The notes under the pieces: generated by a model
Database searches by the model: none
What the model saw: the letters and a program-made list of their open reading frames with translations, nothing else
What the model was told of the DNA's origin: nothing
Source: Methanomicrobia archaeon
Lineage (GTDB): Archaea > Halobacteriota > Bog-38 > Methanoflorentales > Methanoflorentaceae
Length of the DNA stretch: 64,000 bases
Direction: 5' to 3'
Assembly (NCBI GenBank): GCA_015660915.1
Contig: JACTTZ010000009.1
Coordinates: 1 to 64,000 of the forward strand
Part shown: positions 1 to 64,000 of the stretch, in pieces
How positions within the stretch are numbered: the first letter of the stretch is position 1
Layout of the letters: the number at the start of each line of letters is the position of its first letter
Made by a program: the position numbers and the translations under genes

Positions 1-1344
1 AATGCGACGGCCTTTGACCTGTTCGGCTACACGAAAGAAGAGATCGAAGCGGGGATGTCTATTTTTCAAATGATCACAGATCCCGACCAAGAGCGAGCAC
101 GCGCGGTGTTTCATCGGAGGGTGGGTGGGGAAGATGTCGGCCGGATTGAATACACCGGACTGCGGAAGGACGGCAGCACGTTCCCTATTGTCATCCGTGC
201 TGTACTAATGAGGCGAGACGGTGCAGTCATCGGGGTACGTGGTGTCATACTTGATGTCACCGAGCGAAAGCGGGCAGAAGAGAAAGTAAAAGAACGAACT
301 CACACGATCGAGACACTCAACCGTATCATGACTGAGGGAAACAAAGCCACTGATGTGCAGTCATTTGCTAAAACCGTGACAGATTTGGCCCTCGAACTAC
401 TGCACTTCGATGTCGGAACGATCCATCTAATCGACTATGACGCTCGCTGTGCGAACCTGTGCTACGTCACCGGCCTTCCCGATATCGCTGTTGAGGCTAT
501 TAAATGCATTCCCCTTGACAAAGCGCTTTACGCTCGTGTTCTGGTTGAGGGGAGACTTCTTTTTGTCGACGGTCACGAGGCGTCGCGCGTGCCTCATGCC
601 GCTGAACTGGGACTCAAGTCTCTCGCTGTGGTGCCGCTGTATCGCTATGATAAGCGTATAGGGGTGCTCACCGTTGGGAGTTTTAAACGCCATACCTCCT
701 CTCAAGCCGAGCAAGAGCTGCTTATCGCCATCGGTAACGAGGCAGGGGTGGTAATCGCTAAGCTACAGGCAGATGAGTTGATCAGGACAACGCTCAAGGA
801 GCGGGAGACCCTCCTCAAGGAGATTCACCACCGCGTTAAGAACAACATGCAGGTTATATCGAGCCTGCTCAGCCTGCAAGCGGCTCAGGCTACTGAGCCA
901 GAAACGATCGACATGTTCAGCGAGAGCCAGAGGCGGATCAGATCGATGGCGCTCATTCACGAGAAGCTGTACCGCTCGGGCTCGTTAGCAGAGATCGACT
1001 TCGGTGATTACGTCGAGAGCTTGGTTGGCGAGCTCCTGCGGATGTACAACGTCCCTCTAGGAGCAATCACGACCACTGTTGAGATCGAGAACGTCCAGCT
1101 CGGCGTGGACGCCGCCACGGACGGACGGACGGGTGGCGTCACCGTCGCCCTAAAGCGTGAGAACGAGGCGTATACGTTGACCGTTGCGGATGACGGCGTG
1201 GGATTCCCACCTGATGTGGACTTTCGGGCGACCGACTCATTGGGTATGCAGCTCGTTGTCACGTTGGTCAATCAGCTCGAGGGCACCATTGAACTGAACA
1301 GAGAGAACGGAACGGCTTTTGTCATTTCATTTCACGTTGACTAG
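1..1344 (+). CDS. PAS-GAF sensor histidine kinase (HisKA_2 type), 5' end missing, ATPase domain incomplete
   Basis: The open frame runs in from the left edge, so the N-terminus is unseen. The first codons read as the end of a PAS domain (FGYTKEEI), followed by a PAC-like stretch (VILDVTERKRAEE, about 245-285), a GAF domain (about 380-770) and the HisKA_2 phosphoacceptor box with HHRVKNN at about 826-846. The HATPase region keeps its G1-like loop (ADDGVGFP, about 1186-1210) and a later SLGMQL segment. The N-box expected between VDAA and TDGRTG (junction near 1116) is absent; relatives have about 20 residues there, including the Mg-ATP-binding Asn. By family it would be a cytoplasmic signal kinase. 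The deletion suggests it cannot bind ATP normally (inference). No response regulator is nearby. Confidence 0.85.
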   Translation, partial: NATAFDLFGYTKEEIEAGMSIFQMITDPDQERARAVFHRRVGGEDVGRIEYTGLRKDGSTFPIVIRAVLMRRDGAVIGVRGVILDVTERKRAEEKVKERTHTIETLNRIMTEGNKATDVQSFAKTVTDLALELLHFDVGTIHLIDYDARCANLCYVTGLPDIAVEAIKCIPLDKALYARVLVEGRLLFVDGHEASRVPHAAELGLKSLAVVPLYRYDKRIGVLTVGSFKRHTSSQAEQELLIAIGNEAGVVIAKLQADELIRTTLKERETLLKEIHHRVKNNMQVISSLLSLQAAQATEPETIDMFSESQRRIRSMALIHEKLYRSGSLAEIDFGDYVESLVGELLRMYNVPLGAITTTVEIENVQLGVDAATDGRTGGVTVALKRENEAYTLTVADDGVGFPPDVDFRATDSLGMQLVVTLVNQLEGTIELNRENGTAFVISFHVD

Positions 1345-1718
1345 TGCGTCAAAAACGACGTGGAATCCTTCCAGAACTGCACATCGTAGACGTGCTCAGG
1401 AAAACCTCCGCAATGTGATTGATAAATGCTCATCTTTTGAAATCGCCTTCGCCGGGATTAGAGAGCGCCACTACCACCATAACGATGCCGCTTATCCTTT
1501 CACCGGCGGCCATCGGGGGTACTTTATTCTTGTGTGCGCAGTGTCCCTGCTCGTCTCTTGTCTATTGGCCAGGAGAACCACCGCCGTCAAACCGTCAGAG
1601 AACCTGCACAGCTTGTAGAAAGAGAGAGTGAAGTGATACCGCAGTCTCAAGATGGAGCCGAGCGGCAATTACGGTCACGCCTTATGAAGTGCTCTGTCGC
1701 ACCACCGTGCCGTGAAAA
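1345..1718. other. intergenic, nothing recognised
   Basis: This is the gap between the end of the histidine kinase gene and the convergent C_GCAxxG_C_C gene. Short frames exist (for example a Cys-containing one from about 1485 to 1631) but none has an SD site or family resemblance. I see no tRNA, repeat or clear promoter. Confidence 0.5.
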
Positions 1719-2153
1719 CTAAACCAGTATTTCAACGAGCTTTACGGCATCCCGGACAAACGCCGGACACCGTGCCATCACGACCTTGTTCTTCTTCACC
1801 TCAGCAACCTGTTGCGGGTCTGACAGGTCATATCCAAGCAGTCCCGTGCAGTCTACCGAGCCATTGCGCTTTTTGAATTCCCTGAGAAATTCGCGGACGA
1901 CCGCATAGGTTTTTTCTTTTGCCACGATGTCATCTGCCCTTATCCTCCCGTATCGCAGCCCGATCACCATGATCGCACCGGAGACCGCCCCGCAGGTATC
2001 ATCCGTGTAGGCGATCCCGGCACCAAATCCCTGCGAGATCCGAAGTGCCATGTCCCGATCGAGCCCGAAGTCCTGTGCAAAGACCGAAAGCAAAGCCTGT
2101 GAACAGGTGAAGCCCTGCTGAAAAAGAGCGACCGCATCTTCTGCTTTTGCCAT
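1719..2153 (-). CDS. C_GCAxxG_C_C family redox-active protein
   Basis: A 144-residue protein of the C_GCAxxG_C_C family (putative redox-active, often annotated as such in archaea and anaerobic bacteria). The conserved cysteines appear as TCSQ near the N-terminus, then DTCGAVSGA, DCTG and RCPAF. The helix-rich pattern and length fit the family. Start: ATG at 2153 is preferred; a TTG at 2162 would add three residues. It is a single gene, with decayed DNA upstream, and converges on the histidine kinase gene. The substrate is unknown for the family. Confidence 0.8.
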   Translation of the reverse strand: MAKAEDAVALFQQGFTCSQALLSVFAQDFGLDRDMALRISQGFGAGIAYTDDTCGAVSGAIMVIGLRYGRIRADDIVAKEKTYAVVREFLREFKKRNGSVDCTGLLGYDLSDPQQVAEVKKNKVVMARCPAFVRDAVKLVEILV

Positions 2154-2531
2154 ATCCAGCAATCACGCGGGAACGGTAATAATCTTAGTGCTCCATAGTG
2201 TCAAAACAAAAAATTAGGCCGTTGAATGCTTCAGATTGAGTGAGGGGGGCTTTTTTCCACAAACGTCTCGAAATCCGTCTCTTAAAATTTCCCTTGCACT
2301 TTCCAGATTTGCTTGTCGGCGTTTGGCATAGTGCACTTCCGCAGTCCCCTCCGCTAGCGATTATCCTTACAAACGTGGCCTGTGTTATTACGCGCAACGA
2401 CTTCGACGCAATCGTTGTTCATAATCTGAAGCAGGGCGTCCATCCTTGATTATCCCAAGCGGAGAGAGCGATGAAAATGATCAAGTGCCGCAGGCCACCG
2501 CCGAAGCCACAATCGCACGGGATCCAACGCG
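2154..2531. other. intergenic, nothing recognised
   Basis: Between the C_GCAxxG_C_C gene and the DUF998 pseudogene. A 69-codon frame on the + strand (2240-2449) has no SD and resembles nothing I recognise. No repeat or RNA gene is seen. Confidence 0.4.
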
Positions 2532-3085
2532 CTAGCTTGAACTAAGCAAGAAACCCCCGATGCCAAGCGCCCACAGGACGATGGGAAGGCAACCAACCGT
2601 TCCATGCCGCTGAAGCCCAGGCCGTGCATGTGCTTGCGGGTGAGCGACATCAAGGCGGCAAGTGAGACGATGCCGAGCGCCGCTGAGTAGTACGCGAGTG
2701 GGACGCCCTCGTGGGAAACGGCAGAGATCGCTGACAGTGCCCCGAACAGGAATGCGACGAGCGCACAGCGGAGATAGAGTCTTCCGGTCGTCTCGGGGAA
2801 TACCCCCACTCCTACGGCGTCGATACCGGCGAGCACGATGAAGAGCGTTTGCACGACGCCAAAAAAGCCCCGGCCGATGAGTGCTCCGCACACGATCGCG
2901 GTGCCGAAGACGATAATTGACGCGTTAAAAAGGCGCGCGGTGCGTCAGACATCTAAGTCGCTTATAGCATTCTTACCGACGTTGTACCCGGGGTAACGCG
3001 CCTCTGCGATAACCATCGCGATGACGAACTGCGCTGCGCCGAGGAAGAAAAGGGAGCCAACGAGGGGCTGATTCGCCGTTAACAT
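2532..3085 (-). pseudogene. DUF998 membrane protein, broken by a stop codon and a frameshift
   Basis: Reading from ATG at 3085, the frame gives a typical DUF998 N-terminus (first TM helix, then YPGYNVGKNAISDL) and meets an in-frame TGA at 2947-2945. It then continues in the same frame as LFNASIIVFG, with further hydrophobic helices and HGLGFSGMERLVAFP. Near 2581-2588 the homologous reading moves to another frame (IVLWALGIGGFLLSS, ending at TAG 2534-2532), consistent with one missing base. The intact product would be a five- or six-helix membrane protein of unknown function. The two lesions together argue for a decayed gene, though the frameshift alone could be a sequencing error. Confidence 0.7.
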
Positions 3086-3827
3086 CGCGCCGCCTCCAGC
3101 GGTGAGGTGGCTCAATAATGCCGTTTCGGCCTATTTATAGCTTTTGAGCGTTGCGGGCGATCATCGAGACTTCGCCCGTCACTCGTTTGCGTATATCGCC
3201 GTTATGGTGTGATTTTGAGCCTCGTAGGAATCTTCTCTGCGCTGAAGCGGGCGCCAGACGTTGAGCTTTCGGAGCAAGCAGGGCCGCAACTTCCAGCACG
3301 ACAAGATGAGAAACTCGCACAGCTTCTTCCTTCGCTGAATCGTGGTTGCAGAACGAAAGGGAATTCCCCCATCTCAGTCGCAGTAGCTCGCTCATTGTCT
3401 CCAAAACATGTGGCTAGAAGCGACGGCGCTCGGCCTCGGTTTCCAACTCGTGTCAGTCACCGCACAACTGGACAATAGCAAAGAATTCTGTAGCACTATT
3501 GGCATTCCTCCAGGAGAATTCGAACTAAATGGCTGCGCTATAGGGTACCCGAAAGACGTGCCTTCGCCCCGTTCACTGCCATGAGTCGACGATATCACAA
3601 CGTGGATTGAGTAGTGCCTGCACGCTTTCAGAAAAGGCGGGCACGTTCGAAAGGCCGCTATTCGCTATCCCTCAGTGTAGTTGCGGGTTTAGGTGTAGTT
3701 TTGTTGGTGCTGTCACAAAGGGTGCGTGACTCGCCGAGAGCTGCGATCACTTCCTAGGATTGTCCACTTTACTTTCTGCGTGCTCATGCAAAGCTTAACT
3801 CTAAGTTGAACGAAACAATCTCTTGCC
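3086..3827. other. long intergenic stretch, nothing recognised
   Basis: About 740 bases without a supportable gene. Short frames on both strands lack SD sites and family resemblance. The stretch lies between the DUF998 pseudogene and a small hypothetical gene and may be decayed DNA. Confidence 0.4.
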
Positions 3828-4133
3828 ATGAAACAAGCGTTTGACGGCGTGGTGTACGACACCGATACTGCCGTCCTTCTTGCGCGAAACGAGCACCAGT
3901 TCTGCATTGAAGCGCTGAAAACAGGGCGCAACAACGTCGACCTTTTGCGCACCGCTGATGGACGCTATTTCAAGTACGAAAAAACGGTCTCGTTTTTCGG
4001 TGACGATGACGAAAGCGACCCGGAACTCACGCCGCTAAGCGCAGAGGAGGCGGTGATGTTGTACAACAAACTCACTGACCGAAGGCTCGCATTCGAAGAT
4101 GCCTTTCCCGACATCGAGTACGATGAAGCATGA
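3828..4133 (+). CDS. small conserved-looking protein (VYDTDTA family)
   Basis: A 101-residue acidic protein. Its opening (AFDGVVYDTDTAVLLA), the central LLRTADGRYFKY and the later LSAEEAVMLYNKL match a widespread pattern of small prokaryotic proteins, in which a YDT-A motif precedes an 'LY-t-GryF' strand and ends in a pls-eEA helix. I recall no function for that group. No strong SD precedes the ATG, so a leaderless start is possible. No neighbour suggests a role. Confidence 0.65.
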   Translation: MKQAFDGVVYDTDTAVLLARNEHQFCIEALKTGRNNVDLLRTADGRYFKYEKTVSFFGDDDESDPELTPLSAEEAVMLYNKLTDRRLAFEDAFPDIEYDEA

Positions 4134-4193
4134 GCCGAGACCTCGGGCAGAGCATCGGTGGTGCGACTGCAGCCTTTCAACGCCATCCGACCT

Positions 4194-4682
4194 TCAAGAG
4201 AGACGCGCACGCTCCTGCGGCTTGTATCTTCGGCAACACCCGAGAGCGAACAGCCATCGCTGTCCCGGGCATTTCGCGAGCATGGAGCCCCGAAGCTGCT
4301 CCGGGCTGTAAAAGCGCTCATCGATCTGCTCATCGATCTCCTCTTCAGTATCGTATCGGATGCCGTAGAGACGGTCATCGTCGCGCAGTTCAAGCCCGTC
4401 AAATCGCTGCTGGAGATGGGGGATAACGACCTCGTCGCGCCACTCAGCAGCTCGATTGTCACCATTGCCGTTCCCGTTGCCGTTCCCGTTGCCGTTGCCG
4501 TTTTCAGCGCGCCACTGCTCGTATCGTGTTCCGTCAACTTCCCAGCACGTTGCGTCAATGACGCACCGTTGCACAAAGAGCGGAATCTCGTCGTTTTCTA
4601 TGCGCCTGTTTATACGCAGCGCGGAGGCTGCACCCGCGTACAGGGGTTCGTCGGTTTTTGAGCAGTCAACATTTGTCGCCAT
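4194..4682 (-). CDS. hypothetical protein with an Asn-Gly tandem repeat
   Basis: A 162-residue frame. ATG at 4682 is chosen because GAGGTGA lies just upstream, and a TATA-like CTTATAGC lies further up near 4720. The middle holds (Asn-Gly)x6, encoded by an imperfect hexanucleotide repeat at about 4462-4503. The C-terminal half is acidic and Arg-rich with no family I recognise. Overlapping + strand frames here are shadows: they lack SD sites and read low-complexity Ala/Val/Pro across the repeat. Role unknown. Confidence 0.5.
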   Translation of the reverse strand: MATNVDCSKTDEPLYAGAASALRINRRIENDEIPLFVQRCVIDATCWEVDGTRYEQWRAENGNGNGNGNGNGNGDNRAAEWRDEVVIPHLQQRFDGLELRDDDRLYGIRYDTEEEIDEQIDERFYSPEQLRGSMLAKCPGQRWLFALGCCRRYKPQERARLS

Positions 4683-5134
4683 AACGTTCACCTCTGATCG
4701 TGCGTGCGCACAAAAATGCTATAAGGCCGCGTGAGGCAGGAATTGCGTGTAAACGCGTGACACAGCGTTTGTGTCACAGCTTGGCGGGGGTGGGTTTAGT
4801 AAACGCACAACGACGAGGCGAACCTCGTTTGCGCAAACACTTCTTACAAAGGAAACCAAGAGCCGACTGCACTTCAACTCGGCTTTCGAAATTTCGCGCT
4901 GTACCGTGACAGCAGACGTAGGGTCGGAATGCACGCAAAAAAAGGCAGCTAATATAATTCTACTAGTCAACTCTTCTTACACAAGACAAGGAAGCTATGG
5001 GTAGCCGCTATGCGCAGTAACGGCGCACGGCGAGACTACTAGCTGTTGTCTCAAAAAATAAAAAAAGTGACGCCCAACGCCTTGCGTTGAACGTCAGAAC
5101 TCTACGATTTAGGCGATTAACGTATGCTTTGCTG
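4683..5134. other. intergenic, promoter side of the NG-repeat gene
   Basis: Contains the SD and TATA-like sites of the gene ending at 4194, and an AT-rich stretch near 4940-4975. No other gene or RNA is supported. Confidence 0.4.
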
Positions 5135-5422
5135 TCACTCAAGTTCAAGCTTAATGCCGCCAATTCTAGGCGCCAACCAGTTGTAAATCAGTGCTATAAT
5201 TGCTGTTATGATGTAGCCGCCAATAAAGCCGCCAATAACGCCTCCGATAATGGCGCTAGCCGCACCGACCGCTCCTGCAAGACCTCCGTAAGTGGAGAGC
5301 CCAACTCCGATGCCAATAGCTGCTATGATCCCAAAAATGAGCCCTAAAACGGCTTCGATTGCGGCACCCATCAAGGCGACCGCCCCAACCGGAATCTTTG
5401 TGATCGTTTTTATGTCTCCCAT
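5135..5422 (-). CDS. small Gly/Ala/Ile-rich membrane protein
   Basis: 95 residues, almost entirely hydrophobic, with Gly-rich helices (GLIFGIIAAIGIGVG, IIGGVIGGFIGGYIITAII) that should form two or three TM segments. GGGAGGTGA directly before ATG 5422 is a strong SD, so expression is likely. The opening MGDIKTITKIPVGAVALM resembles small archaeal membrane proteins sometimes grouped with DUF3566; I am not certain of that assignment. The function is unknown. It lies downstream (on this strand) of the first long non-coding element. Confidence 0.75.
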   Translation of the reverse strand: MGDIKTITKIPVGAVALMGAAIEAVLGLIFGIIAAIGIGVGLSTYGGLAGAVGAASAIIGGVIGGFIGGYIITAIIALIYNWLAPRIGGIKLELE

Positions 5423-5799
5423 TTTATCACCTCCCGTTGTGTCTATTCGTTCTACGTTAAGAAGTAGCGCTATATATCGATTTAGATTTAATGCGCGTTT
5501 TATCGGAATCTAAGTCTATTTTCCGGCAAACTCAGCGAAACAGCTACGAGCCGACTCCAAAATTTGTTCTTGTCGCAGCAACGATGATGTCCAGAGCATC
5601 TTAGTCGAGCGTAACGCCAGACAATTCTTGGCAGACACGCAACTTCTTGACGTATTCTGACGAGTGCCGCGACCGAAACAAACAGAAAAAAATCGCAAGG
5701 CGTTTAACGGGGTGGCATCTACAAATAAAACAGCATTTCGCGTCGGGCGCACACCCAAAGTCCACGGGCGACGCAAACGACGTAAAACCTTTAGGTTCA

Positions 5800-6400
5800 C
5801 AAACGAGGACGGAACACGGGCCCGTTAGCCGTAAGAGAAGACGGTTTTTCGAGGCAGGCCATTTCACGGGCCCGGCTCCCTTTAATCTCAACATGATCAA
5901 GCTCTACACGATCGTGTTTAACGTTTTCGCTCGCATTTTGCGCTTTTTTTTAAAATCTGGACTCGAAATAAAGGTATTCAAGCCTGCCAAGATTTTTATT
6001 TTTGTAAACGAAAGACGCTGTGCGCATGTTCACAAGGCGATCTTAGGCTCGCCAACGCTCCATTAGAAACGATTTGCATCGCACGCCAGACAACCGCTTT
6101 AAGTAGTTTCGAGCTTAGTTGCGACTGTATTTTCGGGGTCACACCTCTACCCCTACGAAAAAAAGCGCGCTACGGGCTCCATTAAATCGGGAAGCGTTGT
6201 ACTCACTATCAGACAAACAAACGTGGGGTGGTGTTTTTTGATTTCGTTATCCAAGCATTCAGATGCGTTATCCCGTTTCGCTATGTGCCATAAAGTGCAG
6301 GGGAAACAGCGGAGACTATTGAGTGGAAAAACTGGCCCAACGTGTGATATGCTCGGGTGTTACTGATTCATACTACGGTGTGACTTAAGCAAGCGACAAT
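5800..6400 (+). ncRNA. long non-coding repeat element, family 1, copy A (candidate structured RNA)
   Basis: A coding-free stretch of about 600 bases, collinear with copy B at 30870-31460. Shared blocks keep their spacing: a GGGCCCG block (5816 vs 30886), AAAATCTGGACTCGAAATA (5952 vs 31017), AGTTTC-AGCTT (6105 vs 31170), ACTATTGAGTGGAAA (6315 vs 31378) and GGTGTGACTTAA (6377 vs 31439). Possible helices: 5811-5822 with 5869-5879 (one mismatch), CCGT 5829-5832 with ACGG 5841-5844, and TCATAC 6368-6373 with GTGTGA 6378-6383 closing a TACG loop, which is a UNCG tetraloop on the + strand. That loop favours + as the transcribed strand. RNA status is inference; no promoter was identified with confidence. 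Confidence 0.5.
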
Positions 6401-6411
6401 ATACAGTCCTC

Positions 6412-6576
6412 CTAAATTCGCCATCCCGCGTTGAATTGTGACGCACGCAGCGCTTTTCCCTGCTTGACTGCTCTGACGAAGTCCCGAGCGACCAATTTGG
6501 TGTGCAGCGGTTTAAAAACGAAAAGCACAAACAGCCCGCCTAGCATAAGCGCTGCAAAAACAACGTCTTCAAGCAC
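6412..6576 (-). pseudogene. short membrane-protein fragment
   Basis: From GTG 6576 a 54-residue frame reads one strongly hydrophobic helix (VVFAALMLGGLFVLFVF) followed by a basic tail ending at TAG 6414. It has no SD and abuts the non-coding element. It may be the end of a lost membrane-protein gene, perhaps from the same operon as the MFS remnant upstream. I do not recognise the family. Confidence 0.3.
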
Positions 6577-6707
6577 TGGTTTGAGTTGTTATCACTATCA
6601 GCTTTCGAGTCATCGGTCGCGCGGACATACAGCCACCCAGTTCTTGCAGCTTTCCGTCTGTTTGAACTTTTCAAAAAAGCCGATAGGAACTTCTTTTTGC
6701 TGCGCCT

Positions 6708-6944
6708 CTACGCTGAACGCAGCTTCTTGTTGACGACAAATAGATAGACGCTTATCGCACACGCTATCGCTGCGCCTGTCGCAATTGCAGCAGAAACGCC
6801 GATAACCGCACTCAAAACGCCGAAGGGAAAACCGCCAAGCGGTCGTATTCCCATGATCACGAGCGTGTTAATGCTCATCACAAGGCCTACCATGCTGCGT
6901 GGCGCGTTCAGCAGGAGGAGCGTGATTGATAGGGCTGATGACAC
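6708..6944 (-). pseudogene. MFS exporter, C-terminal remnant
   Basis: 78 residues matching the last helices of MFS_3-type exporters: LLNAPRSMVGLVMSINTLV followed by GIRPLGG, the usual 'LLQLNAPDEMRGRVMSLYTLVFMGL-PLG' region, then two hydrophobic helices and a basic tail. About 300 N-terminal residues are missing. It starts 18 bases after the padR stop on the same strand, the position where PadR-controlled exporters commonly sit. An internal deletion of the transporter gene is the simplest explanation. Confidence 0.65.
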
Positions 6945-6962
6945 GGCTTGCGCTGCACCTCG

Positions 6963-7475
6963 TCAACGCTGTCTCGCAAAAATCACTTCACCAATCTGTC
7001 TCCTCGCCTCGTCGAGGATGTTCTCGATCTGTTGTGTCTTCTCGTCATCGAGATACGAGTAATTGGTAAAGATCGTGCGCGCGATTTCCCCGATGCGCCT
7101 ACCGACGCCAGGAAGCGAGCTCCACCGTGGCTGAGCCGCCCTCGTACTCAATCGCTCAACCATTTCGCGGTGTTTCTCCAAGAAGTATCGCCCATCTTCA
7201 GTGATAGCGTAAATCTTCTTGTGGTCTTCCTCATTCATAGTCACGCAACCCTGATCCTCAAGCATCTGCAGCGTCGGATAGATCACACCTGCGCTCGGGG
7301 CGTGGCCACTCTTTTCCTCAATGGCTCTGATAATGCCGTAACCGTGGAGTGGTTGGTTTTGGAGCGTCATGAGCACGAAAAACTTGATGTTGCCGCGCTC
7401 CATTTTGAGGGGCCCGAATTGCGCCATGCCTAGAAACTGATCGTGCGCCCATTCTTTCCATATTCGTCTCGGCAC
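6963..7475 (-). CDS. PadR family transcriptional regulator
   Basis: 170 residues. The winged-helix core runs from MERGNIKFFVLMTLQ through HGYGIIRAIEEKSG, then GVIYPTLQMLEDQGCV and KKIYAITEDGRYFL, which is the PadR signature; a C-terminal helical dimerisation part follows. GTG 7475 with GAGGT upstream is used; a later ATG at 7403 (MERG) is possible. PadR proteins usually repress an adjacent exporter or stress gene and respond to small molecules. Here the downstream MFS gene is reduced to a remnant. An inverted repeat upstream (7497-7526) may be its own operator. Confidence 0.85.
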   Translation of the reverse strand: MPRRIWKEWAHDQFLGMAQFGPLKMERGNIKFFVLMTLQNQPLHGYGIIRAIEEKSGHAPSAGVIYPTLQMLEDQGCVTMNEEDHKKIYAITEDGRYFLEKHREMVERLSTRAAQPRWSSLPGVGRRIGEIARTIFTNYSYLDDEKTQQIENILDEARRQIGEVIFARQR

Positions 7476-7496
7476 TGGAAACCTCGCCTTGTTACA

Positions 7497-7526
7497 ATAT
7501 ATCTGAAGCTATGCTTTTTGATATAT
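7497..7526. promoter_or_regulatory. inverted repeat upstream of padR, possible operator/TATA region
   Basis: ATATATC at 7497-7503 and GATATAT at 7520-7526 form a perfect 7-bp inverted repeat with a 16-bp spacer, about 20-50 bases upstream of the PadR start. The AT-rich left arm could also serve as the TATA box. Binding by PadR is inference. Confidence 0.4.
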
Positions 7527-7625
7527 AAGAGTTTAGGGACGGTGCAAAACCGCCGCGCGGCAGCCTCGGCGGTGGCAAACAGTCAAATGCCACGAACGGC
7601 ATAAAGAGTCCACTGAGAGCTACCT

Positions 7626-8645
7626 ATGCACATTCATGCATTTGCTGCGCTAGAGCCCGGAGCGGCGCTACACCCTTTTGATTATGAGCTTGGAGCACCA
7701 GGTCCTCATGACGTCGACATCGAAGTGACTCACTGTGGGGTCTGCCACAGCGACGTCCACCTGATCGACAATGACTGGAGCATCTCGCGCTATCCACTCG
7801 TGCCGGGACACGAGATCGTCGGCACAGTGGCAGCAACTGGCACAGAGGTTGAGCAGCTCAGCATAGGCCAACGAGTCGGTGTCGGATGGCAATCGGGCAG
7901 CTGCTTGCGCTGTGAGTGGTGTCTGAACGGCTACGAGAACCTGTGCCGAAACAAGGTGCTCACATGTGTTAAGAGGCACGGCGGGTTCGCTGATTTCGTT
8001 CGCACCGACAGCCGTTTTGCCTTCGCGATTCCAGATTCGATCGATTCGGCGGGTGCGGCACCGCTTCTGTGCGCGGGGGTGACCGTGTATTCGCCAATGC
8101 GGCGCTTTGGCCTGCGCCCGCATCATCGCGTAGGCATCGTCGGCATCGGCGGACTCGGGCATCTCGCTTTGCAATTTGCGCACGCCATGGGATGCGAAGT
8201 GACCGCTTTTTCAACGAACCCTGAAAAGAAAGACGACGCATATACTTTTGGTGCGGATCACTTTGTAGACAGCCGCGACGCGAAGGAAATGCAAGCGACT
8301 GCGCGGACACTCGACTACATAATATCGACGGCCACCGTCGCGCTCCCGTGGTCCGCGTATATGGAGGCGCTGCGACCCAACGGAGAGTTGACAATCGTCA
8401 GTCGATTGAGCTCTCACGGCGACAAAGGCAGCATAGGCGTCCTCGCACCTATTCTCGTTGCCGGTCAGAAATCGATCAGCGGAAGCGTAACAGGAGGCAG
8501 GGACGTGATGCGAGAGATGCTCGCATTCGCCGCGCGTCATCACATTGCGGCAAGAGCCGAGGTGTTCTCCTGCGAGGACTTGAACGGGGCTGTGCAGCGA
8601 GTCCGCAACAACGAAGCACGCTATCGAGTCGTGCTGCAAACGTAA
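7626..8645 (+). CDS. zinc-dependent alcohol dehydrogenase (cinnamyl/YahK-type MDR)
   Basis: 339 residues, normal for the family. The catalytic zinc site is seen as CGVCHSDVH and PGHEIVG; the structural zinc site has cysteines in SCLRCEWCLNGYENLC. The Rossmann motif is GIGGLGHLA, followed by CEVTAFSTNPEKKDDAY, a segment typical of NADP(H)-preferring CAD/YahK enzymes. It would reduce aldehydes or oxidise alcohols in the cytoplasm; the physiological substrate is unknown. It is followed closely by two methyltransferase genes on the same strand, which may be co-transcribed. Assignment to the family is firm; substrate is not. Confidence 0.9.
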   Translation: MHIHAFAALEPGAALHPFDYELGAPGPHDVDIEVTHCGVCHSDVHLIDNDWSISRYPLVPGHEIVGTVAATGTEVEQLSIGQRVGVGWQSGSCLRCEWCLNGYENLCRNKVLTCVKRHGGFADFVRTDSRFAFAIPDSIDSAGAAPLLCAGVTVYSPMRRFGLRPHHRVGIVGIGGLGHLALQFAHAMGCEVTAFSTNPEKKDDAYTFGADHFVDSRDAKEMQATARTLDYIISTATVALPWSAYMEALRPNGELTIVSRLSSHGDKGSIGVLAPILVAGQKSISGSVTGGRDVMREMLAFAARHHIAARAEVFSCEDLNGAVQRVRNNEARYRVVLQT

Positions 8646-8689
8646 CCACGCTTCGCGCGCGTGGAGACTGATGGTACCGAGGGCGAAAC

Positions 8690-9526
8690 ATGAGACTTGA
8701 CCATACGGCCGCATTGGTAATGTCGTGGGCGGCCCCTCTGTACAAAGACGGGCCGAGCGCGGCATTTGTGGGTCAGCTCGACCTCTCGGACGGGGAGGAA
8801 CTGCTGGCGCGTTGTCACGACATATGCCCGTGGTACGGCGAAGTAATTCGCAACCGGAAGCACTTTGTAAAATGTCTGATCGAAGATGAGCTGACGTCTC
8901 GAACTGTGCCTTGTCAAGTTGTGATACCCGCTGCTGGAAGCTCCCCGCTTGCGCTCGAACTACTACTCAATCAGCGCCTCCGCGTCAAGAGAGTCATTGA
9001 AGTCGATATCGCGGGCATGGCCGAGAAGCGTCAGCTGTATTCCGAGGTGGCGCCCGATTTAGCTGATCGCATTGCCTGTATCACCGCAGACATCACCGCG
9101 GGAGAGTTCTCAATCGAAATGCTCAAAGCAGAAGGCGAATACGAGTCCAATTCGCCCACTATCGTGCTCTTTGAGGGTATAAGCTACTACATAAAAGAAG
9201 AGTTCCTCCGTCGCGCCATAGGTTTGTTTCAATCTGAGCGGCAGCAGAATCTAGTCGTCGTCGAGTACCTGCTTCCCTGCTCCTTCATTAAAAAGGCGAC
9301 GCAACCGATACCTTCAAAGATCTTCCGAACCATCGGAGACTACGCGGGCCTGTCGAACATTCGATGTTACAATCCTGATGAGGTGGAGCAATTCTTTGAC
9401 AGCGTGCGCAGTTCTGAAGTACGGCACTTTTTTTTGACCGACATGGAGCGTTTGCGAAAAGGGAAACCACAGCGATTTGTAGAAGAGAGCGATGGATGGG
9501 TGGCGTGCTCTGTTGGAACAGTGTAA
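8690..9526 (+). CDS. class I SAM methyltransferase, LCM/PPM1-like
   Basis: 278 residues. The pattern VVIPAAGSSPLALELLL followed by VIEVDIAGMAEKR resembles the SAM-binding part of leucine-carboxyl-methyltransferase-like proteins, where a glycine loop is followed by an acidic strand end. A mid-protein VLFEGISYYI matches the 'EGv-YL' motif of that group. Many such proteins methylate small molecules or polyketides rather than phosphatases, so the substrate is open. It starts 45 bases after the dehydrogenase and precedes a second methyltransferase by 32 bases, suggesting one transcription unit. Confidence 0.7.
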   Translation: MRLDHTAALVMSWAAPLYKDGPSAAFVGQLDLSDGEELLARCHDICPWYGEVIRNRKHFVKCLIEDELTSRTVPCQVVIPAAGSSPLALELLLNQRLRVKRVIEVDIAGMAEKRQLYSEVAPDLADRIACITADITAGEFSIEMLKAEGEYESNSPTIVLFEGISYYIKEEFLRRAIGLFQSERQQNLVVVEYLLPCSFIKKATQPIPSKIFRTIGDYAGLSNIRCYNPDEVEQFFDSVRSSEVRHFFLTDMERLRKGKPQRFVEESDGWVACSVGTV

Positions 9527-9558
9527 CTAACTGAAAAGTGAAGACGGTGGGACGGTCT

Positions 9559-10347
9559 ATGAATTACCAGTGGGACGCAGCAGACTACGAAAAAAACTCG
9601 TGCCCGCAGCAGCAGTGGGCGCGCGACGTTATTCGAACCCTGAAACTTACGGGTAACGAACGAATATTGGACATCGGCTGCGGGGATGGAAAGGTCACCG
9701 CTGAGCTTGCAGCACTCGTTCCAGAGGGTTCGGTCCTCGGTATCGACTCGTCTGAAAGCATGGTTGAGTTTGCCCACCAGCGGTTCCCGCCAGGGCATTT
9801 CCCTAACCTGCAGTTTCGGTGGGGTGATGCGACCCACCTCGGTTATCGCCGCGAGTTCGACCTCGTCGTGTCGTTTGCGAGCTTGCACTGGGTAAGCGAT
9901 CACCTCGCCGTACTCAGCGGAATCAAGCGGGGCCTCACGGCGGGCGGGTGCGCGGTGCTTCAGTTCGGCGGAAAAGGCAATGCTGCGTTGATTTCGGATG
10001 TCGCAAACGAGATCGCTACTCACCGACGCTGGAACGGCTATTTTGTTGGCTTCGCCTACCCGTGGTTCTTCTACAGTGTCGAAGAGTACAGTGGGTTTTT
10101 AAAGCACGTTGGCCTCTCCGCAAAACGCGTTCAGCTGATACCAAAGGATATGGTGCACGACGGGAAAGAAGGGCTTATGGGCTGGTTGCGCACGGTCTTC
10201 CTTCCCTACACAGCACGTCTTCCTGAAGCGTTGCGCGAGGATTTTGTCGGAGAGATGGCCAGTGCGTACCTCGAGAGGCATCCGCCGGATGAAAATGGAG
10301 GCGTCCACGTGCAAATGGTCCGGCTGGAAGTGGAAGCAACGCTTTGA
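9559..10347 (+). CDS. class I SAM methyltransferase, trans-aconitate-methyltransferase-like
   Basis: 262 residues from ATG 9559; an upstream GTG at 9538 is less likely because MNYQWDAADYEKNS is the usual opening of this family. Motif I is ILDIGCGDGKVTAEL, followed by GIDSSESMVEFA and the post-motif VSFASLHWV. The family methylates small acids or unknown metabolites. It is the last gene of the dehydrogenase-methyltransferase group. Substrate unknown. Confidence 0.85.
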   Translation: MNYQWDAADYEKNSCPQQQWARDVIRTLKLTGNERILDIGCGDGKVTAELAALVPEGSVLGIDSSESMVEFAHQRFPPGHFPNLQFRWGDATHLGYRREFDLVVSFASLHWVSDHLAVLSGIKRGLTAGGCAVLQFGGKGNAALISDVANEIATHRRWNGYFVGFAYPWFFYSVEEYSGFLKHVGLSAKRVQLIPKDMVHDGKEGLMGWLRTVFLPYTARLPEALREDFVGEMASAYLERHPPDENGGVHVQMVRLEVEATL

Positions 10348-10441
10348 TCTGGCATATCGGGACGAAACAGCCGAAACAGCTGCGACAGAAACGAACGGAC
10401 GCGTGTCTGTTGCAGCGAGCAGCGCTCCAGCAGCAGTACCA

Positions 10442-10792
10442 TCATCGTTTCACTTTCTTTAGAACCTCGGCGCGCTCGTGTTTGTTGCAGCGCGGACATT
10501 TGAGGTACTTCCACGCACCTTCTTTGCCTACGCCTTGGGGACTAACGAAATTCGTCACAGGTGATATCTCGAATTGCTCTCCACACTGTGTACACCGATA
10601 CGCGTACGTTTTCGTGTGCCAGCGGACCAGAAACGTGAGCACCACACCGACGAGGATGAACCACAGGATCGCCCCTATAATTCGGTTGATGGCAAAAAGA
10701 AAAATTGCAGCTGTTACGATAAGCAGCATGCCACAGGCAAAATAAAGCGCAGTTCGCTCCCATTCGGGCCCTTTTACTTCCTCATATGACAT
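10442..10792 (-). CDS. small membrane protein with C-terminal zinc ribbon
   Basis: 116 residues. Two hydrophobic helices (residues about 16-34 and 38-56) are followed by a zinc-ribbon pair, CTQC and CPRC, with a basic tail. The arrangement suggests a membrane-anchored zinc ribbon facing the cytoplasm. It converges on the methyltransferase gene. The function is unknown, and I do not recognise a named family. Confidence 0.7.
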   Translation of the reverse strand: MSYEEVKGPEWERTALYFACGMLLIVTAAIFLFAINRIIGAILWFILVGVVLTFLVRWHTKTYAYRCTQCGEQFEISPVTNFVSPQGVGKEGAWKYLKCPRCNKHERAEVLKKVKR

Positions 10793-11081
10793 TTGTGCTC
10801 GCCACGCGCGTTAGCGGTTTGACGCCACGAATCCGGCGCCTATCATTTGACTAAACAATAGCGCCGTATCTACTGTGGCGCAGAAGCATAATATTACATT
10901 TGTCCTCCCGCCAAGTGCTGCGTCGCGCCCAAAGCAGTTGGCTTTGCGTGTCTGTCCCTCGATGCCATCGGTGCCGCAATTCTAACTCATATGAAGGCGG
11001 TACGCCTGGCTCACTGCGTAGATCGTCAAGATTGAGCGCTATTTCGGTTCCTATATATAGGGAGAAGCTAATTCTTTGGCT

Positions 11082-11576
11082 ATGCGGACAAGAACGATCG
11101 CCGCCATCATAGGCGTCGTTATTATCGTTATTGCTGTTGCAGGTGCCGCTTTTTTTTTAACCCTCCAAGCTCCTCAAGTCCAAGGAGTGTCAGTGCGCTC
11201 AATCGATAACGTGTCACGTTCGGGTTTCAACCTAACGTTTTTGATCAAGCTGTACAACCCGAACATCGTTGGCGTGAAAGTCAATTCCGTGAATTACAAC
11301 CTCGTACTCGTCGAGGGAAACCAAGTCTTGAGCACAGGCACAATTGATGGGATCCAAATTCCGGCGCAAGGGAGCGTCGAAATCCCGATACAATCAACCA
11401 TAAACTTCGGACCTGCCATCAGCGCGGCGTTCCAAACTATCTTTACGAAAAGTGTGATGATGAACCTCAACGGAGTCGTCGCAGCGCATCCGCTTTTCAT
11501 AGATGTCAACGTCTCCTTCAACCAGACGTTTGACGCGTACCCGTACATTAGCAACACGGTCAGCAAAGCCGTTTGA
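11082..11576 (+). CDS. LEA type 2 / WHy-domain protein with N-terminal membrane anchor
   Basis: 164 residues. An N-terminal hydrophobic helix (IAAIIGVVIIVIAVAGAAFF) anchors a beta-rich domain of LEA14 type: LTFLIKLYNPNIVGVKVNSVNYNLVL is the 'v-l-v-NPN--pi-v-s--y-l' hallmark. Such proteins in archaea are exported or surface-anchored, with a presumed protective role. ATG 11082 is used; a TTG at 11076 would add two residues. TATA-like CTATATATAG (about 11051-11060) lies 20-30 bases upstream, so the mRNA has a short leader. It converges on uvrC. Confidence 0.75.
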   Translation: MRTRTIAAIIGVVIIVIAVAGAAFFLTLQAPQVQGVSVRSIDNVSRSGFNLTFLIKLYNPNIVGVKVNSVNYNLVLVEGNQVLSTGTIDGIQIPAQGSVEIPIQSTINFGPAISAAFQTIFTKSVMMNLNGVVAAHPLFIDVNVSFNQTFDAYPYISNTVSKAV

Positions 11577-11723
11577 ACTGGCTTGCAAGCAGCACACCAG
11601 CCTTTTTTGGGGAAAGAGGGACGCAATAGGAGGTTGCGTTGGGGAGCTACGTTATAGTCGAAGCACCGTTTCATCACGCGAAAAATCGCTAGGCTTGCAT
11701 AACGTCTCCTCGTGCCACGTCTG

Positions 11724-13520
11724 TTACGTGTTTGCGGCGGATACCCGAGTGGTCGAGCTTCGCTCGTTAAAAAAACTGAAGACGCTGCGAGCGGTTGTCT
11801 TATCAATGGCAGGTACGGATTGGATCTCTTCCACACTCGCCTTTTTGAGCTGAGCCACAGATCCAAAACGTTTGAGGAGCTCGACTTTTCGTTGTTTGCC
11901 GACGCCCGGGATTTGATCAAGCGTGCTCTCTAAGAGCTTCCGCGAACGGAAGTTGCGGTGTCTCCTGATGGCCGTTCTGTGCGCCTCGTCACGAATGCGC
12001 ATCAGCACATTGAGTGCAATCTGCGGCACCGCGACGGGCGCTGACCGACCAGGCACGTAAACGAGCTCTTCACGCTTTGCAAGGCCGGCAAGAGGGATCC
12101 TTAAGCCGAGCATCGTGAGGGCATCCCTGACGGCGCGCACCTGCCCCTTTCCGCCGTCAACCACGATGAAATCCGCGCGGCCCTCACGATCTCGGTAGCG
12201 CCTGCCGACAATCTCCTTGAGCATCGCATAATCGTCAATCGTAGCGACGCTTCTGATCTTGTAGGAGCGATACTCGCTAAATTGCGGTGCGCCGTCGATG
12301 AATACCGCCATCGCGCCCATGGCCTCGGCACCGGCGAGGTTCGACACGTCAAACGCCTCGATGCGGTAGGGGTACGAACGCAGTCGGAGGGCGTCTTTGA
12401 GCACGTACAACGCGTCGGCAGCGGTTGGCTTTTTAAGCATCGATTCGGCGTTCTTGTGAGCGAGCGCGACGAGCTTTGTCTTCAGTCCGGCGCGGGGAAC
12501 GCTCACTTGCACGCGACTTCCTCTGATCTCAGTGAGGAGATTCTCAATGGCGTCCGCCTCCTCAATCGCATGCTCGAGAAGAATCCCCTTCGGAACGTAG
12601 GGACCCTCGAGGTGGAAGTAATGTTGTTTGACAAACGCGGTCATCAGTTCAGTCGGCTCAACGCCTTCAGTTCCCCGAAGCGCGTACGATTGCTGCCCTG
12701 TGACCCTCCCCCCGCGCACCATGAGTATGAGCGCGCATACCTGCGGACCTCTGCGGGCGATGGCAATGACGTCTTCGTCGCCGCGTCGCGGCTCCACGTA
12801 CTGCTGCTCTCGGACGCTCTCGAGTGCGGCAATTCGATCGCGTAGCGTCGCTGCACGCTCGAAATCCATATCTGTCGCCGCGTCGCGCATTTCGCGCTTC
12901 AGCTCGTTGACAATGTCGTCTTGGCGCCCTTCGAGAAACCGCTGCACGCCCGTTACGAGCTGGGCATACGTGTCAGGATCCGTTTTCCCCGCACACGGGC
13001 CCACACACAGCCTGAGCTGATAGTTGAGGCACGGCCTGAGGACGCGCCGCAGGTCTTTGCTGCAACTGCGCAACGGGAACGCCTTACGCAGCACCTTCAC
13101 GCTTTGGCGTGTGGCTTGTGCGCTTGTGTACGGGCCGAAATACGCTGACCCGTCATTTCGCACGGCACGCGTCACGGTGATGCTCGGGTACGCGTCGCTC
13201 GTGATCCGGATGTACGGGAAGCTGCCGTCGTCGGTGAGCCGCACGTTATATCGCGGCTTGTGAAGCTTGATGAGGTTGGACTCAAGGATGAGCGCCTCTT
13301 TTTCAGTGTTGGTGACGATCCACTCGATGTCGTCAACCCGCTCGACGAGTGCCATCGTTCGCGGCGCCACTGGCGTGGTGTGAAAATAGGTTCTGATTCG
13401 GTTCTTTAGGGAGATGGCCTTCCCGATGTAGATGATTTTCCCACCCGTGTCCTTCATCAGGTAGACGCCAGGACTGCTTGGTAAGTTTTCCAAGCGTTCG
13501 GTGACTGAAGATGATGGCAT
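11724..13520 (-). CDS. uvrC: excinuclease ABC subunit C
   Basis: 598 residues, full length. It begins with the GIY-YIG nuclease (GVYLMKDTGGKIIYIGKA), has a central UVR motif (DMDFERAATLRDRIAALE), the RNase H-like endonuclease part (IEAFDVSNLAGAEAMGAM, FIVVDGGKGQ) and C-terminal helix-hairpin-helices (IPGVGKQRKVELLKRFGS). UvrC makes the 3' and 5' incisions in nucleotide excision repair after UvrA/UvrB locate the lesion. It follows uvrA by 5 bases in the order uvrB-uvrA-uvrC, clearly one operon. Bacterial-type UvrABC is well known in methanogens of the Methanosarcina type and was acquired from bacteria. Confidence 0.97.
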   Translation of the reverse strand: MPSSSVTERLENLPSSPGVYLMKDTGGKIIYIGKAISLKNRIRTYFHTTPVAPRTMALVERVDDIEWIVTNTEKEALILESNLIKLHKPRYNVRLTDDGSFPYIRITSDAYPSITVTRAVRNDGSAYFGPYTSAQATRQSVKVLRKAFPLRSCSKDLRRVLRPCLNYQLRLCVGPCAGKTDPDTYAQLVTGVQRFLEGRQDDIVNELKREMRDAATDMDFERAATLRDRIAALESVREQQYVEPRRGDEDVIAIARRGPQVCALILMVRGGRVTGQQSYALRGTEGVEPTELMTAFVKQHYFHLEGPYVPKGILLEHAIEEADAIENLLTEIRGSRVQVSVPRAGLKTKLVALAHKNAESMLKKPTAADALYVLKDALRLRSYPYRIEAFDVSNLAGAEAMGAMAVFIDGAPQFSEYRSYKIRSVATIDDYAMLKEIVGRRYRDREGRADFIVVDGGKGQVRAVRDALTMLGLRIPLAGLAKREELVYVPGRSAPVAVPQIALNVLMRIRDEAHRTAIRRHRNFRSRKLLESTLDQIPGVGKQRKVELLKRFGSVAQLKKASVEEIQSVPAIDKTTARSVFSFFNERSSTTRVSAANT

Positions 13521-13525
13521 CGCTC

Positions 13526-16339
13526 TTAGTACCCGTTTAACACTCGTTTCAGGAACTCGCCCGTGTACGTGCCCGACCGGGCGATCATCTCGGGCGTTCC
13601 CTGCGCGATGACGTACCCCCCTTCGTCGCCTCCCTCGGGGCCCAGATCGATGATGTAATCGGCCGTCTTGATCACGTCGAGGTTATGTTCGATGACGAGC
13701 ACCGAATTCCCCGCGTCGGTGAGCCTGCCGAGGACCGCGAGCAGTTTCTTGATGTCGTCAAAGTGCAGCCCCGTCGTTGGCTCGTCGAGGATGTAGAACG
13801 TCTTTCCCGTGCTCCGCCGACTGAGTTCCGTGGCCAGCTTGACGCGTTGTGCCTCCCCACCAGAGAGCGTCGTCGCGGGCTGCCCGAGCTTGATGTAGCC
13901 TAGGCCAACGTCGAACAGCGTCTGGAGTTTTTGCTTGATGCGCGGGATGTTCTCAAAGAAGTGCACGCCCTCTTCTACGGTCATATCGAGCACTTCAGCG
14001 ATGTTCTTGCCCTTGTAACGGATTTCGAGCGTTTCGCGGTTGTAGCGCTTCCCCTCGCAGACCTCACAGGGAACGTAAACGTCGGGCAAAAAGTGCATCT
14101 CGATCTTTATGATTCCGTCACCCCTACACGCCTCACAGCGGCCGCCTTTCACGTTGAAGCTGAACCGGCCCGGGCGATAGCCTCGGACCTTGGCGTCGGG
14201 AAGCTGGGCGAAGAGGGCCCGGATGAAGTCGAACACCCCAGTGTACGTGGCGGGATTTGAGCGCGGCGTCCTCCCGATGGGCGACTGATCGATCGTAATC
14301 ACCTTGTCGATGTGTTGGATGCCTAAAACGTCGTCGTGATCGCCGGGCTTTCCGTACGCGCGGTGCAGCTGTTGGGCGAGTTTGCGATGGAGAATATCGT
14401 TGATAAGAGTGCTTTTTCCTGAACCGGAGACTCCCGTGACACAGGTAAAGATCCCTAGCGGGATCTCCACGTCGATGTTCTTGAGGTTGTTATGACGCGC
14501 GCCGATAATGCGCAGAGCGTTGCCGTTCGTGGTACGCCGTCGTTGTGGCACCTCGATCCGTTTTACCCTGTTGAGGTACTGGCCCGTGATAGACTCAGGA
14601 TCGCTCACGATGTCGCTCGGCGTCCCTGTTGCCACGATCGCTCCTCCGTGCTCTCCGGCGCCGGGCCCCATGTCGATAACGTAGTCTGCCGTGCGAATCA
14701 TCTCCTCGTCGTGCTCAACCACGATGAGCGTGTTTCCGAGGTCCCGAAGGCTCTTCAACGTTCCGATGAGCCGTAAGTTGTCGCGTTGGTGGAGGCCAAT
14801 GCTCGGCTCGTCAAGGATATAAAGGACACCGACGAGACCGGAACCGATTTGCGTCGCAAGCCGTATGCGCTGAGCCTCGCCCCCCGAAAGCGTCTCGCTC
14901 GCTCGATCGAGCGTCAGGTAGTTAAGGCCGACGTTTTGCATGAAGTTGAGTCGCTTCTTGACCTCTTTGATGACTTCAGCTGCAATGGTCATTTTCCCGT
15001 TCGTGAGACGCAAGTTATCAAAGAATGCGTAGGCGGCGTCGACTGACAAGGCCGACACGTCGGCTATCGAGCGATCGCTGACCGTAACAGCGAGGGCTTT
15101 CGGCTGGAGGCGTTTGCCGTTACAGGCGTCGCACGCGCGCAGCCGCATGTACTTCTCAATCTCTTCTCTAATGTACTCAGAGTCAGTCTCGCGATAGCGA
15201 CGCGACAAGTTCTTTATCACTCCCTCAAACGGTCTGAGAGAGCGCAAGTGGCCGTGTCTGCCGACGTACTCAAACAGCATCTTCTGACTCCCCGAGCCGT
15301 ACAGGATGAGGTGTTTCTGTTCGTCGGAGAGCTCTTCATAAGGCGTTTCAGGGTCGAACTGGAACTGTTTTGCGGCGCTTAAGAGGTACTGCGGGTAATA
15401 GTCACTCGTCGGCTTTCCCCAGGGCGCTATCGCGCGCCGTACGGGGAGGGACTTGTCGGGCACGACGAGATCTTCGTCGAGCGTCTTTTCAAACCCGAGA
15501 CCGTGGCAGGCCGGACACGCTCCGTGCGGGCTATTAAACGAGAACATGCGCGGCTCGATTTCTCCCATGTTAATGCCGCACTCAGGACACGCGAAGTGCT
15601 CACTAAAGAGGAGCTCCTGAGTGCCGGCAACGTCGACGATGACGACGCCGTCACCGAGCACGAGGGCGGTCTCAAGCGAATCGGCGAGGCGTTGCTGTTC
15701 TTCGTGAGTGATAATAAGCCGGTCAACCACGACCTCGATCGAATGCCGCTTGTTCTTATCGAGATCGGTGGCTTCGTCGAGTTCGCGCACCTCGCCGTCG
15801 ATGCGCGCCCGTGTGAACCCGTCGCTGAGCAGGAACTCCAGGATCTTCCGGTGCTCCCCTTTCTTATCCTTGACCACAGGGGCGAGTATCGTGATCCTCG
15901 TCTCGTTTGGCAGCCGTATCACCTGGTCGACGATCTCTTGCACGGTCTGCTGGGCGATCTCCTTGCCGCACTGGGGGCAGTGAGGGGTCCCCACGCGCGC
16001 GAACATAAGCCTCAGGTAGTCGAAGATCTCCGTGACCGTTCCCACGGTGGAACGGGGGTTCTTGCTCGTCGTTTTTTGGTCGATCGAGATCGCCGGGGAC
16101 AGGCCGTCGATGTGCTCCACCTCTGGCTTCTTCATCTGACCGAGGAACTGACGGGCGTACGCCGACAGCGATTCCACGTACTTTCGCTGTCCTTCAGCAT
16201 AGATCGTGTCAAATGCCAAAGAGGACTTGCCTGAACCACTGATTCCCGTTATGACGACAAACTTGTCGCGCGGGATCTCAACATCGATGTTCTTGAGGTT
16301 GTGCTCTTTTGCACCCTTTATACGAATGGATTCAGTCAC
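13526..16339 (-). CDS. uvrA: excinuclease ABC subunit A
   Basis: 937 residues with two ABC ATPase halves: Walker [12 protein letters not shown] near the N-terminus and [11 protein letters not shown] in the second half, two LSGGEAQR signatures, and zinc-binding cysteine pairs (CPQC, CPEC with CPAC, CEAC with CEVC). GTG 16339 is chosen: GAAGGGA lies 6-12 bases upstream and the protein then opens [16 protein letters not shown] as in the family. A TTG at 16357 would overlap uvrB. UvrA recognises DNA damage as a dimer and loads UvrB. Confidence 0.97.
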
Positions 16340-16340
16340 G

Positions 16341-18302
16341 CTACGTCCCTTCTTCAAGCGATCGAATCATGTCACGAATGAGCGCTGCCCGCTCGAATTC
16401 CAATCCGCGCGCCGCTCGCTGCATCTCCGCCTGCAGTCCTGCGATCGTCTCTTCGAGCTCCTCTGGAGCGACGCTTAGAGCGGGTTCTTCTTCGGCTACC
16501 AGCTCCGGCCGGCGGCGCTCGACAAGCTCCTCGATCGGCTTGACCACGGTCTGCGGAGTGATTCCGTGGCGCTCGTTGTAAGCGAGCTGCAGCTCACGCC
16601 GACGATTGTTCTCCCCTATCGCGCGCTTCATAGAGTCGGTCGTGACGTCCGCGTACATGATAACACGACCGTTGACGTTTCGCGAGACACGGCCGATCGT
16701 CTGAATGAGCGACCGCTCCGAGCGCAAAAATCCCTCCTTGTCCGCATCGAGTATGGCCATGAGGGTGACCTCGGGCAGGTCGATGCCCTCCCGAAGGAGG
16801 TTGATGCCGACGAGAACGTCGAACGCGCCGCGTCGTAAGTCGTACAGGATGTCGACCCGATCGAGCGTGCTTATGTCGGAGTGGAGGTACTGCACCTTGA
16901 TGCCAATCTCGCGAAGGTGCTCGGAAAGATCTTCAGCCATCCTCTTTGTCAATGTCGTCACCAGCACTCGCTCGCTTGATCGTTTTCGAAGTTCTGCGAT
17001 GAGGTCGTCGACTTGATTCTCAGCAGGACGAACCTCCACCGCGGGGTCAACCAGCCCGGTAGGACGAATGATCTGCTCGACTACGTGCTCACACCGGGCC
17101 AACTCGTACGGTCCCGGGGTGGCTGACACGTAGATGACCTGATTGATTCGCTTCTCAAATTCGCTAAAGGTAAGGGGACGATTATCGTACGCCGAAGGGA
17201 GCCGAAACCCGTGCTCCACCAGGTTATACTTCCGGGAGCGGTCTCCGCCGTACATGCCGACAAGCTGGGGGATGGTGACGTGCGACTCGTCGATGACTAG
17301 GAGGTAGTCATCTGGGAAATAGTCGATGAGGGTCGTGGGCGCCTCCCCTGGAGAACGCCCGCTGAGGTGGCGGCTATAGTTCTCTATGCCGCTGCAATAG
17401 CCGACCTCGCCCAACATCTCAAGGTCGTATTTTGTGCGCTGCTCAAGTCGTTGGGCCTCGAGTAACTTATCCTGGCCCCGCAAGTACTCCAAACGCTCAG
17501 TGAGCTCACGCTTGATCGAATAAAGTGCCTCGTCGCGCCTTGCGCGGTTGGTGATGAAGTGCGTCGCCGGGTAGATCGGGAGAAAATCAAGCGCTGCCGT
17601 CTTTCTTCCGTTGACCGGATTAAACTCATACAGTCCCTCGATCTTATCGCCCCAAAGCGCGATGCGATACGCGGTGTTTCCATACGCGGGAAACACCTCG
17701 ACGGTGTCGCCTCGCACGCGAAACTTTCCGCGGAAGAAGTCTACGTCATTACGCTCGTACTGCATGGAGGTGAGCTTGCGTAAGATCTCGCTTCGTTTAA
17801 CGGTCTCGCTCACCTGTAAGGAGAGCACGGATTCCTGATAGTCATCAGGAGAGCCGATGCCGAATATGCACGAGACACTTGCCACGACAATGGTGTCACG
17901 CCGCGTGAGCAGCGACTTGGTAGCCGAATGTCGCAGTCGGTCAATCTCGTCGTTGATCTGCGATTCCTTTGCCACATAAACGTCGGTGTGCGGTATGTAG
18001 GCCTCCGGGCGATAGTAATCGTAGTAGCTCACGAAGTACTCAACCGCGTTCTGCGGGAAAAACTCCCTAAACTCCTTGTAGAGTTGGGCGGCCAACGTCT
18101 TGTTGTGCGCGATAACGAGTGTAGGCCTCTGTACATGCGCGATCACGTTCGCGACAGTGAACGTCTTTCCAGAGCCCGTGACCCCAAGGAGCGTCTGGTG
18201 TTTCTCGCCTCCGTTAATGCCGCTGACGAGCTCGGCGATTGCCTTAGGCTGATCTCCGGTCGGCTTGAACGAAGAACTTACGATGAACTTGGATTCAGAC
18301 AT
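16341..18302 (-). CDS. uvrB: excinuclease ABC subunit B
   Basis: 653 residues. Walker [13 protein letters not shown], beta-hairpin region [19 protein letters not shown]-like motif DESH, helicase motif [14 protein letters not shown] and the C-terminal UVR domain ([16 protein letters not shown]) are all seen. UvrB verifies damage and recruits UvrC. It is the first gene of the uvrBAC operon; TTTATATTAA (about 18327-18336) upstream of the start is the likely TATA box. Confidence 0.97.
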
Positions 18303-18514
18303 TGTCGTACAGGATGTGAACCTAATTTAATATAAACTAAATTATTATTTAGAAGCAATATTAAGCGATAGGATAATACCACACGCTCTCGGTGCTATCA
18401 TGTTTTTCCCGTCAACCGCATATAACCTTATCTTAAACGGATTGAAACTGCTTGCGCAGCTAAGGAAACCCTTATACGCAGTCACTACCATACATGTAGT
18501 AAGGAGAACGCACC

Positions 18515-18667
18515 ATGTGTACCGTCGGCGGTCCGTTTGGAAATGAGGACATTAAACGACTTGAATCACAGCAATACGCCTGTAACGAATGCGGGTCAAA
18601 GTTCAAGGGCATCGGCAAGAACCCGATGTGTCCGTCATGCCAATCGGAAGACATAACAGAGCTTTAA
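18515..18667 (+). CDS. 50-residue zinc-ribbon protein
   Basis: ATG 18515 preceded by AAGGAG at a good distance. The product has CNEC at residues 26-29 and CPSC at 42-45, separated by a short basic loop (GSKFKGIGKNPM), i.e. a rubredoxin-like or FmdB-like zinc ribbon. It is divergent from uvrB. Such tiny ribbons often bind nucleic acid or a partner enzyme; no specific role can be given. Confidence 0.75.
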   Translation: MCTVGGPFGNEDIKRLESQQYACNECGSKFKGIGKNPMCPSCQSEDITEL

Positions 18668-18736
18668 GAGTAACACTTATCATCTGATCCTTGGTTAGCA
18701 CTTTTTCTCATCGAGGACACATCAAGAGTGCGTAGC

Positions 18737-19204
18737 ATGGAACAGCGCGTGCCGCTCGACGCCGGCGAGATCTTATTCGTACGCAGTGCCGATGGCGCGA
18801 TCGGCGTCGTTAAGTCAGGATGCGCTCGGCAAATCTTCATAGAAACAGTAGATGATGAGATCGTCATGGCAGTGAGTGCCGAAGATCTTCTTGTCGCGTC
18901 GGGGTTTAGCAACGATAGCACCACCACGAAAGCAATTGTTTGTACGCTCTCACTCATCCGCGATGCTGGTTCGCCCCTCATCGTGCTCCCGAAAGACCAT
19001 CCTGCATCATCACGGCTGAGAGTTGTTGCCTCTGTGGGAAAGCGCACGGTCTTGCGCTGCGATATTGAGAAGGGGACGCATCCAGAACAGGACGTCCTTT
19101 GTGGCCCTGCTGGACTGAGCGGACTCGAAATTGTTGCTGCCAAAGGGTCCGTAGTGCTTCGCGGCGGCGACTCGTTAACCGTTGAACGCAAGCCTTTTCG
19201 ATAG
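18737..19204 (+). CDS. hypothetical protein next to the FwdC-like gene
   Basis: 155 residues from ATG 18737. It is a soluble, beta-rich, Val/Ile-rich protein with single cysteines and no motif I recognise. It ends 28 bases before the FwdC-like gene on the same strand, so the two are probably co-transcribed. Start is uncertain; a GTG at 18728 is also open. Confidence 0.6.
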   Translation: MEQRVPLDAGEILFVRSADGAIGVVKSGCARQIFIETVDDEIVMAVSAEDLLVASGFSNDSTTTKAIVCTLSLIRDAGSPLIVLPKDHPASSRLRVVASVGKRTVLRCDIEKGTHPEQDVLCGPAGLSGLEIVAAKGSVVLRGGDSLTVERKPFR

Positions 19205-19232
19205 TTTTGTGCAAACGGCGCTGGGGTTCGTT

Positions 19233-20138
19233 ATGCAGCTCGAGTTAAGTGCACCCGTTGATTGTGTTGCTGATTTTACGTACAACTTTTACTGGCAGCA
19301 TCGGGGTGCAAAGTTAGAGCCTGACGCACCGATTCCACATCAAGAGGGGAGCACGTACTCCTATCGCGACGTCGTTGACGCTTTAAAACGAAAAGAGGAC
19401 GTCTATATTTGCGGAGACGTTGGTCACCGGCTTTGTTCAAGTTTCGGCGTTGATTTGCGTTTCTTTTCGGGCAGTGGAGGCAACATACCCGTGGGAAGCG
19501 TCATTGTTGACGGCAACGTTGACACCCGCATGGGAATCAGTATGGTCGCTGGAGCTGTGTACGTGGCTGGGGTCGCAAAGCAGCCGATCGGCAACGTCGT
19601 TGAGGTTGCGTCCGATCGAACGGGGTATAGGAAATATCGATCGATCACCGATGTCGCTTGCAACGGTCTCGGGGAAGACGCGCTTATCCCCCCTAACGTT
19701 CTTTCAAAAACACAACTTCAGCTGTTTGACGCGATCGTGCGCGATACAGTTGGCGCGCGGTGTACGTGCGACGCGCGTATCTGCATTGCCGGAGACGTTG
19801 ACCTCAGCACCGGCATTCTCATGAAGCGCGGGACGATCATCGTAACGGGCAACGCAGGTATGAACTCAGGCGCTCTTTTGAGTGGGGGCACAGTGATCAT
19901 ACGCGGAAATACAGACGCGTTTGCCGGAATCGATATGAAGTCGGGTGTACTTGTCGTGGGCGGCACACCTCAAGGCTACCTTGGGGCTAACAAGCGAGGG
20001 GGCACGATCTACGCGCGTGGCGCGAAGGCGTTGCCGCCTGCTAAAGCCTTCGCTGTTACAGGCGATGACATTGCGCTTTTAGCCAAGCATCTTGACGTCG
20101 GTCAGCTCCAAGCAATGATGTTTAAGAAGTTTGTGTAG
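19233..20138 (+). CDS. GXGXG-domain protein, FwdC/FmdC-like
   Basis: 301 residues from ATG 19233. The second half is a right-handed beta-helix of Gly-rich repeats (GDVDLSTGILMKRGTIIVTG, GNTDAFAGIDMKSGVLVVGG), the GXGXG fold found in the glutamate synthase C-terminus and in formylmethanofuran dehydrogenase subunit C. Methanogens carry stand-alone paralogues of this type, often misannotated as tributyrin esterase. The other Fwd/Fmd subunits are not in the window, so a role in formylmethanofuran chemistry is not shown. The N-terminal part is unlike FwdC. Confidence 0.75.
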   Translation: MQLELSAPVDCVADFTYNFYWQHRGAKLEPDAPIPHQEGSTYSYRDVVDALKRKEDVYICGDVGHRLCSSFGVDLRFFSGSGGNIPVGSVIVDGNVDTRMGISMVAGAVYVAGVAKQPIGNVVEVASDRTGYRKYRSITDVACNGLGEDALIPPNVLSKTQLQLFDAIVRDTVGARCTCDARICIAGDVDLSTGILMKRGTIIVTGNAGMNSGALLSGGTVIIRGNTDAFAGIDMKSGVLVVGGTPQGYLGANKRGGTIYARGAKALPPAKAFAVTGDDIALLAKHLDVGQLQAMMFKKFV

Positions 20139-20270
20139 ATCAGCGAGATTCTAGACGTCGTGCCCTCCAACGACGTGCAGCTTCGATCTATTGCCAGCAG
20201 TGATTCCTCATCAGCTTGTCAGGCTTTGTCCGGCGACTTCGTCGCAATCGTTCCAAAGCAAGATTAAAGA

Positions 20271-20633
20271 ATGAGTGAGGTAATAAGGACGACCATGGAT
20301 CGCGAACAATACCTTGCAGCGATAACAAAGGCGGCGCCGCGCATGGGACGTTACTTGAACCCCGACAAAGACATTGTAAACGCTTTGGTTGATGGGATAC
20401 TTACGAACAAGGAGCGCTACGGATACCACAACTGTCCGTGTCGTATGGCGGCAAACGACAAGGAATGGGACAAGGACATTATCTGCCCGTGCGCGTACTG
20501 TGACCCAGATGTTGCAGAGTTCGGCGCATGTTACTGTGGATTATACGTAAGCGAGGAATGCGCTAAGGGTGCAAAAAAAGTCCCTGAGCACATCCCCGAA
20601 AGGCGCCCCACTGACAAGTGGCAGCGCTATTGA
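20271..20633 (+). CDS. ferredoxin:thioredoxin reductase catalytic (beta) subunit
   Basis: 120 residues. The seven cysteines C55, C57, C72, C74, C77, C87 and C89 occur as CPC, CPCAYC and CYC, the pattern that holds the [4Fe-4S] cluster and the active-site disulfide of FTR-beta. It passes electrons from ferredoxin to thioredoxin-like proteins. Methanogens have such single catalytic subunits without the plant-type variable chain. ATG 20271 is used; ATG 20295 (MDREQY) is an alternative. No thioredoxin gene is adjacent. Confidence 0.9.
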   Translation: MSEVIRTTMDREQYLAAITKAAPRMGRYLNPDKDIVNALVDGILTNKERYGYHNCPCRMAANDKEWDKDIICPCAYCDPDVAEFGACYCGLYVSEECAKGAKKVPEHIPERRPTDKWQRY

Positions 20634-20804
20634 GCGCGTCACAACGACAGCTGCGGGCGACGGACTGGTTTGTGCGTCGCGTAGAGCTATTGTTAGGCTT
20701 GCGGTTAGAGACGAGATCCCGCACTACGCTGAGTGAGTCACGCGTTTGTCAAAAAAAGACGACAGGCAAAGCGGTGACGCAGCGGAGTGTTCGTGCGCCG
20801 ACGG

Positions 20805-21764
20805 CTAAATCAACTTGAGGATACCGAGTTTAGGTTCGTAGCACTTCCCTTCATCCATCAGCTCCTGCACGGCCTCTTCAACGTCTTCTTCTTCCAGACC
20901 ATGTGCTTCCAAAGTCTCTATGAGGCGGTCGTAGGGAACGCCCGAACCGCCGTCGAGCTCGTTCATGGTGAGAAGCACACGTTCCTTATTTCTCGCAAGC
21001 GCGTCCGTTGCGGGCGAGGCCTCCTGCGCCTGGGTCACCTCACCCGTTCGCTCGTGCTCAGGCTCGTTTATTTGGATCGTCGAACCCTCAGTTATGCTAC
21101 GCGCGGCCGGCCCCTCGTTTGCGGGTGTGAACCCGCGGGGTTCGACAACCGCATCGATGGCAGACGCGATGACCGGGGCCAAATCGGCTATTACGTCCGA
21201 TCCGTTATACGAGGGCCTCGCACTAATAACGCCGTCTGCGAGCAAGGGATTAACATCGCTATTGAGGAGCTTGGTGCGAAGCGCATCGCCTTCCAATCCT
21301 GCACTCAGCGCGATCTTGAGCGCGTCTAGCCTGTCAAGTGTGCGTTCTGCAGTAGTCAGAACCCAGTTGTTGCGGACGATTTCCGTTGTGGCGCTGACTT
21401 CGTTTGACCAGATTGATGCGTATGAGGTGTCGTCACGTGTATAGAGGCGTGCTCGTCCAAGGACAGCGACAAACTGAGGCACCTCAGCGTTAGCAAAAAA
21501 TGCGGCCCCTTCGGACTGATATTTTCCCGAATAGACCGTGAAGCTCCCGGTCGGATCAGCGACGCGTGCGCGCCAAAGGCCCTCGTTCGCGCTAACGTTT
21601 TCCACTTCAGTGAGCACGCCAACCACAAACAAACGGCTGATTTTGGCGCCGGTAGGGGATATGACGTACGTAGGACCGTTGCCATCTTCTTCCTTCAGCT
21701 GAAGCGTGGACTTGTTGAACTCATAAGCGAATATGCGCCATGCCGGGTCACGCGCTAGTGCCAT
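20805..21764 (-). CDS. RPA-associated protein (COG3390 type)
   Basis: 319 residues. An N-terminal OB-fold-like region (FVVGVLTEVENVS, WRARVADPTGSFTVYSG, FVAVLGRARLY) is followed by a low-complexity linker and a C-terminal winged-helix (ERVLLTMNELD, VPYDRLIETLEAHGLEEEDVEEAVQELMDEGKCYEP). This layout is that of archaeal RPA-associated proteins, which act with single-stranded DNA-binding RPA in replication and repair. ATG 21764 has GGAGGG just upstream. No RPA gene is adjacent, which is unusual since the two often pair. Confidence 0.8.
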   Translation of the reverse strand: MALARDPAWRIFAYEFNKSTLQLKEEDGNGPTYVISPTGAKISRLFVVGVLTEVENVSANEGLWRARVADPTGSFTVYSGKYQSEGAAFFANAEVPQFVAVLGRARLYTRDDTSYASIWSNEVSATTEIVRNNWVLTTAERTLDRLDALKIALSAGLEGDALRTKLLNSDVNPLLADGVISARPSYNGSDVIADLAPVIASAIDAVVEPRGFTPANEGPAARSITEGSTIQINEPEHERTGEVTQAQEASPATDALARNKERVLLTMNELDGGSGVPYDRLIETLEAHGLEEEDVEEAVQELMDEGKCYEPKLGILKLI

Positions 21765-21989
21765 TGACCCTCCGGCCGCGTCTTGGTGCGTGCGATGCGA
21801 ACTGATGCCCCCCAACTTTCCTTGCGGCGCATGTCACCAACGTCGTGAGTGTCTTGTGTGAAGCCATGTGCAAGTCACCGGTAGAGTCGATCTCGGTACA
21901 AGATGTTTGCGCGGATGATATATACCCATGTATTTTCATAAATAGGCTGTGCAAACCGTTGGCCAGGGCGGCCAGCGAGGTGTCCCAAC

Positions 21990-22916
21990 GTGCGATTCAC
22001 GATGATGCCGCCTATCGACCTTGAACGCACCATGACGATTCAGATTCCAGCTCTCGAGTGGACTCACAACTCAGAGGGCTATCTCAGACTCGTTGATGGT
22101 ATCACGCAGCGAATCAGGCCCCACACCTTTCAAAGCCCGCTAACGTCAGACCTCGATATGGGGGGCGTGCAGCTTTGCGAGATGCAGTGGACGCCGCTGC
22201 TCAAGCTAAAAAGCCGTGATCCCTGCATACGTAAGCTGAGAGACTTCTTTTCAGGATTATATTTCATGAACGGGCAGGATCCCTTCAGGTGCCTCACGCT
22301 CACCGTACTCACCCAGAACAAAACCGCCGAGCGCGCTCGGGCGGCTTTCTATGGGCTGGTTAGGCGGTTCGGAACGATCACCCCCGAGACCTTAAGTGTG
22401 GCAAATCCACACGACATCGTGCCCGTCTTGTACCGATGTGGCCCACACCGCAAGGCAGGTTACCTTGTTTCCATCGCGCGAGAGCTCATGCGCCGGTGGA
22501 ACGGCGACATGTCGTGGGTACACGACGCGCCAGATCGCGCGCGCGAGATGCTCATCTCTCTGCCCGGGGTCGGTCCAAAAACCGCCGATTGCGTCCTGCT
22601 CTACGCGGCAGGACACGACATCGTTCCCATAGACACGCACATCGAACGGGTTGCACGCAGACTCGGGTTCATCGAGCGCGGCGCATTGCGGCGTGGCCTC
22701 GCCATCAACGTCGAGGAGATTCGTGGAAGCGACAGGTCAAAGGATATCGCCAAAGAAGCGCTTGAAAAAGAGCTTTTTCATCCTGGTAGAAGTCACCTGC
22801 TTCTCATCCAGCACGGCTTTGAGTTTTGTCACGCGACCGCCCCTGAGTGCTTCGCCTGTCCGATTCGCCGAGAGTGCCCCTCGCTCGACAACCGTTACAA
22901 ATCGACGGCACCCTAG
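21990..22916 (+). CDS. nth: endonuclease III-like DNA glycosylase/lyase with [4Fe-4S] cluster
   Basis: 308 residues, longer than E. coli Nth because of an N-terminal extension of about 90 residues. The HhH-GPD core shows LTVLTQNKT, the hairpin LPGVGPKTADCVLL with the catalytic Lys, and VPIDTHIERVARRLG with the catalytic Asp. The iron-sulfur cluster cysteines are in FCHATAPECFACPIRREC. It removes damaged bases and nicks the AP site. The N-terminal extension resembles those of archaeal HhH glycosylases of Ogg/Nth type. GTG 21990 has GAGGTG upstream; ATGs at 22002 and 22032 are alternatives. Confidence 0.88.
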   Translation: MRFTMMPPIDLERTMTIQIPALEWTHNSEGYLRLVDGITQRIRPHTFQSPLTSDLDMGGVQLCEMQWTPLLKLKSRDPCIRKLRDFFSGLYFMNGQDPFRCLTLTVLTQNKTAERARAAFYGLVRRFGTITPETLSVANPHDIVPVLYRCGPHRKAGYLVSIARELMRRWNGDMSWVHDAPDRAREMLISLPGVGPKTADCVLLYAAGHDIVPIDTHIERVARRLGFIERGALRRGLAINVEEIRGSDRSKDIAKEALEKELFHPGRSHLLLIQHGFEFCHATAPECFACPIRRECPSLDNRYKSTAP

Positions 22917-23476
22917 CTCGAGGGAGTGCTTGAGGGAGTTATACGGATAGTATTACCGCTTACGATACCGTTTCGCTCAGAAAAACCTGAATTTACTTCA
23001 AGCGCGTATTTTATCGGTGCACTCGACGTATACAGCGCGCACGGATCGCCTGTGCACGGCGGGACTGATCGGTAAATCTCGAGCACGCGCATGTCTGCTG
23101 TGATAAACACGATATCGAGCGGAAAGCGCATGTTCTTCATCCAAAAACTCTGTTGTTGTTCCGTTGGGAAGACGAATAGCATGCCAGCATTTTCGTTCAA
23201 AGCCGTCCGATTCATGAGGCCCGTTTCGCGCTCTGTAGGTGTGTTTGCTACCTCAGCCTGCACCGTCGTGTTTCCAATAATGACCTCGTACTGAGTGGGT
23301 GTTGTCAATGAACTGTTGTCCGCGCTGCTGTTCGAAGCCGCGCGACTTGACGCGGCAATCGATATCGAACTCGTATTGTTTGACGTGCTAGTTTGCGTCG
23401 TAACGCACCCCGGCAGCACGCTCGCTGCCACGATCGCACATACGAGCACGACTAGTAAGGATGTTTTTGCCCGCAC
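22913..23476 (-). CDS. DUF192 lipoprotein
   Basis: 187 residues. A signal peptide with a lipobox-like LPGC (C24) is followed by a Ser/Thr/Asn linker and the DUF192 domain: ANTPTERETGLMNRTAL, GMLFVFPTEQQQSFWMKNMRFPLDIVFI, then ALEVNSGFSERNGI. The function of DUF192 is unknown; secreted members are common in archaea. It overlaps the end of endonuclease III by 4 bases on the opposite strand and directly abuts truD upstream. Confidence 0.88.
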   Translation of the reverse strand: MRAKTSLLVVLVCAIVAASVLPGCVTTQTSTSNNTSSISIAASSRAASNSSADNSSLTTPTQYEVIIGNTTVQAEVANTPTERETGLMNRTALNENAGMLFVFPTEQQQSFWMKNMRFPLDIVFITADMRVLEIYRSVPPCTGDPCALYTSSAPIKYALEVNSGFSERNGIVSGNTIRITPSSTPSS

Positions 23477-24771
23477 TAAAGCAACCTCGTTTTGATGATT
23501 TCACGCAGAACGGTCGTTGCGTAGCCTCCTTTAGGTAGGAAGAAGCGCAGCTCGACTTTCACTCGATCTTTTATAAGCTCGTCGGGAAGTACACTGACTT
23601 TAATATCTGCCGGCAAAAGAATGTTGCGCATAACGCCCTTTGATGCCAGTCGGGGACAGCTTTCGATTTTGAAAGCGTCCAGATCAACGTCCTCAGACAC
23701 AAGGACGTCTCGCTCGATCTGACCGATGACGCCGTCTGACAGCTCGGTATCGTACCCAGGAACCGGCATTTGAACTGATGCAATTCCTGCTGCGAGGCTT
23801 TGGTTCACCTCTTGCATGTTCTTTGGCACGACCGTTCTTAGGCGCCCTTTATCAGGTGCCCACACGCGATCACCGTCAAATCCCCTCGCAAGCGAAAAGC
23901 CGCGCTCGAGGCGGCTGCTCACCATCTTGTTGAAGAGATATGACTGAAACGAGTGGACAAAAAGCTTCTGCAGATTCATGGAAAGGGCACCAAGGGCGCC
24001 ATCGAAGTCATTGGGATACTTCGCAAGATGGTTAAGCATCGCGCGCTCGTAGCGCAGCCGAACGGGCATACGCTGGAGTGCTTCTTTAAAGTCATATGTG
24101 TCTGAAATGCGTTTTCTGGCTTCTTTGACATCCTCAGGCTCATCGGAAAACGCCTTTCCGATGTACGTCATAACCGCCCGCTCCACGTCGTCTTCGACCA
24201 GTGCTCGTCCCACGAGGTGATTTACAGGGCGGATTGATCCAAAACGCTGAATTCCAAAAAAGTTCGGAGCCCCGCGTGCGTTGCGCATCTCGTCGACGAT
24301 GCTTGCAACGGCATGCGCGACTTCATCTTGAGTGCCCTCAACCGCTCTGATCGTAACAAAGAAATCGTTACCGTCAAGGTCGCCGAGCGAGATCGGTGTG
24401 TCGGATCTTCCGATGGGCTCCACGATAGCGTTTCCTAAGGTGAACGGTGCTTCAAGGCGAATCGAATCGATGCTCATGCGCTGCGTGGTGATCGCACGTT
24501 TGTCCTTGGTTCCTGCCCAGCTGACCCGCTTTTGGCTAATCCTCAAGGATCGCGATAGATTACGGACGAAGTGATGCGTCTCTGTGTCGGTCTTTGTGAT
24601 TTTGACAAGCTGGTAACGCCCCTCTACCTCGGAGCGCTCTGCATAGACCTCGTTCACCACAAAGTCCTCAGCGAGCTGCCGCGTCCGTCCGCCAATGCCA
24701 CGCGAAGCAGTCAGGTAGAGGGTCATCCCCGCAATTGCGTCGGTGTCTGGCACCGTTATTGGACCGGTCAT
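23476..24771 (-). CDS. truD: tRNA pseudouridine(13) synthase TruD
   Basis: 431 residues. The TruD signature AGTKDKRAITTQ contains the catalytic Asp, with further family blocks GNDFFVTIR, NFFGIQRFGS and FVHSFQSYLFN. It converts U13 of tRNAs (and other RNA sites in archaea) to pseudouridine. It is followed by the DUF192 gene (1-base overlap) and preceded by pth2 10 bases upstream, so pth2-truD-DUF192 look co-transcribed. Confidence 0.95.
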   Translation of the reverse strand: MTGPITVPDTDAIAGMTLYLTASRGIGGRTRQLAEDFVVNEVYAERSEVEGRYQLVKITKTDTETHHFVRNLSRSLRISQKRVSWAGTKDKRAITTQRMSIDSIRLEAPFTLGNAIVEPIGRSDTPISLGDLDGNDFFVTIRAVEGTQDEVAHAVASIVDEMRNARGAPNFFGIQRFGSIRPVNHLVGRALVEDDVERAVMTYIGKAFSDEPEDVKEARKRISDTYDFKEALQRMPVRLRYERAMLNHLAKYPNDFDGALGALSMNLQKLFVHSFQSYLFNKMVSSRLERGFSLARGFDGDRVWAPDKGRLRTVVPKNMQEVNQSLAAGIASVQMPVPGYDTELSDGVIGQIERDVLVSEDVDLDAFKIESCPRLASKGVMRNILLPADIKVSVLPDELIKDRVKVELRFFLPKGGYATTVLREIIKTRLL

Positions 24772-24781
24772 CTTCGTGCCA

Positions 24782-25126
24782 CTACAGCAGTTTGAGATCG
24801 CTCGTCACTCTATCGAGCTCGTCCTCCTTTGCAGGACCGATACCGAGGGCGGTAACCGTTCCAGGCGGCACTTCGGTAAGCCCGGCATCGACGACGAGTG
24901 CGGTGACCAGGCCGCGCGCCTCGGCTATCGACTTGAGTTCATAGAGATCCCTGAGCGTCGGAACCTTGAGTGCGACCTTTTTTTGCCCCTCATTGAACCA
25001 TCGGCTCTTTGTGGTGTGGTCTGATCGCTCGTAAGCAGAGACTGCGGCGTGCGCGAGCTGAACCGCTGCTTTTCCCGCAGTCAGCTTCAGGTCTGAGCGA
25101 ATGATGAGGCATTGCTTGTACTCCAT
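24782..25126 (-). CDS. pth2: peptidyl-tRNA hydrolase, archaeal/eukaryotic type
   Basis: 114 residues from ATG 25126. Pth2 signatures YKQCLIIRSDLKLTAGKAAVQLAHAAV and VVDAGLTEVPPGTVTALGIGP are complete. It releases peptidyl groups from tRNAs that dropped off the ribosome. It heads the pth2-truD unit. A longer start at 25153 would add nine residues not seen in the family. Confidence 0.97.
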   Translation of the reverse strand: MEYKQCLIIRSDLKLTAGKAAVQLAHAAVSAYERSDHTTKSRWFNEGQKKVALKVPTLRDLYELKSIAEARGLVTALVVDAGLTEVPPGTVTALGIGPAKEDELDRVTSDLKLL

Positions 25127-25222
25127 TCGTCCTTCCTTCGTGTGGTGCTTCACTGTGAGCTCTGATACGAGAGCCTAGGACTGGTTTAGTATATAAATAG
25201 TAAACTCGTAAGCGTTACGAAC

Positions 25223-26413
25223 ATGGAGTACGATGTCCTTGTCGTCGGAGCAGGGCCCGCAGGCTCAATGGCCGCTAAATACGCCGCAAAATCGGGCGCA
25301 CGCGTGCTCATGATCGAAGAGCACACAGCCATCGGCCAACCGGTGCAGTGTGCTGGTCTGATCAGCACCCGGGCATACGAGGGGTGCGAGATACCCGAAA
25401 CGCTCAGCAAACATGCCATCCGCGGTGCGCATATCCACGCACCCGACCGCCGCGTTTTAAGCGTTGATGGCAAGCGAACGATGGCCTACGTTATCGACAG
25501 GGGAGAGCTCGATCAAGCGATGGCGTTAGAAGCACTCAAATCAGGGGTTACCTCGCTGATCAAAACGCGATTCAGCCGTTTTCGACGGCAGGGGGACCAC
25601 ATCATCGTCACCGCGATCAGCCACGGGGAGCCGATTGAAATAGAGACGCACGTGCTCATTGGAGCCGATGGCTTACGAAGCGCTGTGGGGAGGTTTGCAG
25701 GATTAGAGCGCGTGCAAAGGGTGCTCACGTGCGCACAGGCAGAAGTCTATGCCGACATCGTCGACCCGGATTTCGTTGAGCTCTATGTGGGGCGCGATGT
25801 AGCCCCTGGCTTCTTCGCATGGGCGATCCCCACCCGATGGAGTACGGTGCGGGTCGGACTCTGCTCGTCCGACCGATCAATCGATTTACTCAATCCGCTC
25901 ATAGAGCGCGTTTCTCCGCGCTCTGCCGCCTCGTTCGTCCGGTTTTCGGCGGGGGCCATACCGATCGGGCCGCCTGCTTGTACGGTCACAGACGGCGTCT
26001 TAATCGTTGGAGATGCCGCAGGCCAAGTCAAGCCGACGAGCGGAGGGGGGATCTATCCTGGCACGCTGTGCGCGAAAATAGCGGGTACCGTAGCCGGGCA
26101 AGCAGTGGCGGAGAGCGACACTTCAAAGAATGCTCTAATGGCGTACGACGCGCAGTGGCGGTCCGAAGTCGGGCGCGAGCTCGTTAATGGGTTGCGCATC
26201 CGTGAGGGGCTGAACAAGCTCAGCGATGATGACCTAAACTACGTCATCGGGGCCCTGGATGATGAGAAGATGTTGGACATCATTTCGAGGTACGGTGATA
26301 TGGATCGTCCTTCAATCGTCATTCGCAAGTTGCTCTTTAGCACTAAGGCACCACACTTACTGAAGCTCATCAAGCCGATGATCAAGCTCGGGATTACAAA
26401 AAGCGGTTCATAG
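25223..26413 (+). CDS. geranylgeranyl reductase family flavoprotein (first of two)
   Basis: 396 residues. FAD-binding GXGXXG motif [22 protein letters not shown], then [11 protein letters not shown] (the PxxCGG-like family segment) and the second FAD site [22 protein letters not shown]. Family members saturate the geranylgeranyl chains of archaeal ether lipids or act on menaquinone and related polyprenyls. Two family members lie in this window; which one is the digeranylgeranylglycerophospholipid reductase cannot be settled here. The gene is divergent from pth2, with TATA-like TATATAAATAG at 25190-25200 close to the start. Confidence 0.88.
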
Positions 26414-26535
26414 AGCCGATATCAAAGAAAAAAGAGCTTGAAGTGCGCATAACGACTGCTCGCGCGCAGAGTCAACAGTCTCTATTTAAAGGTTGGTCGC
26501 AAATATTATTTCATAATAAAAGAGAAGGTGCAGTG

Positions 26536-27510
26536 ATGGACGCATTAATTGACGTACAGGCAAATCGACCGGAATTCTCCATAAATCTCACACGCGTCGG
26601 CGTGACAAACGTCAAGAAATTGATCAAGGTGACACGACGTGACAAACGCCCCATCATCTTAGTCTCCGAATTCGATTTGTTTGTTGATTTGCCGTCGGAT
26701 CGTAAAGGCGCCAACTTAAGCAGAAACTTTGAGGTTATGGACGAGGCGCTGGAAGACGCATTAAACGCCCCTGTTTACGAAATTGAGCAGTTTTGTGGGG
26801 ATGTGGCAGAGAAGCTGCTCGATCGACACGAGTACGCGTCACGAGCTGAAGTGCGCATGCGCAGCGAATACATGGTCAAACGAGAAACGCCGAGCACTGG
26901 GATAGCTACCCAAGAGATTACCAAGATCTTCGCCGAGACGACGACGTATCGCACCGCTGACAAGCAACACAAGACGCGACGGATGATCGGCGCTGAGGTC
27001 GTCGGAATGACCGCGTGCCCCTGTGCCCAGGAGCATACACGAGAGTTGGCTGAGAGGCGTTTAAGGGAGCTCAACGTAGCCCCCGCTGACATTGAGGCGT
27101 TTCTTCGGGATATCCCGCTAGCAACCCACAACCAGCGAGGAAGGGGAACGATCTCGATCGAGGTCGGCACGGGCTACGAGGTGCCACTCGATACGATCAT
27201 CGAAATCGTGGAAGAATCGATGAGCTCCAAGATTTACGAACTGCTCAAGAGAACCGACGAAGCCGTCGTCGTCGAAACAGCTCACAAGAACCCTAAGTTC
27301 GTCGAGGACTGCGTTCGAGTCATGGCCCACAAGGTAGTCGAGGCGTTTCCTTACTTGCCCGACGACTCGATCATTACCATAAAGCAGCTCAACGAAGAAA
27401 GTATTCACCGTCATAACGCCTTTGCCGAACGTGTGGCGTCGCTCGAGGAGCTTCGCGAAGAGCTTGCCCTCGAGCAGGAAGTTGAAGTCAAAGCAATTTG
27501 CGAGACTTAA
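26536..27510 (+). CDS. mptA: GTP cyclohydrolase MptA (archaeal, tetrahydromethanopterin pathway)
   Basis: 324 residues from ATG 26536, which has AAGGTG just upstream. Family blocks: the opening [41 protein letters not shown] with the metal-binding Cys-Pro-Cys region, and [13 protein letters not shown]. MptA is the Fe(II)-dependent enzyme that converts GTP to a cyclic phosphate dihydroneopterin, the first step to methanopterin, so the organism very likely uses this C1 carrier. TATA-like TATTTAAA (about 26483-26490) precedes it. The next gene starts 18 bases after the stop. Confidence 0.95.
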
Positions 27511-27528
27511 CTGCCAGGGGGGCTTTGA

Positions 27529-28662
27529 TTGGAACCCCTTGACCTTCTTTCGGAAATCGGCGCGACCAATGACCAAATACGTGAGGTGGGGCGCGAGCGG
27601 CTTGAGCTCGTTGAGCGTTTTAATCACGAACTGCGGGACCTTATACGTGATTTTGAGAGTACGCCTGACACGTTTCGAGTGTATCTTGACCTAAAGAAAC
27701 GCCTTGAGCGAACCGCCCGACGCATCGAAAAAGCGCACGCCGATAACTCTCTCGACTACACGGAGCGATTTGACAAGGCCCTCTCCGTGCTCAAGAAACG
27801 TCGGTTCGAAGCAGCAACGAAAGAGCTTGACCGGATTCCTGTCTTAGGGCTTTTGAAAGAGCAGCGTAGGCTTTTTGACGAATACAAGAAAAGCTACGCC
27901 GGATTGCGCGCTCGCTGTGAAGGTCTGGAAGCAAAAATCCAAGAGAAGACCGCATACTACGAATCTTTACAAAGAATTGACGTCAGCTCGTTTGATGAGC
28001 TCACCTCTTTGAAAGAAAAAATTGCTGCTTACAACAACGGCGTCGGCACATTTTTGGAGACGTTCTTCAAAGAGGCCCCACTGATGGATGTGCTCAAAGT
28101 AAGCCTTGACGCGAGCTACCACCCTGAGCTGAGGTTCCCACAGCCGCCGAGCTATGAAAACGCTGAGAAACTGCTCTCTTTCGTGCTAAGCGAGGGTCTC
28201 GCTTCGCTTACTCTCTATCGATTTCTCGAATATGCCAGATACTCAGATAGCAAACTTCCGCACTACGTGGGAGATCCGACGGGATTTAGACAGGTCCTAG
28301 AGTCAAACATCGTCTGGATTGAGTCGCTTGGGGACATCAGAAGCCGCGAAGCTCTCAAGATCTCTCTCGAAGAGCCCGGTGTATCACTTGCTGTCAAGAT
28401 TCCCAGGATTATCGCCTTTTTGTCGAAATTAGGTGCCGCGACTGACCTACTGACGTCCTTGCGGGAGATGCAGAAGCTCGTGACTTCAGGGCGCTATGAG
28501 AAAATACGCGCCACGACCGTGGTAAATCGAGAGCATCTTGAGAAGGTGCAACAAGGAACACATATTGCCGATCTAGAAGCCTTGCAGGACGAGCGCGCCA
28601 TCTTAGTGAAGGAAATTGAGGAGCTGCAGAACCCGCGAGCCGTCGAACTTGACCTCGCCTGA
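27529..28662 (+). CDS. coiled-coil protein of unknown function
   Basis: 377 residues, mainly charged helices. Long coiled-coil segments occupy about residues 20-170 and the last 60 residues; the middle (about 180-300) is a more globular helical part. The start is a TTG with the strong SD GGGGGG 7-12 bases upstream; no ATG lies nearby. It seems to be co-transcribed with mptA. Similar unnamed coiled-coil proteins exist in methanogens; I recognise no function. Confidence 0.75.
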   Translation: MEPLDLLSEIGATNDQIREVGRERLELVERFNHELRDLIRDFESTPDTFRVYLDLKKRLERTARRIEKAHADNSLDYTERFDKALSVLKKRRFEAATKELDRIPVLGLLKEQRRLFDEYKKSYAGLRARCEGLEAKIQEKTAYYESLQRIDVSSFDELTSLKEKIAAYNNGVGTFLETFFKEAPLMDVLKVSLDASYHPELRFPQPPSYENAEKLLSFVLSEGLASLTLYRFLEYARYSDSKLPHYVGDPTGFRQVLESNIVWIESLGDIRSREALKISLEEPGVSLAVKIPRIIAFLSKLGAATDLLTSLREMQKLVTSGRYEKIRATTVVNREHLEKVQQGTHIADLEALQDERAILVKEIEELQNPRAVELDLA

Positions 28663-28913
28663 CTGAATCGATAGTGATTCGCAGGTCGCTAATGAGGTCA
28701 AAAACGCGTCCCACATTTCTGAACCACTTAAAGGTTTGAACACGCGAGGGATCGCAGTTGCTGCGGGTTGGCATTGTCGTTATATCCGTTTTCAGTTCGT
28801 CTTCGGGGCTGCAAACAGAATACGGTGGATGGCGCAAGCTACGTCAACGAACTCGAATTTGCTCCCGGACAACTTTCTTATAGTTTTGATCGCTATCTGC
28901 GTAACGGTTAGTA

Positions 28914-29546
28914 ATGGAAGCAGTTTGTAATGACGATACACTATTTCGCGAGTTTCTCAAAACGGCCCGCGAACTCGGCGCAACCGCTGCTCGAGTATTC
29001 GACGCGAAGGACGTGGTAGTGGATGGACGGGTCCGACTGAAATGCAGCGTGCCTGTGTGCAAGAATTACGGCGTTTCTCTGATGTGCCCTCCTAACGTTA
29101 TGCCCCTTGATGAGTTTAGGAACGTCCTAGCGCAATTCCAGAAGGCGCTTCTCGTCCAGATTGCGTACGACGTGCCTGATTGGATGCTCGAGCGGATCCA
29201 CGCGGCAGAGGATCTTGCAGCGCTCTATAAGGACGAAATATACCTCAAAGGGTGGGACCAGACTTACTTGGTCGCTAAGAACACGCTCGAGACGATCGCC
29301 GACCGTCTCGAAGCCGCTGCGTTTAAAAAGGGCTTCAAGTACGCCACAGCGTTTTCCGCGGGGAAATGCACACACTGTGAAGTATGCGCAGGTGTCGGGA
29401 ATCGCTGCCGCAATCCGTACAAGGCAAGACCGTCGATGGAAGCGATGGGCATCGATGTCGGTGAAACGGCGCGCAACGCCGGCGTACCCTTTGAAGAGTC
29501 TGCCTCCGAACGAGTCGTATTGAACGCACTCGTCCTCCTTTGTTAG
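28914..29546 (+). CDS. DUF2284 metal-binding protein
   Basis: 210 residues with the Cys pattern of DUF2284: LKCSVPVCKNYGVSLMCPPN in the N-terminal third and CTHCEVCAGVGNRCRNPYKARPSMEAMGIDV in the C-terminal third. The latter is ferredoxin-like and likely holds an iron-sulfur cluster. The family is common in methanogens and anaerobes, and its function is unknown. It is followed after 27 bases by a GNAT gene on the same strand. Confidence 0.9.
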   Translation: MEAVCNDDTLFREFLKTARELGATAARVFDAKDVVVDGRVRLKCSVPVCKNYGVSLMCPPNVMPLDEFRNVLAQFQKALLVQIAYDVPDWMLERIHAAEDLAALYKDEIYLKGWDQTYLVAKNTLETIADRLEAAAFKKGFKYATAFSAGKCTHCEVCAGVGNRCRNPYKARPSMEAMGIDVGETARNAGVPFEESASERVVLNALVLLC

Positions 29547-29573
29547 TCGCACGAGCTGCAAAAAAATTGATGG

Positions 29574-30116
29574 ATGGTAACGCGATTGCTAGAACCACTC
29601 GAGACGCTCACGATTTGTGAGGCAAACTGGAACGACTTTGACGCCATTCTCAACCTGCTTAACACCGTCGATAACGAATTTGTGCCGCCGCTCGCAGAGA
29701 GCGAGAATCTGCGCGTCAAGATTACGCGGATTTTAAACGACCGGCGGCGGGGCTGGATCAAGGCTGTCGATGGCGAGAGAATGGTCGGCGTTGTAGCTGT
29801 TATCTATCACTACAGACGTCCGCAGCTCGGCCTCATAGAAACGCTCGCGGTGCTCCCCGAGTCACGGCGACACGGAATTGGCAAGAAACTCGTGCAATTC
29901 GCGATGTCGAAGCTCTTCCAGAACGGGATGGACTCATTACTCATAACGACGTGGGAGACGAACAAAGCCGCACTAGCTATGTATGAAAAGCTCGGCTTCA
30001 AAATGATCATGCGAAAAAAGGTAGACAACTCGTACTTCAAGCTTTTTTTCATGCACAGTTTTGAAGAACCAGCTCGATCGTGGAGCAGCTTTTCACGATT
30101 TTGGAACCGTCGTTAG
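29574..30116 (+). CDS. GNAT family N-acetyltransferase
   Basis: 180 residues. Motif A, the acetyl-CoA pyrophosphate loop, is seen as LPESRRHGIGKKLVQFA, followed by motif B with NKAALAMYEKLGFK. The preceding LGLIETLAVLP strand fits the fold. Substrate (protein N-terminus, small amine or antibiotic) cannot be told from sequence. It is probably in one unit with the DUF2284 gene. Confidence 0.88.
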   Translation: MVTRLLEPLETLTICEANWNDFDAILNLLNTVDNEFVPPLAESENLRVKITRILNDRRRGWIKAVDGERMVGVVAVIYHYRRPQLGLIETLAVLPESRRHGIGKKLVQFAMSKLFQNGMDSLLITTWETNKAALAMYEKLGFKMIMRKKVDNSYFKLFFMHSFEEPARSWSSFSRFWNRR

Positions 30117-30233
30117 CAACGAAAGCTAGCTTGACCGACGGAGGGCCCCAGCTTTGTGTCCAGTAGAATCATCTCACCCTCCCGAACGGTTAGGTACGTA
30201 TACTCTCGCAATCGCTTCAACGTCAAACAATGC

Positions 30234-30571
<338 letters not shown>

Positions 30572-30869
30572 TTTTCATGCGAGGTGCTCGAAAGCGCGAC
30601 CTTGGTATCTAACACCTTCAATGCCCATTATGCGGCTTACTTCAAATGATTGGACGTTCCTAGGATCGCACCCAGTCGCGACGTAAATCAAGCTGCGTAT
30701 GACTCTTCCAGTCTGAATCTATGTGTAATCCGTTTTTAACTCTGTCGGTTTTTTCAAGGCTTCGTCGTCGATTTCGAGCCGATTACTCAGAAGCCGCAAT
30801 CGTGACAAAGCTATCACAAATCGAAAGGTATAACGGAAGGAAGAAGAAAAATATAGTCGAAAAATGCGG

Positions 30870-31460
30870 CGACCAACGAGGAGCACGGGCCCGCCAACGA
30901 AAAGAGCGCGTTTTGAGGTAGGGCCTTAAGGCGAGGCCCGGCTCCCGCTGCATCGACACATTAAACCGCACATTGATAATATTTAACGATTTCGTTTCTA
31001 TTTTATCCTTCTTTTTAAAATCTGGACTCGAAATAGAGGTCTTCTATTGCGCTAAAGTTTCTATTTTGGCAATTGCAGCACTTTCTGCCCGTATTTGCGG
31101 ATGAAGCTCGCTTCTTGGAGCTATAGATCAGAACCAAATTCCGTTGACGATATTAAAGCCGCTATAAATAGTTTCTAGCTTCATTTCGACTGCCGTTTTC
31201 TCGTGATGCAGCGAGCGGCAACAACAAAAAGTTTCTTGCGCCCGGTTTGCCCAACAGAATCATTTATTAATTTCGATTTTGCGATTGGCTATTTCTTTGC
31301 GTTATTTTTGTGATTAGGGCACTAAAACAAATTTTTTGGGGAAGCCGCACCTTGACGTTGCATAGGAAACGATAGAAACTATTGAGTGGAAAGCTGCGTA
31401 GGCGTGCGATATACTCAAGTATGAAGCGTTCACACTGTGGTGTGACTTAATCAACGCAAA
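30870..31460 (+). ncRNA. long non-coding repeat element, family 1, copy B (candidate structured RNA)
   Basis: Collinear partner of copy A (5800-6400). Helices predicted in A recur here at the same places: GGAGC-A-CGGGCC (30880-30891) pairs perfectly with GGCCCGGCTCC (30935-30945); AACG 30896-30899 pairs with CGTT 30909-30912 where A has CCGT/ACGG, a compensatory change; and TCACAC 31430-31435 pairs with GTGTGA 31440-31445, where A has TCATAC (C-G to U-G). The most conserved block is AAAATCTGGACTCGAAATA at 31017-31035. The element ends about 40 bases before the RHH gene at 31501, so parts could also act as its leader. RNA nature is inference. Confidence 0.5.
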
Positions 31461-31500
31461 ACCCACATCCGACCTTATGTCGTGATTGGTGGAGAGTTGT

Positions 31501-32091
31501 ATGCCGCTAAACAAGGTTACAATAGCCATTTCAGACGAGCTCTTGACCGCTGCTGATAAGCAGGCGAGGTCAGAAAACAGCAGCCGGAGTAAGATAGTCG
31601 CTGCGGCACTAGACGCATATCTAGGCAAAACGCGTGCGAGCGAACGTAGTGCCGAGAAAGACCTCGAAACACTAATGGTGCCCCGTGACACGGTAATTCG
31701 CTTAGAAGCAGAGCTGGAAAAGCGGGAACGGGAGCTGCGCCATAAAGAGGAGCTCCTTTTCATGAAGACGGATATGATAGAGCGACTGACGGCGCAGTAC
31801 GAAAGCTTCAAACTGGCCCGAGAGGATGAGATAAAGCGGTATGAGACCATCGCGGGATTTTACGGGAATGAGTCCAGCAAGGTTATTGACCGACTCGCAG
31901 ATGTAAGCGAGGCCCTTACTCGCCTGCTGCCGCAGGCTGTTTCTTCAACTTCACAACCTATCCAGGATGCTGGGGAAGCTGAGGAGGTACAAGCACCCCT
32001 GCCAGAGCTCGAGGAGGAGTCATCGAAACGATCATTGAGGGAGCGACTGTTTCGGCGTAAGCCAAAAACAGAAGAAGTGAGGAGACTATAA
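31501..32091 (+). CDS. ribbon-helix-helix DNA-binding protein with coiled coil
   Basis: 196 residues from ATG 31501 (GGTGGAG upstream). Residues 1-45 are a CopG/RHH domain: NKVTIAISDELLTAADKQA then SSRSKIVAAALDAYLG. Residues about 55-125 form a coiled coil (LEAELEKRERELRHKEEL), followed by an acidic Pro-rich linker and a very basic tail (RSLRERLFRRKPK). This suggests a DNA-bound oligomeric protein, possibly a regulator or nucleoid/partition-type factor. It sits directly downstream of the family 1 element copy B. A T-rich run at 32157-32166 is a likely terminator. Confidence 0.75.
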   Translation: MPLNKVTIAISDELLTAADKQARSENSSRSKIVAAALDAYLGKTRASERSAEKDLETLMVPRDTVIRLEAELEKRERELRHKEELLFMKTDMIERLTAQYESFKLAREDEIKRYETIAGFYGNESSKVIDRLADVSEALTRLLPQAVSSTSQPIQDAGEAEEVQAPLPELEEESSKRSLRERLFRRKPKTEEVRRL

Positions 32092-32258
32092 GAGCTAAAG
32101 CCGTTGGTCCTTTTCGCAGGCTTTGCCATCCAACTCTTCTGTCTAGCCGAACGTTGGTTTTTTTTTCGCATCATTTGCAACGTTTCTTACCAGCTCTTGC
32201 TCGCGGACCAATCGATCACTTTTTTGGCCCAGAAACGTTGTAGAAAAGCCTTGAATGG

Positions 32259-33470
32259 TTACAGCAGTTGACGTATTCTGAGCAGAAGCCTCGGATCCAA
32301 TCTCAACAGCCGTCTCATAGCCCCTTTCAGGTTCAACTCTTCAGCTGTGATCCCTGCAAATGCGCGAATAAGCTTGTCTATTTCGTCATCAGAGAGAGAG
32401 ATAACGAACTCTTTGACTTTATACATACGCCGCCGCGCTTTGCCAAAAGAGTGCTTCCATTCAGTTTCGTACTCACGCAGCACTCTAGCTGAAGCGTCGT
32501 TTTGGCGCACGGCCTTGCTCGCGACCCCACCTGCGATCGTCCCGCTTTGGAGCGCCGCCATAATTCCTCCACCGGTGATCGGCTCAGTATGACGTGCAGC
32601 GTCACCTATAAGCATTAGTCCGTTTCCTACGACGGTTGGAAGCGCATCGCTAACAGGAGAGCCCCCCATTACGAGTTCGACTGGCTTGCCGTCAGGAAAG
32701 TGCGTCGCAACAAACTTGTTAAGGTAATCTAGTGGCCGCTTGCCATTCAACTTGCTTCCTAGCACCCCAAGCCCAATATTGCCTGCCCCGTTTCCTTTTG
32801 GAAATGCCCAAGCGTAGCCGCTAGGCGCCTGTGAGCCAAAGTAGAAATCGAGCGTATTCTCCTCTAGCTCGACGTTTTGCATATGATATTGGGCGCAGCT
32901 CTCTATGTCGTTGAGCTTAAGCGTAGTATTTATGCCGCCCCAGCGGCCCACCTGCGATTCAACTCCATCGGCGCCTATCACTACCTTAGCGCGAACCTCA
33001 AAGTTCTCCCCAAGTTGGTTGAGTTTGACGCCTCTTATTCTGCCATCTTCCAAAATGAGCCCTGTTGCGCGGGTGCGCACCATAACCTGCGCCCCAGCGC
33101 GAGCGGCGTCTTTCGCAAGCTGCCGATCGAAGAGCTTACGCTCGAGGATGAGGCCAAGCGGTTTTTCCGTTCCAAGCATCTCCCCCGACACTTCCACTCT
33201 CGTACCATCAGGGGCGTTGGCGCGGACTCCTTTGACTTCGCTTGCAATCCACTTACTGTCAGGCTCAACATATTTCTCGAATGACGTGTGAAAAACGAAT
33301 GGCGTTTCAATGAGGGGCACGCCCTCAGCGCACCGGACAGGCGATCCGATCTCCTGGCGTTTCTCTATCAGGAGGACTTCGCAGTCGGCAGCTGCTTTTC
33401 GTGCAGCCAAAGAGCCTGCTGGACCTGCTCCTATCACTACAACGTCATAGTCTTCTGATCTCGTCTTCAT
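32259..33470 (-). CDS. geranylgeranyl reductase family flavoprotein (second of two)
   Basis: 403 residues. FAD motif DYDVVVIGAGPAGSLAARKAA, family segment GSPVRCAEGVP, substrate-binding-type PSGYAWAFPKGNGAGNIGLGVLG, and second FAD motif GLMLIGDAARHTEPITGGGI. This one has the typical length and the YAWAFPK segment of archaeal digeranylgeranylglycerophospholipid reductase, so it is the better candidate of the two for hydrogenating the membrane lipid chains (inference). It lies 87 bases downstream of the aIF-1A gene on the same strand. Confidence 0.9.
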   Translation of the reverse strand: MKTRSEDYDVVVIGAGPAGSLAARKAAADCEVLLIEKRQEIGSPVRCAEGVPLIETPFVFHTSFEKYVEPDSKWIASEVKGVRANAPDGTRVEVSGEMLGTEKPLGLILERKLFDRQLAKDAARAGAQVMVRTRATGLILEDGRIRGVKLNQLGENFEVRAKVVIGADGVESQVGRWGGINTTLKLNDIESCAQYHMQNVELEENTLDFYFGSQAPSGYAWAFPKGNGAGNIGLGVLGSKLNGKRPLDYLNKFVATHFPDGKPVELVMGGSPVSDALPTVVGNGLMLIGDAARHTEPITGGGIMAALQSGTIAGGVASKAVRQNDASARVLREYETEWKHSFGKARRRMYKVKEFVISLSDDEIDKLIRAFAGITAEELNLKGAMRRLLRLDPRLLLRIRQLL

Positions 33471-33557
33471 TCCTAAATCAGCCTCACGGCTTAGAAAAAA
33501 AACCTCAACGAAAAACAGCGTAGATACAAAAGTATCAATGAGAATGCGCGTAGCGGC

Positions 33558-33818
33558 CTAGATGTATCCTTTCCTTCTTAACCAGTCAGCTTGTGGTGGA
33601 AGATATCGCCACACAACGTCCGCCTTTTCATCTTGGATGCTCCACGGTTTGATAATGATAACATCGCCCACGCGGAGCCATACTCGTCTTTTCATTTTAC
33701 CCGGAATTCGCCCCATGCGGGTTTTTCCATCTTGAGACCGAACGGTAATTCGGCTTCCACCGAGCATCTTTTCTACCGTCCCGAAGATTTCGTTGTTATG
33801 TTTTCTAGGCAATCTCAC
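33558..33818 (-). CDS. translation initiation factor aIF-1A
   Basis: 86 residues with the full OB fold: EIFGTVEKMLGGSRITVRSQDGKTRMGRIPGKMKRRVWLRVGDVIIIKPW and the end DVVWRYLPPQADWLRRKGYI. It binds the ribosomal A site during initiation. The only start in this frame is GTG 33818; relatives have 10-15 more N-terminal residues. The same frame upstream reads LIEEQPSK but has no ATG, GTG or TTG before a stop, while an ATG in another frame (MSDEVF) lies just upstream. TATA-like GTATATAAGG sits at 33914-33923. Confidence 0.93.
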   Translation of the reverse strand: MRLPRKHNNEIFGTVEKMLGGSRITVRSQDGKTRMGRIPGKMKRRVWLRVGDVIIIKPWSIQDEKADVVWRYLPPQADWLRRKGYI

Positions 33819-34250
33819 CTTACTTGGTTGTTCTTCGATCAGGTGAACACCTCGTCTGACATTTGACTAGCATCATGTTTCCTCGTAGTCAGGTAGACGT
33901 TTGTCCTTATATACTACGCGTCTGCGCTGACTCGACTAACCGACGTATCTGCGCAGCGCTTACCGAGAATTGAGGATTGGCGCAGATAACTTGCGTAGCC
34001 GTGCCAAACCTGCGACAGCAGTACTGAAGGTCCGGCAACCGAGAACCCTAGAAGTTGGAATTCATTGCTTCTGCGTAAAGCACAAAACTGAACTCTGGCG
34101 ACCTAATTGAGCAGCGAACCTCGTCGCGGTACTTTTGGCAGTGCTCCTCCGCTACCAGCAGACGGTATTTGCCCCGAGAAAGTTGCTTCACCTCCTGAGC
34201 GCATCTCGTGGAAAAACCATTTAAGTAAGCCCAATGTTAGTCGTACGGAG
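33819..34250. other. divergent intergenic region between aIF-1A and tldD
   Basis: Holds the TATA-like site for aIF-1A (33914-33923) and a TTTAAGTA site (34219-34226) about 25 bases before the tldD start, which would make tldD nearly leaderless. The remaining 250 bases show no gene, RNA or repeat that I can support. Confidence 0.45.
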
Positions 34251-35648
34251 ATGCGGTCGCTGATGCAAGAATTAAGCGAAAAAAGGGCAGACATCGAAGA
34301 GGCTTTAAGCAAGGCACGCGAGCGAGGAGCCCAATTCACTGATATCAGGATTGAGAGCTCCGAAGGCACATCTATCTCAACGAAAGATGGAATAACGAAG
34401 ATAAACAGCTCAAATGAGCTCGGAGCTGGAATAAGGGCTTTTTTGGAAGGCGCGTGGGGGTTTGCGTACACCACGCAAGTAGATCACCAAGGGCTGGCCA
34501 ATTGCGCTGAAAGTGCGGTTAGTCTCGCTAAAGCCGTGTATGAGCGCGCTGAAAAGTTTTCGATCGACGTGCCGGTGTTTGAAAACACCGTCAAACCGAC
34601 CGTGCAACGACTTCCGACCCGAGTTTCGATCGCCGATAAGCTCGACTACGTGCTGCTTCAAGAGCAAGAAGCCAAAAAGACAGATAAGCGCGTCAGCAGC
34701 ACAGAGATCGGGTACAATGACGTTGTGCTGCATAAGATAATCGCAAATTCTGAAGGGACGTACATTGATGAGACCGTCGTGCGATCGATTGCGCGCGCTA
34801 TGATCTTCGCTAAAGAGGGCGCACTGCGGCAATCGGGCTACAAGGCGAGAGGCGACTCAAAGGGATTTGAGTTGTTTTTGGATGGCGCGGAAATCGGTCG
34901 AATTGCTGCATCGCAAGCAGTTTCGCTGCTCGATGCAAAACCGGCACCATCTGGTGAGTTTGAAGCCGTGCTCGATCCGTCACTTTCAGGCGTTTTTGCA
35001 CACGAGGCGTTTGGACACGCGTCCGAAGCTGACGCGATCATCTCGGGCACGTCCATCCTCGCAGGGAAGCTAAAACAGAAGATTGGCTCTGATGCGGTAA
35101 CGATTGTGGACGATCCAAGTTTGCAGAGCTATGGTTACATGGCCTACGATGATGAGGGCATACAGACGCGTCGTAAGGTACTGATGGAGCGTGGGATTCT
35201 GCAAAGCTACCTTACCGACCTCGAGACGGGGTCGCGCCTTGGCTTGGGATCGAACGGCAGCGCCCGGGCCCAACGATACGACGCTCCGCCCATAGTGCGG
35301 ATGAGTAACACGTTCTTTGAGCCTGGGGATTATTCCTTTGAGGAGCTGCTCGATGGGTTTAGTGGCATATACTTTGTCGGTTGGCAATACGGCTACACAA
35401 CTCCCACAACAGGGATGCTGACGTTTAAAAGCAGAGAGGCGTACGTCGTCGAGCGTGGCGAACTGCGCGATCATTTAAGGGACGCAGCGCTGAGTGCGAT
35501 GACGCTCGAAGTACTCCACAACATCAGCGCCATAGGAAAGACCCTAGCGTTCGATCCAGGAACATGTGGCAAAGGCGGGCAAATGACACCGAACACCACA
35601 GGCGGCGCCTACATGCGAGTCAGCGATGTCGTCGTCGGGGGGATGTAG
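34251..35648 (+). CDS. tldD: TldD metalloprotease subunit
   Basis: 465 residues from ATG 34251 (an ATG four codons later is also possible). The zinc site HEAFGH (H251, E252, H256) and the C-terminal GTCGKGGQMTPNTTGG mark the active subunit of the TldD/TldE heterodimer, which degrades unfolded peptides and in some bacteria matures microcins and cleaves RiPP leaders. tldE follows at once (the stop abuts the next start). Given the lasso-type cassette 27 kb away, a role in peptide processing is conceivable but unproven. Confidence 0.93.
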   Translation: MRSLMQELSEKRADIEEALSKARERGAQFTDIRIESSEGTSISTKDGITKINSSNELGAGIRAFLEGAWGFAYTTQVDHQGLANCAESAVSLAKAVYERAEKFSIDVPVFENTVKPTVQRLPTRVSIADKLDYVLLQEQEAKKTDKRVSSTEIGYNDVVLHKIIANSEGTYIDETVVRSIARAMIFAKEGALRQSGYKARGDSKGFELFLDGAEIGRIAASQAVSLLDAKPAPSGEFEAVLDPSLSGVFAHEAFGHASEADAIISGTSILAGKLKQKIGSDAVTIVDDPSLQSYGYMAYDDEGIQTRRKVLMERGILQSYLTDLETGSRLGLGSNGSARAQRYDAPPIVRMSNTFFEPGDYSFEELLDGFSGIYFVGWQYGYTTPTTGMLTFKSREAYVVERGELRDHLRDAALSAMTLEVLHNISAIGKTLAFDPGTCGKGGQMTPNTTGGAYMRVSDVVVGGM

Positions 35649-36983
35649 GTGACGGCCGCCGCTGAGCGAGAGACCGCTCTCCTCGACGTGTGTATGCGGG
35701 CATTGGCGCTCATAGACACGTCAATATATCAAGGAGAAGCGTTCGCCACCCATTCGAACTCCATTAGCGCAGAGCTCGAAAAAGGAAAGATCAAATCGAG
35801 TCAAAGCGGCTTCGAGCGTGGCATCGGCATTCGAGTTTTCAAGGAGGGCAGCATGGGTTACGCGCACGCGTCTCTGGAGCGGGTTGAGTTCGCTGTCGAA
35901 AAGGCGATCTCGGCAGCACGCGCTGGGAGTCCTGACAAGGATTTCAAGTCGCTTTCGCTCCCCGAGAGCTACTCAACTGTGACCGGCACCTGGGATCATA
36001 CGATCGCGTCTCTCGACGTCGCAACCGTAGCGCAGCTTGCCATTGATGTCGCCGATGCATCCCGCATTGATAAGCGCGTCGATATCATCAATTCCGGCGC
36101 GTCGGTCGGACAGTGGAGTGGTGCCATCGCGAATACACTCGGGGTGGTAGGGATGGACAGTGGGACGCAAGCAGCACTCGACGTTGACGTCATCGCACAC
36201 GAGGGAGATGCTAGCGGGAACGGTTTCGAGTACGCCGCGTCCCGGCGCTTTGATCTAGATGTCGAGTTGGTCGGGCTTGCGGCAGGAGAAATGGCGCTGA
36301 GCAGCATGAATCCACGGCCGATTCAATCGGGCAAGATGCCTGTCGTGCTCGACCCGCTTGCCGTTGGGCCGGTCATTGCCGCCGCTGCAACCGTGAGCGC
36401 CGAAGATGCACAACGAGATCGGTCGTTCCTTACCGGAAAAATCGGCGAACACATCGCTGTGAACGGTTTCACGATCGTGGACGACGGGCTCCTGAGCGGC
36501 GGCTTGGAGACGAGCCCGTTTGATGCCGAAGGCGTGCCGTCACAGAGAACCACGCTCGTCGAAAATGGCGTCTTGCGTTCATATTTGTACGATAGCTACA
36601 CCGCAAACAAAGAGGGCCGAAAGAGCACGGGCAACGCCTCTCGCGGAGACTTCCGACAGCCGCCTTCTATATCGCCGACAAACCTGGTGATCGCAAACGG
36701 TGCCGAGACGGATGTCATTGAAGACGTGCGGCGCGGTATCTATGTTCGTGCAACTGGCGATCGACCAAACATGAGTACGGGAGAGTTCTCCGGCATGGTA
36801 TACGCGGGATATGCCATCGAAGACGGTGAACGCAAACACGCCCTCAAGCAAACGAACATAGGAATCAACGTCCTCGATTTGCTGAAGCAGATCGACGGCC
36901 TGAGTCGAGATGTTACGACGTACTTTGGCTTAACGACGCCAACGATTCGCGTAACCGACGTTAGCGTCGCCAGCAGTGGCTGA
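35649..36983 (+). CDS. tldE: TldE/PmbA subunit
   Basis: 444 residues beginning at GTG 35649, right after the tldD stop, with GGGGGGAT as SD. Family segments FERGIGIRVFKEGSMGYAHAS, MPVVLDPLAVGPVI and STGNASRGDFRQPPSISPTNLVI are present, and the zinc-binding HExxxH is absent, as expected of the non-catalytic partner. It forms the barrel-like heterodimer with TldD. Confidence 0.92.
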   Translation: MTAAAERETALLDVCMRALALIDTSIYQGEAFATHSNSISAELEKGKIKSSQSGFERGIGIRVFKEGSMGYAHASLERVEFAVEKAISAARAGSPDKDFKSLSLPESYSTVTGTWDHTIASLDVATVAQLAIDVADASRIDKRVDIINSGASVGQWSGAIANTLGVVGMDSGTQAALDVDVIAHEGDASGNGFEYAASRRFDLDVELVGLAAGEMALSSMNPRPIQSGKMPVVLDPLAVGPVIAAAATVSAEDAQRDRSFLTGKIGEHIAVNGFTIVDDGLLSGGLETSPFDAEGVPSQRTTLVENGVLRSYLYDSYTANKEGRKSTGNASRGDFRQPPSISPTNLVIANGAETDVIEDVRRGIYVRATGDRPNMSTGEFSGMVYAGYAIEDGERKHALKQTNIGINVLDLLKQIDGLSRDVTTYFGLTTPTIRVTDVSVASSG

Positions 36984-37036
36984 AAGGGAGCACAAGCGGT
37001 AAATAGAGGGAAGAATACATCCCCCGTACGCTCCGG

Positions 37037-37822
37037 ATGGAACCAGACATGGCGGCTTTTTTACGAGATTTAGAAAAAACGGCGCGTCAGAACAACAGCT
37101 GGCTCTGCGTAGGGCTTGATCCAGACGGCACTGTAGATGATGTGTTTGATTTCAATCAGCGCATCATAAGCGCCACGCTCGATTTAGTCTGCTGTTTCAA
37201 GGTGAACACGGCGTTCTACGAAGCGCGCGGACCCCCCGGCGTAGAAGCCTTGATTGAGACAGTGCAGTACATCAAAGATTTCGTGCGCGTGCCAGTCATT
37301 GTCGATGCAAAAAGGGCCGACGTGGCACATTCGTCAAAGGCGCACGCCAAATACGTCTATGAGGTCATAGGGGGCGACGCAGTGACTGTCAGCCCTTATA
37401 TGGGACTCGATGCAATAGAGCCCTTCCTCGAGCGGCGTAACAAGGGTGTCTTTGTTCTTTGCAAGACCTCTAACGCGGGAGCGACCGAGATACAGAACCT
37501 ATCATGTTCAGAGCCGCTCTATCAGGTCGTAGCTAGAAAGGCTTTGGAATGGAACGTACACGGCAATCTCGGCTTCGTCGTAGGCGCCACCCAAGGAAGT
37601 GAGCTGAAAACAATCCGCGATATTGTAGGTGAGGATATCCCGCTCCTTATCCCGGGCGTTGGATCGCAAGGCGGCAACCTCCAGACTGCAGTTACGTCCG
37701 GAATGAATGCTCAAGGGCGCATGGGCATCATCGCCATATCGAGGGATGTAATTTTCGCGCAATCACCACACAAGATGGCAGCAGAATTCCGAAATGAGAT
37801 CAACGCCTGCCGAACGCGATAG
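37037..37822 (+). CDS. pyrF: orotidine 5'-phosphate decarboxylase (type 2)
   Basis: 261 residues. The catalytic segment VIVDAKRADVAHSSKAHA holds the Lys/Asp pair of the active site, and LLIPGVGSQGGNLQTAV is the phosphate-binding block. This is the longer 'type 2' PyrF found in actinobacteria and some archaea rather than the short form of many archaea. It makes UMP in pyrimidine biosynthesis. ATG 37037 is used; ATG 37049 would also fit. It follows tldE by 53 bases. Confidence 0.92.
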   Translation: MEPDMAAFLRDLEKTARQNNSWLCVGLDPDGTVDDVFDFNQRIISATLDLVCCFKVNTAFYEARGPPGVEALIETVQYIKDFVRVPVIVDAKRADVAHSSKAHAKYVYEVIGGDAVTVSPYMGLDAIEPFLERRNKGVFVLCKTSNAGATEIQNLSCSEPLYQVVARKALEWNVHGNLGFVVGATQGSELKTIRDIVGEDIPLLIPGVGSQGGNLQTAVTSGMNAQGRMGIIAISRDVIFAQSPHKMAAEFRNEINACRTR

Positions 37823-37839
37823 AGGGGAACACATCCTGT

Positions 37840-38766
37840 CTAGGTGACCCGACGGACCTTCACTTGAGCAAGAATCGTGTCCACGCTCTCTTGGGTTATA
37901 GAGACGTCATTGATGAGAGTTGCCGCCGTTCCAGTCGCTGCAGCCCGTTTTGCCGCCTCCTTGCAGCTCTCGCCTAAGACCAAGCCGTGAACAAACCCAG
38001 CAACAGCTGAATCTCCGGCGCCGATGGTATTAACGACAGTCACTCGGGGCGGGTGCGCCATCCACGTTTCATCTTCAGTCACGAGCAGCACGCCTTTCGC
38101 GCCCACGGAAACGAGGACGACTTCGATGCCTTGTTCGTGCAGCTCTACCGCGGCGCCGACGATCGCCCCGATGTCCTTAAGCTGCCTAGCCATCAATCGT
38201 TCAAGCTCGTGAACATTCGGCTTGATGATGTGGGGCTTTGCTCTCAAACCTGCCTTAAAAGGCTCATCGTCAGAATCGAGAACGACCTTCGCTCCTTTGG
38301 CTTTTGCGATCTCTACGATTTTTTGATAAATGATCGGATTAACCCCTGCGGGGACACTTCCGCTGAGGATAATGTAATCAGCATCCTTGAGCCCTTTGAT
38401 TACGTCGATCATTTCCATGAGCTCGAAGGACTGGATCAACGGCCCGCGCAGGTTGAACGAGATCTGCCGGTTTCTTGCTGTCTCGCGAATATACACGTTG
38501 GTGCGGGTTTCAGCAGAGATCCTGACAAATTCGCAGTCAACGCCGAGATTGAAAAGGCATCCTTCGAGCTCCAGCCCAGTAAACCCGCCAGCAAACCCTA
38601 TCGCTTTATTATCCACACCCAGTCGGGTAAGCGCTTTGGAAACGTCGATGCCTTTGCCGCCTGCATATCGTTCATCGCCGTCCACCCGATTAGGGTTATG
38701 GTATTCAATAGACTCAACAGTGAGTATGCGGTCAAGCGCAGGATTTAGCGTGATCGTGTATATCAT
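37840..38766 (-). CDS. PfkB family sugar kinase, 1-phosphofructokinase-like
   Basis: 308 residues from ATG 38766, which has GGGGGAAG as SD; the longer frame to 38790 lacks one. It opens MIYTITLNPALDRIL and has RYAGGKGIDVSKAL, the two N-terminal signatures of FruK/LacC/PfkB enzymes, and ends with the catalytic VVNTIGAGDSAVAGF, which contains the base Asp. The substrate is a phosphorylated sugar (fructose 1-phosphate, fructose 6-phosphate or tagatose 6-phosphate). It is 68 bases downstream of an aldolase gene on the same strand, which supports a glycolytic or hexose-phosphate role. Confidence 0.87.
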   Translation of the reverse strand: MIYTITLNPALDRILTVESIEYHNPNRVDGDERYAGGKGIDVSKALTRLGVDNKAIGFAGGFTGLELEGCLFNLGVDCEFVRISAETRTNVYIRETARNRQISFNLRGPLIQSFELMEMIDVIKGLKDADYIILSGSVPAGVNPIIYQKIVEIAKAKGAKVVLDSDDEPFKAGLRAKPHIIKPNVHELERLMARQLKDIGAIVGAAVELHEQGIEVVLVSVGAKGVLLVTEDETWMAHPPRVTVVNTIGAGDSAVAGFVHGLVLGESCKEAAKRAAATGTAATLINDVSITQESVDTILAQVKVRRVT

Positions 38767-38834
38767 GACTTCCCCCCTCCACGCGCGCAAAGATCACGTA
38801 CGTAACAGCGTATTTAAGACTAGGCAACATCGAT

Positions 38835-39788
38835 TCAGGGCATGGTATAGTCTTTCACTTTAAACTCTTTTCTTCCCGTGTAGATGTCCAGTGCTTCTTG
38901 TACGCCTGCCCCATTCACCACGATGGCTGAAATTGCATTGCACATTTGAATGGCTTCTTTGAGCCGCTTCTGGTGGATGTTCCTGCCTGTCGCATTGCCA
39001 CCGGCGCCGCTAACGAACACCTGCTCCCAAAGGCGCTCGAGAAAGAGCTTTACGTCGACGCTTGAGCCCCCGGCGCACAGTACTTTGCATCGGCCCGCGG
39101 CCTGCACGGCCTCCTTGAAGGCCTCTTTGGAATCAACACCTTCTTGCTTTGGATAGTTTACTTTCACAAAATCAGCGCCGAGGGCGCCGCCCAACCCGGC
39201 AGCTCCGGCAATGAGATGCGGGTCGTGCTCATCTTTCACGGCAGCGCCTCGCGGATAGATCCAAACAATCGCGATCATGCCACGCTTGTGGGCGCCGTAG
39301 ATAATCTGGGCCGCCTCTCGCAACATGTGTGCTTCGTGTTCGCTTCCCGCGTAAATCGTGTACCCGACGGCAGGAATGCTCAAGGCCGAATGCTGCCGAA
39401 ACTCATCGACTTGGGCCAAGGTATAAAGGGCGCTGCTCAAAGGCTCTGCTTGTTCTGTCTTTACGAGGTTCGTCTTAGAATTAAGCTTAACAAGGTAGTT
39501 AACGCGCGGATAATCCTCACCGTAGCGAGCGAGCAAGCCCATTTGGGTCGCAAAACACCCGATTTCAGCGCCGCTCGCGATGCGAAATAGGTGTTCAGGA
39601 TCGTTGTCGTCAGGCGAGATACCAGCGCCAAAAAAGTCGTCATTTAGGTGTTCTATCTTCTGATCCCCCGCAAATAGCATCAGACGGCCGCTTCCTCTGG
39701 TTATGTTGAACAGATTTTTTACGTATTGTGTTCGCATCTCTTCGGGAACGTCTAACGGAGCTCTTATTGTGGTCGATGAAAAACCCAT
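38835..39788 (-). CDS. class I fructose-bisphosphate aldolase, archaeal DeoC/LacD-like
   Basis: 317 residues. FAGDQKIEHLNDDFFG, IVWIYPRGAAVKDEHDPHLIAGAAGLGGALGADFVKVNYP (with the Schiff-base Lys in DFVKVNYP) and CAGGSSVDVKLFLE outline the archaeal-type aldolase barrel. It cleaves or forms fructose 1,6-bisphosphate in glycolysis/gluconeogenesis. AGGAGG lies 5-10 bases before the start. The PfkB-type kinase follows on the same strand. Confidence 0.88.
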   Translation of the reverse strand: MGFSSTTIRAPLDVPEEMRTQYVKNLFNITRGSGRLMLFAGDQKIEHLNDDFFGAGISPDDNDPEHLFRIASGAEIGCFATQMGLLARYGEDYPRVNYLVKLNSKTNLVKTEQAEPLSSALYTLAQVDEFRQHSALSIPAVGYTIYAGSEHEAHMLREAAQIIYGAHKRGMIAIVWIYPRGAAVKDEHDPHLIAGAAGLGGALGADFVKVNYPKQEGVDSKEAFKEAVQAAGRCKVLCAGGSSVDVKLFLERLWEQVFVSGAGGNATGRNIHQKRLKEAIQMCNAISAIVVNGAGVQEALDIYTGRKEFKVKDYTMP

Positions 39789-40063
39789 GTCATACCTCCT
39801 ATCTGCGAATTTCTTCCTTTTCCATTAACAGGCGCCCTAACATATTGCATTGTCGCCATCGTAGCGCGGATCTTGCTCCTTCTGGAGTGACATCGTGCAT
39901 CTGAGTCGATGCAACGGGAACGAACACCGTTAAACTCCGAGGCGGAGCATTTGTTAAAAACGTCCTGTAACGGCGGTGTGAGAACCGACCATGTGATGCG
40001 ATAAGGGCGTAATCACCCCCGTGAACAAACAACGGCTTGAAGTAAGCGCTATGCAAAGATTTA

Positions 40064-40729
40064 CTATTTCAAATAGCGCCGGTCGCCCTCTTCCATGTAG
40101 CAGACACGATTGCCAATGTTTACCGCGTGATCGGCGATACGCTCAAGGTATCGAATGATGTAGAGTAAGCTGGCCACGTCAGAAACGGTCTCCGTTGAGC
40201 ATTTGCCTTGAGCGAGCGCGTTTACCATATTTTCAACGATGTTTTTGTACAAGAAATCAATTCTGTCGTCACGCGCTTCAAAGCTGCGTGCCTTTTGAAT
40301 GTCGCCTCCGGCGTACGTTTCGATGCTATCAGCTACCATCGACTTCACATCAGCGACAAGCTCGTCGAATTTCGTTGCGGAAACGGGTATGCGGATGGGC
40401 TTTCCCATAGCGACGACCTCTTCGGCAATGTCGACCACGAAATCACCAATGCGCTCCAAATCAGTTATCATCTTTAACGAGGTGGCAATCACTCGCAGGT
40501 CTTTTGCCATAGGTTGTTCGAGTGCAAGAAGCGTCATGCACTGCGACTCGATCTTTCGATCGAACTTGTCTATCTCATCGTCGTTAGCGATTACACGCTC
40601 AGCAAGCGCAGTATCACTCGTCTCAAGCGCGGTCAGCACATCCTCCACTGATCGCCTGGTAAGAACACCCATATCTACGACGTTTTGCCGCAACTCTTTC
40701 AACTTCCTAACGTAACGATTCCTAGCCAT
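40064..40729 (-). CDS. phoU: PhoU phosphate-signalling protein
   Basis: 221 residues, two three-helix PhoU repeats with the metal-binding pattern (ERIGDFVVDIAEEVV in the first, YLERIADHAVNIGNRVCY in the second). PhoU links the Pst transporter to phosphate control. It starts 10 bases after pstB, with GGAAGG before the ATG. A second PhoU-type regulator heads the operon, so the transporter genes are bracketed by PhoU domains. Confidence 0.95.
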   Translation of the reverse strand: MARNRYVRKLKELRQNVVDMGVLTRRSVEDVLTALETSDTALAERVIANDDEIDKFDRKIESQCMTLLALEQPMAKDLRVIATSLKMITDLERIGDFVVDIAEEVVAMGKPIRIPVSATKFDELVADVKSMVADSIETYAGGDIQKARSFEARDDRIDFLYKNIVENMVNALAQGKCSTETVSDVASLLYIIRYLERIADHAVNIGNRVCYMEEGDRRYLK

Positions 40730-40740
40730 ACCTTCCTTCT

Positions 40741-41502
40741 TTATCCGAACTTGCCGGTCACGTAGTCTTCTGTCCTCTTATCTCGCGGTCGTTCAAATAA
40801 GTCTATCGTCGAGGCGAATTCTACGAGCTCGCCTAGGTAGAAAAACGCAGTATTTGATGAGACGCGCGCTGCTTGCTGCATGTTATGCGTGACAATGACA
40901 ATCGTATAGTCTTTTTTGAGTTCGTATATCAGATCCTCGATCTTTGACGTCGCAATCGGATCGAGCGCCGAAGCGGGCTCATCCATGAGGAGAACCTCAG
41001 GTTCGACGGCGAGGAGCCTTGCGATGCAGAGCCGCTGCTGCTGACCGCCTGACAGCCTCAGCGCGGATTCGTTCAATCGATCCTTAACTTCTTCCCAGAG
41101 AGCCGCTGCTTTTAGACTTCGTTCCACAACTTCGTTCAGGTTCGCCTTTTTTCGAACCCCGTGCACCCTCGGGCCGTACGCAACGTTATCGAAGATCGAC
41201 TTCGGAAAAGGGTTAGGCTTCTGAAAGACCATTCCGATCTGCTTACGCAGCTCAACGACGTCTGTATCCGAATCGAGTATGTTCCTCCCCTGATATACCA
41301 CCTCGCCCGTAATTTTGACGTTATCCACGAGGTCGTTCATTCTGTCAAGCGTTTTAATAAAAGTCGATTTTCCGCACCCAGATGGGCCAATAAGCGCTGT
41401 CACCTTGTTCTTTGGAATGTCGATACTAATCTTCTTAAGGGCTTGGAATTTACCGAACCAGAGGTCCAAGTCCTTCACGCTGATTTCGATAGCGTTATTC
41501 AT
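40741..41502 (-). CDS. pstB: phosphate ABC transporter ATP-binding protein
   Basis: 253 residues. Walker [20 protein letters not shown], signature [16 protein letters not shown], Walker [14 protein letters not shown] and the H-loop [12 protein letters not shown] are complete, and the sequence is PstB-specific ([31 protein letters not shown]). It powers phosphate import with PstC and PstA. Confidence 0.97.
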
Positions 41503-41508
41503 CGGCCC

Positions 41509-42357
41509 CTACAGCCCCTTGAGCTTCTTAGTATAGCTGTTCATTAGCCAGTCAGTAACAAATGTAATCGCCAGGATCGCAATAATCAGCACAGCGGCGG
41601 TACCATAAGCTGTTGTGGTGTCGTTATACTCAGTAAGTATATTATAAAGATACAATGTCATTGGGCACGCAGGATCGCGCAGGCTGTGGATCACACCCAG
41701 GGCACCTCCTGCAGTAAGCAAGATGGCCGCAGTCTCGCCGATAGCACGCCCCATGCCGAGAATGAGTCCAGTGACGATTCCTGGGAGCGCTGTCGGCAAG
41801 ACCACGGTAGTAATCGACTGCCATTTCGTCGCACCTAAGCCCAAGCTGCCTTCCCGCAACTCTCCAGGGACTGCTTTCAACGCCTCTTCAGAAATTCTGA
41901 GCGATATGGGAAGCACCATGAACGCTAGTGTCAGCCCCCCTGATAGTACAGACCATCCTCCAGTGTAAGGCAGCAAATAGATGACAAAAAAGAGGAACCC
42001 AAAGAGGCCGATAATGATAGACGGTATGCCTGCCAATATTTCTGCTGCCTGGCGAATTACTTTTCTAAGAAGGTTCTCTCGTGTGTATTCGTTTAAGTAG
42101 ATCGCGCCACCGACGCTCAGCGGCGCAGCTACAAGCAAGGCTACTCCTGTGACCGCGACCGTCGCCAATATCGTCGAATAGATTCCGGTCCCTGCCTGCC
42201 CCCTTACTCCAGGATTTGTTGTTAAGAAATGCCAGCTTATGAGCGGAAGTCCCTTTGAGAGTATATAGGCCAATATGACGATGAGGATGACGAGGGTCGC
42301 AATACCCGCCCCCCAGAGCAATCCCATGGGCACCATCTCGCTCCGCTTGGCGGCCAT
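41509..42357 (-). CDS. pstA: phosphate ABC transporter permease PstA
   Basis: 282 residues, six TM helices. The EAA-type loop SEEALKAVPGELREGSLGLGATKWQSITTVVLPTALPGI is PstA-typical, as is the opening GLPLISWHFLTTNPG. Its ATG overlaps the stop codon of pstC (TAATG), showing translational coupling. Confidence 0.95.
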   Translation of the reverse strand: MAAKRSEMVPMGLLWGAGIATLVILIVILAYILSKGLPLISWHFLTTNPGVRGQAGTGIYSTILATVAVTGVALLVAAPLSVGGAIYLNEYTRENLLRKVIRQAAEILAGIPSIIIGLFGFLFFVIYLLPYTGGWSVLSGGLTLAFMVLPISLRISEEALKAVPGELREGSLGLGATKWQSITTVVLPTALPGIVTGLILGMGRAIGETAAILLTAGGALGVIHSLRDPACPMTLYLYNILTEYNDTTTAYGTAAVLIIAILAITFVTDWLMNSYTKKLKGL

Positions 42358-43259
42358 TAAAAAGTCACTCGCCTCCTGCTCGCAAGGTTCGCGAGCCCTG
42401 TAAGAATCATAATGAATACAAAAAGTACGACGCCCATGGCAAAGAGTGCCTGCTGGTGTGCTCCTGTCGCATAACCCATCTCGAGCGCTATTGTCGCGGT
42501 AAGCGTGCTGACCGGAGCGAATATAGAATCGGGAATGGTTACAGAGTTTCCAGCCACCAGCAATACCGCCATCGTCTCGCCTATAGCGCGCCCCATGCCG
42601 AGTATGACGCTGGTCACGATGCCCGAGCTCGCTGCAGGGATCAAGACGCTCCTAATTGTTTGCCAGCTTGTAGCCCCCATCGCGAGACTCCCCTCTTTGT
42701 ATTCACGAGGAACAGCGCGCATAGAATCAGTAGATATGCTGATGATGGTAGGTAGTATCATCACGGAGAGAATGATCCAACAGGCAAGAACGCTCGTCCC
42801 AAATCCGCCGAATTGCCCCCGTATCCACGGCACAACGACAAGAAGGGCAAAGAACCCGTAAACGACTGACGGGACACCGGCCAAGGCACTTACGGAGGGG
42901 ACCAGCACGCGCCGGACCGCAGGGGGTGCAATTTCAGCTAAGAACACAGCGCACGCGATCCCGAGCGGCGCTCCAATCGCGACGGCGCCCAACGTTACGA
43001 TCAGCGAGCCCAGAATAATGGGGAATATTCCCCACGCGCCAGCGGCGAAGCTATCAGTAGGCAACCAAACGCTCCCTGTCAAAAAGCTTGAACCCGCTTC
43101 AGCCAGGAAAGGCACTCCTTGGCTAAAGACGAACACGATAATCAAGAAAATCGCAAAGATTGCAGAGATCGCGCACAGCAGCAGGATTATCTGTACGAGA
43201 CGCTCGCCTATGCCCCTCGCTCTTGATCTCCGAAGAGAGCGCTCCGCTATGTCGGACGT
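42357..43259 (-). CDS. pstC: phosphate ABC transporter permease PstC, start codon unclear
   Basis: The conserved part has the expected TM helices and the loop STDSMRAVPREYKEGSLAMGATSWQTIRSVLIPAASSGI. In frame, the first standard start is TTG 43145, which would cut into the first TM helix. Upstream the frame stays open and reads SDIAERSLRRSRARGIGERLVQIILLLCA, a normal basic N-terminus plus first helix. It begins at an ACG (43259-43257) placed nine bases after a strong GGAG site. So the true start is probably this codon, used as ACG or misread from ATG. From there the protein has 300 residues, normal for PstC. Confidence 0.88.
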   Translation of the reverse strand, partial: TSDIAERSLRRSRARGIGERLVQIILLLCAISAIFAIFLIIVFVFSQGVPFLAEAGSSFLTGSVWLPTDSFAAGAWGIFPIILGSLIVTLGAVAIGAPLGIACAVFLAEIAPPAVRRVLVPSVSALAGVPSVVYGFFALLVVVPWIRGQFGGFGTSVLACWIILSVMILPTIISISTDSMRAVPREYKEGSLAMGATSWQTIRSVLIPAASSGIVTSVILGMGRAIGETMAVLLVAGNSVTIPDSIFAPVSTLTATIALEMGYATGAHQQALFAMGVVLFVFIMILTGLANLASRRRVTF

Positions 43260-43307
43260 GGCCTATCACTCCTTTGTAAAAAAAAGGGGGAGGGGATATT
43301 TAGTCGT

Positions 43308-44213
43308 TTATGTTGTTGCAGCGGTTGTCGTTGCTGTCGTTGCTGTCGTTGTTGTTAGTGTCGGCGACACGTAACCTGGCACGTCGTTGAGTGATACTTC
43401 GCCTTGGGCCTTCAATATCGCTTGTCCTGCAGGGCTAAGCGTGTAGTTTATGAAGCTCGCCGCAAGTCCCGTCGGGGCCCCATTCGTAACGAAGAGGAGA
43501 TACCGCTGAATAACGTAGCTTCCGTCTGCTATGTTGGCATAACTCGGAGCTATGTTATTGATATTAAGTGCCTTGACTGTGTGGTCGACTTCATTAACAG
43601 CGACGTAACCGATTGCGTTCGCATCCCCGGCGACATATGATTTGACCGCTCCGCTGGAGGATTGTTGGATCCCGCTAGTACTGAAGTTACCGCCTTTGAG
43701 CACAATTTTTTGCACCCCATCTCGCGTACCGGATCCCTGTTCCCTATTGACGACATTGATCTTCGCGTTGTTTCCACCGACTTGGTTCCAGTTGGTTATG
43801 TTACCTGTATAGATGTCACGCACCTGGTTTAGGGTAAGGTTCGCCACATTATTGCTCGGATTAACGATGATGGCGATCGCGTCAACGCAAATTGGTTGAG
43901 GTTTGAGATTCGGATACTGCGCCAGCTGACTAGCTGTGAGATTGGCTGAAGCGTCACCGATCTGCGCAGTGCCTGTACCGACGGCCGTAATGCCCGCCGC
44001 CGTTCCACCGCCTGCAACGTTTACCGTTATACCTGAGTTGTTTGCCATGTAGGCCTGCGCCAGTGCTTGCGCATCTGGCTGCACTGATGTCGAACCTGCA
44101 AGGTTCAATGTACTGCCGGTAGTCGAGTTGTTCGTGCTGGAAGTGCATCCTGCCCCGAACACCGCCACTGCGACGAGCAATGATACTAACACAATTGGCA
44201 AAATCTTTTTCAT
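43308..44213 (-). CDS. pstS: phosphate-binding lipoprotein PstS
   Basis: 301 residues. A signal peptide with lipobox FGAGC (C23) is followed by a Ser/Thr/Asn linker and the phosphate-binding domain: LAGSTSVQPDAQALA, VAGGGTAAGITAV, and NREQGSGTRDGVQK, where Ser/Thr/Arg bind phosphate. The C-terminus ends in an unusual low-complexity Thr/Ala tail encoded by a trinucleotide-rich stretch at 43308-43370, likely an exposed linker of little function. First transporter gene of the pst operon. Confidence 0.95.
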   Translation of the reverse strand: MKKILPIVLVSLLVAVAVFGAGCTSSTNNSTTGSTLNLAGSTSVQPDAQALAQAYMANNSGITVNVAGGGTAAGITAVGTGTAQIGDASANLTASQLAQYPNLKPQPICVDAIAIIVNPSNNVANLTLNQVRDIYTGNITNWNQVGGNNAKINVVNREQGSGTRDGVQKIVLKGGNFSTSGIQQSSSGAVKSYVAGDANAIGYVAVNEVDHTVKALNINNIAPSYANIADGSYVIQRYLLFVTNGAPTGLAASFINYTLSPAGQAILKAQGEVSLNDVPGYVSPTLTTTTATTATTTAATT

Positions 44214-44238
44214 GGGTTCACCAGTCTCCCTGGAGTGA

Positions 44239-44273
44239 ATATAGATTATATGAGTATCTTATATAGACTATAT
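44239..44273. promoter_or_regulatory. paired palindromic sites upstream of pstS
   Basis: ATATAGATTATAT (44239-44251) and ATATAGACTATAT (44261-44273) lie 22 bases apart start-to-start, two helical turns, upstream of pstS. The second is a perfect 6-1-6 palindrome and the first differs by one base. The position and pairing suggest an operator for phosphate control, with the AbrB-PhoU regulator encoded next door as a candidate binder (inference). One copy may also serve as the TATA box. Confidence 0.5.
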
Positions 44274-44315
44274 AGATCAAGTAGCAGCCCTATACATAAC
44301 GGGAAGGCGAGAGGC

Positions 44316-45314
44316 TTACTGGTTTGATTTGACGACCGCGAGATTGATTGCAACCTCAGCTATGTTTATGCTATAATCTGCCACTCGGTCAATACTGTTA
44401 GTGACGCAATATAGCGGCAGCGCGACGTGCGCATCAAGATCTAACACCTTTTCTTCAACACTTTTAAGCACCGAAAGCTGCCTACTTTTAGTCCCAATGG
44501 CTTTTTCGGCAAGCTTTGCGTCAAGCTTTGAAAGGGCGTCCATCGCAAGCTGCATGATGTCATTTGAAAGAGTACTTGCTTCACTGATGCTGTCGAGAAT
44601 CTCATTGGGCACAGATCCTCCGGCGAGCGTCAACACGCAGCGCGCTATCTTCGTCGCGTGGTCCGCAATCCGCTCAAGCGAAACGGCGGTGAGATAGTAC
44701 TCAAGACTCTCGTTCGCGCCTATGTCGGAAGCTTCCGCGAACGGAGTCTTCATCATCGCCTGCAAGCGTTTGAGCACGAGCAAGTAGTGCCGGTCGACAT
44801 CACGATCTCTCAATATGACGTCATTGGCAAGATCGATGTCATTTTTCAGCAGGGATTTTGTTGCATCGGCGTGCATCGACTCAATAATGAGATGCATTCG
44901 CCGAATGGATTTCTTCACTTGAAGCTCGTTGGGACTGAGAAAATCTTGTATCACGACTGAATTTGCAGTCTCTTCAACGAGTTCCATACCGATGAGGCGA
45001 TACGACATGTCACGTATGGTCTTTCGCTGATCGGACCGGATCTTCTGTGCGCGCAGCTCGAACGTTTTGTAGCCCGCGATGTAAATAGCAATCATCTGCC
45101 GCGCTAGCGCATCATCAAAAAGATCGTCAATGCTGACAATCCCACGCTCCTGCGGCTTCACCTGCTCTCTAGGCGTGATGCGCAGCGAGCCGTCAGGTAA
45201 CGCTGATAATCCCACTTGAGACTTCTCCTTCAAACCGAGATGTGTGGCCCACGCCTTAGGCAGGGAAACGGTGTAGCTTGATTTGCCGGTCAGTTGAATC
45301 TTCCGAATCTCCAT
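44316..45314 (-). CDS. AbrB-PhoU fusion phosphate-uptake regulator
   Basis: 332 residues from ATG 45314. The N-terminus MEIRKIQLTGKSSYTVSLPKAW is an AbrB/SpoVT DNA-binding swapped hairpin, and two PhoU repeats follow (SLERIADHATKIARC, SIDRVADYSINIAEVA carry the metal-binding pattern). Such fusions are the usual archaeal regulators of pst genes. It heads the pst operon on this strand. TTATATAA (45326-45333) ends about 12 bases before the ATG, so the mRNA is probably leaderless or nearly so. Confidence 0.92.
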   Translation of the reverse strand: MEIRKIQLTGKSSYTVSLPKAWATHLGLKEKSQVGLSALPDGSLRITPREQVKPQERGIVSIDDLFDDALARQMIAIYIAGYKTFELRAQKIRSDQRKTIRDMSYRLIGMELVEETANSVVIQDFLSPNELQVKKSIRRMHLIIESMHADATKSLLKNDIDLANDVILRDRDVDRHYLLVLKRLQAMMKTPFAEASDIGANESLEYYLTAVSLERIADHATKIARCVLTLAGGSVPNEILDSISEASTLSNDIMQLAMDALSKLDAKLAEKAIGTKSRQLSVLKSVEEKVLDLDAHVALPLYCVTNSIDRVADYSINIAEVAINLAVVKSNQ

Positions 45315-45376
45315 AAAAGTCGAAGAATTATATAAAAAGTCCAAACATATATATTTGCTGCTCAAAGAATAGAGTA

Positions 45377-45507
45377 TGCCGGGGGCGGGACTTGAACCCG
45401 CGCTCTTCAGATATCTCAGGTGTCGTGTCGGAATACCCTATGAGTCTGACACCTTAGCCATCTAGATCGTTGCCTGCGTGTGCAACAACTAACTAGGCCA
45501 CCCCGGC
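45377..45507 (-). tRNA. elongator tRNA-Met (CAT) with two introns
   Basis: The 131-base gene folds into a 74-nt tRNA once two inserts are removed: acceptor GCCGGGG/CCCCGGC with A73, D arm GCCT-AGTTGGCTA-AGGT, anticodon arm TCAGA-CTCATAA-TCTGA (anticodon CAT), 5-nt variable loop, T arm GCGGG-TTCAAGT-CCCGC. CCA is not encoded. Insert 1 (45490-45460, 31 nt) lies in the D loop; insert 2 (45438-45413, 26 nt) is at the usual position after base 37. Both ends of both inserts form 3-nt bulges around a 4-bp helix (CTAG/CTAG and CTCA/TGAG). Upstream, TTTTATAG (45573-45580 on the + strand complement) is the likely TATA box. tRNA-Ile2 shares the CAT anticodon, but G1-C72 and the arms fit tRNA-Met. Confidence 0.9.
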
Positions 45508-45585
45508 CGCCGCGAGGTGCTGTAACAGGCTACAGCAACCCCTTCAGACACTCCCGCTATTACGAGCGCCCTATAAAAGGCTTTT

Positions 45586-45594
45586 GACGTGAGT
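45586..45594. repeat. left 9-bp target-site duplication of the transposon
   Basis: GACGTGAGT directly flanks the left terminal inverted repeat and recurs at 49135-49143 outside the right end. Nine bases is the usual duplication for the IS903 group of IS5. Confidence 0.9.
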
Positions 45595-45693
45595 GGCTTT
45601 GTTGCATAACTCACTATTCCTGCTTACTTTTGCAACAGACTGCAGACTTTTGCAACATTTTCTTAATCTTTCAAATTTTCAGGAGGTGACAAA

Positions 45694-45927
45694 ATGAAAG
45701 AAGCAAAAAACAAAAGGCTTTTCTTGACTAGCATACCTATATATTTACACCTCAACGGCAGGGAGGGACATTCAATGCCTCAATTAGTAGCAACAAATGG
45801 TGAGTATCAAGAAATAGATGTTAAACCCATAACAAAGCCCGTATATGTATCTCTTCAAGAAGAAGGAAAAACAGAACCTCGCAAATCGTTAACAGGAGGA
45901 GAGTACAGACAAGTTAAAAGTATCTGA
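45694..45927 (+). CDS. small transposon passenger protein
   Basis: 77 residues from ATG 45694, preceded by AGGAGGTGA, a near-perfect SD. A second start at ATG 45775 (50 residues, MPQLVATNGEYQ) also has an SD (GGGAGGGA). The C-terminal part repeats short GEY-Q units (GEYQEIDVKP, GEYRQVKS). No family recognised. It precedes the next passenger gene by 26 bases. Confidence 0.55.
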   Translation: MKEAKNKRLFLTSIPIYLHLNGREGHSMPQLVATNGEYQEIDVKPITKPVYVSLQEEGKTEPRKSLTGGEYRQVKSI

Positions 45928-45953
45928 ATACCGCACAACCTGAGGCCCTTCTA

Positions 45954-46409
45954 ATGGATGAGAATGATATCGAAGAGATGCTCAAAGATTATGATTACAT
46001 AAGTTTTGAGCAGATAGGTAGTGAAAATTGGAGCGTGTATCACCTTAAAGACAGCGCAATCATAAAACTAAAAGCAGTGCCGTTAAAACTTTTAAAACGG
46101 GGTAACAATATTATTTTAAGTCCCATGCTCGTTCAAACTGCATTTGTTCCACGAGGTCATAGGGGAACCCCTTCTGAAACACCGTTCCCTACAACCCCGG
46201 AGGGTTGGGAGGACGAGCTGACTCAGATAAACATAGGTTTTGACATCATAAATGAGCCCTGGAATGAATATCGGATTGACAGCGGAGGCACGTTCTCCTT
46301 AAAAGCTGTTGCAATAGAGTTTGCAAGCACAAAACTATATGACCCTCAACGGGAGCCCGTGTATATAATAAACTCCCAAATTCTGACAAAGAAATCTCCA
46401 ATGATTTAA
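45954..46409 (+). CDS. transposon passenger protein of unknown function
   Basis: 151 residues, acidic N-terminus (MDENDIEEMLKDYDYISFEQIGSENWSVYHLKDSAIIKLKAV), a beta-rich middle and a FASTKLYDPQREPVYI end. It looks globular and soluble. It converges on the transposase. I recognise no family; the pattern of a small gene pair inside a transposon would be compatible with a toxin-antitoxin or anti-defence role, but nothing in sequence shows it. Confidence 0.55.
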   Translation: MDENDIEEMLKDYDYISFEQIGSENWSVYHLKDSAIIKLKAVPLKLLKRGNNIILSPMLVQTAFVPRGHRGTPSETPFPTTPEGWEDELTQINIGFDIINEPWNEYRIDSGGTFSLKAVAIEFASTKLYDPQREPVYIINSQILTKKSPMI

Positions 46410-46418
46410 TAATTAGAA

Positions 46419-47642
46419 CTAATATTCGTCAAAAAACTCTGGCTCAATCCCCAACTCAAACATCTCCTGAATGACCACGCATATGTTGTGGCACAATACC
46501 TTTAGCAACACTTCATTCACCTGAGCCGCTTCCATCTTACTCCTGACCGAATCCCCGAACTTGCTCTTTATCATGTGGAACGTCGTTTCGGCGTTGCTCC
46601 GCTTGTGGTAGTGCTCTAGAAATTCCGCATTTTTGTATTCGAAGTAATGGTACATCTTCTTCCACGTCGGAGCGTTCTTTGCTCTTCCCGTTGTTCCTTT
46701 TCTAAAGGGAATGTAAGGCACAGCTCCTATCTCGTTTATCAGCTCCAAATTAGCTCTTGAAGAGTACGCCTTATCCCCCGAAACTTCTTTGACCGTAAAA
46801 TTCTGCGCCGTCTGCATTACGAGCTCCGGCAGAAACTTACTGTCGCGCTCATTGGTCATCGTCAGCTCAACGGCGGTGACGATGTTTGTTTTAACCCCAC
46901 AAGCTACGTGCGCTTTTACCCACGTCCTAACGTCTTTGTCTTTGCCGTATTTGTGGTCGAACCATTTGATGAACCGCGAGGTTCCAAATCCTGAGCTGTC
47001 TATCGTAAAGTCATTCTCGACTGAAGCTAAGGCGAGGCTTGTTATGGTGATAAGGTCTTTGATGATGGGCGTTAGTTCTGGACTCTCCATATACCGCGCT
47101 ACCGTTGAGTAATAAGGCACTTTGTCAATGAGGCCGCGTTCCTTTGCAACTTCCATGTCGGTAGCGAATCGCCTTAGCGAAAATGTTGAAAAGACCTTCA
47201 AGGCCGAAGAAAACACCATATCTGCCAGTGGTAACTTCGGTCGGCCAAATGTGTATTTAGGTTGTGGAATGGTGCTTGTTACGTCTCCAAGCAGTTGCAT
47301 AAACAGCTCCTTTTGGTGTATCTGAGCGTGGTCGTAAGCTTGCCAGTTTTGCGCGTAGCTTACCCTCTTCGTAACTGTCTGCGTTACTGTTCCTTCTTCG
47401 TTAATCTCTTCCGTGACGATTAACTCAACCGCGAAGATATGCTTGCACTTTATCTTCCGGTATTGGTAGTCAGGGCAAGTGCAAGACTGCGTGTTTTCAA
47501 ACTCTGAGAATTCTACGTCGTATGTGGCTCCGTTTGACTGAGAGGGCACTATCCAACCATTGCCGTTCTTGGTGATTTTGCAGGTCTTTGCTATGTTCAA
47601 CCCCCGTTCCTTTCGAGCTTCGAGCAATTCTTGAGCTAACAT
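46419..47642 (-). CDS. IS5-type DDE transposase with N-terminal SWIM zinc finger
   Basis: 407 residues. A SWIM-type zinc finger (C54-x-C56, C66-x-H68) precedes an IS4/IS5-type DDE catalytic domain: D215 in FTIDSSGFG, D290 in VSGDKAYSS, E352 within Y345-HK-R348-SNA-E352-TTFHMI-K359, an exact Y(2)R(3)E(6)K signature. It cuts and joins the element ends. The gene is intact, so the element may be active. It is divergent from the AbrB-type gene across a region of TACCTA iterons. Confidence 0.93.
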   Translation of the reverse strand: MLAQELLEARKERGLNIAKTCKITKNGNGWIVPSQSNGATYDVEFSEFENTQSCTCPDYQYRKIKCKHIFAVELIVTEEINEEGTVTQTVTKRVSYAQNWQAYDHAQIHQKELFMQLLGDVTSTIPQPKYTFGRPKLPLADMVFSSALKVFSTFSLRRFATDMEVAKERGLIDKVPYYSTVARYMESPELTPIIKDLITITSLALASVENDFTIDSSGFGTSRFIKWFDHKYGKDKDVRTWVKAHVACGVKTNIVTAVELTMTNERDSKFLPELVMQTAQNFTVKEVSGDKAYSSRANLELINEIGAVPYIPFRKGTTGRAKNAPTWKKMYHYFEYKNAEFLEHYHKRSNAETTFHMIKSKFGDSVRSKMEAAQVNEVLLKVLCHNICVVIQEMFELGIEPEFFDEY

Positions 47643-47648
47643 AATATT

Positions 47649-47748
47649 TACCTACAAGTTTACCTATATACTTACCTATAGATATACTTTTGGGTAGCAT
47701 GGTGGGAAAACTAATAGGTAAATATATAAATAAGTAGGCATATACCTA
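47649..47748. promoter_or_regulatory. TACCTA iterons between transposase and AbrB-type gene
   Basis: TACCTA occurs at 47649, 47661 and 47673, exactly 12 bases apart, then as TAGGTA at 47715 and TACCTA at 47743. The cluster fills the divergent promoter region of the transposase and the AbrB-type gene. Regular spacing suggests cooperative binding by the AbrB-type protein to control transposition (inference). Confidence 0.5.
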
Positions 47749-47762
47749 CTCAACGGTAAACA

Positions 47763-47957
47763 ATGGGTGCAATTACCAAACTTACGGCTGCGGTATCGAA
47801 GAAGGAATCGTTGAGAACAACCGTTCCGAGAAGCATCGTGCAACAGTTGAATCTGACGAGTGATGATTCATTAGATTGGCAGCTTGAAGTGAGGGACAAA
47901 GAACTAATAATCGTCGTGCGCCCCTTAAAACGAACCGACGAGCAACATCGAGACTGA
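47763..47957 (+). CDS. AbrB/SpoVT-type DNA-binding protein
   Basis: 64 residues. ITKLTAAVSKKESLRTTVPRSIVQQLNLTSDDSLDWQLEVRDKELIIVVRP has the beta-VPRSIVQQLNL-beta layout of AbrB swapped-hairpin proteins, which bind DNA as dimers and often act as antitoxins or repressors. It is divergent from the transposase across the TACCTA iterons, so it may control the element. Confidence 0.78.
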   Translation: MGAITKLTAAVSKKESLRTTVPRSIVQQLNLTSDDSLDWQLEVRDKELIIVVRPLKRTDEQHRD

Positions 47958-47960
47958 TTA

Positions 47961-48089
47961 ATGGATAAGACTGATAAAGACTATAAGAATAGAATGCCTC
48001 TAATAGTGAATACTAGTATTAAGAACTGGGACGAATTTCGTAAGAGGGTTCTATATTGGTTTAGTCAGGTAGAGACTAACTACCTATAA
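47961..48089 (+). CDS. 42-residue frame following the AbrB-type gene
   Basis: ATG 47961 lies three bases after the AbrB-type stop, so translation could be coupled. The peptide (MDKTDKDYKNRMPLIVNTSI then KNWDEFRKRVLYWFSQVETN) is basic, with an amphipathic helix. A toxin partner for the AbrB-type protein is possible by position only. No family recognised. Confidence 0.4.
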   Translation: MDKTDKDYKNRMPLIVNTSIKNWDEFRKRVLYWFSQVETNYL

Positions 48090-48093
48090 TAAA

Positions 48094-48921
48094 TCAATTC
48101 GCGGGTTGCTTTTCACCTGTGATTTGCTTGCGTTGGACGTAGCGTAGTCTTTCTACGCTAGTAATAGTACATACGTCAATTGGCCCACCGCAGGTTCGCG
48201 GCATCATGGCTAGCCTTTGTACGTTGATTGTAGCTCGGATTAGTAGAATTGCAAGGTCAACTGCATCTTGCAGTGGCAGCGCAGAATAAAGAAATGGCAA
48301 TTCTAATTTTGGCATCTCGCTCAGCAAAAAAGATTTTTGCTCTTCACCCAAAATTCCCGCGTTTTCTATTGTGTTTCTGAGATTAGCGTCATATCCGTTT
48401 ATTAGACGATAGACGATTTGACCTCCATCTCCACCATAAGTTATTCCAAAGTCTCCTTCGTGTTGCTCAACGGGTTCTGGGCTATCAGGAATTACAACTG
48501 CATATTTACGTCCATTCACTTCATTCTCATTATACCCTGCAATTAAAAATGAAATGGGTTCTTGAATCATTCCTGCTGGCGGCGGTGGTGGTGGCGTCGC
48601 ATCCCACTTTGCTTTAAAAAACTGAGATAACTCTTTCGCGAAGTCATAAACAGATATCCTTTCTGGGTGTTGTTCACTAAGTTGCTCATTGAATTCAGTG
48701 AAATACCCATAGGCAGTTCTGTTCCCTATAAAAGCCTGACCGTAAGTAACTACTCCAATGGAGTCGTGCGGGTCGTTAAATGAAAAAAGCTTTGTGGTAT
48801 TGTCGTAGGCGGCTTGGCCGCGAGGCGTTCCTGTTTCCTTGTCTGCTACAGTTACAGTAACTCTGCTTTCTGCGGCCAGAACTAACCCTTCTGGCACTTT
48901 TACAACAAGTCCTAGTGACAT
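48094..48921 (-). CDS. proteasome-like Ntn-hydrolase fold protein
   Basis: 275 residues. The opening SLGLVVKVPEGLVLAAESRVTVTV matches the proteasome beta start (TTTxGixxxdGVvLAAdxRat), and later blocks GVVTYGQAFIGNRTAYGYFTEF, ISFLIAGYNE, GITYGGDGGQ and DLAILLIRATINVQRLAM follow proteasome-subunit order. The usual first Thr is absent; alignment puts Ser2 near the position of Thr3, so activity would require Ser2 exposed after Met removal or the protein may be inactive. It resembles stand-alone proteasome-like proteins of prokaryotes. Carried inside the transposon. Role unknown. Confidence 0.7.
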   Translation of the reverse strand: MSLGLVVKVPEGLVLAAESRVTVTVADKETGTPRGQAAYDNTTKLFSFNDPHDSIGVVTYGQAFIGNRTAYGYFTEFNEQLSEQHPERISVYDFAKELSQFFKAKWDATPPPPPPAGMIQEPISFLIAGYNENEVNGRKYAVVIPDSPEPVEQHEGDFGITYGGDGGQIVYRLINGYDANLRNTIENAGILGEEQKSFLLSEMPKLELPFLYSALPLQDAVDLAILLIRATINVQRLAMMPRTCGGPIDVCTITSVERLRYVQRKQITGEKQPAN

Positions 48922-49134
48922 AAGTCATACCTCTGTAATACAATGCAAGTTACCCCATATTGCGATAACATAATCCTATGTAACGTGCAAGTGTTACAGA
49001 AAGACAGTTATTCCACCAACCCTTTCTTAACAACCTAAAATTAACAACGCTTGGTTTAACAGAACCCTAACCCATGTAGACTTTTGCAACACAATCGTTA
49101 CTTTTGCAACAGAATGGGCTTATGCAACAAAGCC

Positions 49135-49143
49135 GACGTGAGT
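49135..49143. repeat. right 9-bp target-site duplication of the transposon
   Basis: GACGTGAGT, identical to 45586-45594, immediately outside the right inverted repeat. Confidence 0.9.
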
Positions 49144-49287
49144 ATGCGCCACATTTAAATAAAAATAATATAAATATTCCTCTATAATTGAAATAAGGCG
49201 TTTCTGATCGAAAATTGAAGAAATAATTTGAAAACGTATTTATATCGTCGATATAATTTATACGATAAAAATAGTAAGGGTAATATA

Positions 49288-49680
49288 ATGAGGGACCAAT
49301 CCGTGCCGGTATTCGACCAAGACGAAGAAGTGATGACCAACCTTCTTTGCAATATCGGCGTCAAGAGGAACTTGGCGAAGGCACTGGTGTACCTAGCTAA
49401 CGTCACTGAATCGGTTTCCCGCAATGTTGAGCTTGGTGCCGGCTTGCGACAACCTGAAGTGAGCATAGCAATGCGCGAACTGAGGGAACGCGGTTGGATT
49501 GAAGAGTGGGAACAGAAGAAAGAGGGCAAAGGCCGCCCGCTTAAGTGTTACCGTCTCTCCACAGAACTCTGCGACATCATCGACTCTCTCGACGACTCAC
49601 GGAAACGCGACGCACAGCAAGACGAAGAGACCATCGCCATGCTACGGAGCCTTTCCCGAACCGTGGGAGCAGATAAATAG
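49288..49680 (+). CDS. winged-helix transcriptional regulator
   Basis: 130 residues from ATG 49288 (the frame extends to 49228 without a better site). VTESVSRNVELGAGLRQPEVSIAMRELRERGWIEEWEQKKEGKGRPLKCYRLS is a winged helix with recognition helix and wing; the C-terminus is helical. It resembles predicted archaeal MarR/TrmB-like regulators. The promoter has TATATCGTCGATATAA and TATACGATA upstream (49241-49266), a partly palindromic stretch that could be an autoregulatory site. Target unknown. Confidence 0.78.
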   Translation: MRDQSVPVFDQDEEVMTNLLCNIGVKRNLAKALVYLANVTESVSRNVELGAGLRQPEVSIAMRELRERGWIEEWEQKKEGKGRPLKCYRLSTELCDIIDSLDDSRKRDAQQDEETIAMLRSLSRTVGADK

Positions 49681-49697
49681 TTCACTCAGCGCGTGAA

Positions 49698-50399
49698 TCA
49701 CTGCATCAAGATTTCAACAGTAGCAGCCTTTCCGGCGAGTCGCGCGACGTGCACCTCACTGACCTGGGTAAAAATGCCGTGTTCCACCACCCCTGCAATA
49801 GCGGACAGCTCTCGCGCTAACTTTTCTGGATCATTAACAATTCCGAAGTCCGCATCGAGGATAAGGTTCCCTTGATCGGTAACAAAGACGCGATTTTGCT
49901 CAGATCGCCGAAGTTTTGCACTGGCCCCCATTCGACTGACCTCGTTCTGAACGAGTGGACACGCAAGGGGCAGCACTTCGAGTGGCACGGGTAGATTCAG
50001 ACGCGGCGCCAGTTTTGAAGCATCGACGGCAACACAGAATCGCCTCGCCGCGTGTGCAACGATTTTTTCGCGCGTATGCGCCCCTCCGCCGCCTTTGATG
50101 AGGTTAAGGCGTGCATCCACCTGATCGGCGCCGTCGAGTGCGATATCAACGGCTTCATGCTCGTAAAGAGTAGTAAGCGGCACGCGGTGCTTAACCGCAA
50201 GCAGCAGCGACTGATGGGACGTGGGAACGCCCGCAATGGAAAGCCCTTCGTCAGTGATGCGTCTCCCCAGATATGTGATAGCGTGCGCGACCGTCGTCCC
50301 CGTTCCGAGCCCTACAACCATTCCGTCGTCGACCAATTCGGCGATCGATCTTCCAGCCGCTTCCTTCGCGATGCGTGAGGGCTCCATAGAGGAACACAT
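49698..50399 (-). CDS. rpiA: ribose-5-phosphate isomerase A
   Basis: 233 residues from ATG 50399 (ATG 50387 also possible). Signatures GLGTGTTVAHAI, DIALDGADQVD, LIKGGGGAHTREKIVA hold the phosphate-binding loop, catalytic acid and Lys. It interconverts ribose 5-phosphate and ribulose 5-phosphate for nucleotide synthesis. ATAAAAT about 30 bases before the ATG suggests a leaderless mRNA. Divergent from pspA. Confidence 0.94.
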   Translation of the reverse strand: MCSSMEPSRIAKEAAGRSIAELVDDGMVVGLGTGTTVAHAITYLGRRITDEGLSIAGVPTSHQSLLLAVKHRVPLTTLYEHEAVDIALDGADQVDARLNLIKGGGGAHTREKIVAHAARRFCVAVDASKLAPRLNLPVPLEVLPLACPLVQNEVSRMGASAKLRRSEQNRVFVTDQGNLILDADFGIVNDPEKLARELSAIAGVVEHGIFTQVSEVHVARLAGKAATVEILMQ

Positions 50400-50528
50400 G
50401 AATCGCTTGAGCTTAGCCGTTTCGATTTTATCCCGCTCGTGCAACAACGAAGCTATTTAGTCGAGGAGTACAATTTACAAATAAGAACTTGTTAGGATAC
50501 GACACCCTGGTTAAAACGGAGGAAAAAA

Positions 50529-51269
50529 ATGGGGATATTGGATCGTCTCACGACGATGATTAAGGCAAAAATCAGTTCGTTTCTTGATCGACACGAGGAC
50601 CCACGTGAAACGCTCGATTACTCATATGAAAAGCAGCTCGAGCTGCTCACCAATGTAAAGCGCGGTGTCGCCGATGTCGTTACTGCAAAGAAGCGGCTTG
50701 AACTTCAGAAAGCAAAACTCGAATCAAACATCGAAGACCTAAACAATCAGGCCCGAGAGGCGGTAAACCTTGGACGCGACGATCTCGCCCGTGTTGCGCT
50801 CGAGCGGAAAAAAGACTCCATGGCGCAGATCGAGTCACTCACTGCGCAGATTGCCGATCTCGAAAATGAACAGACCAAGCTCGTAAACACCGAAAGGCGG
50901 CTCTCTGCCAAAGTCGAGGCGTTCAGAACGAAGAAGGAAACGATAAAGGCGCAATATTCGGCAGCAGAAGCGCAGGTCAAGATTACCGAGTCTGTGACTG
51001 GGATCTCCGAGGAAATGGCCGACGTCGGGATGTCAGTTCAACGTGCTGAGGAGAAGACAGAATCGATGAAAGCACGATCACAGGCGCTCGATGAGCTTAT
51101 TGACGCTGGTACGCTCCAGGATTTGACTGGCGATCAGACAAAGGTCGAGGAGGAGCTGAGCAAGATCAAGTCGAGCGAGGAGGTCGATCAAGAACTCAAA
51201 ATCTTAAAGCAACAGGTTCCTGTTAAGAAGAAAGCCAAAACGGAAGAGACACAGGAGGCACAGCAATGA
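50529..51269 (+). CDS. PspA/IM30/Vipp1 family membrane-stress protein
   Basis: 246 residues, almost all coiled coil, starting MGILDRLTTMIKAKISSFLDRHEDPRETLDYSYEKQ as in PspA/Vipp1, whose amphipathic first helix binds membranes. CGGAGG precedes the ATG. These proteins form ESCRT-III-like assemblies that protect or remodel membranes. It overlaps the next gene by four bases (ATGA). Confidence 0.92.
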   Translation: MGILDRLTTMIKAKISSFLDRHEDPRETLDYSYEKQLELLTNVKRGVADVVTAKKRLELQKAKLESNIEDLNNQAREAVNLGRDDLARVALERKKDSMAQIESLTAQIADLENEQTKLVNTERRLSAKVEAFRTKKETIKAQYSAAEAQVKITESVTGISEEMADVGMSVQRAEEKTESMKARSQALDELIDAGTLQDLTGDQTKVEEELSKIKSSEEVDQELKILKQQVPVKKKAKTEETQEAQQ

Positions 51270-51544
51270 TCGTGCGCATCCTTGGCGATAACCAGTACGT
51301 GCTCGACAGCAAGTATCTCGACAAACTCAATGAACTCGATAACTGCATGGTCGACCATCTTGGCAGCGGGGAGGTCGACGAATTCCACAGCTGCCTACGC
51401 GACATGATTCACATCATTCGAGACAAGGGAACGCCGCTCGATCCGGCAGAAATACGCCCCTCAGATCTGATCGTCCCGTCACCCGACATGACGCCCGAAG
51501 AAGCACGAAAATTGTTCACAGAGGAGGGGGTCCTCCCGGAGTAG
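51266..51544 (+). CDS. PspAA (PspA-associated) protein
   Basis: 92 residues: MIVRILGDNQYVLDSKYLDKLNELDN and GTPLDPAEIRPSDLIVPSPDMTPEEARKLF match the PspAA family that accompanies PspA in archaea and actinobacteria. It is translationally coupled to pspA (ATGA overlap). It is thought to modulate PspA assembly; the mechanism is not established. Confidence 0.85.
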   Translation: MIVRILGDNQYVLDSKYLDKLNELDNCMVDHLGSGEVDEFHSCLRDMIHIIRDKGTPLDPAEIRPSDLIVPSPDMTPEEARKLFTEEGVLPE

Positions 51545-51552
51545 CCGCGAGA

Positions 51553-52110
51553 CTAAAGCGGCACATCCCACAGAGGGTACCAACGCTCGAGCTCTTGCTC
51601 TATCGGTAGCTCAGGCCCTAGGACTGATCGAAGTCTGAACTCGTAGGCGTAGTCGCGCTTATGTTGCTTCGCGTCGACGGGCACAAAAGGATAAAACTTA
51701 CCGCGCTTGTAGTTGTAAATCCAAAAGACGCTTTTTTGGTTTCGAAAAGGGAAAACCGCGCACAAGATCTGCTCGCCATATCCTCCATCGATCAGCGTTG
51801 AGCTTACTGCATGGATATCAGAGACTACGTTCTCGAACTGCGGGTCAGACACATTGACCCACGCGTAACCAAACGCGTCCTCTTTAAGCTCAAAAACGGT
51901 TTCGCTAATTTTGAGCAGCTCAGTGATCTCAGTCTCGCATTGGGCAAAGCCGCCCGATTCAACGGGTTTGAAACAGATGCCCGCCTTCCCCGTCGGCTGT
52001 AAGCTAAACTCAGTGCTTAACGTAATATAGGCAGTAGCCATTGAGAATAGATCGTTTACTTTCGGAGCTATCCCTTTCGTCCTTCCGAGCAGTGAGTCCA
52101 GAAATCCCAT
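51553..52110 (-). CDS. PspAB (PspA-associated) protein
   Basis: 185 residues from ATG 52110: MGFLDSLLGRTKGIAPKVNDLFSMATAYITLSTEFSLQPTGKAGICFKPVE is the conserved opening of the PspAB family, and FPFRNQKSVFWIYNYKRGKFYPFVP its C-terminal block. Convergent with pspA-pspAA; the trio is a known archaeal/actinobacterial neighbourhood, here with pspAB on the opposite strand. Confidence 0.85.
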   Translation of the reverse strand: MGFLDSLLGRTKGIAPKVNDLFSMATAYITLSTEFSLQPTGKAGICFKPVESGGFAQCETEITELLKISETVFELKEDAFGYAWVNVSDPQFENVVSDIHAVSSTLIDGGYGEQILCAVFPFRNQKSVFWIYNYKRGKFYPFVPVDAKQHKRDYAYEFRLRSVLGPELPIEQELERWYPLWDVPL

Positions 52111-52212
52111 GGCAGTTTGACCTTCAGAGCGCTCCGTTCGGATTCGTCGTGCCACAGAGAGAAAGCGCCGCTAGTGCGCGGCCAAGTAGCTTTTCGCTGT
52201 GTTCCTTGATCG

Positions 52213-52461
52213 CTAGTCACTGAGGATAGTGGAGCCTTCTGGGGTAAAACGGAGGCTGCTCAAATCAGCAATGATTTGCACTGGAGACGTTAGGCGTTCA
52301 TCGTAAGTAACGGTGACGCTGAACGAATCAGCGATTACCTCGACATTGATGATTCCTTTTCGCCGCGCAAGGAACTTGTCGAGCTCGGCCGCATCCGAGG
52401 CTTCCCGCAGCTCGTGCAAGCGAATTTTTACCCTCTTCACGTGTTTCTCATCAGCATTCAT
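52213..52461 (-). CDS. small ferredoxin-fold-like protein
   Basis: 82 residues: KRVKIRLHELREASDAAELDKFLARRKGIINVEVIADSFSVTVTYDERLTSPVQIIADLSSL has the beta-alpha-beta-beta-alpha-beta order of HMA-like or ACT-like domains, but lacks the CxxC of metal chaperones. Upstream of pspAB on the same strand (102-base gap). Function unknown. Confidence 0.6.
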   Translation of the reverse strand: MNADEKHVKRVKIRLHELREASDAAELDKFLARRKGIINVEVIADSFSVTVTYDERLTSPVQIIADLSSLRFTPEGSTILSD

Positions 52462-52689
52462 GAGTCTGCTTCGTATGTTGCTCCATCAGTAGATAAAAAT
52501 GCCCCATCCTTTGTGCGTGAGGTGAGGCTCGAGCGCACGGCTGCTTCTAGATCATCGCACTCACAAAGCAAGAACTGCCATTAAGATGCTCGTCCCCCTA
52601 AGGGTCGAATATCCGCATTGGTGATCCCTTCTCGGATTTATGCTACCATATGAAACGGAATAGCCCCGCTTGCAAGGGCACTGCGAATG

Positions 52690-52930
52690 ACCTGCGGTTG
52701 AATGAAGCGCCGTTCGGATCAAACAACGGTTCTCTTCGAGCTCTTTCCGAAAGCAACATCTCAAAGCAGGAAAGAGGTCGCCAAGCAACAATTGCATCGG
52801 CAGGGACACAGTGTGTGATTTCAATGAGATCTCCAATGCCGCATGAAAGGAGAATCTATTCTTTCTCGAGAATAAGGTAAAGAAAGGAAACCACTCCATA
52901 TGCGTGAAGAAATAGAAGTCACTTGACCCA
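52690..52930 (+). repeat. repeat family 3, + orientation
   Basis: This stretch contains CGAGCTCTTTCCGA (52737-52750) and GCAGGAAAGAGGTCG (52766-52780), then AAAGGAGAATCTATTC and CCACTCCATATGCG. The same order recurs in reverse orientation at about 56390-56570. CTCTTTCC and GGAAAGAG can pair, giving a hairpin with a 20-nt loop. No gene here. Together with its partner it brackets the radical SAM gene region. Confidence 0.5.
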
Positions 52931-53000
52931 TTATTAGCAGATTGTCTATGACACTCTCTTTCTTTCGGTAAATCGTGACGAGCTGCAAAGGAGTGTGATT

Positions 53001-53210
53001 ATGAATAACAAAGCGCAGCTTTATGCGAGAAGGCGGGAGATGTACCATCTTCACGTGCAAAAATTGAACATGGCGGAGATTCTCGATAAGCTCTCGGCCA
53101 AGTATAACATATCCAAACCGGCGCTGTGGCAGGACTGGCAAAAACGCACCAAGTGGGTTTACGACGTCTTTGATCTCGAGCCCTCTCGAGCGCAATATAG
53201 AAACGGATAA
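53001..53210 (+). CDS. small HTH-like protein
   Basis: 69 residues from ATG 53001, with AAAGGAG as SD. MYHLHVQKLNMAEILDKLSAKYNISKPALWQDWQKRTKWV looks like a helix-turn-helix of the terminase-small-subunit or transposon-helper kind (EILDKLSAKYNISKPALWQDW). Very basic. Function unknown; may come from a former mobile element. Confidence 0.6.
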   Translation: MNNKAQLYARRREMYHLHVQKLNMAEILDKLSAKYNISKPALWQDWQKRTKWVYDVFDLEPSRAQYRNG

Positions 53211-53450
53211 CCCCATCCGCCAGCAGATTGGTCCTGAAATAGTAGAATACGATGGGTGCAAAGACGAGCGCTATGGGGCTATACTGGGAGTTGAATGGTG
53301 CTGGGACGATTTCGTTTGGCACCTATGAGTAGGACAGACCTGGTGCTTAGTAGGTTCCTCAGAAGCATTCTCAATACACGCTGAATAAAAAAAGGCGATC
53401 AAGAGACGAGTACTGCGTACAACGGTAGGCCTGCTACGTCGTCAGCACAA

Positions 53451-53612
53451 ATGTCAGATCTTCTTGCAGTACTATCCATTATCGGAATATCGCTTGTAGC
53501 GATCACCGTTCTTGTCCACTTGCTTCCCTTAGTAATGCTTGCCGCACTTGTTCTGCTTGCAGTTTGGAGTTCATTCTTGCGATACCGCCCACGAAGATCT
53601 CTCGTCCGTTAG
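53451..53612 (+). CDS. 53-residue membrane protein
   Basis: A frame from ATG 53451 to TAG 53612 encoding two hydrophobic helices (SIIGISLVAITVLVHLLPL and MLAALVLLAVWSSF) and a basic tail (RYRPRRSLVR). No strong SD is seen. The helical pattern with a positive cytoplasmic tail makes a real small membrane protein likely. Function unknown. Confidence 0.5.
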   Translation: MSDLLAVLSIIGISLVAITVLVHLLPLVMLAALVLLAVWSSFLRYRPRRSLVR

Positions 53613-53790
53613 CATTCTCCGTTTGCTGGAATGGCAAACGACCGTTTTTGCAACTGCTTTAGAGAATTCGCCAAAAAAGATCGTTCAAAAGGGCGGAGAA
53701 GAAGATGCGTGCGTCAGGGGCATTGATAACGCAGGTGTCAGCGGGTCTCGTTTTGGAGCGTTATACACCAGGTCCAGCACTTCACAATGT

Positions 53791-54240
53791 AGTAGAACAA
53801 GTATAGAAAACGCATATTCTCTATACACTGACTATTTTTGACATGACGCAAACATAGATGTGGTCGTGTATAAGAAACAGCTCGGAAAAGGTCGGGAGAA
53901 CGGAAGCACGTTCAAACCAGGCTGTGCTCTCCCGTTCTCCATTGCAATTAAGACCGAGCGCGCATTTCTAAAGCGACTGTTAACTTCATTCACCTCCAAT
54001 GTGGTGAGCGCGGTGGCACATCGACTGCCTCGTCATCGTGCACTGACCATTTTCACCGCGCTCACCACTGACAGACGTTTTTTGATGCCACTTCTTCCTG
54101 CCCGCCCACCTTTCTCCGCGTCGGTGCGCCGTCAACTCAGGAGCGAAAATACGATTTAGGAGAAGAAGCACGATTTAGGAGAGCACAGAGGGAGTGTATG
54201 TTGGCGGTCTGATCGAGTTTCAGTCAAGGAGGCAACGAGA
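53791..54240 (+). repeat. repeat family 2, copy 1 (non-coding, possible RNA)
   Basis: About 450 bases collinear with 56591-57036. Shared blocks include TTCTCTATACA-TGACTATTT, GGAGAACGGAAGC, TTCACCGCGCTCACCACTGA, and GGCGGTCT close to the end. GGAGAACG (53895-53902) pairs with CGTTCTCC (53933-53940), conserved in both copies. Near the end, AGGAG-CGAAAATACGATTT-like units of 19-20 bases are tandemly repeated. Copy 1 ends in AAGGAGG but has lost the ATG that follows copy 2. Confidence 0.6.
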
Positions 54241-54427
54241 ATAAACAGTTGTTTAGCGATATGGAAGCCCCATACAAGAGGCGCCCCGTTAGCGTCCTTG
54301 TGCTCAAATGGCAGTGGTCAAAAACGAGGAGTACAGCGAGAAGCGCGGCAATTGGCAGGCGCGCTGTAGATGGAAGCGCTAATGTGGCCACAACGTCGGA
54401 AGATCGGTCGCTTCGGAAATCTCGCAC
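54224..54427 (-). CDS. possible small membrane protein after the radical SAM gene
   Basis: GTG 54427, 18 bases after the radical SAM stop, opens a 67-residue frame with one hydrophobic helix (LPIAALLAVLLVF) and GCGAGG upstream as a weak SD. It overlaps the end of repeat family 2 copy 1. Could be a co-transcribed small protein or chance. Confidence 0.3.
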   Translation of the reverse strand: MRDFRSDRSSDVVATLALPSTARLPIAALLAVLLVFDHCHLSTRTLTGRLLYGASISLNNCLFSLPP

Positions 54428-54445
54428 CCAGCCTCGCTTAAGCGT

Positions 54446-55666
54446 TTATTCTACTTCGTGGCGTGTCAAATCAAACCCTCGTAGTGGAGTGGCGGAACCT
54501 TCTTCCGAACGTAGCAAAGATCGCACCCACTCACGCTCTGTCCACAACGCGCAGCCGCCCTCCATCTCGCTAAGTGTCTCGTGACGCTGGCGAATTGCCC
54601 GCAGAAGTCTAGATTGCAGCGCCTCTTTAAGCGAGAGCTGTCGCACATTTGCATCGGAGTAGGGCGAAACCGGGCACGGCTCAAGATCCCCTTCAGGGCT
54701 CACGTGAACGAATCCTCGCCCCGCAGCAAGACACCCGCCAAACTGGTCCTCGTCTCCGGGAATTGCAATGAAGATTGCAGGAAATTGAGTGCGAAATCGC
54801 TCTGTTTTGTGCGCCAGCGCGCTCCGCTGCTCATCAGTTAAGATCCAGTCTTCAGTGCCTGCCTCCACTGAGACATACTCTAGGAAGAGAATAAGCTTAG
54901 CCCCTGCCTGGGTGAGGCTCTTGATGAAGCGTTCATCTGTGATTGTCGCGAAGTTAGACCGCGTTATCGTCAAAGAGCAGCCAAAAAAGATTCGTTTAGC
55001 ACGCATCCGTTCCATTGCACTCTGCAGGCGCTTATGCATCCCGACACCTCGACGCTCATCAGTGTCGCGTTCGTCGCCCTCAACACTAATAACGGGGATG
55101 ACGTTTCTCTGGTTTCGAAAGTGGTCAAGCGTGCCCTCATCGATGAGCGTTCCGTTCGTAACTATTGGGAATATAACGGAAGGGAAATCTCTGGTAATGG
55201 TCAAGAGATCCTTACGGATCAGTGGTTCTCCGCCTGCGAATAAAATTGCCGAGATGCCAAGCTCGTTTGCCTCAGCTACAAGAGTACGAAGCCGAGCGTC
55301 ACTCAACTCCGGTCCTTTTGATTTGCCCTTATCATGCGCAAAGGCGTAGCATCCTTTGCAGCGGAGGTTGCACTTGCTTGTGACGCTAACGATAAGGAGG
55401 GCCGGCACGTGCAGGTCACTTTTCTGCCATTTCCGCCGCACGAGCGCCGCTTTCCTCTGCCACAAAATAGTGCGGAGAAAGAAGATGGATTTCGCAGGTT
55501 CCCTTAAGGTGATGCGGACGGCATCCCTGAAATAGCCTAAAATGGCGTCGTTAAGAGCGGGAATGTAGCTGTAGTCGTCCGCCGGCGTGCCGGCATCGGC
55601 CAACGTTGCCGCAGCCGCGGGCCTAGGCGGCTTATGTCGTCGGGATTGAGGCGCTTCTTGAATCAT
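54446..55666 (-). CDS. radical SAM protein with C-terminal SPASM-like cysteines
   Basis: 406 residues. The cluster motif C99-x3-C103-x2-C106 (CNLRCKGCYAF), AGGEPLIR and TNGTLID mark a radical SAM barrel. Toward the C-terminus, GGCLAAGRGFVHVSPEGDLEPCPVSPYSDANVRQLSLKEAL resembles the auxiliary-cluster (SPASM/twitch) region of peptide- or protein-modifying enzymes. The first 90 residues are a family-specific extension. Target unknown; no activating partner or obvious RiPP precursor is adjacent. It lies within the repeat-rich island. Confidence 0.85.
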   Translation of the reverse strand: MIQEAPQSRRHKPPRPAAAATLADAGTPADDYSYIPALNDAILGYFRDAVRITLREPAKSIFFLRTILWQRKAALVRRKWQKSDLHVPALLIVSVTSKCNLRCKGCYAFAHDKGKSKGPELSDARLRTLVAEANELGISAILFAGGEPLIRKDLLTITRDFPSVIFPIVTNGTLIDEGTLDHFRNQRNVIPVISVEGDERDTDERRGVGMHKRLQSAMERMRAKRIFFGCSLTITRSNFATITDERFIKSLTQAGAKLILFLEYVSVEAGTEDWILTDEQRSALAHKTERFRTQFPAIFIAIPGDEDQFGGCLAAGRGFVHVSPEGDLEPCPVSPYSDANVRQLSLKEALQSRLLRAIRQRHETLSEMEGGCALWTEREWVRSLLRSEEGSATPLRGFDLTRHEVE

Positions 55667-56164
55667 TTGTTCTGTCTAGTTATGTGGTAGGCCACTTGCT
55701 TCGGCTTCTAGATCCTCAATCGTATCATCTTCTCGTTTTTTCCCTCGCTCGCTGAGCCTCTATTTTGTGGAACACGCAACGCCGGTTGATTCGTAGCTTC
55801 AGACAGAAGGGGGCACTTTTTGGCAGCCATAGCTGCTTGCACGGGTGATGGATATATGATGTTGATTGTGTCCATCCATACTTTTTCTACAGGTTCCTTC
55901 TAAATCGGGATGTTTTTGGCTGATCATGCCACTGTAAAACATGGCGCTGATGCTCAACTACAGCGATTGGATATCAACGTCGCCTCGTATAAAGCCCCAC
56001 GCTTTCTATTCTGCTAAGAACTCCTCCAGAATCTGAAGTCATTTGTAATAATCTTCGAGGAGGGGAGCTTGCAAGATGTCGTTGCGGGCACCTTCCGATA
56101 TTACCTCGAACGCTCAACACATAACAGCGATGATAGGAACGGTGCTAGTTCGCCTGCGTCGACG
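55667..56164. other. intergenic, nothing recognised
   Basis: Upstream region of the radical SAM gene. CACATAACTAG about 20 bases before its ATG may be a TATA box. The rest shows no gene, tRNA or shared repeat that I can support; a GAGGAGGGG at 56058-56066 precedes only a shadow frame. Confidence 0.4.
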
Positions 56165-56316
56165 CTACTCCCACAATTCAAGCGGGATCGTCGTCCCCCG
56201 GCACCGTTCGCACTCCCAGTACAGCACTCCGCGACGCTCGTCTTTACATCGTCCGCATTGGCCATTCCGGCACCGATCTCGTGACGGGGGACACACTTCA
56301 TTTCAGTATCGCTCAT
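56165..56316 (-). pseudogene. small zinc-ribbon protein, apparent one-base frameshift
   Basis: ATG 56316 has GGAGG upstream and reads MSDTEMKCVP. Past a run of five C (complement of 56283-56287) the Cys-rich homologous sequence is in another frame: CRNGQCGRCKDERRG then WECERCRGTTIPLELWE, ending at TAG 56167-56165. One extra C would join them into a 50-residue protein with CGRC and CERC pairs. A GTG in the second frame (56297) could make a 43-residue version without a frameshift, so this may still be expressed. Confidence 0.5.
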
Positions 56317-56379
56317 TATTTTCCTCCGATGGAAGATGAGAAGATGTTGACAATCTCGCGAGAGTAGTGAGTTTCGAGT

Positions 56380-56590
56380 GAACTCTGTTTTTCAACCCCG
56401 CTCATATGAGGTGGCCCCTCCGCTTGAGCATATTGCAGTGAACGAATAGAGAACTCCTTTCCTGGAGGCATCTAGGATGCCTGAGCAAGTGCCTACCCCA
56501 CCTTAGTGATCATCGCTTACCGACCTCTTTCCTGCTCACCCTTAGCTCGGAAAGAGCTCCGACGCAAACAGAGGGGGCCGCCTAGACGGC
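56380..56590 (-). repeat. repeat family 3, reverse orientation
   Basis: CGACCTCTTTCCTGC (56521-56535) and TCGGAAAGAGCTC (56549-56561) are the reverse complement of the 52737-52780 blocks. Flanking similarity (GGAGTTCTCTATTC, CACCTCATATGAGCG on the minus strand) extends for about 200 bases. It abuts repeat family 2 copy 2. Confidence 0.5.
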
Positions 56591-57036
56591 TATCGAACAA
56601 CTATAGAGGCTGCTTATTCTCTATACAGTGACTATTTCTGGCACAACGCGAACAAGGATACGGTCGTAAAGAACAACCTGCTCTGCAAAAAGCTCGGGAG
56701 AACGGAAGCGGATTCAAACCGCGCTGTGCTCTCTCGTTCTCCCTTGCAAATTAAGCCGAGCGTTAGTTTCTGGAGCGCCTATAACCTTTCTACACGTGGT
56801 GAACGTAACAGCATATCGACTGACTGCTTCTTTGTGCTGTTGACCATTTTTCACCGCGCTCACCACTGAAAAACCGTTTTTCGATACTGCTCGTTCTTCC
56901 TTAGGTCGACGGTCGTGTCAATGCGCTGTATCATCAGGAGAGGAAAGACGACTTAGGAGAGGAAATACGACTCTGGAGAGCACAGAAGAAATGTATATCG
57001 GCGGTCTCACGTAAGTCTCGCTTGAGGAGGTGAATC
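56591..57036 (+). repeat. repeat family 2, copy 2 (non-coding, possible RNA or leader)
   Basis: Collinear with 53791-54240. GGAGAACG (56697-56704) pairs with CGTTCTCC (56735-56742). Tandem AGGAGAGGAAA-ACGACT units lie near 56935-56975. It ends with GAGGAGGTGA directly before the 57037 gene, so it could be an unusually long structured 5' leader for that gene. Confidence 0.6.
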
Positions 57037-57198
57037 ATGATAAATGCAGATCAGGTAGAAAAAGTGGTGAACTGCTATTACCACCTGTACGGGGAATGCG
57101 CGAAAGGCCGTCTGAGGGTGAAGGACGAGGCGTGCGTTTACTGTCTTGAACGCGCCCTCGATGATATTCGCTTCGCTCTCCACTCTGACGATACTTAG
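57037..57198 (+). CDS. 53-residue Cys-containing protein
   Basis: ATG 57037 follows GAGGAGGTGA, a near-perfect SD. The acidic product (MINADQVEKVVNCYYHLYGE, then CAKGRLRVKDEACVYCLERAL) has four cysteines, C13, C22, C35 and C38, which could bind one zinc. Preceded by family 2 copy 2 and followed 59 bases later by another zinc-ribbon gene. No family recognised. Confidence 0.65.
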   Translation: MINADQVEKVVNCYYHLYGECAKGRLRVKDEACVYCLERALDDIRFALHSDDT

Positions 57199-57257
57199 CG
57201 GATTTCGCGAACCACCTTTTTTCCATTGATTACGCTTTGCAACGGCTCGTGAAGATA

Positions 57258-57395
57258 ATGAAGACCGATAAACCGCGCTGTTCAGTTTGTGGCGATTACA
57301 CCCTTACGAAGGGGTGGGTGCTCAGTGATCACGAACTGTATTGCATTCGGTGCGCACGAGTGAAGAAATTCGTTAAAAGCAGCCCGAACTCGTGA
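57258..57395 (+). CDS. 45-residue zinc-ribbon protein
   Basis: ATG 57258 to TGA 57395. CSVC (residues 8-11) and CIRC (residues 29-32) with a 17-residue spacer form a classic zinc ribbon, followed by a basic tail (ARVKKFVKSS). Probably co-transcribed with the preceding Cys-rich gene. Possible nucleic-acid or protein adaptor; no function known. Confidence 0.6.
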   Translation: MKTDKPRCSVCGDYTLTKGWVLSDHELYCIRCARVKKFVKSSPNS

Positions 57396-57570
57396 CTTTC
57401 AGTTGCCCGCAGCAAAGGTTTAGTTTTAAGATCCGTATTTTAGGTCCAGAAAAAGATGCAGAAGAACGGCCTTAGCGAATTGGCAGAGCGAAAAGGGCTG
57501 CGATCCGACGCTTCTCGCCTCCTTATCACAAAAAATGAGTGCGTTGCGCAAGAAAAAATTGCTCTGCCGC

Positions 57571-57792
57571 TTAATAGTAGTAGCGGTCTCGTTGTTTTCG
57601 TCTCTTATGCGTGATGATGTAGTCTTTGTCAAAGCCATCATCAGCGAGTTGTCTATTCCCCGCGCTTTCGTCAACGACCTCCTACTGAAAATCCTCAACG
57701 ACGTACTTCTCTAGGATGAAATCCCACTTGTACGATTCATTCGGCAGGACAAACCACTTGAGGGGTTTCTCCAGTTTATCTTTCGCTTGCAT
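57571..57792 (-). pseudogene. small gene interrupted by an in-frame TAG
   Basis: GGAGGTGA precedes ATG 57792. The first 36 codons read MQAKDKLEKPLKWFVLPNES and on to VVEDFQ, then TAG (57684-57682). In the same frame it goes on 36 codons with protein-like composition (EVVDESAGNRQLADDGFDKDYIITHKRR) to TAA 57573. It may be a 36-residue protein followed by a decayed tail, or one 73-residue gene with a stop mutation. No family recognised. Confidence 0.45.
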
Positions 57793-58539
57793 CTTCTTCT
57801 CTCACCTCCAAAATTAATAGTGGCTGGACAGTGACGTCAACGCTTGCCTCATAAACTATATAGAGCTCCCGAGTCGGGTCTTTGCAAGAGATGATACTGC
57901 TGTGTCGCGCATCACGCCGAAATGCCGGCTTACGACGCCCTTGTGCAAATAACTATACTCTCTAGACTCTCCTTGCGACACGCTTAACCTTCCACACGCC
58001 GAAAAGGGACTAGTCACAACTCGGTTGTGGCTGTGCGTCCAAGGTTGCGGGCCTACCTCGGTAGACAAAAAAAACTTCGGTCCGCCATCTTTTCTGGGCC
58101 AGCAAACGGCTTGGATGCGCGATCCAGCCGTTCTTCACCCCCTTTCTATCTTTAAGCGTTATTTGCCACATTTCTCGCTGCCCCACGGGCATCTGCAAAA
58201 AAAAGCAGGGAGAATGTGGTCGAACGATCGCCTCCGCTTCCACGTGGACGAGAGATAGAATTACAGGTATACCAGTAAGAGCCATACGTTATTATTGTAA
58301 GACATGTGCTGTTACGCTCAAATGCGTTCTTCTTCTATGCCTCTTGCACAATGTTCCGCGTGTTGAGTGTCGCGCTTGGGACCTCTATACGCACGGTCCC
58401 GTGGCGTTAGAGCGCCCGGAACTGCACTAGTCTGCGCGCGCAAGCATATGACGTTCGGCTTAGCTGCTCAACAAGAACGGAGGCGCGACTTTTTCACCGC
58501 ACAAATAGGTATTTACCTTTCTAGACAAACCGTTAGTTG
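57793..58539. other. long intergenic stretch, nothing recognised
   Basis: About 750 bases between the small gene above and the HAD gene. Frames on both strands (for example 58010-58285) lack SD sites and family resemblance. No match to the repeat families was seen by eye. Confidence 0.4.
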
Positions 58540-59262
58540 ATGATTGAGACAGAAGCGGTCCTCTTTGACGCTTATGGCACCGTGCTCGACGTCGGCACGT
58601 ACCACCGGGACATAACCGAGCACGTCGTCCAGCAATCGAATACGCTCTTCGGCATCACCACATCAGTTGACGAGTTTAACGCGTACTGGAGCGAAGAGTT
58701 TGAATTCGCGTTTCATGACGTGATCGCTTACTGTGGCGAGTTTAGAAATATGCGCGATCTTTATGGGATTAGCACAAGAAACGTCTTTCATCGTTACGGG
58801 ATACAGGTGCCGGACACTTACGTTGCAGAGCTAAACTATACGTACAAAAAAATGCTCGACGAAGCGGTTTCTATTCTTCCGAATGTGAAACAGACACTCG
58901 ATACGCTCTATGCAAACGGACTCCGGCTCGGAATGGTTTCAAACGGAGACAACGAGGAGCTTTCGGCCCATCTCGACGGCGTCTCTGACCTTTTTGACGT
59001 AGTGATCACCTCTGAAGAGCTCAAAGTCTACAAACCGCATCCGCGAATATTCAACGAGACCCTTCAGAAAATGGGCGTAGCACGCGAAAACGCTGCCTTT
59101 GTCGGAGATACGATCACTTCTGATGTTTTGGGAGCAAAAAAAGCAGGGTTAACGGCTATCTGGTACAACAAAAAACAGCGCATTCCAAAGCCCGAAATAC
59201 GCCCGGATTTTGAAATCCGCGATATGACAGAGATCCTAGAGATCGTGGAATGCAAGTCGTGA
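58540..59262 (+). CDS. HAD-superfamily hydrolase (haloacid-dehalogenase-like phosphatase)
   Basis: 240 residues from ATG 58540. Motif I is AVLFDAYGTVLD (nucleophile Asp and acid Asp/Tyr variant), motif II GMVSNGD, motif III with Lys in ELKVYKPHPRIF, motif IV FVGDTITSDVLGAKKAG. A helical cap sits between motifs I and II. The DAYGT variant of motif I is typical of the dehalogenase/phosphatase subgroup. Substrate unknown. Convergent with htpX. Confidence 0.9.
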   Translation: MIETEAVLFDAYGTVLDVGTYHRDITEHVVQQSNTLFGITTSVDEFNAYWSEEFEFAFHDVIAYCGEFRNMRDLYGISTRNVFHRYGIQVPDTYVAELNYTYKKMLDEAVSILPNVKQTLDTLYANGLRLGMVSNGDNEELSAHLDGVSDLFDVVITSEELKVYKPHPRIFNETLQKMGVARENAAFVGDTITSDVLGAKKAGLTAIWYNKKQRIPKPEIRPDFEIRDMTEILEIVECKS

Positions 59263-59293
59263 TGCAAGGATCGTAACTGATTCTCACGCGTCC

Positions 59294-60181
59294 TTAGGCG
59301 CTTTGTCCTGCAAGTTGCGCCTCCATCTGCCGCAGTCGCTCTATCCGCTTTTCAATGGGCGGATGCGTCGACAAGAGGTTTAGCGCGGAGCCTCTCGATA
59401 TTGCCGGTATGATGAAGAATTGGCTTATGCCTTCAACTTTGCGGATGTCCTCGGTTGGCACGCGTTGGACATAGCCGCTGATTTTAAGCAGTGCGCTGGC
59501 AAGGTTTGCCGGGTGTGCTGTGATAATGGCAGAGCCACGATCGGCCGCATACTCGCGGTAGCGCGACAGCGCCCGCGTGATGAGAAAGCTAATGATCCAT
59601 ATCGCTGCGAGCGCGATGAAGAAAAGAAAGATGTTATTGTCCCTTCGGTTGCCACCTGCCCCGATGAAGAACCAGTAGCGCATGAGGAAACCCGCAATCG
59701 TCGTGACGAAGCTCGCGATGGTCATAACAAGCATATCTCTGTTCTTGACGTGTGACAACTCGTGCGCAAGCACCGCTTCCACCTCAGGCTCTTCGAGTCG
59801 TTGAAGGAGTGAACTGGTGACGGCTACCACGGCGTGTTTTTGGTTACGGCCCGTCGCAAAGGCGTTCGGAACGGGGCTGTTTGCTATGGCCACCTTTGGC
59901 TTAGGTAGATCGGCCATAGCGCAAAGGCGTTCAATCGCGCTGTGGAGCTCCGGGGCCTCATCCTCGCTGACGATGTGGGCGCCGCTCGCGGCGAGCACTA
60001 CCCGGTCTGAAAAATAGTACTGCGCTCCAAGAAACAGTGCCACAAAAACGGCTATGAGCGCGATGTTTTGCACGTAGAGCAAGATGATGCCAATGAACGC
60101 GACGTATACGATCCCAAGCAAAATCATGGTCAGCAACATGCGGGCTGAAAGCCCGATGTCACTGCCCCACTTACCTTTCAT
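59294..60181 (-). CDS. htpX: HtpX-type membrane zinc metalloprotease
   Basis: 295 residues. Two N-terminal TM helices, zinc site H140-E141-x2-H144 (AHELSHVKNRDM), two further TM helices, and the downstream ligand region RYREYAADRGSA. It degrades damaged membrane proteins. The opening MKGKWGSDIGLSARM is typical of archaeal HtpX. Single gene with an AT-rich promoter region toward 60215. Confidence 0.94.
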   Translation of the reverse strand: MKGKWGSDIGLSARMLLTMILLGIVYVAFIGIILLYVQNIALIAVFVALFLGAQYYFSDRVVLAASGAHIVSEDEAPELHSAIERLCAMADLPKPKVAIANSPVPNAFATGRNQKHAVVAVTSSLLQRLEEPEVEAVLAHELSHVKNRDMLVMTIASFVTTIAGFLMRYWFFIGAGGNRRDNNIFLFFIALAAIWIISFLITRALSRYREYAADRGSAIITAHPANLASALLKISGYVQRVPTEDIRKVEGISQFFIIPAISRGSALNLLSTHPPIEKRIERLRQMEAQLAGQSA

Positions 60182-60358
60182 ATGTTGTAATCACCCGGTT
60201 GTCTGTTTATCACAATTAATATGCGCGCTTGAGCTCATAAAGATACCGTCAGTTGGTTCAATCGTATTCTGCCACCGCTTTGCACGTCGAGGAGCGTCCT
60301 GCCACGCACTTAGCAAGGGTTTATAATGAGGCAGCCACGTTAGCTACCACGGAGCAAC

Positions 60359-61150
60359 ATGCCTACGGATTTCAAAAAAGAAACGCCCGCTGAAGCCATC
60401 GATTGGGATGAGTTCCATCCTACAACTCCATATGACGTTTACGTGCCGCACACGCCGCAGCGCAAGAAATGGTCAATCGTCCTGGGTATCTTGCTGTATC
60501 TCATAGGCCAATTTAGCGTGTCGCTCTTTTTGCCGCCCCTTCTCATCAGCACGGGCATAATCGCATCGCGCGAAGCGCTCAACATATCCTCTGGAATTGT
60601 CACTCCCGCGACCTTATGGCTTTTGAACGTTGCGAATATCGTTTCCATTGCGCTCATCATAGCAGTCGTTCTCGGTTTCTACAAGGACAAGCTCGCTTCA
60701 CTTGGATTCACCACGAAAAAAATACCGAAAGCGCTTCTCTATGGTGTTATAGGATTCGTCGTTGCCTTTATCATCGCAGGCATCGTCGGCTATCCCATTC
60801 AACAACAGTTCGGCGTCGATCCGACGCAGGAGGCGCTATCACAAACGGCCAGCGTCCCGGGACTTTTACCCCTCCTCTTCTTGTCTGGAGTCATCATCGC
60901 CCCCATCGCGGAAGAGATCGTGTTTCGGGGGTACCTCTACAAAGCCTTCAGAGATCGCTTTAAGCCCTCATACGCGATCTTCCTGAGCGCCGCACTCTTT
61001 TCGGCCATCCATTTGGAGCTGCTGGCCGCTGCTCCGCTGTTCGTCATCGGTATCGTTCTCGCGTACGTGTACGAGAAGACGGGCAATTTGATGGCTCCGA
61101 TTACGTTGCACGTGCTCAACAACGCGGTTGCCTTCCTCTTTGTGCGCTAG
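60359..61150 (+). CDS. CPBP (CAAX-like) intramembrane protease
   Basis: 263 residues with six or more TM helices. The motifs APIAEEIVFRGYLYKAF (EExxxR), SAALFSAIH (FxxxH) and the final LMAPITLHVLNNAVAFLF (HxxxN/D) are complete. CPBP proteases cleave prenylated or bacteriocin-related peptides in membranes; some protect against or process self-made bacteriocins. The last 64 bases of this gene recur exactly at 63503-63566, beyond the lasso-type cassette, so the gene's 3' end looks like the site where the cassette was inserted. Confidence 0.9.
   Translation: MPTDFKKETPAEAIDWDEFHPTTPYDVYVPHTPQRKKWSIVLGILLYLIGQFSVSLFLPPLLISTGIIASREALNISSGIVTPATLWLLNVANIVSIALIIAVVLGFYKDKLASLGFTTKKIPKALLYGVIGFVVAFIIAGIVGYPIQQQFGVDPTQEALSQTASVPGLLPLLFLSGVIIAPIAEEIVFRGYLYKAFRDRFKPSYAIFLSAALFSAIHLELLAAAPLFVIGIVLAYVYEKTGNLMAPITLHVLNNAVAFLFVR
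61087..61150 (+). repeat. left copy of a 64-bp direct repeat (3' end of the CPBP gene)
   Basis: Identical to 63503-63566 for 64 bases, with TGCCCG shared after one mismatch. Left copy completes the CPBP gene; right copy stands alone. Position at a gene's 3' end resembles attL/attR of elements that integrate there. Confidence 0.9.
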
Positions 61151-61343
61151 GTGCCCGCCACTGAGAGGCATCTCTGCATCATTTATCCACGCTGAACAAT
61201 AAAGCGTATCGATGTAGGGCTGCACGGCTGAGCTAGCTTTATAGGCCAGATAAGCTCGCTGATGGCAATCAGAGACCGTTAGCCGCGAAATCATTCTTAA
61301 ATATGAGGTTATATAAAGTTGTAGTATTCACTGGAGGCTTTAG

Positions 61344-63248
61344 ATGAGCGGCATTATCGGCATCTATCGCTTTGATAACAAAATCATCGACTCAAGTGAG
61401 CCACACCGTATGATCGACCGCCTCGCCCACCGCGGCCCGGACGGCTCGGGCACTTGGCACCGCGGTCCAGTTGGCCTCGGCCATTGCATGCTCTGGACCA
61501 CCCCCGAGTCCCTGCACGAGCAGCTCCCATTGGTCAGTGACGACGACCGCTGCGCCATCACCGCCGACGCCCGTATCGACAACCGCGACGAGCTCATCAC
61601 CGGCTTGAGACTCGTTACTCCTCCAGCAGAGATCACCGACAGCCAGCTCATCCTCCACGCCTATGAACGCTGGGGCGAGCACTGCGTCGACCACCTCCTC
61701 GGCGACTTCGCCTTTGCGATCTGGGACGACGACAAACAGCACCTCTTCTGCGCCCGCGACCACATGGGCGTCAAGCCGTTCTTCCACTACTGCTCTGATA
61801 CGCTCTTCGCCTTCGCCTCTGAGATTAAGGCCCTCTTCTGCCTGCCTCAGGTGCCCCGCGAGATAAACGAGGTGCGGGTGGCATGCTACCTCGCCGCGAT
61901 CATGAAGGACAAGCAGATCACCGCCTACAAAGATGTTCGACGGCTGCCTGCGGCATATTCTATGGTCATCACGAGCGAACAGGCAGACGTGCGTCAGTAC
62001 TGGTCTCTCGATCCGACCCGTGAAATCCGCCTAGACTCTGATGATGCCTACGCAGCTGCATTCCGTGATATCTTCTCCGAAGCCGTCCGCTGTCGGCTCC
62101 GGAGCGCTTTTCCCGTTGGGGCAGAGCTCAGCGGCGGCCTAGATTCCTCCTCGGTCGCCTGCGTTGCGCGACAGCACTTCGTAGGAGGTGGGGGGCCTCC
62201 TCTCCCCGTATTTTCCCTCACCTTTGACTCGACCCCTGAGTGCGACGAGAGCGCTTATGCGAACGCCTTAGTCGCTCAAGGTGGAGTGGTGCCACATTGG
62301 ATCCCCACTGGAGCCTTAAGTCCGTTCAAAGCGGTATTAAAGATCGTCTCCCAGCAAAATGAGGAGCTTACCGCTGCGCCTAACTTATACCTTTCACACG
62401 CCAGTGCGGATATGGCCCAGCGTGCGGGCATCCGAGTCCTCTTAACCGGCCTCGACGGGGATACGACCGTGTATCACGCGCCTGAGTATTTTTTGGAGTT
62501 GGCCCGCACCGGGCGGTGGAAGACACTTGCCGAAAACGTCTACGAGTTCTCAAAGCTCCGCGCCGATCTGACCACGTGGAAGGTCTTCAAAATGGGAGTC
62601 CTTGCGCCCATCGCGCCGGGCCCGTTCCTCCGAGTGTGGCACCTCGTGCGGCGGCAGCACGCCCCCATACACGTCGATGCAGAGTGTATCAACCCTACAT
62701 TTGCCCGTCGTGTCGGACTCGCTGCGCTTCAAGAGGCGCACAAGAAAATGCTAAAACCGGATAAGACCGTAAGAGAGGGACACTACCAGAGTCTCACAAG
62801 TGACTACATCGAGCTCGCATTGGAGGAAAAAGACCGAATATCTGCTCCCTTTGGCATCGAGCTACGCCACCCGTTCTTTGACAAACGGCTAGTGGAGTTC
62901 TGTCTCGCGCTGCCTGCCGAGCAGAAGATGCGGGGCGGGTGGACCCGCGTAGTGCTACGTCACGCGATGGACAAGCTTCTCCCGCGAGAGATTCAGTGGA
63001 GACCGAGCAAGTCAAACCTCGGTCCGGGTTTCGTGCGCAATCTAGCAACACACGACGGGGCCCTTATTGAAACGGTCTTGACGAACCCCCCGTACCACCT
63101 TGGGCAATTCGTTGACGTGTCCAAGCTGCGCCGTGTCTTTGAGCGCTTTAAGTGTCACCCTACAACGGGCGATGCGATGGTTCTATGGCGCGCTGTAAAC
63201 GTCGCGCTTTGGATTTCCGTAAGCCCCGCTCAATCGCCAACAGAGTGA
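61344..63248 (+). CDS. asparagine-synthetase-like lasso peptide cyclase
   Basis: 634 residues. The N-terminus MSGIIGIYRFD has Ser where true AsnB enzymes have the catalytic Cys2, so glutaminase activity is not expected; lasso cyclases of the LasC/McjC type share this change. A degenerate glutaminase domain (RLAHRGPDGSG) is followed by the ATP-pyrophosphatase loop ELSGGLDSSSVA (about residues 261-272) and LLTGLDGDTTVYHAPEYFLELARTGRW (about 366-392), the GLDGD-T block typical of lasso cyclases. The enzyme adenylates an Asp/Glu side chain and closes the macrolactam. GGAGG before ATG 61344 and TTATATAA upstream support the start. A precursor gene follows at 63295. Confidence 0.88.
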   Translation: MSGIIGIYRFDNKIIDSSEPHRMIDRLAHRGPDGSGTWHRGPVGLGHCMLWTTPESLHEQLPLVSDDDRCAITADARIDNRDELITGLRLVTPPAEITDSQLILHAYERWGEHCVDHLLGDFAFAIWDDDKQHLFCARDHMGVKPFFHYCSDTLFAFASEIKALFCLPQVPREINEVRVACYLAAIMKDKQITAYKDVRRLPAAYSMVITSEQADVRQYWSLDPTREIRLDSDDAYAAAFRDIFSEAVRCRLRSAFPVGAELSGGLDSSSVACVARQHFVGGGGPPLPVFSLTFDSTPECDESAYANALVAQGGVVPHWIPTGALSPFKAVLKIVSQQNEELTAAPNLYLSHASADMAQRAGIRVLLTGLDGDTTVYHAPEYFLELARTGRWKTLAENVYEFSKLRADLTTWKVFKMGVLAPIAPGPFLRVWHLVRRQHAPIHVDAECINPTFARRVGLAALQEAHKKMLKPDKTVREGHYQSLTSDYIELALEEKDRISAPFGIELRHPFFDKRLVEFCLALPAEQKMRGGWTRVVLRHAMDKLLPREIQWRPSKSNLGPGFVRNLATHDGALIETVLTNPPYHLGQFVDVSKLRRVFERFKCHPTTGDAMVLWRAVNVALWISVSPAQSPTE

Positions 63249-63294
63249 AAGCATAAGAGTTAAGTGCAGCAAGTGCCACTGCTTAGATTGTCAT

Positions 63295-63420
63295 ATGGAT
63301 AACGACAAACGCCTCTGGAGTACGCCGCATCTCGTGACGCTGGGGGATATCCAAACGCTGACGGAAAATGTGGAAGGAGACAGCCCAGCGGACGACCCGT
63401 ATGGGAGCTACCTCCCTTAG
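63295..63420 (+). CDS. candidate lasso peptide precursor
   Basis: 41 residues, starting 46 bases after the cyclase stop. Residues 8-23 (WSTPHLVTLGDIQTLT) match the lasso leader pattern Y/W-xx-P-x-L-xxx-G-xxxxx-T: W8, P11, L13, G17, T23. If cleavage follows the usual rule with Thr at -2, the core is the 17 residues N25-P41, and D33 is core position 9, a proper ring acceptor (Asn1-Asp9). A start at G28 with D34 at position 7 is an alternative. Asn as first residue is uncommon. No leader-binding RRE protein or leader protease gene is in the window. Confidence 0.75.
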   Translation: MDNDKRLWSTPHLVTLGDIQTLTENVEGDSPADDPYGSYLP

Positions 63421-63470
63421 AGTTCTGTCTCGAGCTGCCTGCAGAGCAGAAGATGCGGGGCGGGTGGACC
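63420..63470 (+). repeat. 51-bp fragment of the cyclase gene
   Basis: GAGTTCTGTCTCG-GCTGCCTGC through GGGCGGGTGGACC repeats 62895-62945 of the cyclase gene with two mismatches. It begins on the last base of the precursor stop codon. It shows that a second cyclase copy, or part of one, once lay here. Confidence 0.85.
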
Positions 63471-63502
63471 TATATGTTGTGCCGTTTTGGCCCATTTTCT
63501 AT

Positions 63503-63566
63503 TTTGATGGCTCCGATTACGTTGCACGTGCTCAACAACGCGGTTGCCTTCCTCTTTGTGCGCTAG
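63503..63566 (+). repeat. right copy of the 64-bp direct repeat (CPBP 3' end)
   Basis: Exact copy of 61087-61150. It is in frame with the cyclase fragment at 63420-63470, so the junction reads as a short chimera (GGWTYMLCRFGPFSILMAPI) without a start codon. Confidence 0.9.
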
Positions 63567-63575
63567 ATGCCCGTC

Positions 63576-64000
63576 TCACTGCACGAGTTTCGCAATGAAA
63601 TCCCCGACATGGGCGCCCACCGATTCTGCAACTGGCGCGCACTTTACCCGCATCAAATAGGCGACTGGCTTAAAGGGATATTCAGAGAGCATTTCGTAAT
63701 TAGCCATCCCTTTAGCGATAATAAGCGAAGCACGGGGCAACATCTCTCTCAACTCAGCCGAGACCTCATCGAGTTTTATACCGATTGCGTTTGAACCCGT
63801 CGTGAGGACCCGATCGGCGACGTTGTCCAGCCCGGATTCCCACACGTCTTCGATCGTGGCGTCCGTGAGGATGGTTCCTCCGCGTACGACGAGGGTCACG
63901 CGTCCGCCGAGCTTGCGCAGCTGTTCTATGAGCAACCCGTCGTATACGATCTCTCCAACGTTATCGGCGACGTATATGACGTCCTTAATGAGCGGCTTTA
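63576..64000 (-). CDS. DUF89 / damage-control phosphatase-like protein, N-terminus beyond window
   Basis: The frame is open from the right edge and reads KPLIKDVIYVADNVGEIVYDGLLIEQLRKLGGRVTLVVRGG; the YVADNxGEixxD block holds the metal-binding Asp and Asn of DUF89 (ARMT1-like) proteins. GMANYEMLSEYPFKPVAYLMRVKC and VGAHVGDFIAK match the family's C-terminus. These are metal-dependent phosphatases thought to remove damaged sugar phosphates or related metabolites. The visible part is about half of the usual 280-300 residues. Confidence 0.9.
   Translation of the reverse strand, partial: KPLIKDVIYVADNVGEIVYDGLLIEQLRKLGGRVTLVVRGGTILTDATIEDVWESGLDNVADRVLTTGSNAIGIKLDEVSAELREMLPRASLIIAKGMANYEMLSEYPFKPVAYLMRVKCAPVAESVGAHVGDFIAKLVQ

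Follow-up and report, generated by a model that had tools for sequence, protein, structure and literature searches.

Bulge-helix-bulge (BHB) introns at non-canonical tRNA positions are already known; the case described here adds a new one from a lineage, and alongside an enzyme type, for which the reviews do not expect them. In the Thermoproteales (Pyrobaculum and others), BHB motifs are found at several tRNA positions, D-arm sites included, and there are multiple introns per tRNA, which resembles the elongator tRNA-Met (eMet) gene of the methanogen in this study. However, the Thermoproteales have (alpha-beta)2 endonucleases with a CSL and dozens of introns, whereas in our host four non-canonical introns were found and the predicted alpha'2-type EndA lacks a CSL. 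Like the host, Methanopyrus kandleri and Methanothermobacter thermautotrophicus are methanogens of the Euryarchaeota in which tRNA introns are multiple or non-canonical (PMC4033280, PMC3218864), but they are thermophiles and the M. kandleri enzyme is (alpha-beta)2, while the host belongs to another lineage and has the alpha'2 type. Candidatus Methanohalarchaeum thermophilum HMET1, also a euryarchaeal methanogen, has one or two BHB introns per tRNA-Pyl (PMC9071458), whereas in the host genus the tRNAs concerned are elongator Met, Ile and Ser. The Asgard archaea share with the host a soil or wetland habitat and non-canonical and multiple tRNA introns, but their intron content of 92-95% is a far higher load in an unrelated lineage (PMC11291895).

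The position of introns has been related to the type of splicing endonuclease. According to the review PMC4033280, the alpha4 and alpha2 endonucleases of Euryarchaeota cleave canonical BHB only, and Korarchaeum cryptofilum is the sole alpha2 archaeon with non-canonical introns. This combination resembles that of the host, but a specificity loop is attributed to the Korarchaeum enzyme, whereas EndA of the host genus has no insert there. Other reviews associate non-canonical introns with specificity loops or a heterotetrameric enzyme, and a milder view is that BHL motifs are cleavable by homodimers (PMC6379350, PMC8707768). In this literature, "broad" specificity means the cleavage of relaxed motifs (PMC6379350, PMC12397907). 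Homodimeric enzymes cut the strict hBHBh' motif irrespective of the tRNA context (PMC8707768), and the substrates of the Haloferax endonuclease include BHB motifs in rRNA and a 5' UTR (PMC7714728).

We analysed a stretch of 64,000 nucleotides (the window) from a draft genome (G000) of 2.04 Mb in 27 contigs, which is 90.8% complete and carries mcrA. Among the genomes compared, the host lineage is represented by one genus only, and its nearest relatives are otherwise at the level of the phylum, Methanocella included. The GTDB genus Bog-38 has been equated with 'Candidatus Methanoflorens' (PMC10805028). The features of the locus and of two further tRNA genes are listed in Table 1.

Table 1. Positions of the eMet gene and its neighbours in the window, and of two other intron-bearing tRNA genes in the host genome
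Feature	Position	Strand	Remarks
Elongator tRNA-Met(CAT) gene with two introns	45377..45507	(-)	pre-tRNA 131 nt, mature tRNA 74 nt; covariance model 78.1 bits
Exon 1	45491..45507	(-)	acceptor 5' strand, D-stem 5' strand, D-loop to U17
Non-canonical BHB intron, D-loop 17/18	45460..45490	(-)	31 nt; strict hBHBh'; all pairs kept in 4 congeners
Exon 2	45439..45459	(-)	D-loop from G18, D-stem 3' strand, anticodon stem 5' strand and anticodon
Canonical BHB intron, 37/38	45413..45438	(-)	26 nt; eMet genes in other families of the phylum likewise hold one canonical intron
Exon 3	45377..45412	(-)	A38, anticodon stem 3' strand, variable loop, T-arm, acceptor 3' strand, discriminator A73
Putative archaeal promoter (AAAAGCCTTTTATA)	45572..45585	(-)	from upstream-region alignment; predicted function
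PhoU-like gene, downstream of the eMet gene	44316..45314	(-)	syntenic anchor for orthologous tRNA genes in congeners
tRNA-Ile(GAU)	G000:C11:89503-89610		33-nt D-stem intron at 23/24
tRNA-Ser(CGA)	G000 C12:6079-6214 (L138)		D-loop and variable-arm introns, no canonical intron

An earlier note on this DNA had proposed that the removal of 45490-45460 and 45438-45413 leaves a perfect 74-nt tRNA, and both the sequence and ARAGORN agree exactly with this. On the minus strand the gene reads GCCGGGGTGGCCTAGTT, 31 nt, GGCTAAGGTGTCAGACTCATA, 26 nt and ATCTGAAGAGCGCGGGTTCAAGTCCCGCCCCCGGCA, and the three exons joined are recognized by ARAGORN as tRNA-Met(CAT). In the raw window, both ARAGORN and Rfam at the gathering threshold missed the unspliced gene, because of the D-loop intron. 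The locus is the top match of the elongator-Met covariance model in the genome, and its elongator body is confirmed by GCCGGGGTGGCCTAG...ACTCATA, which is common to eMet genes across the phylum. A second intact tRNA-Met, which according to the same note would have marked this gene as a pseudogene, was searched for. The two other CAT tRNAs of the genome are an initiator (L010), with A1-U72 and GGG/CCC in the anticodon stem, and an Ile2-type tRNA (L001), which has a tRNA-Ile body and an Ile model score of 85.9 bits. No second elongator tRNA-Met was found in the 91%-complete draft; a further copy could be missing from it, though no congener has one.

The putative promoter element lies 65-78 nt upstream of the gene and is conserved in four species (the host and three congeners). 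The leader just upstream of the gene contains a hairpin (TGCTGTA/TACAGCA, 45508-45545), and the hairpins of congeners at this place differ in sequence. Further upstream, at 46419-47642, there is an ORF that resembles a transposase and may have a SWIM zinc-finger close to its start, as judged by eye from the translation.

An exhaustive scan of all splice pairs (4-bp core, two 3-nt bulges) returned the two proposed eMet introns as its top two motifs, which confirmed the bulges, the core helices and the cut after the second bulge base that had been described for both. In the D-loop intron, the outer helix is TGGC/GCTA (4 bp), the core is CTAG/CTAG (4 bp) and the bulges are TT^A and AT^G. The inner helix, GTTGTTGC/GCAACGAT, has the 8 bp noted before, G-U pairs included. 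The insert has the strict hBHBh' form, as both flanking helices are present (h 4 bp, h' 8 bp). In the canonical intron, the outer helix is the anticodon stem (5 bp), the core is CTCA/TGAG, the bulges are TA^G and AT^A, and the inner helix has 3 bp. None of 2000 dinucleotide shuffles of the eMet gene gave a BHB with h of at least 4 and h' of at least 8 bp, and a search of the 64-kb window on both strands, with the core kept free of G-U pairs and the intron between 11 and 60 nt, found no such motif besides the D-loop intron.

The comparison with relatives, which had been suggested with intron loss in mind, covered congeners and other families of the phylum. The eMet orthologue is syntenic in three congeners and was located by a covariance-model search in a fourth (G005), and both introns are kept in all five species. 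In the five-species alignment, the 40 tRNA and BHB pairs are formed throughout (200/200 cells). Five pairs of the inner helix of the D-loop intron are altered on one side (GU to AU, GC to GU, UG to UA, UA to UG) and none is broken, while the apical loop varies freely; no double-sided compensatory change was found for this intron in the alignment. We also searched 157 genomes of the phylum with a model of the mature eMet. The best matches listed measure 72-125 nt in other families and 130-132 nt in this genus alone, and in two genomes of family f9 the best match of 74 nt leaves no room for introns, as judged by its length. Twenty eMet loci were read, namely that of G005 and 19 from other genera. 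The D-loop is intact in all 19 genes outside the genus, 18 of which have one anticodon-loop insert and one of which has no insert; ARAGORN places the anticodon wrongly in three of the loci read. A second intron in the eMet genes of other families, which extend up to 125 nt, was considered and ruled out, as they hold a single long anticodon-loop insert. The restriction of the 130-132-nt matches to this genus and the intact D-loops elsewhere suggest that the D-loop intron is specific to this genus, as far as sampled among the 157 genomes. Most simply, it arose once in the ancestor of the genus and has been retained since.

The eMet gene is not the only unusual tRNA gene of the host. We found 44 tRNA genes in the genome, and 17 of them bear introns (39%), compared with about 8% in Euryarchaeota (PMC4090602). 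Canonical introns are present in 15 of the 17, eMet included, and tRNA-Ile(GAU) and tRNA-Ser(CGA) are purely non-canonical. The latter two hold three further non-canonical introns, at Ile 23/24 and in the D-loop and the variable arm of Ser. The Ile intron has the core GTTT/GAAT, bulges GA^T and AT^G, an inner helix of 9 bp and an outer helix of only 1 bp, so that its motif is relaxed. It is present in all six congeners, and three pairs of its inner helix have changed on both sides.

The tRNA-Ser(CGA) gene was found by a genome B-box pattern scan and a custom acceptor/T-arm finder, and ARAGORN recognizes a tRNA-Ser when both inserts are removed. Its D-loop intron (17 nt) has the core GGAC/GTCC, bulges TA^A and CA^A and no outer helix; the flanking sequences repeat and this placement puts A.C at pair 12-23, which makes its register less certain. 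The variable-arm intron (32 nt) has h GATG/CATC, the core CCTT/GAGG and bulges GC^A and AT^G. Both are present in four congeners, where 98% of the pair cells hold with hardly any variation. A canonical intron in this gene was considered and rejected, as the anticodon stem and loop form properly with no intron there and the second insert can be placed in a variable-arm BHB. The tRNA-Leu(TAG) and tRNA-Leu(GAG) genes were not seen by these searches in G000, nor among the loci examined in the drafts G002 and G004, and may be hidden by further introns. Ala-TGC was likewise unseen in G000 by the same searches and is intact in G004. Two loci of G002 are also peculiar. L167 (C93:131385-131499) is a Ser(CGA) gene without its first exon and upstream region, where about 110 nt appear to be deleted; this may reflect an assembly error, a pseudogene or a relocated exon. 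In L189 (C96:1497-1603), the D-loop of a tRNA-Ser(GGA) has a short tandem duplication (GGACTACGACTACGGC) that is absent from the congeners seen.

The D-loop intron of a euryarchaeon had been taken by the earlier note to imply a splicing endonuclease of broad specificity, to be sought as a heterotetramer or epsilon2-like type. A PF01974 search of the host genome revealed instead a single EndA gene, with two tRNA_int_endo domains in one 351-aa frame. The same two-domain gene is present in five congeners, and in a sixth it is interrupted by the contig end. The protein matches A. fulgidus EndA over nearly its full length (E 9e-37), and the positions of the catalytic Tyr, His and Lys are conserved. 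In the alignment, it has no lysine-bearing CSL/ASL insert where 3p1y, A. fulgidus EndA with a loop inserted at the CSL site, carries extra residues, and it is shorter than the ARMAN-2 enzyme at this site. Separate genes for catalytic and structural subunits were not found in the genome or in the five congeners whose copy is complete, each with one two-domain frame. The protein is also distinct from the epsilon2 type, with 351 aa and two domains versus a three-unit protomer of about 390 aa (ARMAN-2). Methanocella and the families f12 and f16 have single two-domain EndA genes as well, with open frames of 355-394 aa and without such an insert. On these sequence features, the host EndA is classed as alpha'2-type (homodimeric) without CSL/ASL loops, its dimer state and cleavage being predicted. 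A second EndA subunit could be missing from the 91% draft, though there is none in any congener.

As the D-loop motif is complete, its unusual position needs no special enzyme, and since a strict BHB is an ordinary homodimer substrate anywhere, the argument for broad specificity from this intron fails. The endonuclease might nevertheless be broad in practice, owing to a second subunit that is missing here or to some feature beyond the known loops, and so enable the unusual introns. The intron content of this genome beside that cited for Euryarchaeota, the three other non-canonical introns and the relaxed Ile and Ser D-loop motifs are in favor of this explanation, but the host and its congeners have a single two-domain EndA with no insert at the 3p1y site, and the strict eMet motif does not require broad specificity for its splicing. 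We therefore regard a broad endonuclease as rather unlikely.

It is very probable that 45377-45507 is a functional elongator tRNA-Met with two protein-spliced BHB introns, which are cut by a homodimeric EndA and ligated by an RtcB-type ligase. In the proposed pathway, the gene would be transcribed from the upstream TATA-like element and the ends of the transcript trimmed. The precursor would form two strict BHBs, one of them in the D-arm, where the intron separates U17 from G18, and the other in the anticodon arm. The alpha'2-type EndA would then cut the four bulges, each after the second base, and the exons would be joined by an RtcB-type ligase. Splicing of the eMet, Ile and Ser introns in the cell, including cleavage, ligation and the order of removal, is predicted from sequence.

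The unconstrained minimum free energy fold of the whole pre-tRNA (-51.8 kcal/mol) and the two-BHB fold (-46.6 kcal/mol) are different structures, about 5 kcal/mol apart. In the former, exon GGUGUC is paired with intron GACACC and the anticodon BHB does not form. Given the conservation of the BHB pairs, this fold was not counted on its own as evidence against the two-BHB structure. The canonical introns of eMet genes (45413-45438; L271-L284) contain a segment complementary to about exon nt 23-28, which is GGUGUC/GACACC in the host and GGCGUC/GACGCC, GGCGCC/GGCGCC or AAGGCGCU/AGCGCCUU in other families. This complement, which recurs across families with matching changes, would compete with the D-stem or the anticodon BHB. 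It could be argued that this alternative fold governs how fast or in which order the introns are removed, as it is the energetically preferred fold of the eMet precursor and as similar complementarity is found in many families. However, it involves the canonical intron and not the D-loop intron, and shuffle tests of individual genes were mostly weak, so such control appears improbable. That the eMet gene is a decayed or interrupted pseudogene with a D-loop insert that is not removed, a reading to which its oversight by ARAGORN and by Rfam at the cut-off might lead, is extremely doubtful, as the mature eMet is perfect, no other elongator Met was found, and the gene, its introns and the BHB pairs are conserved in five species.

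The D-stem 23/24 intron of tRNA-Ile(GAU) is common to at least four families of the phylum (L296-L301, L305), and we rejected the idea that it is specific to the genus, as it also occurs in three other families. There it has the same position and a different sequence, with the core GTCG/CGAC in f9 and GTTG/CAAT in f12 and f16, the f16 motif being read by eye. The intron predates the genus. The f9 genomes with the intron are taken to include Methanocella paludicola and its relative RC-I MRE50. The paper on these two organisms counted 4 and 5 intron-bearing tRNAs with an intron-aware finder (PMC3146512), and we saw no text that calls the Ile intron of Methanocella non-canonical. As the finder was intron-aware, this intron may already be annotated in a database.

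The host genome also contains numerous 3' fragments of tRNA genes, mostly from tRNA-Val and some from Asp and His (C9:200812-200868, C10:68214-68270, C1:84802-90267, C11:166938-166993, C27:2538-2608 and C26:9932-9953; L039, L040, L042-L050), and there are more in congeners (L206-L220). Several of the fragments directly follow a coding end that reads like YQTVHDGALAFLVVVSP. They resemble the attachment sites of a large element family that would integrate at tRNA-Val genes.

Taken together, essential tRNA genes in such genomes escape ordinary tRNA finders. The relaxed Ile and Ser D-loop motifs alongside a supposedly narrow enzyme are not predicted by the published co-evolution rule, and the non-canonical introns of this genus (at least four) and the Ile 23/24 intron of Methanocella, with loop-less alpha'2-type enzymes, offer a direct test of the rule in PMC4033280. 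Several methanogen families, the cultured Methanocella included, may inherit relaxed-BHB non-canonical introns, above all that at Ile(GAU) 23/24, which are removed by a loop-less alpha'2 EndA; we consider the case for this to be evenly balanced. If true, loop-less homodimeric endonucleases would be less restricted in the cell than the published co-evolution scheme holds, and the host genus would have extended this inheritance of relaxed introns with introns in eMet and Ser.

Follow-up and report, generated by a model that had tools for sequence, protein, structure and literature searches.

Lasso peptides are small peptides tied as a slip-knot. The genes for the precursor (A), the leader-binding and protease functions (B1 and B2) and the cyclase (C) are usually clustered, although clustering is not chemically required, and a cyclase matching the NCBIfam model NF033535 together with B1 and B2 constitutes a lasso signature. 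The closest described systems are the paeninodin/pseudomycoidin-type clusters of Bacilli, which combine A, C, a split B1 and B2, an exporter, an HprK-like kinase and a PsmN-like nucleotidyltransferase; in this type the kinase modifies a core serine (PMC9266682). Metanodin, from a soil metagenome, is a lasso peptide supported by mass spectrometry (MS), with Asn1, a ring to Asp and interlocked fragments (PMC12670498). Archaeal RiPPs listed in PMC12144867 include lassopeptides, a haloarchaeal plasmid lasso cluster is mentioned in PMC10093198, and Euryarchaeota are named for lasso clusters by Tietz 2017, as cited in PMC7533575. The searchable literature, outside which most subscription journals lie, describes no archaeal lasso product. 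Because genome surveys have already recorded lasso clusters in archaea, the gene pair reported here is a further archaeal case, with an unusual, dispersed layout.

The window, a 64-kb stretch comprising positions 1–64,000 of a 153-kb contig (C4), carries a cyclase gene and a precursor gene that are, with near certainty, an authentic lasso pair of the paeninodin/pseudomycoidin type in a methanogen-type archaeon (Table 1). The full gene set resembles that of the Bacilli clusters, from which it differs in its archaeal host, its five dispersed sites and its Asn1. An earlier note on this DNA, made from the sequence alone, had described an AsnB-like protein without Cys2 and with a GLDGD-T block, and we find the same in the complete reading frame: the protein begins MSGIIGI, has serine at position 2 and so lacks the Cys2 glutaminase of asparagine synthetase B, and contains the motifs SGGLDSS and TGLDGDT. 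NF033535 (‘lasso peptide isopeptide bond-forming cyclase’) matches it at 777 bits (cut-off 525), whereas the asparagine synthase model TIGR01536 reaches 299 bits. In a phylogenetic tree, lasso-type sequences (n = 30) separate from AsnB-like archaeal sequences (n = 20) at 100/100; C falls with the lasso cyclases, all of which lack Cys2. Its branch sits among cyclases from Omnitrophota, Cyanobacteriota, Acidobacteriota and archaea alike, and this intermixing of bacterial and archaeal sequences suggests transfer between domains. An ordinary asparagine synthetase beside a chance reading frame is ruled out by the NF033535 score, the tree and the conservation of the precursor.

Examination of the aligned cyclases shows that C conforms at 67 of 70 near-invariant columns, among them the core residues of SGGLDSS, D301-E302 and G369-G372-D373; its deviations at the other three are covered by the range of its relatives. 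Residue 339, which we take to align with Glu348 of E. coli AsnB, is Asn in C and Asp in 24 of 29 relatives, and residue 379 is Ala where nearly all relatives have Gly. The AlphaFold (AF2) model of C is a confident one, with a pLDDT of 88.9 and a pTM of 0.90. Sequence and fold searches of the PDB returned no lasso cyclase, the nearest folds being TsnB9 and AsnB.

Table 1. Lasso genes, gene remnants and neighbouring features; unprefixed positions are those of the window, C4, C18 and C19 are contigs of the same genome, and L numbers denote loci.
Feature	Position	Strand	Basis or remark
CPBP gene, directly upstream of C	60359-61150
71-bp direct repeat, copy 1, at 3′ end of CPBP gene, left of C-A	61087..61157	+	blastn
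TATA-like box TTATATAAAG upstream of C	61309..61318	+	Consensus match by reading, putative
Shine-Dalgarno-like GGAGG, 6 nt ahead of the ATG of C	61333..61337	+	Read in sequence
C, lasso macrolactam cyclase, AsnB-fold, 634 aa	61344..63248	+	NF033535, tree, AF2 model
A, lasso precursor, 41 aa; leader 1-24, predicted core 25-41 NVEGDSPADDPYGSYLP	63295..63420	+	Leader motif
51-bp copy of cyclase 62895-62945	63420..63470	+	blastn, 96% identity
71-bp direct repeat, copy 2, right of C-A	63503..63573	+	blastn
B2, transglutaminase-like leader peptidase, 146 aa, intact	C4:81406-81846		NF033537, 98.2 bits (cut-off 33)
B1, PqqD-type leader-binding protein, 100 aa, intact	C4:81839-82141		Pfam PF05402 (PqqD), 70.6 bits
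K, HprK-like kinase, intact	C18:111723-112664		HprK-related models weakly (33 bits); 41% identical to G005-cluster kinase
ABC exporter, intact	C19:217554-219422		77% identical to exporter of compact G005 cluster
NT, PF14907 (NTP_transf_5) nucleotidyltransferase, intact	C4:74665-75852
NT, second PF14907 nucleotidyltransferase, intact	C19:223183-224466
B1 remnants	C18:110528, C4:74156, C4:76235, C4:77190
Cyclase remnants	C18:110848, C18:111493, C19:221714, C4:63420		Last is 51 bp
ABC remnants	C19:216.9-217.3 kb, C19:221616, C4:82844
NT remnant	C4:76998
DUF4012/DUF4352-like sites	L086:6849-8686, L014:5502-7370, L028:5011-6853

The precursor gene starts 46 nt past the stop codon of C on the same strand, has no obvious Shine-Dalgarno sequence ahead of it and translates as MDNDKRLWSTPHLVTLGDIQTLTENVEGDSPADDPYGSYLP. 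Its leader reads W-xx-P-x-L-xxx-G-xxxxx-T. With Asn25 as core residue 1, W8, P11 and L13 stand at −17, −14 and −12 and Thr at −2, the canonical register of the YxxPxL leader with T(−2) (PMC10368454), and an Asp occupies core position 9, inside the acceptor range of 7–9. The 41-residue frame proposed in the note, with its leader pattern and Asp9, is therefore correct and its register exact. The strict leader pattern has a single match in the six frames of the whole 64-kb window, for which an order-2 Markov model expects 0.3; by our own arithmetic, a chance match on the same strand within ∼300 nt downstream of C has p ∼0.001. Pfam does not recognise A, and lasso precursor models match it weakly (14 bits).

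Comparison with 35 precursors beside homologous cyclases, six bacterial loci among them, shows what is conserved. The length and spacing of the 16-residue leader motif are those of A in 34 of the 35. Asn is the modal residue at core position 1 (11/35) and Asp at core position 9 (16/35), as in A, and 23 of the precursors share with A a Gly-Ser pair no more than six residues from the C-terminus. The frame is thus kept beside related cyclases in its leader. Neither outcome that the note had named as a refutation, a cyclase falling with asparagine synthetases or a frame lost beside related cyclases, is what we observe. Its core is not: against sister species the core of A finds no match better than E 0.19, and only the leader motif is conserved there. 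The core ends in YGSYLP, so that Ser14 lies in the Gly-Ser motif and the last residue is Pro; in the paeninodin/pseudomycoidin type, by contrast, the phosphorylated Ser is usually C-terminal. The leader motif revealed no second precursor in the stretches of C4, C18 and C19 near other lasso pieces.

Lasso maturation also involves B proteins, and the note had seen no leader peptidase. This holds for the window, because the window stops 17.4 kb short of an intact B2 on the same contig. A search of the genome located neighbouring Transglut_core3 and PqqD genes at C4:81.4–82.1 kb, the transglutaminase-like protease and PqqD-like RRE that the note had proposed to look for. B2 carries the Cys and AHAW motifs; NF033536 scores 73 bits on B1, under its cut-off of 80. 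Between the C-A and B1-B2 pairs lie 18 kb that hold unrelated genes. The suggestion of a reduced or trans-complemented system therefore survives in its second half, as B1 and B2 are encoded elsewhere and would act in trans; a reduced system is not supported, since canonical B1 and B2 are intact. That the B proteins are missing or replaced is ruled out by these two genes on C4, and the CPBP and TldD/E proteins named as speculative stand-ins give way to them. A pathway in which a CPBP or TldD/E protease nevertheless takes the place of B2, or in which the leader peptidase is dispensable, is extremely improbable. A CPBP gene does stand immediately upstream of C, and a title cited in PMC9266682 refers to pseudomycoidin synthesis in vivo without leader and leader peptidase, but canonical B1 and B2 are intact on this contig, a compact cluster from the same genus (G005) shows no CPBP gene, and the conserved leader implies recognition of the B1 type.

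The remaining genes are more widely scattered. The kinase and the ABC exporter lie on contigs other than C4, the lasso genes occupy five sites in all, and A, B and C do not form one cluster. In the sequence examined, A, C, B1, B2 and the ABC exporter each have one intact copy. They are accompanied by nine or more remnants, derived from B1, C, ABC and NT, which indicate that the system has been decaying. Pairwise dN/dS is 0.16 for C against the cyclase fragment on C18, 0.14 for the ABC exporter, 0.13 for B1 and 0.29–0.36 for B2. Across the core genes this range (0.13–0.36) indicates purifying selection, read as an average over time with some synonymous distances near saturation and not as proof of present activity.

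Two readings of this arrangement have to be weighed. The chief rival to a working pathway is a relic in decay, in which the identities are right, the cluster is shattered, the pathway is dead and the intact frames are merely the last to go. Such a relic could explain the remnants in the same genome (four of B1, four of the cyclase, several of ABC and one of NT), the cyclase substitutions D339N and G379A, and the 71-bp and 51-bp duplications at C-A, which have diverged little. A sister genome (G002, contig C128; L040:9888-10604), whose lasso locus is decaying, in that B1 is interrupted by an in-frame stop codon and the frame of B2 is broken, points the same way. Random decay, however, is unlikely to leave exactly one intact gene for each core step and only broken extras; the dN/dS values likewise speak against a relic, and the cyclase is off at 3 of 70 near-invariant columns, as its relatives may be. 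We therefore consider the relic unlikely, if the most serious alternative, and judge it probable that the dispersed A, B1, B2, C, K, ABC and NT are a real, working lasso pathway with a predicted Asn1-Asp9 ring.

The ground around the C-A pair itself bears signs of rearrangement. The 71-bp repeats that flank it are 98.6% identical, and the 51-bp copy of cyclase sequence starts at the last base of the stop codon of A, so the C-terminus of A may have been altered. Elsewhere in the genome, a broken gene that we read by eye as Sep-tRNA:Cys-tRNA synthase (C4:76403-76798, L013) lies beside the lasso remnants of C4, and an intact copy (C18:113702-114874, L015) lies beside those of C18. The two share 86% DNA identity over 199 bp, and their positions suggest a segmental duplication that carried both synthase and lasso genes. 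A DUF4012 protein and, after it, a DUF4352-like protein occur near lasso genes or the exporter at three sites spread over two genomes; a functional link between this pair and the lasso genes is possible. A radical SAM/SPASM protein is also encoded in the window (54446-55666, minus strand); it stays below the cut-off of each curated NCBIfam model shown. With an intact mcrA (988 bits) in the genome and flanking genes of archaeal type, among them HtpX and a damage-control phosphatase (Archaeoglobus-named model), the locus shows no obvious sign of a binning error.

In other archaea and in bacteria, related clusters bring B1, B2, C, A, K, ABC and NT together compactly. Six clusters from Cyanobacteria, Acidobacteriota and Omnitrophota (L016-L020, L022) resemble the window in pairing an NF033535 cyclase (43–46% identical to C) with a same-strand precursor. 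In all six an open reading frame with the leader motif lies ∼90–140 nt beyond the point where the cyclase match ends, the order is B1-B2-C, precursor, kinase, and NT and ABC are present in most. Unlike the window system, these clusters are compact, and their cores are unrelated to the window core. Archaeal clusters of the same phylum (G335, G341, G391, G185, G171) and the same genus (G005, G006) share the cyclase family, leader motif and accessory genes with the window, and many of their cores likewise combine Asn1 or Gln1 with Asp9. They differ in having a single locus per pathway where the window pathway is dispersed, and many cores of other families share DKIGxGED, which the window core lacks. 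A leader-motif frame is close to almost all archaeal lasso cyclases examined, usually just downstream; in G005 the precursor lies upstream of the cyclase and is divergent. The compact cluster of that genome holds B2, C, the divergent A, kinase, ABC, B1, a second C and a broken NT.

Among genomes sampled from the phylum, 8 of 394 exceed the NF033535 cut-off; the corresponding figures are 11 of 125 for one family and 3 of 50 for one order, which indicates that lasso clusters are patchy yet widespread in the phylum. Excluding A, the cores of the 29 archaeal precursors are of two types or more: in one, Asn1/Gln1 is frequent and goes with Asp9, and the other has the canonical Gly1/Asp8. The latter, G-x-HFS-x-VDGNSGTTGNRG, is found at L101, L102 and L103 in the same phylum, in genomes that also hold a cyclase beside an Asn/Gln1-type core. 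In G171 (L087:8000-8600), one cyclase is followed by three tandem precursors whose cores contain GTADG-x-GS.

From these components we infer a pathway in which the dispersed proteins act together. B1, with its PqqD fold, would bind the leader at W(−17)xxPxL, and B2, a transglutaminase-like Cys protease, would cut after Glu(−1), at Glu24/Asn25. C would then use ATP to adenylate the side chain of Asp9 and join it to the alpha-amine of Asn1, closing the ring around the threaded tail DPYGSYLP. By analogy with PsmK and PsmN (PMC9266682), the kinase and an NTP_transf_5 enzyme (from C4 or C19) may decorate a tail serine such as Ser14, and the ABC exporter would carry the product out. Asp9 is a plausible acceptor, as the note had proposed, given that Asn is the commonest first core residue in relatives, with an experimental precedent in metanodin, whose tail differs and whose product, unlike the one predicted here from genes, was shown by MS. 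The exact ring is uncertain because the first possible acceptor varies among relatives from core 7 to 12, with T-x kept as the cut site. We see little prospect for an active A and C that yield an unthreaded macrolactam, another AsnB-type modification, or a different ring (for example Val2-Asp9 or Gly4-Asp10) after a different leader cut. The shifting acceptor position leaves some room for such products, as does an asparagine synthetase-like enzyme reported to make nitriles in another RiPP pathway (PMC13060819), but NF033535, B1 and B2 make up the lasso signature, T(−2) and Asp9 stand where the canonical register puts them, and metanodin, also Asn1, gives interlocked fragments (PMC12670498). 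The scattered genes of the lasso pathway likely still make their product, and the predicted dehydrated 17-mer lactam has a monoisotopic mass of 1776.748 (1776.75), with [M+2H]2+ at 889.381.

The present layout may have arisen when a once compact, partly duplicated cluster broke up, so that single intact copies of the core genes now stand at five sites with remnants around them. A fuller version of this history, which we offer tentatively and rate somewhat below an even chance, is that duplicate clusters decayed reciprocally while selection maintains the scattered, working pathway, whose Asn1-Asp9 product could be the first characterised archaeal lasso peptide. Two features are of interest: the scattering of core genes that each retain a single intact copy, and the cores that begin with Asn. 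The gene set provides a definite product mass and enzymes that can be assayed. The dispersal also advises caution in cluster-based mining: rules that demand A, B and C only a few kilobases from one another would pass over the pathway described here.
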